From Deltaproteobacteria bacterium (lineage in GTDB: Bacteria > Bdellovibrionota_B > Oligoflexia > Oligoflexales > Bog-1112): a DNA stretch of 50,790 nt. Both the position numbers and the translations under genes were made by a program. Positions 1 through 50,790 of the stretch are shown here, piece after piece. How positions within the stretch are numbered: the stretch's first letter is position 1; every line of letters starts with the position of its first letter. The stretch is from assembly GCA_016186945.1 (NCBI GenBank), contig JACPKR010000007.1:1-50790 (forward strand), given 5' to 3'. Below the pieces are notes generated by a model that saw nothing but the letters and a program-made list of their open reading frames with translations, had not been told where the DNA came from and ran no database searches.

Positions 1-285
1 TTTGCGTGTGCCGCACTAGCTTAACCCCTGTAAACCTGTTTAACGACACACCGTAGAGCAAGGGACTGGGCCGGCATCCCTTGGTACCTATTTCTGGGGT
101 AACGTAGAACAAATCGAAACACGCCTTTCTGTTCTGAATCTTGTCAACTCAGGAGCTTGCTAGAAACAAGCCCCTTCCTCAAAATTCCCTGCCGTTAGGG
201 AGGGAATTTAGGGAGGGGTGGTTGACGTGCCATCCCCGAAAACCTATTTAAAAATTACCTTATAAATTAGACCCTTGGCAATGGA
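1..285. other. Non-coding stretch with one clear hairpin
   Basis: I see no convincing gene here on either strand. The clearest structure is a perfect 7-bp inverted repeat, CAAGGGA (59-65) and TCCCTTG (77-83), around a GC-rich loop. It has no run of T after it, so it is not an obvious terminator. A TTGACG/TATTTA pair with 17-base spacing at 222-250 could be a weak promoter pointing right, but no gene follows it. The stretch could hold an unrecognised small RNA or the remains of an intergenic region; I cannot tell which. Confidence 0.4.
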
Positions 286-422
286 AAGGTGGCGAGCAAA
301 AGAGGGAGAGGGGGGTTTGGGGGGGGCGAGGGAAGCGTCGCCTCCCCCAAGGGATTTCTTGGAGGAACCAGCTGCGCAGTTTCCTCCAAACCACCTCCTT
401 GCCCCAAGTGGCTTACGCATTA
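286..422. repeat. Dispersed repeat family A, copy 1
   Basis: The right end is intact and finishes in the family's terminal inverted repeat (GGCTTACGCATTA). The left end has lost the matching arm. It carries the G-rich segment (about 300-335) and the AACCAGCTGCGCAGTTTCC hairpin core. The last three bases (420-422, TTA) are the stop codon of the minus-strand lipoprotein gene, so the repeat end supplies that stop. Confidence 0.85.
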
Positions 423-3400
423 AGGGGTTTGCTCTGTCCCAGTCCCGGTTCCCGATCCCGATGACTCTTTGACAATGACTTTGAGGCTTTGCTTCGAGGC
501 TTTGAGGTTGCTCTCGAGTGATTTCCGCATCTCGTCACCTCCATCAACTCCCCTAAGATCGACAGTTTTCAAATCCCAGTGGTTGTACAGAGGGCGAATG
601 TCCTTGATGGCCGTGTTCGACAGATAGACTTCTTCGAGGTTGGGGAGATTCGTACCCATGACAGCGTTTACACCGTAGGATCCCCAATCAGCGACAGAGG
701 AGATGGAACTTGTCGCCATGGACTTCAATCCCTGCGCAAACCACGCATCAGCCCATACCTTCCAATCGTCCGTGTCTTTGAAACTAGAGAACCAATTCAC
801 CCAGGACTCTCGATCAAACCATCCCCTGTAAGGTTTTTCTGCCTTGTCTAGCTGATACTGCCTTCTCAAAGTCGGGGACGTGATCACATCGTTCCAACCC
901 GGGAAATAGTAGAACTGATTGGCTATGGATCCACTTAGGAAGTAAAGATCCTCGAAATTTTTATTGTCAGCAAGGTTAAGCTTCTTCACATTTGCCAACA
1001 AAACCAAGCTGCTCGCATTCTTGATATCATTTCCACTGAGGTCGATCTCCTCAAGCTTGTTCCAATGGGCGATCGGATGTACGGCTGTAATGTTTTTCCC
1101 TGCAAGAGCCAAGCTTGTTTGTGCACCCATCGCAAAGTCGATCTGTCGACAGGTCATGCCTGGATTTTCGGCTTTTATGGCGTCTACGAGAGGCTTCGTA
1201 TCCTCGAACATCTTGTAAGACTCAAGCTGGCAGTTCGCCACGAAGCTGTTGATCTCCTCCATCATACCTCGAAGATGGAGGATGACGGGTCGCATCGTAT
1301 GCGACAGTCCGCTTGTTACATCCTTCACATCCAAACCTGGGTAAAAGTAGTTTTTAAGATAGGAAAACCAGGACGTGGTATTCAGAAGACCTTCACTATA
1401 GTGAGGAAGTGTCACGCTCTCCCCCGCATAGCTTCCAAAGAAGCCCAACCGGGAAGCTCCCTTTTGAATGGCTTGAACCTTCGCGAGGAAGGGCGTTGCG
1501 ATCACAAGAGGGATAGATCCCATCATAGGCATGACATTGCCTACAATACTTGCGAGTGCTACGTAGTTATTGTAGGAAGCAGCAATCTTGACCACTGTAC
1601 CAAACCCAACAAGGTTCGGATTACCGAGGAAGAGCCTATGTAAGGTGTTATATGCATGAATAGCATCAGGTAGTATTTTAATTTCAGCTTTTGCGATAGA
1701 GGCAAGTGATGACATGGAGAAAAGCGACACCGGTAGTGTCTCAGACAAGAACTGTCCACCGTGACTGACAAGATCCCCTTGGAGCCCGATGATAGTTACC
1801 AGGCGATCTTGTTTGGCGAAATTATCACGGTAGGCACGGCTTAGGGTGCGCATCTGACCGTTGTTGAGACCAAGGGAGTTGAATGCGATGCCCCTGGATC
1901 CCGTCGCGATGGCCGCATACTGCACCAACCCCCCACCCAGTGACGATCCTGTAATGGTGAGCAGTTTGTTTGGATAGCTGCGCTGGACGAGCTTAGCAAT
2001 TTCAACAGCTTTTTCGAAGTGTGACGTTTCATATCCTAGGAAATGCCACAAGCTGGTTTTTACATTTTTTTCAAAGCCGTCGAATTTGCTTGAATCCCAA
2101 TTTTGTATCGCATCCCAAAAGTGTTTGAAATCGAACTTACTCCAGTCTAGGCCACGGAAGACTAGTACTACTTCGTTTGACTTGTCGTTCTTGTAAAGAA
2201 CAAGACCCATATGATACTCATCAATCGCAAGATTGCCAGGTTGTGTTTTTTGTTTTTGGGGTTCTTTATAGAACTCTCGAAGAGATTCTGGATATTCGTC
2301 CTTTCCAAGAGCCTTGTAATCTCCCATATCCCAGCTCACATCGCGGTAAACTGACTCACTGAGGAGTGCATAGGGGTAAGCCTCGAGGGCCAAGCTAAAA
2401 CTCCCCGGTCTTGAGTGATCTTCAAACACCTGCGCTCTTTTGTTCCGAACGATTAATCGGTTCTCATTCCCACTGTCATCATCAAAGCCTATGACGTTGA
2501 CTTTACCTTTCAGGTATCCCCGCGCCCAGTTACTCAGTGAACTCATTTTGTCAGCAGCCTTGCCATAATAGGAACCATCATCGTAAATCTTGTAAGTCTC
2601 GCCACGGAGCATCGCAACATCCTCGGGAGAAATGTTCTCAACCCCGTTGATGGATAGCTCTGTCAGATTGGCAAGGGACGCAAGTGGCTTGAGTCTTTGA
2701 ATCTCGTTGCGATCAAGATTCAATTGAGACAACTTCGGAAAATAGTAGTAGAAGAGCTTGCTTGAGCCAGGCACAAACGCTGGAAGCATACTTGAATAGT
2801 GCATCCATTGGCGAGAAAGCCAGTTTCCTATGACTGGAGAGTATTCAGCAACTTCAGAGATATACCCACTATCGAGAAAATCGAGGCTCCTCACTTCATT
2901 GTCTGCGAGGTTAAGGTTCTCCAAGTTTATCATGTATCGTAGATCTTCTATGTCTGAAATGACGTTTTTGCTAAGATCGAGACTCTTTAACTTTCCAAAT
3001 GACATGAGAGGGGACACGTTTGAGATATTTTTCCCAGACAGACTCAACTCGGTACGGTCCACAAGGGTTCCCAACGCTTTTTCACATTTGTTTTCGTTGG
3101 CAAGATCCAGCAATGCTTTAACCGTCTTTTCTATTTCCGGAGTCAGAGGCAAATAGCAGGACGTTAAGAAGCTGTTCATACGACCAGCTGCCGTGTAGAT
3201 GCTCTCCACAAGGTAATGGGTGCCCCTTGACGTAAAGTATTTAAACCAATCATAGGCTGACAACCAGCTTTCCTGAGGGTTTGGAATTTGGATGATTTCG
3301 CCCGCATATTGATTCCCTATAGTGCCCACCACAACATCTTTTATGAGATTGCCTTTCATATTGGCAATCGTGACAAATTGCTCACGTTGACCAAAGTCAT

Positions 3401-4943
3401 AAAACTTTTCCAGTTCCTCGTAGAGGTCACTGCGAACACCATAACTCTCGAACGCAAAGCTTCTAACTTTTTTATGGATACCAACGTACTGAGCAAGAGC
3501 ACCTGTTAAGTAGGACCCAACGATCACCAATTTTTTGCCAGAGTGCTTCTTCTGAATCTGCTCAGCCATGGCAAGCCCATTTTTGAATCGTTCTGGATAC
3601 CACGCTCTACTCAAATTCGGTAGGTTGTTGTAGAGCATTCCTATCCCCCTGACTGAGAGAGAGGCAAGAGCTGCTCCCGCTAAGGCTCCTGTCGCAATGC
3701 CAACAGCGCCTGCACCCGTCATAGCGCCCCCGTAAACCGCAGCATTCACGCCTCCTGCTGCAAGGGTTCCCATCCACCCGCCTCCAATCAAACCACCTCC
3801 TATTGACGATGCCCAAGGCGTTTCACTGTACCAGTCAAAAGCTTTCTTTGAATGCTCAAAAATCGTGGTCAATACTTTTGTCCCCAACTCTGTTTGAGCA
3901 AATTGATCTAATGCCACGGTCAGGACACCTGCCATGTTTTTAGACACTCCATACCTCGCCATAATAATGAAAATGGCACCATCCGCCACAAATCGCAGTG
4001 AAGAACTTAAAATAACATCCAGAGCCGAATTTATATTAGGAGTAAGATTTTGCTTCCCTATCTCGCCTAAGTCATCTGCCGGAATATGTTTTTTCAGATC
4101 TTCGAACGAAATTTCTCTAATTTTCGTCCAAGCTTTTTCGCCCTCCTCCAAAACTGGCTCAGGGAGAGGAGAAACGTTTGTGTCAAGATCACGTTTAAAC
4201 TGCTCCCAGGTCTTCATGAAGGGTGCGCCAAAGGCGTAAGCGTAATTGATGGGGCCTTCGATGGCCGCACCAGCAAGCTCAGGAACGTAGGATTCTTGAA
4301 TGTATTGTTGCCAACTCTTTGACTCCCAGAGATCTCTTGTAGCAAAGGCTAGAACGATCTCTTTATCGTTCTCAAAGAGGGTATAGTCTGCGGATTCGTT
4401 GTCATCTTTTCTTTCCACGATTTTGTACCCGCCTAGTTCATCCTCAAGATTATGATTGGCTGCATTGGCTAGTTGCGCATAGGGGAACATTTCGATGAGT
4501 TTGTAAAACGATTGTTTCTGCGTGAGAGTAATCGGATCATCTTCTAGGGTTGGTGGGATGTATCCCAGAACCACAGGCTCCTTTGCAAGGTTGTTTATCG
4601 TAGGTTGAGCGGAAAACGATCCTCTTCCAAGGTCGGCACCTGAGCCCTGTTCGTCAGCAGGTGCCGCGCCAGGAATCGACTCTCCTTCACCAAGGGCTTC
4701 CAACCTCTCATCTAACGGAATTTCATCGGAAACCTGTCCCTCAGATGGCCCGGGACCAGGCTTCTCCGCTTCGCCTCGACTTTCATCTTTTTCCCCACCA
4801 GTTTCTGCAGGCTCTCCCCTCGGTTCTTCCGTAGGAGGAGTTGCTGTTGGCTTACTCTCCTTACCTTTGGGCGGGCAACCCCAAGTTTGCAACAAAAGAG
4901 CAGCGAATAGAAGTCCTTGCAGAAAAGATGATGGGCCACGCAT
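420..4943 (-). CDS. Giant lipoprotein with two lipase-like/LRR modules
   Basis: 1507 residues from the ATG at 4943, chosen because GGAGG lies 8 bases upstream; a TTG 15 bases earlier is the alternative. A signal peptide ends in a lipobox-like LQTWGC (Cys23), followed by a Pro/Glu/Gly-rich linker to about residue 95. The rest is a duplication: a class 3 lipase/DUF2974-like alpha/beta-hydrolase domain followed by leucine-rich repeats, twice. The second hydrolase has an intact GSSLGG elbow with candidate nucleophile Ser1001. The first has GSYLTG, with Tyr478 in place of the serine, so it is probably inactive. The first module also holds a long Gly/Ala-rich hydrophobic stretch (about 385-445) resembling a glycine zipper. 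The LRR units read like LxxLxLxxNxI. Likely role: a surface or periplasmic esterase/lipase with protein-binding LRRs, possibly acting on other cells. The substrate is unknown, and the family call is by motif only. Confidence 0.75.
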   Translation of the reverse strand: MRGPSSFLQGLLFAALLLQTWGCPPKGKESKPTATPPTEEPRGEPAETGGEKDESRGEAEKPGPGPSEGQVSDEIPLDERLEALGEGESIPGAAPADEQGSGADLGRGSFSAQPTINNLAKEPVVLGYIPPTLEDDPITLTQKQSFYKLIEMFPYAQLANAANHNLEDELGGYKIVERKDDNESADYTLFENDKEIVLAFATRDLWESKSWQQYIQESYVPELAGAAIEGPINYAYAFGAPFMKTWEQFKRDLDTNVSPLPEPVLEEGEKAWTKIREISFEDLKKHIPADDLGEIGKQNLTPNINSALDVILSSSLRFVADGAIFIIMARYGVSKNMAGVLTVALDQFAQTELGTKVLTTIFEHSKKAFDWYSETPWASSIGGGLIGGGWMGTLAAGGVNAAVYGGAMTGAGAVGIATGALAGAALASLSVRGIGMLYNNLPNLSRAWYPERFKNGLAMAEQIQKKHSGKKLVIVGSYLTGALAQYVGIHKKVRSFAFESYGVRSDLYEELEKFYDFGQREQFVTIANMKGNLIKDVVVGTIGNQYAGEIIQIPNPQESWLSAYDWFKYFTSRGTHYLVESIYTAAGRMNSFLTSCYLPLTPEIEKTVKALLDLANENKCEKALGTLVDRTELSLSGKNISNVSPLMSFGKLKSLDLSKNVISDIEDLRYMINLENLNLADNEVRSLDFLDSGYISEVAEYSPVIGNWLSRQWMHYSSMLPAFVPGSSKLFYYYFPKLSQLNLDRNEIQRLKPLASLANLTELSINGVENISPEDVAMLRGETYKIYDDGSYYGKAADKMSSLSNWARGYLKGKVNVIGFDDDSGNENRLIVRNKRAQVFEDHSRPGSFSLALEAYPYALLSESVYRDVSWDMGDYKALGKDEYPESLREFYKEPQKQKTQPGNLAIDEYHMGLVLYKNDKSNEVVLVFRGLDWSKFDFKHFWDAIQNWDSSKFDGFEKNVKTSLWHFLGYETSHFEKAVEIAKLVQRSYPNKLLTITGSSLGGGLVQYAAIATGSRGIAFNSLGLNNGQMRTLSRAYRDNFAKQDRLVTIIGLQGDLVSHGGQFLSETLPVSLFSMSSLASIAKAEIKILPDAIHAYNTLHRLFLGNPNLVGFGTVVKIAASYNNYVALASIVGNVMPMMGSIPLVIATPFLAKVQAIQKGASRLGFFGSYAGESVTLPHYSEGLLNTTSWFSYLKNYFYPGLDVKDVTSGLSHTMRPVILHLRGMMEEINSFVANCQLESYKMFEDTKPLVDAIKAENPGMTCRQIDFAMGAQTSLALAGKNITAVHPIAHWNKLEEIDLSGNDIKNASSLVLLANVKKLNLADNKNFEDLYFLSGSIANQFYYFPGWNDVITSPTLRRQYQLDKAEKPYRGWFDRESWVNWFSSFKDTDDWKVWADAWFAQGLKSMATSSISSVADWGSYGVNAVMGTNLPNLEEVYLSNTAIKDIRPLYNHWDLKTVDLRGVDGGDEMRKSLESNLKASKQSLKVIVKESSGSGTGTGTEQTP

Positions 4944-5024
4944 ATCTTTGTCCTCCAATTGTCAAAAGACGTATGTTCATGTTCGGATAGATTTTACGAA
5001 ACTTGAGAATTTTATTTTAATTAT

Positions 5025-5138
5025 GGGCAAGGAGGTGGTTTGGAGGAAACTGCGCAGCTGGCTCCTCTGGGCAAGGAGGTGGTTTGGAGGAAACTGCGCA
5101 GCTGGTTCCTCCAAGACATTCCTTAGGCTTATGCATTA
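5025..5138. repeat. Repeat family A, copy 2, internal tandem duplication
   Basis: The core GGCAAGGAGGTGGTTTGG plus its hairpin occurs twice head to tail (about 5025-5070 and 5071-5120). A degenerate terminus follows (GGCTTATGCATTA to 5138). The left terminal repeat is missing. It lies between two divergent lipoprotein genes, so it is in or near their promoter region. Confidence 0.8.
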
Positions 5139-5207
5139 GCTTCGCCCGCTAAAGGTAAGGCGGGCAGTACCGATAACAAAGGTAAAGCAAGATTTTCAGG
5201 AGTAACT

Positions 5208-6416
5208 ATGAAATTCAGTAGGATTTCGATTTTGTGCGTCGCACTTCTATCATGGCACTGCTCTAAGGATGATTCGTCTTCCTCCAGCGAATTGGCTAAG
5301 GGAAATGTGCCGACAACAGAAGGAACGAGTGGGGAAATTAAATCGTCTTTCTCTGCTAATGCTACAGAAACTCAGGAGGTGGAGATTACAAAAGCGGGGT
5401 CCGCGCTTAAAGGTACTTCGCTCAGCATTGCCCCTGGCTCCTTGTCAATCAGCTCCGAGATCACAATTGAGGAGGGTGGAGACATTGCAGACAGCACAGC
5501 TCTCAGCGATCTTCAGCTCGGCAGTGGCGCGGAGACTGTGGCTAAAGTGGGTCCTTCAGTGGTGCTCAGCAGTTCTGCAAAGATTGACGCGACTCTGCCT
5601 TTTACCCTTGCCATTCCTGTCACGTCGACGGGTCTAGCGTTAGCAGACACGTTCGCAGCCACGTGCTCCTTGGGTAAATACCTAGTCGTCTTTTTTCGCG
5701 TAACGAAGGTTGCGGAAGGAGACGGTCTTTTTATCGGCGTGATCCCCAAGACAGAGCTTACGGAAATCGACGGGAAAGTAAGCTTCAAAACGCAGTTCTT
5801 CGGAGCTTACCAGGCGGCCTGCATTTCGGTGGAAGTTACGGAGAAAAAGGATGTGACAACTGCTGTCCCCATTGTCAAGAAAGGGAAGACGACGGAACTT
5901 ACGGGAACCTGGGAGGGAAGTTGTCGCGGTCACGCGACTACGGGCGAGGATGAAACACTTTCCGAAAAGGCTAGACTCGTAGCTTCTGAGAAGGATTTTT
6001 CTTATCGGATTGTCCATTACCTGGGTGCTGATTGTCTTTCCCCCGACGTTACCGCCGTCGTGCTCGGAACCTATACCATAGGATCTGATTCGTCCGTGGT
6101 TCCGGGAGCGAAGGACCTTGACGTTGTTTTCGATAAGACCGTGTTGACGTTTCATAGTTTTGTCCCTCCCAATTACTGCGGACTCACAAATTGGGAACTA
6201 AACGTCCCCCAACAAATTCCTGACGAAGGATGTGACGTTGACGATGGACCTCCCATTAAGGGAGAAAAAGACTATACGATTTTCAAGGTGGACGGAACCA
6301 AACTTTACCTAGGGGAGGACGAGAGTGTCTCCGCTGACGGCAGCATAACCACTTACGGCAAAACAGCAGAAACCCGCTCGCCAAAGCTTGGCGAAGATTA
6401 CATGGAGAAACTATAG
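5208..6416 (+). CDS. Predicted lipoprotein of unknown function
   Basis: 402 residues with CAGGAG seven bases before the ATG. The signal peptide ends in LLSWHC (Cys18), a non-standard lipobox with Trp and His before the cysteine. A Ser-rich linker follows. Residues about 50-215 look like a beta-rich domain (repeated polar beta strands such as LSIAPGSLSI) and 230-400 form a second region with several cysteines and short acidic loops. This suggests a secreted or outer-membrane beta-sandwich protein stabilised by disulfides. I do not recognise a family. The stop codon at 6414-6416 overlaps the left end of a family B repeat, so that insertion may have reset the C terminus. Confidence 0.7.
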   Translation: MKFSRISILCVALLSWHCSKDDSSSSSELAKGNVPTTEGTSGEIKSSFSANATETQEVEITKAGSALKGTSLSIAPGSLSISSEITIEEGGDIADSTALSDLQLGSGAETVAKVGPSVVLSSSAKIDATLPFTLAIPVTSTGLALADTFAATCSLGKYLVVFFRVTKVAEGDGLFIGVIPKTELTEIDGKVSFKTQFFGAYQAACISVEVTEKKDVTTAVPIVKKGKTTELTGTWEGSCRGHATTGEDETLSEKARLVASEKDFSYRIVHYLGADCLSPDVTAVVLGTYTIGSDSSVVPGAKDLDVVFDKTVLTFHSFVPPNYCGLTNWELNVPQQIPDEGCDVDDGPPIKGEKDYTIFKVDGTKLYLGEDESVSADGSITTYGKTAETRSPKLGEDYMEKL

Positions 6417-6576
6417 TATTTGGGAAAGAGAATTTGTGGAGAGGACCTTTTTTGAAAAAAAGTTCCCCTCCACGCCTCCCCCCAAAAAACTTTAGATATT
6501 GAAGTTTTTGAAAAGGGGCTTGGGGAAAGAACTTTTTTCAAAAAGTTTTTCCCCAAATTGATTATCTTGTAAATAA
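6412..6576 (+). repeat. Dispersed repeat family B, copy 1
   Basis: It starts with TATAGTATTTGGGAAA and continues through the two hairpins shared with 34992-35158 and 41795-41961. The second hairpin is GGGGAAAGAAC paired with GTTTTTCCCC around an A/T-rich loop. The right terminus (CTTGTAAATAAG) has decayed from the AATACTATA seen in copy 3. The element starts inside the stop codon of the upstream lipoprotein gene and ends 45 bases before higB. Its hairpins could act as a terminator. Confidence 0.85.
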
Positions 6577-6621
6577 GTTTATTAGTTCATCCGATTAGAT
6601 TACAGCCAGGGAGGGAAGGAC

Positions 6622-6915
6622 TTGCGTAATGTGGTCCATCTGTCCAAGAAAGCGGAAAAGGGAATAAGACAAGCTCCTCCGCATGTGCAGCAAAAGACTG
6701 CGTTTTGGAGAATGCTCGTGGAAACTCAGGGACTCAGGAAAGCCAAGTTGGTGAAGGGTTTTCATGACGAACCTCTTAAAGGAACTCGGAAGGGTCAGCA
6801 CTCAATCAGGCTCAACCTCCAGTGGCGAGCGATCTACGAAACGCGTATTGGGACTGAAGGTAAGGAAACGATCGAACTTGTAGATGTTGTCGATGTCACA
6901 CCTCACAAGTATTAG
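6622..6915 (+). CDS. higB: HigB/RelE-family toxin
   Basis: 97 residues starting at TTG 6622, which has GGGAGG about 7 bases upstream; no ATG fits better. The protein is basic and ends in the RelE-fold beta pattern (RLNLQWRAIYE, then IELVDVVDVTPHKY). The central KLVKGFHDEPLKG is typical of HigB-type mRNA interferases, which cut mRNA at the ribosome. The toxin-first order with an XRE antitoxin 9 bases downstream is the higBA arrangement. Expression is probably autorepressed by the antitoxin. The pair sits directly beside a family B repeat. Confidence 0.85.
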   Translation: MRNVVHLSKKAEKGIRQAPPHVQQKTAFWRMLVETQGLRKAKLVKGFHDEPLKGTRKGQHSIRLNLQWRAIYETRIGTEGKETIELVDVVDVTPHKY

Positions 6916-6924
6916 GAGGATCGA

Positions 6925-7236
6925 ATGGTAACCAAAAAACAAAAAGACTTTCTCAATGTGGTTTGGGACCAGTCTACCCTAGGTTCAATGATCTCCTCCC
7001 TCCGTCAATGTGATGGGATCAGCCAAACCCAGTTGGCAGAGAAAATTGGTACGTCCAAGCAGTTTTTGAACAGTGTCGAAAGGAATCGCAAGCGCGTCGG
7101 GATTAAATTCGTCCAAAAAGTAGCTGAGGCTTTGGATTATCCAGTCGAGCCATTCCTAGAACTGCTGGTGAAGGATCAGATTGCAAGAGAGGGGATCAAG
7201 GTTGATGTGTCAATCACTGCGGCCGCGGGACCGTAA
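6925..7236 (+). CDS. higA: HigA-like XRE-family antitoxin
   Basis: 103 residues; the ATG is preceded by AGGAGG. Residues about 20-75 form a helix-turn-helix of the Cro/C1 (XRE) type (SQTQLAEKIGTSKQFLNSVE, then IKFVQKVAEALDY). The C-terminal tail (about 75-103) probably binds the toxin. It should neutralise the upstream HigB and repress the operon promoter. Its stop is 14 bases from the stop of the convergent cyclase gene. Confidence 0.85.
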   Translation: MVTKKQKDFLNVVWDQSTLGSMISSLRQCDGISQTQLAEKIGTSKQFLNSVERNRKRVGIKFVQKVAEALDYPVEPFLELLVKDQIAREGIKVDVSITAAAGP

Positions 7237-7250
7237 TTGAACGATACAAT

Positions 7251-8360
7251 TTATGCAACAGCGACTGACTTGCGTGCTCGGACAATATTGTAAACAAGAA
7301 TATGTTCGTGAAAACCTTTGAGCTGCATCGAGCCAATTTCACTCAGTTCAAATTCCTTATCTATAGAAAACATGATCCTACTGGAGACTAGAATTTGCCC
7401 GTCCAATGCTTCCGCACAAAGACGTGACGCCAAATTCACTGCTTTGCCGATGATGGAGTAGTCCCAGCACCCTTCTACTCCAATTCCTCCGACCGTTGCG
7501 TGGCCGCTGGCGATGCCGGCTCCGAATCCCAAGTCGAAGTCCTTTTTTTGCCAAATATCTCTCAATTTCATGAGACGCTCCCTCACTTCCAGCGTCATTA
7601 GAATGGATGTTCGCTCGGGGTTCTCCATCTTGATAGGGTCGTTGAAGTACACCATGATACCGTCGCCCGCAACGTGGCCAATCGTGCCTCCGAAGGTTTG
7701 CACGACGGCTCCGACCTCCTTGTAATACTCCTGCAGGATTGAAATCACCTCCTCGGGTTCCGTAATTTCCGTGAAGCTTGTAAAACCACGCAGATCTATA
7801 AAAACGACCGTGACATAAGCGCGGTGCCATTTGAAAGGATCCTCATGCGGTTTCGTAAATAGCATTTCAGCCATTGTAGGCGAGAAAAAGCGTTTCAGGC
7901 GCTCCAAATACTCGTTTTTTGCTTTCAATTCTAACTCAAAGAGTTTGGTGGAAGTCCGTTGCTCTTTTTCCCTTACCTCTCGAATGATGGCTGAGGCAAG
8001 TCGTTTAATGTTGTCTTTAAGAACATAGTCGCTGGCCCCCATTTTCATAACCTGCACTGCTTTCTCCTCACCAATCGAGCCTGAAACAAGGACAAAGGGG
8101 ATATCCAAACCGGATTCCTGCTTGATTTGCAAAGCGTCAATTCCGGAAAACAGGGGCAATTTGAAGTCCGATAAAATAATATCCCAGGACTTACTTGCAA
8201 GCGCTCGCTCGAAAGAGTTTTTGTCAAAAACGCGCAGAACTTCTTCCGTCTCAATTCCCTCCTTGTGGAGGTTCCTGAGGATCAAATCAAAATCATCCAG
8301 AGAATCTTCGATGAAAAGCACTCGCAACGGTCGTCTTAAGTTTTTCATATCCTCTGCCAT
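7251..8360 (-). CDS. Receiver-domain class III nucleotide cyclase
   Basis: 369 residues from the ATG at 8360, which has GGAGAGG just upstream; a TTG at 8384 is a weaker start. A receiver domain (about 10-130, phospho-acceptor Asp in ILSDFKLP) leads by a helical linker to a class III adenylate/guanylate cyclase domain (about 180-345). Both metal aspartates are visible (FIDLRGFTSF and AGDGIMVYF), as are the transition-state Asn and Arg in VNLASRL. The purine-site positions read Ser (YSIIG) and His (GHVAGDG) instead of classical Asp and Lys. Substrate choice (ATP or GTP) therefore cannot be read from the sequence. As the last gene of the chemosensory block it is the probable output enzyme, switched by phosphorylation. 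A 173-base gap separates it from the hybrid kinase gene, so it may also have its own promoter. Confidence 0.85.
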   Translation of the reverse strand: MAEDMKNLRRPLRVLFIEDSLDDFDLILRNLHKEGIETEEVLRVFDKNSFERALASKSWDIILSDFKLPLFSGIDALQIKQESGLDIPFVLVSGSIGEEKAVQVMKMGASDYVLKDNIKRLASAIIREVREKEQRTSTKLFELELKAKNEYLERLKRFFSPTMAEMLFTKPHEDPFKWHRAYVTVVFIDLRGFTSFTEITEPEEVISILQEYYKEVGAVVQTFGGTIGHVAGDGIMVYFNDPIKMENPERTSILMTLEVRERLMKLRDIWQKKDFDLGFGAGIASGHATVGGIGVEGCWDYSIIGKAVNLASRLCAEALDGQILVSSRIMFSIDKEFELSEIGSMQLKGFHEHILVYNIVRARKSVAVA

Positions 8361-8533
8361 GGGCGCCTCTCCATTGTCTCGCAATGGGCAAATTCTTTCT
8401 GAAGACTTACAGGATGTCTACGCCACTCCGTCTTTCTTACTGAACAAGGTCGGCTCAAACTAACAAATCTTTAGGTTTTTATGGAGTATTTTTGAAATAA
8501 TTAAAGTCGCTTGCGGATGCAAATTCCGCTAGT

Positions 8534-10531
8534 TTATCCCAGGGTGAAGAAAATCGTGGCGCCGTTGCCTGGGGCAGCTTCCGCCCATATCCGTCCATTG
8601 TGCCTCAAGATGATTCTTCGGACGGTTGCAAGACCGATACCAGTCCCTCCAAATTGTTCCTCCGTGTGCAAGCGCTGGAAAGTGCCAAAAATCTTTTCAG
8701 CGTAAGCCATGTCGAATCCAACTCCATTGTCTTTTACAAAGAATGGGGTCACTCCCTCCTTTTCACAAACACCAAACTCAATCACGGCCCGTTCATTTTT
8801 TGATGTGAATTTCCAAGCGTTTCCGATCAGATTTTGCAAAACGTTGTGCAATAGGCGAGGATCTCCTTTCCCACGTATTTCGGCAGCAACTCTGCATTCC
8901 ACGTTTCGCTCTGGGTCAGTCGCCCTTAGGTCACCGATGACGCTTTCTGCAATGGCACTGAGGTTGATGTCTTCCAGGAGCAGTTCCTTGCGAGACACCT
9001 GCGCCAAATCCAGCAAGCCGTCAATAAGCTTACGAAGAGCATGCGCCGAATTGTTTATACGGTTCAGGTTGGATCTTCCTGTGGGGTCGAATTTAGTTCC
9101 GTAGTCTTCCAAGAGGGCGTCGCTAAAGCCGATAATGCTTCTAAGGGGAGCGCGTAAGTCGTGGGAGACCGAGTAGCTGAATGCTTCTAGTTCCTGGTTA
9201 GCTAACTCTAGTTTTTTGTTTGACTGTTCAAGCTCCTGTAAAAGCTTTGCTCTCATCTCGGAAAGTTCTTTCTCCGCTCTTGCTTCAACAGCTTCCGCTT
9301 CCGTTCTTAGAAGCTCCTCCCGAATCCGACGGTTGTCATCTTCAAACTGCTTGCGCCGTATCTGGGCACGTAGACGGGCTTTGAAAACTTCAAGCTCGCT
9401 GGATTTGGGAACATAATCATCGGCTCCGGCAAGGAAACCGTCCAGGACAGACTCCCTGTCTTCTTGTGAGGTCAGCATCAGCAGGGGGATATCCCGCAAG
9501 CTTGGAGCCGCCTTGATACGCCTGCAAGTTTCCTGCCCCGATAAGCCCGGCATGATACGATCCAGGACGATGCAGTCCACCTTTTCGACTTCCAGGAGTG
9601 AGAGCGCTTCCTCTCCGGACATTGCCTTTATGACGTCGTATCCTTCTTCTCGCAGTGCGTCCGCCAATTCGTTTATGTAAGTCATACTATCATCAACAGC
9701 TAGAACCTTTTTCGGGCTAAGAAGGCTTGCAGGCAAATTCCTTGCTGATGAAGATTGAGAGAAACGCAGCATGGCTGCCAGTTTCGCAAACAGAACATCA
9801 AAGTCCTCATTTTTATTCGCGAACGTATCTGCTCCGGATTCCAGCGCCAGGAATTCATCCTGCTTTTCATGGGATGCGGTTAAAAGAAGACAAGGCGTAC
9901 TCCTAAGAGTTGAATCGACCCGGATCCTTCGAATCACGGTTGCCCCGTCAATACCAGGCAGTTTACCATCGACGATAATCGCATCAGGACGCAAATGCAC
10001 GGCCTTGCTCAAACCTTCTTCTCCGGTTTCGGCTATGTATGCCAGGAACCCTTTCGCCTCCAAGGCTTCCCTTAGGGCTGAGACGAAGGTGGGGCTGTCG
10101 TCAACGATCAGTATGCTTTGCTTTTTATTTGATGACTTCCACTCGTCGTTAGCTTGAGCTTCCTCTTTTGTTAGTAATTCGTGCGCACGTGCAATGATGT
10201 AATTGCGATCATAAGGTTTCCCGACGTATTCATTTGCCCCTATAGACAGACCTCTTATGCGATCGGCAACCTCTGACTCCGCTGATAGGAACATGATGGG
10301 AAGGAACTCGTTTTCAACCTTTGATCGAATTCCCTTTAACAACTCGATCCCGTCGGTGTCGGGCAATTGAATATCAAGTATGGCAAGATGTATATCACCG
10401 ACCTGAAGGGCCACCATTGCTTCCGCTCCTGTGGAGCTTAAGACTGTTTCAAAACCTGCCGCTTCGAATGCTTCCTTGAGGTCCATTCTCACCGTAAGGC
10501 TGTCGTCGATGATGAGAACTTTCCAGGTCAC
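8534..10531 (-). CDS. Triple-receiver hybrid histidine kinase
   Basis: 665 residues, cytoplasmic, no membrane segment. Three receiver domains come first (about 1-120, 138-258, 273-392; phospho-acceptors in AILDIQLP, IIVDGKLP and IVLDRIMPG). A coiled coil (about 395-445) follows, then a HisKA domain with H457 in YSVSHDLRAP, then a HATPase with N, G1 and G2 boxes (NLIGNAWKF, VKDNGVGFD, GGTGIGLATV). The kinase half resembles the Cph1-like group. The start overlaps the cheB stop by 4 bases, so it is in the same operon. It probably integrates phosphoryl inputs from the CheA-like kinase and the membrane kinase and passes a signal to the cyclase receiver. The direction of phosphotransfer is inferred. 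Confidence 0.9.
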   Translation of the reverse strand: MTWKVLIIDDSLTVRMDLKEAFEAAGFETVLSSTGAEAMVALQVGDIHLAILDIQLPDTDGIELLKGIRSKVENEFLPIMFLSAESEVADRIRGLSIGANEYVGKPYDRNYIIARAHELLTKEEAQANDEWKSSNKKQSILIVDDSPTFVSALREALEAKGFLAYIAETGEEGLSKAVHLRPDAIIVDGKLPGIDGATVIRRIRVDSTLRSTPCLLLTASHEKQDEFLALESGADTFANKNEDFDVLFAKLAAMLRFSQSSSARNLPASLLSPKKVLAVDDSMTYINELADALREEGYDVIKAMSGEEALSLLEVEKVDCIVLDRIMPGLSGQETCRRIKAAPSLRDIPLLMLTSQEDRESVLDGFLAGADDYVPKSSELEVFKARLRAQIRRKQFEDDNRRIREELLRTEAEAVEARAEKELSEMRAKLLQELEQSNKKLELANQELEAFSYSVSHDLRAPLRSIIGFSDALLEDYGTKFDPTGRSNLNRINNSAHALRKLIDGLLDLAQVSRKELLLEDINLSAIAESVIGDLRATDPERNVECRVAAEIRGKGDPRLLHNVLQNLIGNAWKFTSKNERAVIEFGVCEKEGVTPFFVKDNGVGFDMAYAEKIFGTFQRLHTEEQFGGTGIGLATVRRIILRHNGRIWAEAAPGNGATIFFTLG

Positions 10532-11616
10532 AGCCGTTTTACCTTTCTGGTGAATGTGGATTCAATGGATAGAAGAGTGGGAGCCATCTCGTTGAGCGAC
10601 AGAACATGTTGAGCTGCCCCCAAACGTATAGCCTCTTTGGGCATGCCGAAAATCACAGAACTTTGTTCATCCTGAGCCACGGTGAGGCCACCCTTTCGTC
10701 GTATGTCGAGAAGTCCCCTTGCCCCATCTGCTCCCATCCCCGTCAGCAGGAACGCTGCCACTCTTTGCTTAAGCTCGCTTGCCATCGTCTCAAAGAGGAC
10801 GTCGACAGAAGGTCGACAGGAGTTTCTTTCTGGACCCGTGGTTAGGCGAATCTTTCCACCGTCCAAGATCATATGTGTGTCAGGTGGGGCGAGAAAAACG
10901 CCTGGCTTTCCTGGTAAGGGAAGAGTCTGCCCATCTTGAGGAAACTGGACAGGGATAGGAGACTGCGAGTTCAACCATTCAGCGAACGATGCACCAAAAG
11001 GCGCTCCTATATGAATGACCATGAAAATAGGAAGACTGAAATCAGAAGGCAATCCCTGTAGGATCCGCAAAACCGCTCCCGGACCCCCCGTGGAAGCACC
11101 GATGGCTATATAGTCAATTCTTGCCGTATGGCGCTCCTGATACGCTTGTGGAACTTTTTGCACGGACTCCCCGTAGCCGGGAAATTTTGCGCGGAGATGA
11201 GTGATTACCTTGATTTTCGAAATAAGTTTGATTGCCTTCCTCAGTTTAAGTGCCCACTTGTCCTTGTCTTCATCTACGAGGGGCTTTTCAACAAGCTCCA
11301 GAGCACCCGCAGCAAGAGCCTGATAAGTACTGAACAGTTCAGCCCGGTTAAACGACGACGAAACAATGAGAATAGGGCAGGGACTGAAGGCCATGATTTG
11401 TTCAGTGGCTTGTAAACCACTCATGACAGGTAATATCATGTCCATGGTAACAACATCAGGCTTCAGACTGAGACACTTTTTAACAGCACTCTCACCATCA
11501 TGAGCATTTCCGACCACTTCGATGTCCGGGTCTTCCTGCAAAACTTCCATTATGAGGTCTGTCATCGTTGCCGAATCTTCCACGACCAAAACTCTGATTG
11601 GCTTATGATGTTTCAC
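10528..11616 (-). CDS. cheB: CheB-type chemoreceptor methylesterase
   Basis: 362 residues. The receiver domain (about 6-125) has Asp59 as phospho-acceptor. A CheB methylesterase domain (about 168-355) follows, with the catalytic serine in GASTGGP, histidine in VIHIGAPF and aspartate in GMGADGA. It removes methyl groups from receptor glutamates to reset sensitivity. It overlaps its neighbours on both sides by 4 bases, indicating translational coupling. It corresponds to WspF of the Wsp system. Confidence 0.93.
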   Translation of the reverse strand: MKHHKPIRVLVVEDSATMTDLIMEVLQEDPDIEVVGNAHDGESAVKKCLSLKPDVVTMDMILPVMSGLQATEQIMAFSPCPILIVSSSFNRAELFSTYQALAAGALELVEKPLVDEDKDKWALKLRKAIKLISKIKVITHLRAKFPGYGESVQKVPQAYQERHTARIDYIAIGASTGGPGAVLRILQGLPSDFSLPIFMVIHIGAPFGASFAEWLNSQSPIPVQFPQDGQTLPLPGKPGVFLAPPDTHMILDGGKIRLTTGPERNSCRPSVDVLFETMASELKQRVAAFLLTGMGADGARGLLDIRRKGGLTVAQDEQSSVIFGMPKEAIRLGAAQHVLSLNEMAPTLLSIESTFTRKVKRL

Positions 11617-13676
11617 TTGACAAGCCTTCTAATCACTTTAAGGAAGACGTTTTCGTCGAATTCGCTTTTCGGAATGTACGCCTGCGCTCCGACTTCTTTG
11701 CCTCGCTTTTTGTCTTCCTCCGCTGTTCGGGAAGTTACTAACACAGCAGGTACAGTTTTTAATACTGGGTCCTCCCTGATTTGTGCGACAAATTCAAAAC
11801 CACTAATGCCAGGCATTTCAACATCGACAATAAAGATCTCATACCTGTCACGTCTGGCTTGTTCCAAAGCCTCTTCCCCCGAGTTGACAAGCGTAACGTC
11901 ATACCCTGCGGAATCCAGTATGGCCTTCTCAAGCATCCTGGTTGTGAGGGAATCATCAATGACCATCACCCGAGGTTTTTCCAACTCTTTTACTGTAAAC
12001 CTATACTTGTTGCGAAAGACCACCTCATCCAGGTCCTGAGGATCCAAAATAAGCTGCGGATTTCCATCCCCGTCAAGGCACGCACCAGCTATAAGGGGAA
12101 CATGCCCAATGATGGCAGGAAGCGGTCTCATCGTAATTTCCTCGACCCGCTCAATTTGCTCTACCCCGAGCGCAATCTGTCCCTTGGAGGCCTGCACGAC
12201 CAATGCGATGAACGACGTGGCCCCATCGAAAAATCGACTTTTCATCGAAAGAACGCTCGTTAAAGGCTGAAAGGGGACAACTCGATCATGAATCACAAGC
12301 GAGTCTCCTCCGCTGGATCGTGCGACTTCCTCAGAGGAGACTTTCAAAGTCTGTAGAACAGAATCCAGGGGGAGGGACACATGCAAATCGTTGGCCCTGA
12401 CCGTGATCACCTTTAACGATTCGACAGTGATGGGGACGCAAATGTCGATTGCCATGCCCACGTGAGGTTCGCTGCTTATCTCGATGCTCCCCTTCATCCT
12501 TGAGACAGCATCCTGTAATACACCTAGTCCAACACCTCGTCCTGTGACTTCGCTAAGCGCACCGGCCGTGCTGACCCCTCCTCCCAGGATTAACTGTATT
12601 GCCTTCTGATAATCGAACGTCTTGGCTTCCTTTCCCGTAATCAGGCCCTGATTCATTGCCGTTTGACGTATGGCTTCAACGTCAATGCCACGCCCATCAT
12701 CCGAAACAATGAAAGCAACTTTGTTTCCTCTCCTCTCCACCTGCAATTTGATTTTTCCAGTTCGCTGTTTTCCATATCTTGTCCTCTCATCTTCAGATTC
12801 GATCCCGTGCGCGACTGCATTGCGAACGACGTGTATCAATGAGTCTTTCAGAATCCTGAGGATGTGGGCGTCCAATCTCGTCCCCCCCCCTGATGATTCA
12901 AAATCGATCGACTTGTGCAAAGATTCTGCTGCGTCTCTTACAGACCTCTGAAGCGTAGAGAAAATAGTGCTTGCAGGAAGTAGCCTCAAATTTCCTGCTT
13001 TTTCTCTGACAAGCTTCAACTCTTTTTCCGCATGATCAAGGCGTGTGAACAAGTTCCTAAGTTTGCTTCTAATAGGTTGGTGCTGTTTTTCCATATCAAA
13101 GGCACCCTCGACCTTTTTCGTTTGGGCGGTCATAATTTCAGATCGTTCCCAATCAAGATCAGAAGATTTCAATAGCTCCTCAAGCTCCTGGCCCAAAAAA
13201 CGCATGGAGCGAATCTGTACAGTCGCCTGGGTAAGTCCTTCCAGCAGGCCATCCATTTCAGAAATATCTACACGCACAGAATCGAATAGTTCCTCTCCCG
13301 TTACGCGAGCAGGCTTAGTAGTTTGCTGCAGTTCACTTTTAGCCTGCTCAGGATTGACTTGTTCCTCCTGCAATGCCCTCAGATGAACAGCTGTCTTATC
13401 TATGATCGAAAGTAGCTCACTTACTTTTTCCTTGCTTACAACAGCCTCACCACTTTTATACGTCAAAAGAAGCCCTTCGAGAGTATGCGCGTTTTGGGAA
13501 ATCTCCAGCTGTTTAACCACCCGTGCCGCCCCCTTTAAGGTGTGGGCGTAACGGAGAAGGTTGGTGATTTGCTCCACCTTGAGTCCATTTTTCTCAAAAT
13601 CGAGAATCCCTTGACTTAAGTTGTCAAGCAATTCTCTGGCCTCCAGTCGGAAGTATTTGTAAGGATCTTTTGACAT
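11613..13676 (-). CDS. cheA: CheA-type kinase with C-terminal receiver (WspE-like)
   Basis: 687 residues. Hpt domain 1-105 with phosphorylatable His45 (YAHTLKGAA); no clear P2 domain; dimerisation helices about 165-265; HATPase 270-420 with N box (VVRNAVAHGIE), G1 (SDDGRGID) and G2 (GRGVGLGV); CheW-like P5 domain about 425-550; receiver 565-687 with acceptor Asp in IVDVEMPGISG. It autophosphorylates under control of the MCP and the two CheW proteins and can pass phosphate to its own receiver, CheB and the hybrid kinase. The Hpt-kinase-CheW-REC order is that of WspE/FrzE rather than of motility CheA. No motility genes are nearby. Confidence 0.93.
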   Translation of the reverse strand: MSKDPYKYFRLEARELLDNLSQGILDFEKNGLKVEQITNLLRYAHTLKGAARVVKQLEISQNAHTLEGLLLTYKSGEAVVSKEKVSELLSIIDKTAVHLRALQEEQVNPEQAKSELQQTTKPARVTGEELFDSVRVDISEMDGLLEGLTQATVQIRSMRFLGQELEELLKSSDLDWERSEIMTAQTKKVEGAFDMEKQHQPIRSKLRNLFTRLDHAEKELKLVREKAGNLRLLPASTIFSTLQRSVRDAAESLHKSIDFESSGGGTRLDAHILRILKDSLIHVVRNAVAHGIESEDERTRYGKQRTGKIKLQVERRGNKVAFIVSDDGRGIDVEAIRQTAMNQGLITGKEAKTFDYQKAIQLILGGGVSTAGALSEVTGRGVGLGVLQDAVSRMKGSIEISSEPHVGMAIDICVPITVESLKVITVRANDLHVSLPLDSVLQTLKVSSEEVARSSGGDSLVIHDRVVPFQPLTSVLSMKSRFFDGATSFIALVVQASKGQIALGVEQIERVEEITMRPLPAIIGHVPLIAGACLDGDGNPQLILDPQDLDEVVFRNKYRFTVKELEKPRVMVIDDSLTTRMLEKAILDSAGYDVTLVNSGEEALEQARRDRYEIFIVDVEMPGISGFEFVAQIREDPVLKTVPAVLVTSRTAEEDKKRGKEVGAQAYIPKSEFDENVFLKVIRRLVK

Positions 13677-13683
13677 AGCTCAC

Positions 13684-15144
13684 CTAACCTTGCGATTGTA
13701 CAAGTTGGGCTAGCGACTGCGACAGAACTGTAAGTTCGGAAACGGTCTGCAAAGTTTGTGTCGAACTCGCCTCAGACTCCTTCGCCGTTTGAGATATATT
13801 CCCAATGGCTACACTGACTTGCTCGACGGAGCTTGATTGCTGCTTCGTACTTAATTCGATCTCACGCGCTGCCTCGGTGGTGGTTCCCACCAAGTCCACG
13901 ATTTGCTTGAAGGCGCCGGTTACCTCAGCAAACTGTTTGCTTCCGGCCTCCACAGCCTTGGAACCACCTTCTGTAGCCATAACCGTCGTATGAACAGCGC
14001 CTCTGATTTCCTCTATCAAGGTTCGAATGTCTTTCGTCGATCCCCCCACGCGATCTGCTAACTTGCGAATTTCATCTGCGACAACAATAAAGCGTTTGCC
14101 CGACTCTCCTGCTCCCGCCGCTTCAATGGTCGCGTTGATGGAAAGGATGTTGGTCTGCTCAGAAAGTTCGTTTATCACCTCTAAAATACCCCCGATCTGT
14201 TGTGACTTTTTCCCCAAATCCAACATGTGACTGACGATGACATCCACCTGTTTCTTAATCGTATTGATGGCTTCCTGTGCTTTCTCAACAATCAAACGCC
14301 CCGACTTGGCAGAGTGTGCCGTTTCTTCTGCAATATCGGCAACTCTCTGAGCACTTTCGGCAATTTGCCGAGATGTGGTCAAAAGCTCCTTGATGGTCGC
14401 ACTGATCTCGTTCATGGATGTCACTTGCTCACGTGTGCCCGACGTCTGCTGGTTGGCAGCCGCCTGCAATTCCGTCGACGAACTCTGAATATGCTGCACC
14501 GCTGATCCGATCTGCTTATTGAGAACTCTCGAAAGGAACACTGCGAACACTGCGGCCCCCAATATGCCGACTATGATCATGAACAGGACGAAGTTCTGCG
14601 CTCCAGCCGCCGTCTCATTGCTTGCCAGCCGGATGGACTCCAACGTAACTTTTTCATACTGCCCAAATTCCTCTATGGCATCAGTTAGCGCTTCTGCCTT
14701 CGGATATACCTGTTCCCTGAAAAGTGTGATGATCTCGGCTTGCGTTGTGCCGGCCTTCGCCATCTCCAGAAAGTTCTGCTGCAACAGCCAAAGAGCGTCC
14801 GCCCTTTCATCCAACGTTCTCAGCAAATCAATTTCCTTCGGTGAAGTGGCCAGTGCGGTGATTGCTTTTAGTGTTTGATCACGCGTGCTTCTTGAGGTCT
14901 CGATTGGCTTGAGGACCTCCGGACCCGGGAAAAGAATATACGCTCGAATATGGCTGGAGAGAGACTCGTTGGCTGCCAAATATACGTTTGACAACGATCT
15001 GAGTTCCGCATGAACCGTTATGACTCGATCCTTTTCCTCGACAACAGACTTTAAACTTAACGTTGCCGTCGTTCCAATGGCAGCAATAAATAACACCATT
15101 GTCGCAAAACCAAGACTTAGCTTTTTTCCAAATGTCCAGCGCAT
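13684..15144 (-). CDS. Methyl-accepting chemotaxis protein without HAMP
   Basis: 486 residues; GGAG lies close before the ATG. TM1 is about 10-30, followed by a four-helix-bundle-like periplasmic domain (about 35-185) and TM2 (about 187-208). The usual HAMP domain is not recognisable: the coiled-coil signalling region begins almost directly after TM2. The hairpin tip is conserved (EQTNILSINATIEAA, then VVADEIRKLADR), so CheA/CheW binding is expected. It is the only receptor in the operon and the sensory input of the system. The ligand is unknown; a helical-bundle sensor suggests a small molecule or membrane/surface stress. Confidence 0.93.
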   Translation of the reverse strand: MRWTFGKKLSLGFATMVLFIAAIGTTATLSLKSVVEEKDRVITVHAELRSLSNVYLAANESLSSHIRAYILFPGPEVLKPIETSRSTRDQTLKAITALATSPKEIDLLRTLDERADALWLLQQNFLEMAKAGTTQAEIITLFREQVYPKAEALTDAIEEFGQYEKVTLESIRLASNETAAGAQNFVLFMIIVGILGAAVFAVFLSRVLNKQIGSAVQHIQSSSTELQAAANQQTSGTREQVTSMNEISATIKELLTTSRQIAESAQRVADIAEETAHSAKSGRLIVEKAQEAINTIKKQVDVIVSHMLDLGKKSQQIGGILEVINELSEQTNILSINATIEAAGAGESGKRFIVVADEIRKLADRVGGSTKDIRTLIEEIRGAVHTTVMATEGGSKAVEAGSKQFAEVTGAFKQIVDLVGTTTEAAREIELSTKQQSSSVEQVSVAIGNISQTAKESEASSTQTLQTVSELTVLSQSLAQLVQSQG

Positions 15145-15159
15145 GACTTTCTCCTTCCG

Positions 15160-15678
15160 TTAACCTTTATGTAAGTTTCTGATTGTCTCTATGATCACAG
15201 GAATCCTGATGATGAGTCCCTTCTTGTTCCCAATCTGTACTCCTCCTTCAATCGGAAGATTTGCGGAAGCTCCCTCATGGAGAAAGATCGCGTCCTTCGG
15301 AATATTGAACTGCCCCTCAAACTCTTCAAAAGCTAAAGCAATCGTTTCCGTGTCGCCGCAAGTAATCAACCAATCCGCATTTTTAGACTTCTGATAGCCC
15401 ATCAGCATCTCTAAACAATAGACCGGTACGATTCTGCTCTGCAAATTTGCTAAACCAAGAAGATTGCTGTGACTGTTGGGGAGGGGGACAATTTCTTTCT
15501 TCGTTTCGATACTCTTGACCTCGTGCATTTTTACGACATAACGATCGTCCTGAATATTTACAATAAGTCCGTTGATGAACTCACCTGCCACCGACTTCAC
15601 AGGCTTGGAAAATGACTCGTCGAATTCCTGCTGGAGGTTTTTCAGTTCTTTCGCAAAGTCAAATTCAGACCCTTTCAT
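15160..15678 (-). CDS. cheW: CheW-like coupling protein (second)
   Basis: 172 residues. A CheW fold spans about 30-170 (FINGLIVNIQDDRYVVKMHE, then LLGLANLQSRIVPVYCLEML with the CheW beta-strand pattern). A helical N-terminal extension of about 30 residues precedes it. It scaffolds receptor and CheA. It lies 3 bases after cheR and 15 bases before the MCP gene, matching the WspB/WspD positions in Wsp operons. Confidence 0.88.
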   Translation of the reverse strand: MKGSEFDFAKELKNLQQEFDESFSKPVKSVAGEFINGLIVNIQDDRYVVKMHEVKSIETKKEIVPLPNSHSNLLGLANLQSRIVPVYCLEMLMGYQKSKNADWLITCGDTETIALAFEEFEGQFNIPKDAIFLHEGASANLPIEGGVQIGNKKGLIIRIPVIIETIRNLHKG

Positions 15679-15681
15679 GTT

Positions 15682-17223
15682 CTACCTTTCACTATTTCGA
15701 AGCTCAGACCTACAAAGGTTGATAAGAGCGTTACGGCTGAAACCTCCCCCAAAGAGGGCTATACGAACAGGTTTTTCTATGTCAAAGAGTCTCAGTGCTT
15801 TCTCAAGATGACTGACCGCACGCTCACCGTCCCCATTCTTCCTCAGAAGCATGCCCAAATGAAAATGAGCCATAGCAAAGGTCGGATCGAGGTAGACTGC
15901 AATATTGTTTTCCTCGATCGCGCTAGGCCGGTCTTCACACTGCTCCCGTGACAAAGCTTTCAAATAGTGCGCTCCTGCATTGAGTTCATCGTTTCTCAAG
16001 ATACTTTCACAGATGATCTCCGCCTCATCAGCTTTTCCCTGATTCGTGAGCAATATTGCTCTCAAGAGGAGAATCTCTGGGTTCTGATTCATGGAAGGAT
16101 CAAGATTTTGCAAAGTCTCCCAAGCTTCTTGATACCGTTCTCTGGCAAAACAATCATAGACCTTGATGAAAATGTCGAAACCAGATTTGGCAGCCCCTTT
16201 TTCATTAAAACCAGCACTGGTTCCCCTCACTTTCCTGGAAAGCGACTCGATATAATTGGCAGACTTGCTGATACTCTCAGCCCATGTCACGTCTATACTG
16301 CCAAAAGTCAAGTCCGAGACAAGGGGTCGACTCAATTCTGTCACCCTCTCAGGCGCGGGAACAAAATGAGGTGATTCTCTTTGCAGTTCAACATCTTCCT
16401 TTTTCTGATAGTAAAAAACGTTGTGAGAATGATAAAGATGAAAATCCGTTGACAAACCTCGAAGCGTTTCTGATGGACCCAGGAACAAGAAGCCTCCAGG
16501 AGCAAGCACACGTGATAAACGACCGACAACCTGACGCATCTTTTCCGTGGAAAAATACATGAGAACATTCCGGCAGAAAATGACATCAAATCTCCCAGGC
16601 AGCCAAAAGGAACGGTCGTCCTCCAAAAGGTTGCGTTCTTCGAAGGTGACGTTCTCCCGATAACGATCCTTCACGACATACTTTTTTCCTTCAACAGCAA
16701 ACACTTCCTTACGATCCTGAGGTGACATTTCACGCAAGGCCCAGTCCGTGTATTGCCCAAGTCTTGCCTTTTTTATAGAAGTCGGGTTGATATCAATTCC
16801 AGCAATCGATACGTCTAAGTTTCTAAAGAGTGCTTCATTCTGATGGACAAGTACGCTCAGCGTATAGGCTTCTTCCCCACTTGCACAACCAGCCGATAGA
16901 ATCTCAAAGCCCGCGCGTCGCCCGTTTCTCAGAATGCGCTCAGGAACCGCTGAGTCGATAAAGGCGCGGAATTGATCCACGTGCCGAAAGAAATAGGTCT
17001 CCCCCACAGTGATGTTCTCGGATAGGACGCGAAGTTCCTCCGCTGATTCAGGCCCCTCAAGAAGCTTGAGATATCCCTGGAAACCCATGCAGCGACATAC
17101 CTGTATTCTTGTCAGTATAAGTTCGTTTAAGCCTGAAATCCTGGTGGCATCAAGAAATAGCCCCATGCGGTTTTCGATAAACTGCTTAAAGCTATCTATG
17201 TCAATCTGAGTCACTTGCATCAT
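15682..17223 (-). CDS. cheR: CheR methyltransferase with TPR tail (WspC-like)
   Basis: 513 residues. A CheR N-terminal helical domain (about 5-75) and SAM-dependent methyltransferase domain (about 80-275) show ITVGETYFFR, the SAM-binding ILSAGCASGEEAYTL and the FCRNVLMYF motif. Residues about 355-500 form TPR-like helical repeats (AHYLKALSREQ, then AMAHFHLGMLLRKNGD). It methylates receptor glutamates using S-adenosylmethionine. CheR-TPR fusions are typical of alternative-function systems such as Wsp and Frz. It starts within the preceding cheW stop (ATGA overlap). Confidence 0.93.
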   Translation of the reverse strand: MMQVTQIDIDSFKQFIENRMGLFLDATRISGLNELILTRIQVCRCMGFQGYLKLLEGPESAEELRVLSENITVGETYFFRHVDQFRAFIDSAVPERILRNGRRAGFEILSAGCASGEEAYTLSVLVHQNEALFRNLDVSIAGIDINPTSIKKARLGQYTDWALREMSPQDRKEVFAVEGKKYVVKDRYRENVTFEERNLLEDDRSFWLPGRFDVIFCRNVLMYFSTEKMRQVVGRLSRVLAPGGFLFLGPSETLRGLSTDFHLYHSHNVFYYQKKEDVELQRESPHFVPAPERVTELSRPLVSDLTFGSIDVTWAESISKSANYIESLSRKVRGTSAGFNEKGAAKSGFDIFIKVYDCFARERYQEAWETLQNLDPSMNQNPEILLLRAILLTNQGKADEAEIICESILRNDELNAGAHYLKALSREQCEDRPSAIEENNIAVYLDPTFAMAHFHLGMLLRKNGDGERAVSHLEKALRLFDIEKPVRIALFGGGFSRNALINLCRSELRNSER

Positions 17224-17714
17224 TTTTCCAATTCGTTAGAACAGATTTTTTCCCATGCATCTATAGAAACAAGCTTGGGCGTCTGTATCAAAATAAGAAA
17301 GTCCTCATCCAGAGTTCCAATCGCCGAAATAATATCAGGGTGCACATTTTGCAAAAGGGGGGGAAGCTTTTCCATAAATTCCAGGCTCAAGTTTTTTATC
17401 CCCAAAACATTTTCCACGGCCAAGGCAACCTTTCGTGACTCCAGGTTCAGAACCACATACTTGCCGAACTGACTGGATCTCTTGAGTCCAATCAGGGAAC
17501 TAAAGTCTACAACCGGAACCGGACGACCTCGTATTACAGACATTCCGATCACAAAGTGGGGAGAATCCGGGAGAACTTCCCGTGGCATAGGTCTCATAAT
17601 TTCAGAAATGTCCCTGACAGGTATGGCACAAATGTTATTTTCCGACTGTACACATAAGACAAGAGTTTCAGCTCCAGTTCCGACACGCTTCGTTGATGTT
17701 CCTTCCATCACCAT
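17220..17714 (-). CDS. cheW: CheW-like coupling protein (first)
   Basis: 164 residues. A CheW domain covers most of the protein (ETLVLCVQSENNICAIPV, VIRGRPVPVVDFSSLIGLK, YVVLNLESRKVALAVENVLG). It bridges the MCP and CheA. It is translationally coupled to cheR by a 4-base overlap. Two different CheW proteins flanking CheR is the Wsp pattern. Confidence 0.88.
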   Translation of the reverse strand: MVMEGTSTKRVGTGAETLVLCVQSENNICAIPVRDISEIMRPMPREVLPDSPHFVIGMSVIRGRPVPVVDFSSLIGLKRSSQFGKYVVLNLESRKVALAVENVLGIKNLSLEFMEKLPPLLQNVHPDIISAIGTLDEDFLILIQTPKLVSIDAWEKICSNELEK

Positions 17715-17740
17715 TTGAACCCTATTTGAACCCTGCCTGT

Positions 17741-18190
17741 CTATGCTTTGTGAGGGGGGACAAGCTCATTGAGAGAAAGCCAGTAGGTTCCCAACTGTCG
17801 GACCGCTTCCTCGAATTCCTTGCTATCCACCGGCTTGATGACGTAACTGTTAGCCCCCAGCTGATACCCGTCCAGGACGTCTCTCTCTTCCCGGCTTGAA
17901 CTGAAGATAATGACCGGCAAAAAACGAGTTGTCGCGTTCTTCCTTATTTCCTGTAAGACTTCCAACCCACTGACCTTGGGAACATTCAAGTCGAGAATGA
18001 CAAGCCCTGGCACAAGTAACGGATCACGATCCGTAAACTTGCCATGCCTAAAAAGGTAGTCCAAAGCTTCCAGCCCGTCGTTGGCAATAAAAATCTGGCT
18101 CTTTACCCGATCCTTGGATAAAGCCCTCCTGATCAGCAGCTGATCGTCAGGGTTATCCTCAACCAAAAGAATGAGTCTACCTTGTTCCAT
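17741..18190 (-). CDS. Single-domain response regulator (Rcp1-like)
   Basis: 149 residues, one receiver domain with acidic pocket VEDNPDD, acceptor Asp67 (VILDLNVPK), Ser in FSSSR and Lys in VIKPVD. The extended loop before the acceptor (HGKFTDRDP) is characteristic of Rcp1-type regulators that pair with phytochrome-like kinases. There is no output domain, so it acts as a phosphate shuttle or sink. AAGGGGA before the ATG is a good ribosome site. It sits 10 bases after the membrane kinase gene, its likely partner. Confidence 0.9.
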   Translation of the reverse strand: MEQGRLILLVEDNPDDQLLIRRALSKDRVKSQIFIANDGLEALDYLFRHGKFTDRDPLLVPGLVILDLNVPKVSGLEVLQEIRKNATTRFLPVIIFSSSREERDVLDGYQLGANSYVIKPVDSKEFEEAVRQLGTYWLSLNELVPPHKA

Positions 18191-18199
18191 TAGATCCCC

Positions 18200-19210
18200 T
18201 TAAAGACTGAAGTAAATCGTCGCACCGATTCCCTCTTTTCCTTCCGCAAAGACCTTTCCACCATGTCGCGAAATAATTTTCTTAACAGTCGCGAGTCCTA
18301 ATCCTGTGCCGTCATACTCTCCCTTGGGGTGCAATCGCTGAAATTCGCCAAATAGTTTGTCGGCATAGGCAGAGTTGAACCCAACTCCGTTGTCTTTAAT
18401 ATAGTAAAATGTTTCATTATTTCTGACTGTCCTCCCAAACTCGATATTCGTCACATTTCGCTCAGCTGTAAATTTCCATGCATTTTCGAACAAATTCTGT
18501 AAGGCAACAGTCAACAACTTGTAGTCGCCTTTAACAGTCATATCGTCATGGATGGAAAAGTTTGCATTGCGATAAAGTTGACGCCCTTGGAGATTATCGA
18601 CTACAACCTTTGCTAGGGAGCTAAGATCGACGTTCGAAATACTCATCTCCGCTCGCTCGACACGAGAGAGAATTAAAAGGCCGTCAATAAGATTCCCCAT
18701 CGAAATAGCAGCCTTGTTTATCTTTGCAAGCATCTTGCCATAGTCTTTTTCAAGTCGGTCTCCCAAGTCTTCCACTAGAATGTTGCTGTAACCCGTAATA
18801 GCTCGCAAAGGTTCCTTTAAGTCATGAGCTACGGCATAACTGAAAGACTCCAATTCCTTGTTTACAATTTCCAAATCCAGATTGGTGCGACGCAACTGGC
18901 TCACTGATTTTGCCAATTCCTTTTCCCTCGCTCGCAAATCAGACTCAAGAACGGTGTTCTTGTGATTCAGTAGTTCTTCGTTTTTCATGGCTCGTCCGAC
19001 GAAGAACCAAAGGAAAGTATGAAACGTCGCAATCGTAACGAGAACCATTCCTGCGATATCAAGACCCCAATTCAAGTCGCGAATATGAAGTCCCAATCCC
19101 AAGAAAACAAAGCCCAAGACCCCGACTGCAACTGACAAAATCAACCCGACCCACTTAAACTGGCTTGAAGTGACATGCCTATCTTTTAAGTATTTGATTT
19201 TACTAAACAT
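18200..19210 (-). CDS. Membrane sensor histidine kinase
   Basis: 336 residues. Two membrane helices (about 20-40 and 50-72) joined by a very short loop leave almost no periplasmic domain. A coiled coil (75-120), HisKA with His129 (YAVAHDLKEP) and a HATPase follow (N box NLFENAWKF, G1 DNGVGFN, G2 GTGLGLATV). With so little outside the membrane, it probably senses a membrane state or a protein partner. It is the first gene of the chemosensory run and reads with the Rcp1-like regulator. Its kinase core resembles that of the triple-receiver kinase encoded downstream. Confidence 0.88.
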   Translation of the reverse strand: MFSKIKYLKDRHVTSSQFKWVGLILSVAVGVLGFVFLGLGLHIRDLNWGLDIAGMVLVTIATFHTFLWFFVGRAMKNEELLNHKNTVLESDLRAREKELAKSVSQLRRTNLDLEIVNKELESFSYAVAHDLKEPLRAITGYSNILVEDLGDRLEKDYGKMLAKINKAAISMGNLIDGLLILSRVERAEMSISNVDLSSLAKVVVDNLQGRQLYRNANFSIHDDMTVKGDYKLLTVALQNLFENAWKFTAERNVTNIEFGRTVRNNETFYYIKDNGVGFNSAYADKLFGEFQRLHPKGEYDGTGLGLATVKKIISRHGGKVFAEGKEGIGATIYFSL

Positions 19211-19213
19211 AGC

Positions 19214-19267
19214 CGAACTCGCACATTTTTGCCAAGTGTCCGTCTTACCCGGACATTAATGAGTTCG
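19214..19267. promoter_or_regulatory. Nested inverted repeat upstream of the chemosensory operon
   Basis: An outer pair CGAACTC (19214-19220) and GAGTTCG (19261-19267) encloses an inner pair TGTCCG (19237-19242) and CGGACA (19250-19255). It starts 4 bases upstream of the first chemosensory gene, so in the transcript it would fold in the 5' leader. It could be an operator or an RNA structure. Function is inferred. Confidence 0.4.
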
Positions 19268-19296
19268 TCTGTTCGTCTGAAAAATTAAGGAAAAAG

Positions 19297-19326
19297 TTGA
19301 CCCAAGTAGTCGGTTGTTTCTAATCT
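19297..19326 (+). promoter_or_regulatory. Possible promoter for the ccm operon
   Basis: TTGACC (19297-19302), an 18-base spacer and TAATCT (19321-19326). The -35 box is good but the -10 is poor. It points towards ccmA, with a family A repeat in the presumed leader. Confidence 0.3.
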
Positions 19327-19345
19327 TGAAATATCAACCGCTTGT

Positions 19346-19440
19346 GGCAAGGAGGTGGTTTGGAGGAAACTGCGCAGCTGGTTCCTCCAAGAAATCCCCT
19401 TGGAGGAAACTGCGCAGCTGGCCAAACCACCTCCTTGCCC
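19346..19440. repeat. Repeat family A, copy 3, truncated
   Basis: The GGCAAGGAGGTGGTTTGG arm and hairpin core are followed by a partial second hairpin and the inverted CCAAACCACCTCCTTGCC arm. Both terminal TAATGCGTAAGCC ends are absent. It would be transcribed in the ccmA leader, ending about 14 bases before the likely start. Confidence 0.8.
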
Positions 19441-19453
19441 GAGGGAGTTTCGT

Positions 19454-20089
19454 GTGATAGAAAATCCCATGCTTAAAGTCGACCAGCTGAGTTTTTCTTT
19501 TCAGCACAAACAACTCTTTGAAAGCCTTAGCTTCGAGCTAAAGCCAGGGGATATCCTGCACCTGAAGGGTCCTAATGGTTGTGGGAAATCGACCCTCCTA
19601 AGCATCTTGGCAGGTCTGCGTAAACCCTCATCCGGCCAGGTGAGAATCAAAAGCTCGGCTGCAAATTCGATAGAGGCAAGGTCGTTCATTGAATACCTGC
19701 CACCAGAAAAAAGCGGACTCTTTTTGAAAATGACAGCCAGGCAAAATCTCAGCTTCTGGTCATCGCTAAAAGACAGACAGAGCGCGACTGGAGAGATCGA
19801 CCGCTGCCTGAGAAACTGGGGCCTCGGGTCAGCGTTTATCAAGTATTTTCCCACCCAGCGATTTTCAACAGGTATGAAACGCCGGCTCGCACTCGCAAGG
19901 ATAAGCTTGTCACAAAGTCCGTGTTTTCTTTTGGATGAACCCCTCAACGGTTTGGATGAGGAAGGGGTACACCTCTTCAAGAACATGTTGGAACAGCACC
20001 GAAATAACGGTGGCTCGGCTATCGTGGTCAGTCATGAGAGTCAGATTTTGAAAACCCTGTTCACAGATCAACTAACGTTGCACTTATGA
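19454..20089 (+). CDS. ccmA: Heme exporter ATP-binding protein CcmA
   Basis: 211 residues from GTG 19454, which has GAGGGAG about 7 bases upstream. ATG 19469 is the alternative; longer readings run into the repeat. ABC ATPase with Walker A GPNGCGKST, signature FSTGMKRRLALAR, Walker B CFLLDEPLNGLD and the switch histidine in VVSHES. With CcmB it forms the ATPase module that releases heme-loaded CcmE in system I cytochrome c maturation at the inner membrane. It overlaps ccmB by 4 bases. Confidence 0.9.
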   Translation: MIENPMLKVDQLSFSFQHKQLFESLSFELKPGDILHLKGPNGCGKSTLLSILAGLRKPSSGQVRIKSSAANSIEARSFIEYLPPEKSGLFLKMTARQNLSFWSSLKDRQSATGEIDRCLRNWGLGSAFIKYFPTQRFSTGMKRRLALARISLSQSPCFLLDEPLNGLDEEGVHLFKNMLEQHRNNGGSAIVVSHESQILKTLFTDQLTLHL

Positions 20090-20769
20090 AGCAGACATTC
20101 TTCCAACAGTTACGCTCTCATTTTAAGCATGGATTGAGTGCAGAACTTGCTGAGCCACAGCGTTGGGTGGGGTCCTTTCTTTTTGCGCTTACCATCCTAT
20201 TCCTCTTTGCCTTCGCTTTGGGCGACTTGGAAGAAAAGATGAAAGTTCAGGTTCTCACCGCAGAGTTTTTTCTATGTTCCTTCTTCGTTCTGCAAATCAC
20301 GCACCTTCGAATCTTTGCAGCTGAGGAAGAAGACAAGGCGGTGGATATCATCCAAAGTTATCCGACCGTCATGTCCACTTACTATATCGCCAAAGTTCTA
20401 CTCGCAATCTTATTCAGCGCCCTCATTATTTTCCCATTTCTAGGCTTGATGATTCTTTTGCATGGATTTCCTGCCCTCACGGGGAAATTCGCACTTATAG
20501 CCGCTCTGTCTGTGGTTTCCCTTTCTGCACTTGGTGTTTTACTGTCGTGGATGACCCAAAAAGCCTTCGGGCGGGAACTCCTGTTTCCGCTTCTATATTT
20601 CCCGTTGGCTGTCCCTGTCCTCCTTTCTGCCGTGCAGGCAAGTTTCTGCCTTTGGGGATTGGCACCCGAGGCAATGTTCCTCAAGTGGTTAAGCCTTCTC
20701 TCGGGACTTTGCGTGATCTATTTTACCCTCGGCTTCCTTCTATTCGATGAGATAACGGGGTGGGAGTAA
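20086..20769 (+). CDS. ccmB: Heme exporter permease CcmB
   Basis: 227 residues, about six membrane helices. The N-terminal half matches CcmB (HFKHGLSAELAEPQRW, then FLFAFALGD and the AAEEEDKAVD loop). It is the membrane partner of CcmA in the CcmABCD complex. It is coupled to ccmA by an ATGA overlap and followed 4 bases later by ccmC. Confidence 0.88.
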   Translation: MKQTFFQQLRSHFKHGLSAELAEPQRWVGSFLFALTILFLFAFALGDLEEKMKVQVLTAEFFLCSFFVLQITHLRIFAAEEEDKAVDIIQSYPTVMSTYYIAKVLLAILFSALIIFPFLGLMILLHGFPALTGKFALIAALSVVSLSALGVLLSWMTQKAFGRELLFPLLYFPLAVPVLLSAVQASFCLWGLAPEAMFLKWLSLLSGLCVIYFTLGFLLFDEITGWE

Positions 20770-20773
20770 TAAG

Positions 20774-21478
20774 ATGAATCTTACAAAAAAGGATAAAAAG
20801 GCATTCTTCTTGGGTGCCGGTGTATTTGCTGCTCTCGTTCTTGTATGGACAAGTGCCGCATGGTTGGTACCTGCAGAAGCTTTCCAAGGAGAGGTATACC
20901 GGATCCTCTACATTCATGTACCTAGCGCCTCCTGCGCCTTCCTTTGCGCAAGCCTCCTCTTCGGATTTAGCATTGCATCTCTTGTGAAAAAATCTCCGCA
21001 GGCCCAATTCGGCTTGTGGGCACGCGCTTCGGCAGAAATCGGCCTTTTCTTCACGGTTCTCACCCTTGCCACGGGATCACTATGGGGCAAGCCGACATGG
21101 GGGACATGGTGGACTTGGGACGCGCGCCTGACGACAACCTTTGTACTAGCGCTACTCTATGGTGCTTATCTCCTTTTGGAATCTTCTATGCCTGCGGGCA
21201 TTTTGAGACAGAAAGTGTGTGCAGTCATGGGCGTTCTGATCTTCGCTGATGTCCCCATCATCTATAAAAGCGTAACTTGGTGGCGAACTCTACACCAGCC
21301 ACCGACCCTTAATTTTGCAGGCAGCGTCCCCATGGATGGACCGATCCTGCGCACCTTGATCTTCAGTCTGGTGCTTTGCGTTGCTTCTTGCCTCTGGTTC
21401 GTCTGGCAACGGTCGGCGAATCTTAGACTCCGCCTCTTGTTTGAAGATCAGTCTTTTCGTCAATGGAGGGGTGTATAA
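20774..21478 (+). CDS. ccmC: Heme-handling protein CcmC
   Basis: 234 residues, six membrane helices. It carries the WWD heme-handling motif (WGTWWTWDARLT) and the two flanking histidines expected to ligate heme (IHVPSA and TLHQPPT). It attaches heme to CcmE in the periplasm. The length fits CcmC. Confidence 0.95.
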   Translation: MNLTKKDKKAFFLGAGVFAALVLVWTSAAWLVPAEAFQGEVYRILYIHVPSASCAFLCASLLFGFSIASLVKKSPQAQFGLWARASAEIGLFFTVLTLATGSLWGKPTWGTWWTWDARLTTTFVLALLYGAYLLLESSMPAGILRQKVCAVMGVLIFADVPIIYKSVTWWRTLHQPPTLNFAGSVPMDGPILRTLIFSLVLCVASCLWFVWQRSANLRLRLLFEDQSFRQWRGV

Positions 21479-21625
21479 ATGACTAACACTTACATCACTG
21501 CTGCATTTACACTAGGCCTGCTTGCTTTCTTGGGACTAGCGCTTTGGCTCTTTTTACAGCGGAGTCGTTTGCGTATATTGATAAAGACATTGCAGGAGGA
21601 GGAAGGAGAACGCAAAGATGCTTAG
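21479..21625 (+). CDS. ccmD: CcmD-like small membrane protein
   Basis: 48 residues, ATG immediately after the ccmC stop. One N-terminal membrane helix (about 5-25) is followed by a basic then acidic cytoplasmic tail, the CcmD layout. It stabilises CcmC-CcmE and the CcmAB complex. Its end overlaps the ccmE start by 8 bases. Identity rests on position, size and topology. Confidence 0.75.
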   Translation: MTNTYITAAFTLGLLAFLGLALWLFLQRSRLRILIKTLQEEEGERKDA

Positions 21626-22067
21626 TCGCAAAATAAAATGGGTTGTCGCTTCCATCATCATTGGTGGAACTATCCTGGCTCTATCATTTGTTAACATGGA
21701 TCAGAATTCGGTCTATTTCTACACTCCGGCAGAGGCAGTGGAAAAAGCAGCTACGCTCTCTAAGGAAAACATTCGTGTCGGGGGTATGGTCAAAGTAGAC
21801 TCCGTCCAGTGGGATCGGCCGAAGCTCTCGCTTGCGTTTATCCTCAGCGATCTGAAGGGTACAGAAATTCATGTTCAACATAGGGGCACCCCACCTGACC
21901 TTTTCAAAGAAAATGCAGGGGTCATCGTGGAAGGTTCCATTGCTGCGGAAGGAAATTCCTTCCTTGCCACCAAACTCATGGTCAAACACTCTGAGGAATA
22001 CCGTCAGCCGGAACACGGAGGGACACAAGCTGATAAGTCACTCCTCACCAAATCACTCGCACTTTGA
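21618..22067 (+). CDS. ccmE: Heme chaperone CcmE
   Basis: 149 residues. One membrane anchor (about 7-27) is followed by an OB-fold periplasmic domain (VGGMVKVDSVQ, GVIVEGSIAAEGNSFLATKL). The heme-binding His is in LMVKHSEEY (family HDEKY-type motif with His and Tyr kept). It carries heme covalently from CcmC to the heme lyase. Confidence 0.93.
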   Translation: MLSRKIKWVVASIIIGGTILALSFVNMDQNSVYFYTPAEAVEKAATLSKENIRVGGMVKVDSVQWDRPKLSLAFILSDLKGTEIHVQHRGTPPDLFKENAGVIVEGSIAAEGNSFLATKLMVKHSEEYRQPEHGGTQADKSLLTKSLAL

Positions 22068-22081
22068 AACGGTTTTTAGCC

Positions 22082-22660
22082 ATGAACAAACGTAAACACC
22101 ATTATCTCACCGTTGCCTGGGGACTTGTCTTTGCCCTTGTCGTCATCGGGTTATTGGCAAAAGGGCTGACGTATAACCCCCGCTTTATCCCGTCGCCGTT
22201 AGTGGGAAAGCAAGCTCATCCTTTCACCGTCCCGCTACTTCAAGGTTTGGAAAATGGGAATCAGAAGGGCACCCTGAACGCTTCCGAACTTTTAGGGGCA
22301 CCCCTGATACTGAACTTCTGGTCAAGCTGGTGCTCCAGCTGCCAGGAAGAAGCTCACCTCATCGAATCGTTCTGGCGTAACAACAAAAACCTCGACGTAA
22401 ACGTTCTTGGCATTGCCATTCATGATGATGAAAACAGCGTTCGAAATTTTATAGAACAATATGGTAAAACTTACATGATCGCCCTAGATGAGGAAGGTAA
22501 AATCGCCCTTGACTACGGCGTGACAGGAGTTCCGGAAACAGTATTCATTGATCGTAAGGGAATTGTCCTTCATAAGGAAACAGGGCCAGTCTCCATGCCC
22601 CTACTTGAAAAAATGTTGGAGAAACTGCTAAATCCCGAAACCAAGACTACAGAAATGTGA
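22082..22660 (+). CDS. ccmG: CcmG/DsbE thioredoxin-like protein
   Basis: 192 residues from ATG 22082; a TTG at 22064 overlapping the ccmE stop is an alternative, and neither has a good ribosome site. A signal anchor (about 7-28) precedes a periplasmic thioredoxin fold with WCSSC active site and the CcmG-type cis-proline loop GVPETVFID. It reduces the apocytochrome CXXCH thiols before heme ligation. It follows ccmE directly; ccmF, which usually lies near here, is missing. Confidence 0.92.
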   Translation: MNKRKHHYLTVAWGLVFALVVIGLLAKGLTYNPRFIPSPLVGKQAHPFTVPLLQGLENGNQKGTLNASELLGAPLILNFWSSWCSSCQEEAHLIESFWRNNKNLDVNVLGIAIHDDENSVRNFIEQYGKTYMIALDEEGKIALDYGVTGVPETVFIDRKGIVLHKETGPVSMPLLEKMLEKLLNPETKTTEM

Positions 22661-22668
22661 GGAGTACT

Positions 22669-22821
22669 ATGTTCACAAAAGATGATCTTAAAATTGACTC
22701 ATTCCCCCAGCTTCTCTCCTTTCTTCTCATCCTGCCCTTCGTGGGCTTGGTCGCCCCCTTTCTGATGGCCGTCTACTCCCTGGGCTTTTTGGAGGACCTC
22801 GTAGGTTGGCTTGACACCTAG
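22669..22821 (+). CDS. Small membrane peptide after ccmG
   Basis: 50 residues, starting 8 bases after the ccmG stop with GAGG upstream. One strong hydrophobic segment (about 13-42) lies between a charged N terminus (MFTKDDLK) and an acidic C terminus. It is probably the last gene of the ccm operon. It could be a diverged subunit of the heme-lyase module. I know no family for it. Confidence 0.6.
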   Translation: MFTKDDLKIDSFPQLLSFLLILPFVGLVAPFLMAVYSLGFLEDLVGWLDT

Positions 22822-22840
22822 CTCGACATCCCCCCAGGGG

Positions 22841-22975
22841 TAATGGGTAAGCCACTTGGGGCAAGGAGGTGGTTTGGAGGAAACTGCGCAGCTGGTTCCT
22901 CCAAGAAATCCGGGGGAGGCGACGCTTCACTCGCCCCCCCAAACCACCTCCTTGCCCCAAGTGGCTTACGCATTA
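22841..22975. repeat. Repeat family A, copy 4, complete
   Basis: 135 bp with both terminal inverted repeats (TAATGGGTAAGCCACTTGGG and its complement CCCAAGTGGCTTACGCATTA). Internal arms GGAGGTGGTTTGG and CCAAACCACCTCC are also inverted, and the GGAGGAA/TTCCTCC hairpin lies inside. It separates the ccm operon from the peptide cluster. Confidence 0.9.
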
Positions 22976-22995
22976 CGCTGCCGCTTACATGTATC

Positions 22996-23025
22996 TTGAC
23001 AACTCGCTTGCCTTTCATCTATCTA
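22996..23025 (+). promoter_or_regulatory. Probable promoter of the peptide cluster
   Basis: A consensus TTGACA (22996-23001) is followed after 18 bases by TATCTA (23020-23025). It lies just outside the family A repeat and about 85 bases before the small peptide gene. The -10 is imperfect. Confidence 0.45.
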
Positions 23026-23112
23026 GGTCCCACCGGAAAAAGTATTTCCAGCGGGAAAAACATGGTGCTTTTCAAACCGAGAGTTAACACCTTATTTTTA
23101 AAGGAGTTCGCG

Positions 23113-23193
23113 ATGGATGATGAATTTAAATTTGAAGAGGTCGAAGTGTCTTGTGATCCTAACGATACACGAACAGCAATGGCCGATTGCTAA
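23113..23193 (+). CDS. Candidate RiPP precursor peptide (26 residues)
   Basis: The ATG has AAAGGAG six bases upstream, one of the best ribosome sites in the window. The peptide has an acidic, leader-like N half (MDDEFKFEEVEV) and a C half (SCDPNDTRTAMADC) with two cysteines, one of them the last residue. It sits 80 bases before two cobalamin-type radical SAM genes and an exporter-like gene. That layout fits a precursor of a ribosomally made, radical-SAM-modified peptide. A longer in-frame reading from inside the repeat exists but has no ribosome site. I recognise no known precursor family. Function is inferred from context. Confidence 0.6.
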   Translation: MDDEFKFEEVEVSCDPNDTRTAMADC

Positions 23194-23273
23194 AATCAGC
23201 CCCCCTCTAGATTTCTAGCTCCCGTTGAAAGTTTTATCCCTCCTCGCCATCTAGACGGTTGTAGCTAGCAGCT

Positions 23274-25682
23274 ATGATAAAATCTGCACACAATGTTTGC
23301 TTCTGTAGCCCTGAACTTTTCGGCTCTGGGATCGTTACTCGGCCCCACCTTGGGGTTGCTTATCTTCAGAGCTATCTGAGCGATCAAGGTTTCGATAGCT
23401 ATTACTTTAGGCATCGCGAACTTTATTCCATCCGGGCGTATATCGACAAACTCCTATCGTTCTCGCCACAAGTCGTAGGTTTCAGTGTTACCGATGATAC
23501 ACTCGACCTTTTTATCGCCCTTTCAAACGCATTGCAAAAGAGAAATCCAAATATTTTCATAATCGTCGGCGGAGCGATTGCAAAAGCTGAAAGTGCTGAG
23601 TTCATGCTCGCCAACCATTATTGTCATGCTGTTGTTATTGGGGAAGGTGAAGAGCCAACAGCTAGTTTACTAAAGACAATCGGACGCAGTGGAAAGCCTT
23701 CACTGTGTTCGTTTGGTTCGATTCCGGGGGTGGCATCTCGTAATAAAACAGATGGGCAATTAATCTACACCCCCAACACAAAACGTGTTGACATCAATTC
23801 TTATCCTTCACCCATTCTTTCGGGAATCGTTCCGGAGGAGGATCTTCCTGAAATTGGTGTTTTTTCGTCCAGGGGGTGTTTTTTCCGCTGCACCTATTGT
23901 AGCTTCAGCAGCAATTCCGAGTGGCAAGTTCGATATTACGACCAAGAAATTTTTCTTCGAGAAGTTTTTTTAATAGCTGAAACAATTAAGAAAAAAAAGA
24001 GTTCATCGAAGCTTGCTATTTGGGATGACATTTTTACACTCATACCCCGTCGTACAAAAAGTCTTTTGACGAAAATCATTGAAATGAATCTTGGCGTCGA
24101 ATTTTGGTGTCAGACTCGCGTTGATAAAATCACCGAAGAAATTGTTGTTCTTATGAAAAAGGCCGGTGTGAGTCATGTTGGATTGGGATTGGAATCGGCC
24201 TCGCCAAAAGTTTTAAAGACAGTTCAGAAAGTACGGCTTAAGGATTTTGAAAAAGACGGCAATGATCTCGAAGAAAAACATCTTGAAAAGTTTCTGAGAT
24301 TTAAATCCTGGGCTCGAAAAACAGGCCTGTCATACTCCATTAATGTGATTTTTGGGCTACCGGGAGAAACTTTTGATGATGCTATTCAAACTCTGATATT
24401 TCTCAGGAACTTGAAGCCAAAATACTATTTCCACAACATTCTTAGGCTTTATACAGGGGTTCCTCTTTCTAGAGCCTATACAAAACTACCGCACAAAGTG
24501 AGATCTAGAAACACAGGGTTTCGAAAAGAAGAGTGCGCCGTTGGTGCAAGCATCGAACAGTTCCCCTATCCCGTCGAAAAAATTCCTCCGTTGCCAAATC
24601 GGTTTCGGCAGCCTGAAATAGCCGTGATAACAGGACTTGCAGCCGAAGATGAACGGACCAATTACCCGACGATCGTGTTTGATTGTTTTCCCGACCCACA
24701 ATTAGTAAAAAACATTGAGAGCAATCACCATCGTATCCTCTACTTGTTTGATACCTGGAAAAACTCCTCAGGAGGATCAAAAACGCACCTCAGTCAACTG
24801 CGCTTTAGCGCATGCCGAACGATACCCGAGGCGGATCGTCCAGCTTTGTCTTTTCGAACTTTTGAGTTTGAGCATTTCACAAATAAAATAGATAAGGCAG
24901 CAGCACATTACACTTCCAAGACCTACGACCGGTATTCGGACGAAGCGGATATTTATGCTGTTATATCCTCGGACAAGCCGTCGAGCTTTGAACACCTTAT
25001 TCATTTCGCAAATATCTTTATTAAGGGCGGCAGTTTTCGGCTTCCGTCCCATTTTTTGGCCATTCAGTTCAGAGGTTATTTTTTGAAGGATGCTTGTCGA
25101 TGGAGTTCCACGTGTCCAGCTCTAAATGGGCAAAGGGCATTCGTCAAAAAGGACGGAACTCTAACGCCATGCTGGACGAGTAAAAAAGGGAAGGAGGATT
25201 TTTTAAAGGAAACACTGAAAGCAAGAAAAAGGCGAGGATGTGATCGCTGTGTCGTTGAAGCCGAATGTTCAAAGTGTTCATGCCTCCCCCTCAAGTTTGA
25301 GAATCGTTATTGCGATATTCAAAAATCGAAATTTGGTCCTTCGAACGCTGTTGCTCTTCTTGATTTTTTGTGCTCCCAATTTTTAGACCCCCTCAACCTA
25401 AATATGACCCCCCTGAGCGTTAACGAAATCGTTTCCCCTCCAGGGGGATTGGGGAAAGTTCTATTGATTCGATTTGGTTTCGAGTCTTTTTTTCTTTGCA
25501 AGCTTCATAAGAGCTATCGGATTTTCAGGCTTCCGGAGCAATTGAAGTTGTATGACATGATCAAACGTCGTTGGTCGGAAACATCGCCAGACAGAGCTGT
25601 TTCAAATGAAGCAAGTCACGATCCAAAATGGGAAAAGCTTCTTCAGACGTTAGAAACGATGAGGGTACAAACATGCGGGTGA
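23274..25682 (+). CDS. Cobalamin-binding-type radical SAM protein with SPASM-like tail
   Basis: 802 residues. A Rossmann-like B12-binding domain (about 1-150; FSPQVVGFSVTDD, then IVGGAIAKAESAE and VVIGEGEE) lacks the DxHxxG cobalt-ligand motif. The radical SAM domain (about 190-420) has the 4Fe-4S motif C202-x3-C206-x2-C209. Near the C terminus a cysteine cluster (C633, C656, C659, C665, C668, C670, C680) resembles a SPASM auxiliary Fe-S domain, with CX2CX5C spacing. A further 100-residue tail follows. Such enzymes methylate unactivated carbons or form cross-links, and SPASM domains are typical of peptide-modifying members. It overlaps the next gene by 10 bases. No ribosome site is clear at this ATG. 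Codons are AT-richer than those of neighbouring operons. Confidence 0.8.
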   Translation: MIKSAHNVCFCSPELFGSGIVTRPHLGVAYLQSYLSDQGFDSYYFRHRELYSIRAYIDKLLSFSPQVVGFSVTDDTLDLFIALSNALQKRNPNIFIIVGGAIAKAESAEFMLANHYCHAVVIGEGEEPTASLLKTIGRSGKPSLCSFGSIPGVASRNKTDGQLIYTPNTKRVDINSYPSPILSGIVPEEDLPEIGVFSSRGCFFRCTYCSFSSNSEWQVRYYDQEIFLREVFLIAETIKKKKSSSKLAIWDDIFTLIPRRTKSLLTKIIEMNLGVEFWCQTRVDKITEEIVVLMKKAGVSHVGLGLESASPKVLKTVQKVRLKDFEKDGNDLEEKHLEKFLRFKSWARKTGLSYSINVIFGLPGETFDDAIQTLIFLRNLKPKYYFHNILRLYTGVPLSRAYTKLPHKVRSRNTGFRKEECAVGASIEQFPYPVEKIPPLPNRFRQPEIAVITGLAAEDERTNYPTIVFDCFPDPQLVKNIESNHHRILYLFDTWKNSSGGSKTHLSQLRFSACRTIPEADRPALSFRTFEFEHFTNKIDKAAAHYTSKTYDRYSDEADIYAVISSDKPSSFEHLIHFANIFIKGGSFRLPSHFLAIQFRGYFLKDACRWSSTCPALNGQRAFVKKDGTLTPCWTSKKGKEDFLKETLKARKRRGCDRCVVEAECSKCSCLPLKFENRYCDIQKSKFGPSNAVALLDFLCSQFLDPLNLNMTPLSVNEIVSPPGGLGKVLLIRFGFESFFLCKLHKSYRIFRLPEQLKLYDMIKRRWSETSPDRAVSNEASHDPKWEKLLQTLETMRVQTCG

Positions 25683-27724
25683 CCTTAGTGTATCCTTCCA
25701 ATTCCGAATTTATTAACAGAGTTCCTTTAGGGTTACTGTCAATCGCGTCTTATCTAAAGAAACACCTTCAAATCGAAGCAAATGTCGTTCACCTCGGCCC
25801 CTACATACAATCTGAAGTCATTCAGAGGAATTCAAAATTGTATGATAATTGCGTCGATTTTCTGTTAGAGAAATTTCCTTCCGACGTATACGGTTTCAGT
25901 GCAATCGTGACTACTGAAATTCCTGCTTTACAGATTGCAGAACGGCTTAAAAGAAAAAATCGAGGTACTAAGATTGTTTTCGGTAACCAGTGGTCTGCAG
26001 TCAATGATGTCTCCGTTATGAAAGCTTTTCCTTTCATAGATTTTATCGTACGAGGGGAAGGAGAGATAACTTTTTCACAATTGATCGAAAGCTTGCTGTT
26101 CAACAACGACTTCTATTCTATCGAAGGATTGACATTTCGCAAGGAGACGACCGGAGACATTGTAAGAAATTGCGATCGCAAGAGAATACAGAATTTGGAT
26201 AGTTTATCGTTCTACGACTATAATTTGCTACATCCTTCTTTGAACGGGTATGCTCCTTCAAAGTTTGGTGGAATACATGGCCTTTTAGAATTTGGCAGAG
26301 GATGTCCGTTCTCCTGTTCTTTCTGTGCAACAACAAGACACTGGACGCAGACAATTTCCGTCTTTTCTATCGAAAGAACTATCCGCGATATTCGAACACT
26401 TGAAACTCAAGGATGTCAATTCGTCGAATTCACTTACGACAATTTTGGCACTCGCCCTAAGGAGATCGCGCGCTTTTGCGAGGATCTCATGGTATCTGGC
26501 GTCAAAGTAAGGTGGAGTGTGCGCTGTCGCTTGGATTGTTTGTCTGACAAGGTTATTTCTCTTTTGAAAAGAGCTAATTGTGTTTCCATTCTCGTAGGAT
26601 TGGAGTCAGGTTCGGAAAAAGTAATCGAAAAAATTGGGAAAAAATTGTCATTTGAAAAAGGTTTGAAAACTATAGAGAAACTCCTTGAGTCGGGTATCAC
26701 TGTTAGCTCGAGTTTTGTCTGCGGAATGCCGTTTGAAGACAAAGATGATGTTGTCGAGACCATGAAGCTGGCATGTGTGCTAGCCTCTTACGGAGAGAGA
26801 GCTTACTCGACAATTCATTTCCACACCCCTCTTCCTGGCACTCCGGTAACAAAGCAAGCGTTGCTCAGTAACAAGATAAAATTCTCGGAAGATTCGAGAA
26901 TATCCCCAGATTTCAGTCGATACTTGAATTGGGTAGACGACTCACGATTCCCTGAAGATCAAAGTCTTATAGACGCCTTTCCAGATTTGTTTACAGGGTA
27001 TGCCTATATTGAGAATGAAAATGTCTCGGCTCAACACTATGTGTCTTTAGCAGGTTATTTCAATGTTCTCGTAAGGTTTTATCCATTAACTATTCTCTGT
27101 ATCATTACGAAGCTTGAAGAGGAAGGCTCCGATTTTATTACAGAGTTTGAAAATTTTATCGCCAGCAAAGGGTTAAATGCTAGAGACCTTTTATCCATCA
27201 ATAGCCATTCAATCGCTAGTCCAAAAGAGCTTTTAGGTAATTTTGTTGAATTTTTTTACAGCATAGATTTGTGTCACGATACATTCGCAAGTTCAATATT
27301 TGATTACGAAACCGTCATCTGCGATTTTCCATCACAAAATACTGGGAACCTTCACAGGCAAATTGATATCGAAAAAAAAGTTAACTTGAACATCATGGTC
27401 CGCGAATATGACTTTGACGTTCCTAAGGTGATCTCTAAAATGAGAAGGTCGCTTTTTTCTACCCGTAATGGGAAAAATCTGCTCTGTAACGAAAAAACCT
27501 ATCTCGTCTTTTCCAAAGAGGGAAGCCTAATACGGGTTTACAAAATCGGAAGGGGTCTTTTCCGATGCCTCAAATTTTTGGAACAATCCGGCCATATTAC
27601 AAAGGCCGTAACAGACGCTTGTCAGGCTTTGGGAGTTGAAGACAAGAGTCAAGAATTATATTTGAAGAATTTCATGTCGTTTGTAACAAAAAACGGACAT
27701 TTTTTTAGGATGCAATATGAATAA
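25673..27724 (+). CDS. Second B12-type radical SAM protein, possible RRE-like C terminus
   Basis: 683 residues from ATG 25673, chosen for GAGGG about 8 bases upstream; an earlier in-frame ATG at 25628 lies inside the previous gene. B12-binding-like domain about 1-150 (LGLLSIASYLKK, IVFGNQWSAV, FIVRGEGEITFSQL). Radical SAM domain about 195-420 with C211-x3-C215-x2-C218 (CPFSCSFC). The last about 75 residues (LVFSKEGSLIRVYKIGRG onward) have the strand-helix-helix pattern of PqqD-like peptide-recognition (RRE) domains, which bind RiPP leaders. That last assignment is tentative. It overlaps both neighbours, so it is co-translated with them. Confidence 0.8.
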   Translation: MRVTLVYPSNSEFINRVPLGLLSIASYLKKHLQIEANVVHLGPYIQSEVIQRNSKLYDNCVDFLLEKFPSDVYGFSAIVTTEIPALQIAERLKRKNRGTKIVFGNQWSAVNDVSVMKAFPFIDFIVRGEGEITFSQLIESLLFNNDFYSIEGLTFRKETTGDIVRNCDRKRIQNLDSLSFYDYNLLHPSLNGYAPSKFGGIHGLLEFGRGCPFSCSFCATTRHWTQTISVFSIERTIRDIRTLETQGCQFVEFTYDNFGTRPKEIARFCEDLMVSGVKVRWSVRCRLDCLSDKVISLLKRANCVSILVGLESGSEKVIEKIGKKLSFEKGLKTIEKLLESGITVSSSFVCGMPFEDKDDVVETMKLACVLASYGERAYSTIHFHTPLPGTPVTKQALLSNKIKFSEDSRISPDFSRYLNWVDDSRFPEDQSLIDAFPDLFTGYAYIENENVSAQHYVSLAGYFNVLVRFYPLTILCIITKLEEEGSDFITEFENFIASKGLNARDLLSINSHSIASPKELLGNFVEFFYSIDLCHDTFASSIFDYETVICDFPSQNTGNLHRQIDIEKKVNLNIMVREYDFDVPKVISKMRRSLFSTRNGKNLLCNEKTYLVFSKEGSLIRVYKIGRGLFRCLKFLEQSGHITKAVTDACQALGVEDKSQELYLKNFMSFVTKNGHFFRMQYE

Positions 27725-28901
27725 GCCCAGCTTTTCCAAATACTATGTTCTTCAAAGTTTGATAAGTGCGCTCTTTCATGTGCCCGTCCTTGTTATTTTC
27801 ATGAATGATCAACTTGGAGATGTTAGCGCTGTTGCAACTCTACTTTTTGTAAAGACAATGTCCAATTTGATTTTCGAAATCCCTACGGGAATTGTAGCCG
27901 ATTATTGTGGTCGGAAAAAGTCCGCTGGCTTTGGAGTTTTTCTGGCTGCTTGCAGCACCTTGATTTATTTTTTATCGGGTGATTATTCCTGGCTGTTCGT
28001 TTCTCAAGTTCTTTTTGGCTTGTCTGAAGCATTTGTTTCAGGGTCCCTGACCTCTCTCATCTTTGAAAATGTGGAAAAGGAAAAGCCAGGTAGTTTTTCG
28101 GAAGTGCAAAGAAATCTATCCTTGATAAGTTCGCTGTCCCTTTTTGTAAGCTTTAATATTGGAAGCTTAGCGTACTCTCTCACGAAGACAGTTCCGTTTC
28201 TTTTGAGTACGATTTGTTCTTTTTTGGGGCTTTTGTGGTTTTTCGTGATTAAGGATTCTACGTCTAAGGAAGAGTCGTCAACTAACAGCGAAACTTTTAT
28301 GAAGTCTCTGTCTGGACAATCATCCAGTTTATGGCACTTGCTCTTGTCAACAGGAACCTTAGGAGGGCTTTTTTATGCCCTTTATCTTTTTGTTTTTCCT
28401 CTTTTGCTGAAAGCGGCACAAGTTCCGGAGGAGTTTTTCGGCATGATTTTCTCTGCAGGGGTTATTTGTTTTGGTTTAGGCGGAAAATATTCCGGTCTTG
28501 GTGTGAAAAATAATCGCTATCTCGAAGTTGTGGCCCCTCTGGCAATCGTATCTCTTCTTGTTTTGTGGGTTTTCTTCCCCTCAGCCGCCGTGACGGTTTT
28601 CGTTTTGTTTGCGTTTCGGTTTGTTACTGGAAGTTACAATGTAGCCCGTGACGTAGAGATGAACTATACGATAACAAGCTCGAAACATAGAACTTCGATT
28701 CTTAGCTTATCCTCGGGTCTTAATCGGGGGATTTCCGCCCTGTTTATCGTTATGCTCGGTGGGCTAATGAAGTACTACGGTCAGCAGGGGCTTGTCCTTT
28801 TCTCAGGCTCCATTGTATTGCTGGTCGGTCTGATTTCATTTCTCGCGAGTTATTTTCTCAAACTTCCATCGACCATTGACAAGGGCGCCTCCGCCCCCTA
28901 A
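27717..28901 (+). CDS. MFS transporter, probable exporter of the cluster product
   Basis: 394 residues, about 12 membrane helices. The MFS loop 2-3 motif is recognisable (GIVADYCGRKKSAG). Drug/peptide efflux members have this layout. It starts 8 bases inside the preceding radical SAM gene, with AGGA upstream, so it belongs to the same operon. It probably exports the modified peptide or gives self-protection (inference). No peptidase gene is seen. Its stop codon is part of the rnpB -10 box. Confidence 0.85.
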   Translation: MNKPSFSKYYVLQSLISALFHVPVLVIFMNDQLGDVSAVATLLFVKTMSNLIFEIPTGIVADYCGRKKSAGFGVFLAACSTLIYFLSGDYSWLFVSQVLFGLSEAFVSGSLTSLIFENVEKEKPGSFSEVQRNLSLISSLSLFVSFNIGSLAYSLTKTVPFLLSTICSFLGLLWFFVIKDSTSKEESSTNSETFMKSLSGQSSSLWHLLLSTGTLGGLFYALYLFVFPLLLKAAQVPEEFFGMIFSAGVICFGLGGKYSGLGVKNNRYLEVVAPLAIVSLLVLWVFFPSAAVTVFVLFAFRFVTGSYNVARDVEMNYTITSSKHRTSILSLSSGLNRGISALFIVMLGGLMKYYGQQGLVLFSGSIVLLVGLISFLASYFLKLPSTIDKGASAP

Positions 28902-28904
28902 ATT
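28876..28904 (+). promoter_or_regulatory. Strong promoter of rnpB
   Basis: Perfect -35 TTGACA (28876-28881), a 17-base spacer and -10 TAAATT (28899-28904), six bases before the RNase P RNA 5' helix. The -10 includes the stop codon (28899-28901) of the MFS gene. Confidence 0.75.
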
Positions 28905-28910
28905 CATGAA

Positions 28911-29298
28911 GGATTCGCGATGCAGCCCTGCGGGCTACCGCAGCCTGAACTCGAAAGGGAGATGGCTGAGGAAAGTCCGGACTTCAAAGGGCGCAATACT
29001 GGCTAACCGCCAGGCGGGGTAACCCGACGGAAAGTGCAACAGAAAGTAAACCGCCCGCCGAAATGCGGGTAAGGGTGAAACGGTGAGGTAAAAGCTCACC
29101 AGTGTAGGTGGTAACATCTATAGCTAGGCAAACCCTATTCGAAGCAAGGCCAAATAGGGGAACATCGTCACTGGCCCAGTGCGTTCCCGGGTAGGCCGCT
29201 AGAGGAAGCTGGCAACAGCTTTCCCAGATGAATGGTAGCCTCCGTGTGTAAACACGAAGACAGAATCCGGCTTATAGCAGAGCTGAATCGCAGAATCC
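28911..29298 (+). ncRNA. rnpB: RNase P RNA
   Basis: About 388 nt, catalytic RNA of RNase P, which matures tRNA 5' ends. Conserved blocks are present in order: GAGGAAAGTCCGG (28968-28980), ACAGAAAGTAAAC near 29039, AGGGTGAAACGGTGAGG near 29072 and ACAGAATCCGGCTTAT (29260-29275). The ends pair as helix P1: GGATTC-GCGAT-CAGC (28911-28926) with GCTG-ATCGC-GAATCC (29282-29298). That pairing sets the boundaries. The trmB reading frame could be extended back into this RNA, but that part is not coding. Confidence 0.95.
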
Positions 29299-29321
29299 CC
29301 TTCCCCTCAAGAAAGCATCAC

Positions 29322-30014
29322 ATGCCACTCCATAACGTAGACATTTTCGAGGACCTTCCCAGCCGTTTGGACAAGACAGTCAACCCCTACGTGAATCTCC
29401 TCGTCGGAGGGCAGCATGACTCTCTTCCCCTCTGCTACGGCCAGTCCCTGAAAGGCAAAGCCGGACGTTGGCGCGAGACTCTGTGCGAAAAAATGGGCTT
29501 CCCACCAGAAAAACTCATCCTTGAAATAGGTGTTCATAAGGGAAAAGTGATTATAAATCTCGCGCTTGACTACCCCCAATGGGGTTTTCTCGGCATGGAT
29601 ATCACATTCAAGCGAGTGGTCCTTAGCGCGGAGAAACTGACACGAGCACACACGAAGAATGCTATGATCCTTCTGGGTAACGCTCGGCACATCTCTAAGG
29701 TGTTCACCCCGGGGGAACTCGATGGGGCCATCATCTTTTTTCCCGATCCCTGGGTGAAGAAAAAAAGCCAAATGAGAAATCGCCTGCTCAATGAATCGTT
29801 CTGCCGCGACCTAAGCAGCTCCTTGAAACAAGGTGCCTTCTTTTGGTTAAAAACCGACAGCGAAGATTATTTCCGACTTGCCGAGACCATGGTCACGGGA
29901 TTAGGTTTTAAGCCCTCGGCACGATTGTTCCCCCAACCTTACGAAAGTACTTTCGAAGCTCGGTTCCGCAGTTTTATGCTCCCCACCTTCGAAGAATTTT
30001 GGACAAAGTGCTGA
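29322..30014 (+). CDS. trmB: tRNA (guanine46-N7)-methyltransferase
   Basis: 230 residues from ATG 29322, the first start after rnpB, with GAAAG upstream. SAM-binding motif LILEIGVHKGKV, the family signature FPDPWVKKKSQMRNRL and the C-terminal ESTFEARF (TrmB TxFE-type motif) are clear. It methylates N7 of G46 in the tRNA variable loop. It lies 23 bases after the RNase P RNA, both serving tRNA maturation. A family A repeat begins 3 bases after its stop. Confidence 0.92.
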   Translation: MPLHNVDIFEDLPSRLDKTVNPYVNLLVGGQHDSLPLCYGQSLKGKAGRWRETLCEKMGFPPEKLILEIGVHKGKVIINLALDYPQWGFLGMDITFKRVVLSAEKLTRAHTKNAMILLGNARHISKVFTPGELDGAIIFFPDPWVKKKSQMRNRLLNESFCRDLSSSLKQGAFFWLKTDSEDYFRLAETMVTGLGFKPSARLFPQPYESTFEARFRSFMLPTFEEFWTKC

Positions 30015-30017
30015 TGG

Positions 30018-30161
30018 TAATGGGTAAGCCACTTGGGGCAAATAGGGAGAGGGGGGTTTGGGGGGGCGAGGGAACCGTCGCTCCCCCAAGGGATTTCTTG
30101 GAGGAACCAGCTGCGCAGTTTCCTCCAAACCACCTCCTTGCCCCAAGTGGCTTACGCATTA
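30018..30161. repeat. Repeat family A, copy 5, complete
   Basis: 144 bp with both terminal inverted repeats. The left half carries the AAATAGGGAGAGGGGGG variant and the right half the hairpin and CCAAACCACCTCCTTGCC arm. It follows the trmB stop by 3 bases. Confidence 0.9.
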
Positions 30162-30179
30162 CTCGCGGACATTAGCAAC

Positions 30180-30431
30180 GTGCTACCCCCTGCCGACGAA
30201 TCTGACTTAGATGACAAGGCGCAAAAAATCCTTGATTGCGCACGCCAGATCAGCCAGTTAGAGCCTGGCGGAATATTCCGCAAAGTCAGTCTCACTCCGC
30301 TGAGCGGCTTGAAAATCGCCGGGAATGTCTCATTCAGGGTAAAAAAAGACGGGGCCCTGCAAGACCCAGAGGCTGGGAAGAACATACTGAGATTCAAGAA
30401 AACAGATGAGAGAAATCGAGAAAACACCTAA
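30180..30431 (+). CDS. Possible small protein, 5' end near repeat
   Basis: An 83-residue reading from GTG 30180 to a stop 26 bases inside ybeY. Composition is protein-like and charged (LPPADESDLDDKAQKIL, then FRKVSLTPLSGLKIAGNVSF). The open frame continues upstream through the whole family A repeat, and no good ribosome site is seen. It may be a small gene coupled to ybeY, or the rest of a gene whose start was replaced by the repeat. Family unknown. Confidence 0.35.
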   Translation: MLPPADESDLDDKAQKILDCARQISQLEPGGIFRKVSLTPLSGLKIAGNVSFRVKKDGALQDPEAGKNILRFKKTDERNRENT

Positions 30432-30966
30432 CATTTTGAACCCAGCGGAATTTAACGTTGACGTTCTGGGACCCTCAAGCACGGAATTCATCGTAAAATG
30501 CGAGAACATCTCGGCATTAGCCCACAGCATCTGCAAAAAACTAGGAGTACAAGGATTTGAATTGTGCATCAAATTTGTCGATGCCACCGAAATCGCCAAG
30601 CTCAACAAATTATATCGTAATATAAACCGCCCCACGGACGTCCTTTCCTTTCCTCAGGAAGAGTGGGACGAGCCTCTAACCCTTGAGGCTCCCCGGAGGG
30701 ATGAGATAGGGCCGACAGGACCCCTCGGCGATTTGGCGATATGCCTGGACCTAGCCCAAGAAAATGCTCAAAAGATTGGTCACGGACTTGATCGTGAGGT
30801 ATGTTTCCTCATCGTCCACGGAGTTCTTCACCTATGTGGGCACGATCACATAGAGAAGGAAGAGGAAGCCCTCATGCTGTCTCAACAGAAAAAACTTATG
30901 GCCTTCCTGGCAAATGGCCCATCGCCGACTCCGATGTGGCTCGACTGTGTACGGAAATTTGTTTAA
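30406..30966 (+). CDS. ybeY: Endoribonuclease YbeY (16S rRNA maturation)
   Basis: 186 residues. The zinc-binding signature HGVLHLCGHDH (three His) is intact, preceded by the family motif RNINRPTDVLSFP. YbeY is a metal-dependent single-strand RNase involved in 16S rRNA 3' processing and ribosome quality control. The corC-type gene follows after 29 bases, a common partnership in bacteria. Confidence 0.95.
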   Translation: MREIEKTPNILNPAEFNVDVLGPSSTEFIVKCENISALAHSICKKLGVQGFELCIKFVDATEIAKLNKLYRNINRPTDVLSFPQEEWDEPLTLEAPRRDEIGPTGPLGDLAICLDLAQENAQKIGHGLDREVCFLIVHGVLHLCGHDHIEKEEEALMLSQQKKLMAFLANGPSPTPMWLDCVRKFV

Positions 30967-30995
30967 CTTTTTAGGAGGTTGAGTTTCCAACAAGT

Positions 30996-32300
30996 ATGGT
31001 TCCCTACTTTATCATTCTAGTATGCCTCATCTTATCAGCCTTTTTTTCAGCCGCTGAGACTGCCATCACATCCCTCGGCATTCTTAAAGCAAAACACATG
31101 CTAGAAAGTCGCGGAAAAGAGGTCGAACACCTCAAGTTCTGGCTCAAACACCCAGCAAGGGTGCTCACAACTATCCTTGTCTTCAATACCGTTGTAAACA
31201 TCTTGGCCTCATCTATCGCCACCCAACTTGCCTACGAACATTTCAAGAGTGGAGCAGTAGGAATTGCGACCGGAGCCATAACATTCTTCGTTCTCGTTTT
31301 TGGAGAAATCATTCCCAAGTCCTTTGCCAAGGCTCATTATGAACGCCTCTCCATAGTCTCATTACGTTTCGTCCTGGCAGCCTATTATGCTGGCTATCCC
31401 GTCGTGAGAAGCCTGGCAAGCATCGCTGATATCGTCATAAGACTTGCCTCCCATGGGCGGCAACATATTCCCCTCATAACAGAAGACGAACTGGAGTTCA
31501 TCGTCAGCGAAGGGGAAAAAGCAGGCATCATTGGAGACATCAAAAAGAACATCATCGAAGGTGCGTTTGATTTCGACGAAACAAAAGTCCGGGAAATTAT
31601 GACACCTCGAACGGACATCCGAGCGTTTTCTGTGGAAACTCCTTTACAGGAAATGATCGGAGCTGCCATGGATACCGGCTACTCCCGCTTCCCCGTTTAC
31701 AGGGACCAAATGGACAACGTTGTGGGGATTGCACTAGTTAAAGACCTGCTTCTCAAAGCGATTTCGCAACCAAAGGAGGTGGTGACAGCAAAAGATGTTA
31801 TGAGGGAAGCCTTCTTTGCCCCCGAATCCAAGTCCATCATGGCCGTGTTCAAAGATCTCAAGAAAACAAAAAGCCATCTCGCCGTCATAATCGACGAATA
31901 CGGTGGAACAGCTGGCATCGTTACAATGGAAGATATTCTTGAAGAAATTGTGGGGGAAATCCAAGACGAATACGACGTCGAACAAGCGAAAATCATACAA
32001 GTTGACAAAAACACTTACGACGTCTCAGGATCTTTAAACATAGATGATTTCTTCAAGTTTTTTAAACTAAACCGGCTCGAGGAAAAATATATCGAGCTTG
32101 GAGAAGATGTAGATACACTCGCGGGTTGGATCACACAGCTTGTAGGACAAATGCCAAAGTCCGGGCAGAAAGTCAAAGTCGCAGCTCTGAGCATGGAAGT
32201 TCTAGGAGTCAAACACCATCGCATCAATCAAGTCCGGGTAAGAATCCTTACTCCCGAAATCGAACAGCCGGCTCCCAACCCCCCTACTACGACGCCTTAA
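30996..32300 (+). CDS. CNNM/CBS-domain CorC/HlyC-family protein
   Basis: 434 residues. N-terminal CNNM (DUF21) membrane domain about 1-185 with three to four helices (FSAAETAITSLGI start), a pair of CBS domains about 200-325 (REIMTPRTDIRAF; DEYGGTAGIVTMEDILEEIV), and a C-terminal CorC_HlyC domain about 345-425. Members are Mg2+/Co2+ efflux or transport-associated proteins of the inner membrane. AGGAGG lies about 17 bases before the ATG, farther than usual. A family A repeat starts 13 bases after the stop. Confidence 0.92.
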   Translation: MVPYFIILVCLILSAFFSAAETAITSLGILKAKHMLESRGKEVEHLKFWLKHPARVLTTILVFNTVVNILASSIATQLAYEHFKSGAVGIATGAITFFVLVFGEIIPKSFAKAHYERLSIVSLRFVLAAYYAGYPVVRSLASIADIVIRLASHGRQHIPLITEDELEFIVSEGEKAGIIGDIKKNIIEGAFDFDETKVREIMTPRTDIRAFSVETPLQEMIGAAMDTGYSRFPVYRDQMDNVVGIALVKDLLLKAISQPKEVVTAKDVMREAFFAPESKSIMAVFKDLKKTKSHLAVIIDEYGGTAGIVTMEDILEEIVGEIQDEYDVEQAKIIQVDKNTYDVSGSLNIDDFFKFFKLNRLEEKYIELGEDVDTLAGWITQLVGQMPKSGQKVKVAALSMEVLGVKHHRINQVRVRILTPEIEQPAPNPPTTTP

Positions 32301-32313
32301 GGGACCTAACTAG

Positions 32314-32457
32314 TAATGCGTAAGCCACTTGGGGCAAATAGGGAGAGGGGGGTTTGGGGGGGCGAGGGAACAGTCGCTCCCCCAAGGCATTTCTTGGATG
32401 AACCAGCTGCGCAGTTTCCTCCAAACCACCTCCTTGCCCCAAGTAGCTTACCCATTA
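32314..32457. repeat. Repeat family A, copy 6, complete
   Basis: 144 bp, close to copy 5 in sequence, with small changes in the right end (AAGTAGCTTACCCATTA). It sits between the converging corC-type and khpA genes, 13 and 6 bases from their stops, where a two-way terminator would lie. Confidence 0.9.
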
Positions 32458-32463
32458 CCCTAA

Positions 32464-32697
32464 CTATTCGTCTATGATTTGCAGAATGTAACGTTTGGAA
32501 TATTTCGCAGCAGCACAATTGAGAATTGTGCGGATGGCATCAGCTGTCCGGCCTTGACGACCGATCACTTTGCCAATGTCCTCTTTGGCAACTTTAAGCT
32601 CGATGATGTTTGTCTGATTTCCCTCGATCTCATTGATATCGATTCGAGACGTCTCATCGACCAAAGCTTCTGCAATGTAGGAAACCAGTTCTTTCAT
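32464..32697 (-). CDS. khpA: KH-domain RNA-binding protein KhpA
   Basis: 77 residues from ATG 32697, giving the family's usual MKELV start; in-frame upstream starts exist up to 32760. A single KH domain has the GxxG loop (VIGRQGRTADAIRTIL). KhpA (YlqC) binds RNA with KhpB and affects cell division and sRNA/mRNA stability. It usually lies beside rpsP and rimM; those are not here. Confidence 0.9.
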   Translation of the reverse strand: MKELVSYIAEALVDETSRIDINEIEGNQTNIIELKVAKEDIGKVIGRQGRTADAIRTILNCAAAKYSKRYILQIIDE

Positions 32698-32879
32698 CGA
32701 CACTTCGTTAACTTTTTCACCCATTGTAGTCATCCGTTCTAAGACAAGTTCAACAAACACTTCCGGAAGAAGTCTTCCTCGTCCCGCTTCCAGGGTCTAG
32801 CTCGATGGAAATCTAAATTAGAGTTTAAAGGAATTTTTTCCATATGGGAAGAGGTCAAGTCCCGTATGTTGCATAAGTT

Positions 32880-33431
32880 TTAAACAAAATGCAAGTCGGA
32901 AAGATCCATTAAAAAAGGGATTTTTTGCCAATGAGCAAGCTGATATTCGTCATTCACCTTAAGGCCAAGATTTTGCAACTCAATTTCTGCGCTTTCAATT
33001 ACTGCCGACAGAGGCAACCAATGCGCGGGGAGCTTCCCCAGATCCCTTTCCCCATAAGGACTTAGCAGGCCAACCCCCTCATCATGCACCAGTAACTCGA
33101 AAGGAGGGATAAGCGGCAGCCGGGCTTTGCCTAACACGTTCATGGCATGCATCCACCGTTTTGTCTCGGGATCTTCAGGCTCCCAACGCGAATCTTTTGG
33201 GGTGCGTAAAACTAAACTCCCCTCTCCTGCCCTTACCCGGTAGGCTATAAAGTGAAGCCCCTCGCCCAAACGGGTCATCTGAGGCGATCGGGGACGCCCC
33301 TCCATAATCCTTCGAAACTGCGCTTCGAAATAACTCCTGTCCAAAAGGCTATGAAAATGCCGGTGCAGTCGGGAAACATCCGTTTCTCTCAAAACCCCAA
33401 GTTCTTCTTTTGACCACTTCCTAGTCATCAT
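32880..33431 (-). CDS. Hypothetical protein, faintly kinase-like
   Basis: 183 residues, no signal peptide. The middle (GEGLHFIAYRVRAGEGSLVL) resembles the nucleotide-binding lobe of kinase-fold proteins, and the end (FLMDLSDLHFV) looks like a DFG-region strand, but no catalytic loop is visible. It may be a pseudokinase-like fragment or an unrelated fold. It stands alone, with no clear ribosome site. Confidence 0.6.
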   Translation of the reverse strand: MMTRKWSKEELGVLRETDVSRLHRHFHSLLDRSYFEAQFRRIMEGRPRSPQMTRLGEGLHFIAYRVRAGEGSLVLRTPKDSRWEPEDPETKRWMHAMNVLGKARLPLIPPFELLVHDEGVGLLSPYGERDLGKLPAHWLPLSAVIESAEIELQNLGLKVNDEYQLAHWQKIPFLMDLSDLHFV

Positions 33432-33621
33432 GTAAAAAGTTTAAACAAGTGCCAGACTATTGTTTAGTGAAACCTGGCTGACTGCTTTTCAAATTTCGTT
33501 TTTTGCCTTTCTTTCAAGAACTTGGACACGTTCAAAAATTTCCTCATTATGCCTCCAGGCAATGCCTTTGGCACGGGAATTGAATTGATACCAGTGAGGT
33601 ACATTTTTAAAAGGCTTTTTT

Positions 33622-33828
33622 ATGAAAGACATTGAAACCGAAAATACAAGCAAGTCACCGGACAACCTCGTCCCCCTTTTCAAAAAGACTGACGCAGGGG
33701 AAAAACGTGAGGAAGCCAACTCACTTGGGAACGCCATGGAGCGCAATAAGCGAATCCAGGAACGCCTGGAAAAGGAGCGCAAGCGGGCCAATCAGTGGGT
33801 TCTGCGAAGTTACAGATTAAAAAAATAA
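33622..33828 (+). CDS. Small highly charged protein
   Basis: 68 residues; AAAGG lies about 8 bases before the ATG. The C half is strongly basic and helical (MERNKRIQERLEKERKRANQ), probably a coiled coil or nucleic-acid contact. It is followed 18 bases later by another small gene, likely co-transcribed. Family unknown. Confidence 0.6.
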   Translation: MKDIETENTSKSPDNLVPLFKKTDAGEKREEANSLGNAMERNKRIQERLEKERKRANQWVLRSYRLKK

Positions 33829-33846
33829 CCAAAGGCAGGTGATCGC

Positions 33847-34080
33847 ATGAGCAAGATCGTCCAACTGAGTAGTTTTAGAAAGAAGAAAGAGAAAGAATCT
33901 TTCCTCGTAAGGGGTCGTTCCCCCCTTTACATGACACACCGTGCTTCTCAGGAAGATTTGGGCACTCGTCTGGCTCAACTCGACGAGCAAATTGCTCAAC
34001 TTCTTAGGGGCCAAGCAATTCTACAACACACGGAAGCTCCCGATAGCGTTGGTTATAGTCCAGCCCATAACCCACAATAA
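33847..34080 (+). CDS. Small protein overlapping the hpt 3' end
   Basis: 77 residues; GGCAGGTG lies shortly before the ATG. A basic N half (FRKKKEKE) precedes a helical segment (DLGTRLAQLDEQIAQLLRG). The last 77 bases are antisense to the C-terminal codons of hpt, so the two genes overlap tail to tail. Family unknown. Confidence 0.55.
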   Translation: MSKIVQLSSFRKKKEKESFLVRGRSPLYMTHRASQEDLGTRLAQLDEQIAQLLRGQAILQHTEAPDSVGYSPAHNPQ

Positions 34081-34564
34081 AAGCATCTGACTTCAATGGA
34101 AAACCAAAAAACCCAACACGAGAATTAGTCCTTGCTCCCTGCCTGACAAAGAGCGCACAAATTTTCAGGCTTTTTGGTTTTTTGGAACCTAAAAAATCGT
34201 AGAGAAAATCCATAGTCCTGCCGGTGTCAACAATGTCTTCGATTATCAGAACATCCTTCCCCTCCCAATCTACAGAGGGGCTAAACTCAAGCTTCACATT
34301 TCCTGTCGACTTTGTATCCACGTAAGAGGAAACCTTAAGGAAATCTATGTTTAAAGGCACCCTCAAATGACGAACCAAGTCAGCAGTGAAGATAAATGCA
34401 CCCTTCATGACACTGATCAATACCAAGGCTGGAGACGAGGCATATTCCAGACTAATTTCATTTGCCAGTTCCCTCACTCGCTTTTGAAGCTCTTCTTCAC
34501 TAACTGCAACGCGAAAGCTCTGATTTGACAATCTTTTTGTAAGATTCGCCAATTCGTTTTCCAA
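34004..34564 (-). CDS. hpt: Hypoxanthine phosphoribosyltransferase
   Basis: 186 residues starting at TTG 34564, with GAGG 8 bases upstream. The PRPP-binding motif VLIIEDIVDTGRT is intact, with the N-terminal LISVMKGAFIF loop and C-terminal FIVGYGLDYNQRYRELP typical of HPRT. It converts hypoxanthine or guanine plus PRPP to IMP or GMP (purine salvage). It overlaps the convergent small gene by 77 bases. Confidence 0.94.
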   Translation of the reverse strand: MENELANLTKRLSNQSFRVAVSEEELQKRVRELANEISLEYASSPALVLISVMKGAFIFTADLVRHLRVPLNIDFLKVSSYVDTKSTGNVKLEFSPSVDWEGKDVLIIEDIVDTGRTMDFLYDFLGSKKPKSLKICALFVRQGARTNSRVGFFGFPLKSDAFIVGYGLDYNQRYRELPCVVELLGP

Positions 34565-34715
34565 ATCCCCATCCTCACTTTCTATAATGTGCGTAGAAGG
34601 CTAAAAGCTGTGAAATCGACGTCTGTTAAGGCTTCTGTACGCGAATATTATTGACTTTTATTTTCTTTTATGCAACAAAAGAGACCTAGTTTCACAAATT
34701 TTCTCGGGTGTTCCC

Positions 34716-34952
34716 ATGGAAATAAAAAAAATCGAAGAGTTCCGTAATAACAAAATCAAACGTCTTCCTCCTTCCGTTATAAAAGACATCGAACTTAAAA
34801 ACCAGGCACGTCGGCTCGCCAATCTTGCTCCGATTAAAATCAAGGTCCGCATGTGCATTGCTTGCAACCAACCTTTTGAATCTGCGGGCAATCGCACCTG
34901 TGGCTGCAATACCCGGAGCACGGGTTACATCGCAGGGCGCGAGATCATTTAG
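34716..34952 (+). CDS. Small zinc-ribbon-like protein
   Basis: 78 residues. A basic helical N half (IKKIEEFRNNKIKRLPPSVI) precedes a four-cysteine cluster, C-x2-C-x10-C-x-C (MCIACNQPFESAG, then TCGC), likely to bind zinc. It could be a small nucleic-acid or ribosome-associated protein. The exact family is unknown. Confidence 0.65.
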   Translation: MEIKKIEEFRNNKIKRLPPSVIKDIELKNQARRLANLAPIKIKVRMCIACNQPFESAGNRTCGCNTRSTGYIAGREII

Positions 34953-34991
34953 AAATTCCTGGTTTTTTTCATTCCTATAATTAGTTATAGT

Positions 34992-35158
34992 TATAGTATT
35001 CAAGATAATCAATTTGGGGAAAAACTTTTTGAAAAAAGTTCTTTCCCCAAGCCCCTTTTTAAAAACTTCAATATTTAAAGTTTTTTGGGGGGAGGTGTGG
35101 AGGGGAGCTTTTTTTCAAAAAAGGTCCTCTCCACAAATTCTTTTTCTCAAAGACTATA
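34992..35158 (-). repeat. Dispersed repeat family B, copy 2, inverted
   Basis: Reverse-oriented copy of the elements at 6412 and 41795. Its ends are TATAGTATTCAAG and AAGACTATA. The same two hairpins are present in reversed order, with a few changed bases. It lies between two plus-strand small genes. Confidence 0.88.
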
Positions 35159-35206
35159 GCTACAATTTTCTGTCGTTCCTCCGAAGGGTTACTTAAGAGG
35201 AGCGAC

Positions 35207-35557
35207 ATGACAAGCCCCGTTTACTTCAATCGCAAACCATATACTGTCACATACAAGGATTGGCATACCGGCGAACTTGTGAGAGTTAAGCGTCGCCCCT
35301 CCACCCTTGAGCACAATATATTTCCCTTAGACATTGTTGAATTGAAGCAGACGAAAAACGTCGATTGGCAAGAAGGCGATGAATTCGAGGTCAAACATAT
35401 CAGCGATCGAAGTCCAAATGTTCTCCAGATTCAAAATGACGATGGGGAAGCAACCTTTGTGGAAGCCTATGACGTAACCCTTGAGGAAGAAGTAGCACCG
35501 CGTGGCAAACGTTCCATTGACGATCCGAAGAGGAACAAATACCTCAACTGGCCTTAA
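35207..35557 (+). CDS. Hypothetical small protein, beta-rich
   Basis: 116 residues with AGAGGAG five bases before the ATG. Many alternating hydrophobic strands and charged turns suggest a small beta-barrel (SH3/OB-like), e.g. WQEGDEFEVKHI. No signal peptide, no cysteines. Its TAA stop overlaps that of the convergent lipoprotein gene through a shared TTAA. Family unknown. Confidence 0.65.
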   Translation: MTSPVYFNRKPYTVTYKDWHTGELVRVKRRPSTLEHNIFPLDIVELKQTKNVDWQEGDEFEVKHISDRSPNVLQIQNDDGEATFVEAYDVTLEEEVAPRGKRSIDDPKRNKYLNWP

Positions 35558-37134
35558 TACCCCACACACTCGGGCGGATCGAGGCTTTCCACATCTTCTT
35601 CTGTTTCAAAGTTCTTGATCATCAAGGTAGTCATGGCCCAGCCTTTCAGCTCTCCCTTTTTCCCCCTAACTTTTGCGCGAAGGAATTGTTCTCCGTTTTT
35701 GTTTGGCCCTCCGTCCCAGAACGTGCGTTCAAATTCCTTTTTTGTCTCGGACCGAACGCCTATTCTCTCTATCACTGACCAGACGGTTCGTCCGTGTGAG
35801 CAACGGACAAGTTTCTCCAGTTCCAGCGTGCGCACGTCCAATTGGAAAGCTAAGTGGAAGGGGACGGGTGCACCCTGTTCGAATATTTTTTGCTCGGTTT
35901 TGAAGACAAATTCCGTCTCTCCGGAAAGCCCTCCTGGAGAACTTAGGTAGGACGTGAAAATCTTATGGTCGTAGTCGTCGATATCTCCCCACTCGTAGGG
36001 ATCGTTTTCCCCTTGGGTGCGGAAACTGACCCCTTTCCCCACTTGGACGCATTCTTCCTTCGAAAGGAGAAGACTTTCTCTATGGTCGTAGGCGAGTTGA
36101 GCACAAACATCGACCACGAGTTCCCCCAACCTGTGGAGCTGCCACTTTGTTAACCATAAGGGATTGGCATCCAGACGACTGCCTCCCACCATTTTCCCAG
36201 ATGCTCCACTCAGCATAATGACGACCTTATCGTTTTTCGTTATGACTCCGTCGGTTCTTAGCCTCCTCAGTGGGATTTCATGCGGGGTCAGTTGGAGAGG
36301 TGTTTCAAAAAACGTGTTGTCCTGGGGGAGGACGTAATGAGCTTCGATCAATTCTCCTGAGTCCGCCCCTTGCGCTTCGAGGCATGCAGAGAGGGCAAAG
36401 GGGCAGTGGATGATCTCCAACCCCTTCGGTACTATTTTTTCCTCGCCGCTGCTATGTTGCACGAGAGGAAAATATCGCGCTGAAAACACTTGCGCAGGGC
36501 TGGTTCTTAGCCTGAGCAAGTCCTCCGGGACATCGCGAAAATTTTTGGACTGCAGGACCGGCGATTCCTTCGGCAGTTGAATGACAGTTTTGCTCTCAGC
36601 ATCCTGCCAAGTGAAGCCGCTGTTAAGAATTTCCATGAGTTCCTTGGCAAAGAGGACGCGCAGGTCTCGCTCGGCCAGACTTCCCTGGCGATGGGCCTGC
36701 GCCACTTGCCAAATCCAGGAAAATTTCTCCTCGGAACTTGCGGGATCTTTGGGAAGTTTCAGTCCTTTGAGCTTCTCTGAAAGCCATTGTCCGTACGCAG
36801 CGATCTGAATTTTGAACGAGTCGCCGTCCGCACCCTCAGCAACACGAAGATCTTGGCGAGAGATCCCGAAAGCGGTCTGGCCGATGACAGGGCCCTTCTC
36901 TTCTGCACCGTAGAGGGTAAACGCTTTCCTGGGATTCATCCGCGACTCGAGGTAAGCCACAGCCATCAGGAGGCGAGGGGGAAGGCCATACTTTGCGGCA
37001 CTCTCCAAGAAAGCCTGTTCTACGGGCGACTCGGGCCCCTTGCTTCCTCCATGCTTTCCGCCCGAGTCTCCGCAGGAGACTACTAAAGAGAGCAAAAAGA
37101 AAAACGATAGTCCTGTAACTTGCAATTTTGGCAT
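35554..37134 (-). CDS. Lipoprotein with lysozyme-like (SLT) domain
   Basis: 526 residues; GGAGGGGC lies upstream of the ATG. Lipobox SLVVSC (Cys21). Residues about 38-180 resemble a soluble lytic transglycosylase fold with candidate catalytic Glu63 (AVAYLESRMNP) and a later AFGISRQDL. The remaining 340 residues are unfamiliar, with conserved-looking Cys/His elements (EIIHCPFALSACLEAQ, then LIEAHYVLP). It probably cleaves peptidoglycan or binds it at the outer membrane. The second half may be a substrate-recognition domain. Confidence 0.7.
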   Translation of the reverse strand: MPKLQVTGLSFFFLLSLVVSCGDSGGKHGGSKGPESPVEQAFLESAAKYGLPPRLLMAVAYLESRMNPRKAFTLYGAEEKGPVIGQTAFGISRQDLRVAEGADGDSFKIQIAAYGQWLSEKLKGLKLPKDPASSEEKFSWIWQVAQAHRQGSLAERDLRVLFAKELMEILNSGFTWQDAESKTVIQLPKESPVLQSKNFRDVPEDLLRLRTSPAQVFSARYFPLVQHSSGEEKIVPKGLEIIHCPFALSACLEAQGADSGELIEAHYVLPQDNTFFETPLQLTPHEIPLRRLRTDGVITKNDKVVIMLSGASGKMVGGSRLDANPLWLTKWQLHRLGELVVDVCAQLAYDHRESLLLSKEECVQVGKGVSFRTQGENDPYEWGDIDDYDHKIFTSYLSSPGGLSGETEFVFKTEQKIFEQGAPVPFHLAFQLDVRTLELEKLVRCSHGRTVWSVIERIGVRSETKKEFERTFWDGGPNKNGEQFLRAKVRGKKGELKGWAMTTLMIKNFETEEDVESLDPPECVGY

Positions 37135-37154
37135 TCCTGCCCCTCCTTTTTGCC

Positions 37155-37183
37155 TTGCGAGAAAATTCGGTGTCTTATATCTT
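37155..37183 (+). promoter_or_regulatory. Likely promoter of tRNA-Ala
   Basis: TTGCGA (37155-37160), a 17-base spacer and TATCTT (37178-37183), ending 12 bases before the tRNA. Both boxes match four of six consensus bases. Confidence 0.45.
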
Positions 37184-37195
37184 CCAAAAAATCAA

Positions 37196-37271
37196 GGGGG
37201 CTTAGCTCAGCTGGTAGAGCGTTGGATTTGCATTCCAAAGGTCAGGAGTTCGACTCTCCTAGCCTCCACCA
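37196..37271 (+). tRNA. tRNA-Ala (anticodon TGC)
   Basis: A 76-nt cloverleaf with encoded CCA. Acceptor stem GGGGGCT/AGCCTCC contains the G3-U70 pair that marks alanine tRNAs. The anticodon loop TTTGCAT gives anticodon TGC. D stem GCTC/GAGC and T stem AGGAG/CTCCT pair fully. Confidence 0.97.
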
Positions 37272-37332
37272 ATCGACCGTTCCTTTTCTCGTCTATTTCT
37301 GAAGTTCTCAGAAATACTATAGCATAGTCCCG

Positions 37333-37453
37333 TAATGCCTAAGCCAATGGGGGCAAAAAGGGAATTCTTGGAGGAACCAGCTGCGCAGTTTCCTCCAAAC
37401 CACCTCCTTGCTCCAACTGTGCTTCAAGTGTGCTCCAAGTGGCTCACGCATTA
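37333..37453. repeat. Repeat family A, copy 7, shortened and diverged
   Basis: 121 bp with diverged termini (TAATGCCTAAGCC and GGCTCACGCATTA). The G-rich arm is lost, and a short duplication (GCTTCAAGTGTGCTCCAAGTG) occurs near the right end. It lies 61 bases after tRNA-Ala and ends 1 base from the stop of the methyltransferase gene. Confidence 0.85.
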
Positions 37454-37454
37454 C

Positions 37455-38258
37455 CTACTTTTCCGCTACAATGTAGGCTACCCAAGCTTCGCAGTCTTCC
37501 CCCTCTTCGGAAGGGGTAAACACGCCATCACCTTCGCCGTCGTCGTCGGATCCCTCCCAGTAAACGGTAGACTTCCTAAACCCAACTTCCTCAAGCAGCT
37601 CGCGCAATTCGGGGATGGTCCACATGCGCCAATCGTACGTGAAAACGCGTTCTCTCTTTCTTTCCCCTTTTCTTTTGAAATGGATGTAGAACATTGCATG
37701 ATGAGTAATCGGATTAAAGGTGTCTTGATCCCAGAAGTAGCTGAAGTTTTCGTCTTCATGCTCCGTTTCGTCGACGTTAGGCTCCCAACACTGACTGCCT
37801 CCGAAGCAATCCAGGATCAAGACCCCATCTTTTTTCAGGGACGTGAAGACAGATTGAAAATACTGGCGGAGCGTGTTCCTTTTCTTAAAACCGAAGTAGC
37901 TGAAGTTTAGAGCACAAACAATATCGACGGCGGGCAAGTCTTGATCTAGGACGTTCTTCTGTAAAATTTCAAGCCGACTTGCCTGAGAGCTAGTCAGCTG
38001 AGAAACATAGTGAGTCCTTCCGTAGGCGATCGGTTCGGGATCAAAGTCGACACCCACGGCGCGGTATTTTCCCCCCAGTTTGGTCCATGCACAAGAGATG
38101 GCAAAAGCCGCGCAGAAGTCTTCGCGTAGTAGGAAAGGATCCTTACCCCGTAGCTCCTTATAGGTATCGCGCATAAACTTGGCATCTGCATCGGGAGATT
38201 GCACCGCCAGAGCATAGTAATGGTACTTATCGAATGGTTTTCCCTTTTTTTTTGCCAA
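37455..38258 (-). CDS. Class I SAM-dependent methyltransferase
   Basis: 267 residues starting at TTG 38258, with AAGGAGAG upstream. The fold shows motif I-like LREDFCAAFAISCAW, the acidic motif II in AVGVDFDPEPIAYG and motif IV-like DIVCALNFSYFGF, with a GVLILDCFGG strand later. The substrate is unknown. A very acidic tail region (SDDDGEGDGVF) follows. Confidence 0.8.
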   Translation of the reverse strand: MAKKKGKPFDKYHYYALAVQSPDADAKFMRDTYKELRGKDPFLLREDFCAAFAISCAWTKLGGKYRAVGVDFDPEPIAYGRTHYVSQLTSSQASRLEILQKNVLDQDLPAVDIVCALNFSYFGFKKRNTLRQYFQSVFTSLKKDGVLILDCFGGSQCWEPNVDETEHEDENFSYFWDQDTFNPITHHAMFYIHFKRKGERKRERVFTYDWRMWTIPELRELLEEVGFRKSTVYWEGSDDDGEGDGVFTPSEEGEDCEAWVAYIVAEK

Positions 38259-38285
38259 AAGCTCTCCTTAGTTGCCCGCTTGTGG

Positions 38286-38390
38286 GCTCCTCCAATGGAT
38301 CTCTTGGAGGAACCAGCTCCGTGCGACGCTTCTCAATGGATCTCTTGGAGGAACCAGCTGCGCAGTTTCCTCCAACCACCTCCTTGCGAA
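38286..38390. repeat. Repeat family A, copy 8, internally duplicated
   Basis: The block TGGATCTCTTGGAGGAACCAG occurs twice; the first copy is interrupted (CTCCGTGCGACGCTTCTCAA). Then follow GCTGCGCAGTTTCC and the CCACCTCCTTGC arm. No terminal repeats remain. It lies in the leader between the methyltransferase and the ClpX-like gene. Confidence 0.8.
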
Positions 38391-38456
38391 TAAATCAAAA
38401 TTATGCTCTATAATTCCCACCGGACCCACGCACCCCCAACAATGATGAGTTTCATA

Positions 38457-40064
38457 ATGAGTGAAAAAAACTTCCCTAGCCATGAGGAAATTCAGAGAGA
38501 GTTTGAAGATTTCGTCAAAAAACGCTTCGGCAGTAATGTTAAAGTTATCTCGCACGAGTTTTCCCTTCATCCCAAAACTCAGACGAAGCAGGCAAATACA
38601 GCAAGTAGGAATTCGACATCTTCTGACTTGACCTTCAACCTCAAGCCGAAAGATGTCAAGGCTTACCTCGATCGCTTTATCATCGAGCAGGACGAGGCCA
38701 AGAAAGCGTTAAGCATTGCGTTATGTGACCACTACAATCAGGTTAACGACCACCTTAAAAACCCATCCAGCAGAGTCCAGGAAAACTATGCGAAACAGAA
38801 CGTTCTCATCCTCGGTCCCACAGGGGTAGGAAAAACCTACATGATCAGGCAAATTGCCAGGTTGATCGGTGTTCCCTTTGTAAAAGCAGATGCAACACGT
38901 TTTACGGAAACAGGCTACGTCGGTGCCAACGTGGACGACTTAATCAAGGAACTGGTCAATCAAGCAGGTGGAGACATCGGCCGTGCTCAGTATGGGATTG
39001 TATACCTGGACGAAGCAGACAAGTTAGCCACACCCCGCCATTTAGTCGGCGGGCGTGATGTTTCCGGACGAGGTGTGCAGATGGGCCTACTCAAGTTAAT
39101 GGAGGAGACGGAACTTGACCTCCGGGCCGCACACGACCCTGCTTCTCAAATGCAGGCCTTTCTCGAAATGCAGCAGAAAGGGAAGGTCGAACGGCAGCTC
39201 GTCAATACGCGCCACATTCTTTTCATTGTAAGCGGTGCGTTTACAGGCTTGGACACGCTCATTTCCAAACGGCTCAATAAAAATAACATTGGCTTTTCAC
39301 GTTCGGTTCAGAGCGTGAAAACGCGCGATGAAGTTTACAACTATGCTGAAACTCAAGACTTCATCGAATATGGTTTTGAACCTGAATTCATCGGTCGGCT
39401 TCCCGTCAGAGTCTCGTGCCATCATTTGAACAAGGATGCCCTATTTTCCATTTTGAAAAATTCGGAAGGTTCCCTCATCCGCCAGTACGAATTCGCATTC
39501 GCTGCTTATGGGATCGACGTGAAGTTTTGCGATAAAGCTCTGCAAGCGATCGCTAGGAAAGCTTCCGTGGAGAAGACAGGGGCCAGAGGTCTTATGACCA
39601 TTCTCGAAAAGATTCTGCGCGATTTCAAGTTCATGCTTCCCTCGACACACATTCTCAACTTGGAAATCACGGAAGCAATGATCAAGCATCCTGAGAAGGA
39701 GTTGAGAAAACTTCTGAAAAACTTTCCCCAAGACGACCGTGATGAAATCAAATTGATTAAGGCGTTTGAAAGTCTTTTCTTTGCAGAACATCGCATGAAA
39801 TTGTATTTTGACGCTGATGCGATTCAATATCTTGTCCAACGGGCAAAGTCGGAACAAATTCCAGCAGATCAACTTTGTAGAGACCTTCTGCAAAGCTTTG
39901 AGCACGGACTCAAACTCATAGGGCAAAACACAGGACAAACTGAATTTGTGATTAATGCGGAAACTGTAAAGCATCCTAGGCAAGGATTGGAAAAAATGGT
40001 AAAGGATTCCTATAAGATAAATGGAAAAGACCCCTTCTTAGAGGAAGAGAAACATGAGAATTGA
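38457..40064 (+). CDS. ClpX-like AAA+ ATPase without zinc-binding domain
   Basis: 535 residues from ATG 38457; starts at 38403 and 38442 are alternatives. It matches the ClpX ATPase core: Walker A GPTGVGKT (120-127), pore loop GYVG, Walker [11 protein letters not shown], sensor-type [10 protein letters not shown] and the IGF loop (278-280) that docks on ClpP. The N-terminal C4 zinc finger of ClpX is absent, replaced by about 85 unrelated residues. The C terminus is about 100 residues longer than usual and appears to repeat the small helical lid domain ([16 protein letters not shown] onward). It is probably an alternative unfoldase for ClpP with different substrate recruitment. It overlaps guaC by 11 bases. 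Confidence 0.85.
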
Positions 40065-41097
40065 TACCGAACCGAAACTTGGGTTCAAAGATGTCTTGAT
40101 TCGTCCCAAACGCTCTACCCTGGAGTCTCGCTCGGACGTGTCCCTAAGTAGGCAATTCACCTTTAAACATGCCGAGGGCGAGTGGAACGGTGTACCCATT
40201 ATGATTGCCAACATGGATACGGTGGGCACGTTCAGGATGGCAAAAAGCGCTGCGGAATTCCAAATTCTAACTACCGTTCACAAACATTACTCACTTCAGG
40301 AATGGGGTGCTTTCCTCAAAAAGATAGAGCCTGCGGTCTATGACTATGTTGCCATCAGCCTTGGGATTTCCAACAAGGAGTTTGCCAAGCTTGAAGAGAT
40401 TATGGGATCGTTCCCGCAACTTCGCTTCATCTGTATAGATGTTGCGAACGGTTATACAGAACGTTTTGTCGAGTTTGTGAGGAAAGTGAGAGCGAGCTTT
40501 CCCACAAAAATCATCATAGCTGGTAACGTTGTTACAGGGGAAATGGTGGAAGAACTCGTACTTTCCGGCGCAGACATAATCAAGGTCGGCATTGGCCCTG
40601 GCAGTGTTTGCACAACCCGCATCAAGACGGGTGTGGGCTACCCCCAACTTTCCGCGATCATTGAATGCGCTGATGCCGCCCACGGATTGAAGGGTCAAGT
40701 GGTGTCCGATGGTGGTTGCACATGCCCGGGAGATATTGCAAAGGCTTTCGGGGCGGGCGCAGATTTCGTCATGCTCGGAGGAATGTTTGCAGGGCATGAC
40801 GAATGCGACGGAGAAGTGGTCGAACAAGCAGGACAGAAACTCTTCCGTTTCTATGGTATGAGCTCTGACATTGCTATGGAACGGCATAACGGAGGGGTTG
40901 CAGATTACAGAGCCTCTGAAGGCAAGTCGGTCCTCATCCCTTACCGAGGACCCGTGTCGAATACGATCAAAGACCTCCTCGGAGGGGTCAGGTCAGCCTG
41001 CACATACGTAGGTGCAGCGAAACTTAAGGAACTGTCCAAGCGCACAACATTCATCATCGTCGGAGAACAGGAAAATCGTATTTTTGCTGAAAAATAG
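40054..41097 (+). CDS. guaC: GMP reductase
   Basis: 347 residues, full length. IMPDH/GMPR barrel with catalytic Cys186 ([11 protein letters not shown]), the same position as in characterised GMP reductases, and no CBS insert. [15 protein letters not shown] is the family's C-terminal motif. It reduces GMP to IMP with NADPH, complementing hpt in purine salvage. It is translationally linked to the ClpX-like gene. A repeat begins 1 base after the stop. Confidence 0.95.
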
Positions 41098-41098
41098 G

Positions 41099-41173
41099 TA
41101 ATGCGTAAGCCGCTTCCGCAAGGAGTTGGTTTGGAGGTAACTGCGCAGCTGGTTCCTCCAAGACATTCCTTCT
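41099..41173. repeat. Repeat family A, copy 9, right half deleted
   Basis: The left terminal repeat TAATGCGTAAGCCGCTTCC, the arm and the hairpin are present up to AAGACATTCC. The right arm and terminus are missing. It starts 1 base after the guaC stop. Confidence 0.82.
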
Positions 41174-41197
41174 CGCCACAAATTCTGCTGAGGAGGC

Positions 41198-41731
41198 CTA
41201 TTTTTGATACGTCCCAATCAACTCTGCTCTTCCCAGGATGTGACCTTCCATGGCCGCTTCCAGTTCTGCCTTGGTGGGAGTGCTTTTAAAGGTGAGTTCC
41301 TTATCTAAAGCAAACAATTTGTGAAAATAACGATGCCTGCCAATCGGAGGACAAGGCCCCCCGTAGCCGCTACGTTTCCAATCGTTCAGTCCATCCTTAG
41401 CACCGGGGGGCAATGCCTGGATGTTTTCCGCCAAAGCTTTTACGTTGAGGGGGATATTGTAAAGCACCCAGTGTACCCATGTCCGTTGAGGGTTCTTAGG
41501 ATCGGGAGCGTCAGGATCATCCACAATAAGCGCAAAGGTTTTCGTCCCCTTGGGAGCATGATCCCATTCCAGCGGCGGGGACGTATCTTTACCTTGGCAA
41601 GTGAAAACCTTCGGAATGTCTCCATTGTGTTTGAAAGCAGAAGACTTTATTACCAATCCGTCGCTCTGAGCTGATGCCATAGGCCCTCCTACCAACGTCG
41701 TGAAAGTGAAAACGAACAGGCTCATTCTCAT
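41198..41731 (-). CDS. Secreted YbhB/YbcL (PEBP) family protein
   Basis: 177 residues from ATG 41731; a TTG 18 bases upstream is a weaker start. A signal peptide ends near ASAQS. PEBP signatures: VDDPDAPD, HWVLYNIP and GPCPPIGRHRYFHKLFALD (ligand-pocket residues present). These proteins bind anionic or phospholipid-like ligands. The bacterial role is unclear, with serine-protease inhibition suggested for some. Confidence 0.88.
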   Translation of the reverse strand: MRMSLFVFTFTTLVGGPMASAQSDGLVIKSSAFKHNGDIPKVFTCQGKDTSPPLEWDHAPKGTKTFALIVDDPDAPDPKNPQRTWVHWVLYNIPLNVKALAENIQALPPGAKDGLNDWKRSGYGGPCPPIGRHRYFHKLFALDKELTFKSTPTKAELEAAMEGHILGRAELIGTYQK

Positions 41732-41794
41732 CGTATTATACCCCCACAAAAAAGGAGATTAGACAAAGAAAAAAATAGCCAGCCATTCTTATTA

Positions 41795-41961
41795 TATAGT
41801 ATTTGGGAAAAAGAATTTGTGAAGAGGACCTTTTTTGAAAAAAAGTTCCCCTCCACGCCTCCCCCCAAAAAACTTTAGATATTGAAGTTTTTGAAAAGGG
41901 GCTTGGGGAAAGAACTTTTTTCAAAAAGTTTTTCCCAAAATTGATTATCTTGAATACTATA
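41795..41961 (+). repeat. Dispersed repeat family B, copy 3, complete
   Basis: 167 bp with perfect ends TATAGTATT and AATACTATA. Two hairpins: GAGGACCTTTTTT paired with AAAAAAAGTTCCCCTC, and GGGGAAAGAACTTTTTT paired with AAAAAGTTTTTCCC. It ends 14 bases before the serB-serA fusion, whose ribosome site (GGAGA) lies just outside. Confidence 0.9.
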
Positions 41962-41974
41962 TTTTGGAGAAAGT

Positions 41975-50790: not shown

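Follow-up and report, generated by a model that had tools for sequence, protein, structure and literature searches.

The stretch of DNA analysed here, referred to below as the window, spans 50,790 nucleotides and carries a real and complete four-gene operon at positions 23113-28901 (Table 1). A short peptide gene comes first, followed by two genes for radical SAM enzymes, rSAM1 and rSAM2, and by a transporter gene. Both enzymes combine a B12-binding domain with a CxxxCxxC core, as expected for cobalamin-dependent radical SAM proteins, and each passed the Pfam cut-offs for the two domains, while the third long gene passed that for MFS_1, confirming the content originally proposed for the long genes. 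Their reported overlap by 8-10 bases was also recovered, with 10 nt shared by rSAM1 and rSAM2 and 8 nt by rSAM2 and the MFS gene. An alternative start of rSAM2 at 25628 (698 aa) is possible; alignments of its relatives begin at the ATG at 25673. The block had been described as AT-richer than its neighbours, and its G+C content is indeed 42.0% against 47.8% in the left flank and 47.2% in the right flank. The 60-base counts given earlier, 22 G+C at 27181-27240 and 32 at 43081-43140, are exact and constitute weak evidence by themselves, with 22 or fewer occurring in 10% and 32 or more in 21% of the 60-mers of the window. Regarding transcription, the TTGACA hexamer proposed as promoter-like is present, but it lacks a good -10 element and does not figure among the sites listed by the promoter scan, and its strength as a promoter could not be demonstrated. 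An attenuator hairpin between the peptide gene and rSAM1 was considered and rejected, as folding of this region was no better than that of shuffled sequences.

Table 1. Features of the operon and its surroundings, and of related loci (coordinates refer to the window unless a locus is named)
Feature	Position	Strand	Basis or remark
Palindromic element TAAGCCACTTGGGGCAAGGAGGTGGTTTGG, copies	386-415, 22848-22968, 30125-30154, 32421-32450, 47459-47488		
Long inverted repeat, 41-nt arms, 95% complementary	22840-22976	.	Left boundary of operon; folding z -12.4
TTGACA, -35-like	22996-23001	+	Without good -10
Shine-Dalgarno AAAGGAG	23100-23106	+	Ends 6 nt before precursor ATG
Probable precursor ORF, 26 aa, MDDEFKFEEVEVSCDPNDTRTAMADC	23113-23193	+	Ribosome site and position; leader motif test
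rSAM1, 802 aa: cobalamin-binding domain, radical SAM core CFFRCTYC	23274-25682	+	
SPASM-like cysteine pattern in rSAM1, residues 614-680	25113-25313	+	Pattern search
rSAM2, 683 aa: cobalamin-binding domain, radical SAM core CPFSCSFC, helical region, RRE tail; ApyD-like	25673-27724	+	
RRE (PqqD/ApyI-like) tail of rSAM2, residues 574-673	27392-27691	+	Model m17069037e3a3; profile match
MFS transporter, 394 aa, probable exporter	27717-28901	+	Pfam
rnpB (RNase P RNA)	28922-29290	+	Right boundary, outside pathway
(CHAP)n precursors of relatives	L044 4860-5000; L045 9070-9210; L048 5058-5198; L049 9046-9219		
(CHAP)n precursors of relatives	L156 4213-4323; L157 4508-4702; L158 3910-4053		
Kuenenia-type cluster	L153 4948-14427		Also in L152; trio also in L154 and L155

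The strong ribosome site attributed to the 26-residue gene is borne out by the AAAGGAG that precedes it, and in 5000 dinucleotide shuffles of 22981-23273 any ATG-initiated ORF of 20-80 aa so equipped was found in 0.7% of cases. The encoded peptide contains an acidic leader with the sequence FKFEEVE, a putative leader strand, and a proposed core, SCDPNDTRTAMADC; its two cysteines lie 12 residues apart and form no repeat. A second frame of 33 aa, which the original prediction did not mention, overlaps it at 23117-23218 (MMNLNLKRSKCLVILTIHEQQWPIAKISPPLDF) and shares its ribosome site, from which it is less favourably spaced (10 nt). It is conceivable, though unlikely, that the operon belongs to a RiPP pathway whose precursor is this second frame or comes from another locus of the genome, given that the ribosome site is common to both frames and that comparative evidence does not fix the 26-mer. 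The 26-mer is nevertheless favoured by its ribosome-site spacing (6 versus 10 nt), its position at the first ATG and its acidic leader with the FKFEEVE motif, and the interior of the operon offers no other intergenic space for a candidate precursor. The 26-mer is the probable precursor peptide.

The C-terminal tail of rSAM2 is an RRE according to its predicted fold and to profile comparison. In the AlphaFold model of the enzyme (mean pLDDT of 86.2), the tail forms three strands and three helices with one extra helix, and it matched a profile built from the tails of its relatives (E 4e-5, probability 70%). All seven aligned tails of the relatives matched the ApyI RRE family and four of them also PqqD, a PqqD-like motif being present in the full-length relatives, and the whole protein of one of these (L045) also matched HvfC and ApyI. 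Direct Pfam and NCBIfam scans of rSAM2 did not detect the RRE. Such domains are common, though not universal, in RiPP clusters. The best NCBIfam match of rSAM2 was ApyD (NF050148), over nearly its full length, with a score of 188 bits against a curated cut-off of 750, which leaves the enzyme outside that family. Full-length relatives were about 28% identical among the matches listed in the profile scan of species genomes. A tree of 43 enzymes placed rSAM2 inside a 24-row clade (SH-aLRT 99) containing all 15 RRE-tailed rows, and its nearest rows were enzymes accompanied by precursors with CHAP repeats, although its exact sister is uncertain due to its long terminal branch (1.47).

An adjacent short (CHAP)n precursor gene was found in all seven of the closest rSAM2 relatives examined (L044, L045, L048, L049, L156, L157, and L158, the last three from relatives of the L045 genome), and the seven precursors share the leader motif [LIM][KE]I..VE followed by (CHAP)n. 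According to the original prediction, homologous clusters that never carry a short peptide gene would speak against a RiPP-like locus; the closest rSAM2 relatives examined always adjoin such a gene, and this objection therefore does not apply. The RiPP-like reading is instead supported by the RRE-type tail, by the grouping with RRE-tailed enzymes and by these neighbouring precursors. A Trm112-type methyltransferase and an M19 dipeptidase follow the precursor in L044, L045, and L156, and the methyltransferase was also seen in L157 and L158; that of L045 resembles the 4-mercaptohistidine methyltransferase domain. The CHAP precursors are weakly similar to NCBIfam CefA (NF038108), and our literature search found no description of CHAP or Cys-every-fifth precursors.

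The FKFEEVE sequence of the 26-mer roughly fits the leader motif of these relatives. Using a profile of the seven CHAP leaders, in a test picked after the sequences had been viewed, the 26-mer ranked second among the 236 window ORFs preceded by a ribosome site, and its score was equalled or exceeded by 0.5% of its shuffled versions. This modestly significant match is suggestive of a link between the 26-mer and CHAP-type leaders. Its core is unlike the CHAP repeats, and the regular (CHAP)n cysteine repeat that characterizes CHAP/CefA-like clusters is absent from the 26-mer.

The nearest relative of rSAM1 among the matches listed (about 30% identity, tree support 100) is encoded at 9537-10928 of L069, by the last gene in a row of three overlapping B12-radical SAM genes of Candidatus Kuenenia hertensis. 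Beyond these Kuenenia-type kin, rSAM1 extends by about 400 residues, in which the cysteines follow the order C-x13-G-x4-C ... C-x2-C-x5-C-x2-C-x-C ... C and deviate in one spacing from the SPASM reference pattern (C-x(9-15)-G-x4-C, gap, C-x2-C-x5-C-x3-C, gap, C). The profiles scanned, Pfam among them, detected no SPASM domain in rSAM1, and a SPASM-like pattern after the core was seen in none of the 219 related reading frames examined. The structure model of rSAM1 is confident for the core only and of low confidence in the C-terminal region; an RRE at this C terminus was also considered but not supported, with no profile match and a low-confidence model there.

The core folds of both models match CysS, TsrM, and TokK, and the best solved-structure matches of the two were CysS, TsrM, TokK, and OxsB, all of them B12-radical SAM enzymes whose substrates are small molecules, carrier-bound or free. 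These matches would agree with the enzymes and the exporter making a non-peptide natural product, with the short ORF being a regulatory leader peptide or spurious; we regard this as quite unlikely in view of the RRE tail, the kinship with precursor-linked enzymes and the lack of other biosynthetic genes in the operon. A role in primary metabolism, be it a hopanoid, bacteriochlorophyll, tRNA or lipid pathway, appears highly improbable, as the likeness to the HpnJ, BchE, and MiaB families is below threshold, with every score far under the curated cut-offs, the remaining seven genomes of the family have no counterpart, the insertion site is variable and co-occurrence with such a pathway was not seen. 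The original prediction had named assignment of both enzymes to a known lipid, cofactor or tRNA pathway as a further objection; neither reaches a curated family cut-off, and such an assignment was rejected.

The operon lies between the ccm genes and rnpB-trmB-ybeY, in a gap that is variable. In the two relatives of the same family with both flanks readable, the ccm genes, the last of which is dsbE, and the rnpB-trmB-ybeY-corC order are kept, and the gap between ccm and rnpB measures about 2.4 and 4.2 kb and is filled by unrelated genes; in the other relatives fetched, gene order is conserved on the rnpB side. No match to the C-terminal half of rSAM1 was found elsewhere in the phylum sample (58 genomes) or in a wider sample (383 genomes), and none to the C-terminal part of rSAM2 in the 383 genomes. 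Scans of genome contigs and viral contigs with the single rSAM1 protein retrieved no relative, no counterpart of the enzymes was present in the remaining seven genomes of the family, and a second copy of the cluster was not found in either genome sample or in the genome and viral contigs. Judging from the variable gap and from the absence of matches to the C-terminal parts of the enzymes in these samples, the cluster looks acquired. On its left side, the inverted repeat with a very stable hairpin is a full copy, placed just beside the operon, of a dispersed palindromic element, the arm of which occurs six times in the window against none expected, and this repeat probably does not belong to the pathway. 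A HEARO RNA match was also seen at positions 1-226 of the window (- strand), cut by the window end.

Concerning cofactor supply, a domain search revealed three other proteins with B12-binding domains in the genome (open frames of 714, 1214, and 1111 codons), which we take to be perhaps mutases and methionine synthase. Their presence suggests that the host probably uses B12. A search of the genome, which is 91% complete, revealed no cobalamin riboswitch.

Taken together, these observations are probably best explained by a horizontally acquired RiPP-type operon, in which the 26-mer would dock on the RRE and be modified by rSAM2 and rSAM1 before export by the MFS protein. We infer that the acidic N-terminal part (FKFEEVEV) may bind as an extra strand to the RRE domain of rSAM2, presenting the cysteine-containing core to the radical SAM active sites. 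Methylation is the commonest reaction of the B12-radical SAM class, and rSAM2 would most likely methylate an unactivated carbon with methylcobalamin as the donor, a proposal based on its kinship with the tyrosine beta-methylase ApyD and with the CHAP-repeat maturases. The second modification, by rSAM1 with its SPASM-like extra cysteines, could be another methylation or a cross-link, possibly via cysteine. No protease gene is present, which, like the negative searches for a cobalamin riboswitch and for a second copy of the cluster, counts against explaining the locus as a RiPP operon. More tentatively, and with less confidence than the operon as such, rSAM1 might represent a cobalamin radical SAM peptide enzyme with extra SPASM-type iron-sulfur clusters, the combination seen in none of the related frames, acting with the RRE-tailed ApyD-like enzyme on the 26-residue precursor in an undescribed chemistry.

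The clusters of the closest rSAM2 relatives resemble the operon in having a full-length rSAM2-type enzyme with an RRE tail and, next to it, a short precursor gene that has a strong ribosome site and encodes a similar leader motif. However, they encode one B12-radical SAM enzyme instead of two, their precursor has a repeat core and follows the enzyme gene, whereas the window peptide has no repeat and comes first, and, where the flanks could be read far enough, they carry the methyltransferase and the dipeptidase in place of an MFS exporter. In Methanosarcina, a 147-aa repeat protein (L046 6288-6731; RVQTPKAINEAA..IQIPRTIEEE) is encoded immediately before the gene for an RRE-tailed B12-radical SAM enzyme and is a possible repeat precursor. 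In the Kuenenia-type clusters (L069/L155 and L152-L154), the nearest rSAM1 relative stands beside an rSAM2-like enzyme and a PqqD protein, but their three B12-radical SAM enzymes lack RRE or SPASM-like tails, PqqD is separate and a HemN-like protein is present. The L069 cluster encodes the PqqD protein, a SPASM-type radical SAM protein and the HemN-like radical SAM protein, and the trio of B12-radical SAM genes is kept in three genomes related to that of L069. Cysteine-rich peptides lie further downstream in two of the four Kuenenia-type genomes and resemble the Cxxx-repeat radical SAM target family; four paralogous ones follow in both L153 and L152, and L153 has an additional gene with a SPASM-like end. 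Besides, in a region of a Saganbacteria genome (G386 C125; L159 434-17186), other radical SAM genes and an ABC transporter are interspersed among four genes for B12-radical SAM enzymes, three of which have PqqD-like tails; this region is possibly a multi-enzyme peptide-maturation island.

Among described pathways, that of aminopyruvatide (apy) in Burkholderia thailandensis likewise employs an RRE-containing B12-radical SAM enzyme on a RiPP precursor, ApyD, which beta-methylates a tyrosine (PMC10635010). In contrast to apy, the window operon has no P450, MNIO, ApyI or ApyS genes, its 26-mer is without the Tyr-Leu-Tyr-Asp core and it includes a second B12-radical SAM enzyme. The pathways of polytheonamide and bottromycin use enzyme families different from those of the window and larger precursors, and we know of no RRE-tailed enzyme of the rSAM2 type in either of them. 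Both are nevertheless precedents for a single precursor served by two B12-radical SAM enzymes, which had been put forward as a new architecture, a claim that does not stand: PoyB and PoyC act on one precursor in polytheonamide, as do three radical SAM C-methyltransferases in bottromycin (PMC11285071). The features of the operon that stay unusual are the small size of the precursor and the odd C-terminal half of rSAM1. Enzymes of the B12-radical SAM class also perform thioether and ring formation (PMC13331322). Overall, the operon is a known kind of pathway that matches no described member, and its novelty lies in bringing together a precursor of very small size, an ApyD-like enzyme with an RRE tail and a B12-radical SAM enzyme whose cysteine-rich C-terminal half has no relatives in the sequences searched. 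It widens the range of RRE-tailed B12-radical SAM peptide enzymes to a bacterial group whose close relatives yielded none. Its probable precursor of 26 residues is small enough for synthesis and direct testing, and the CHAP-precursor family provides a tractable comparison for leader recognition by RRE tails.
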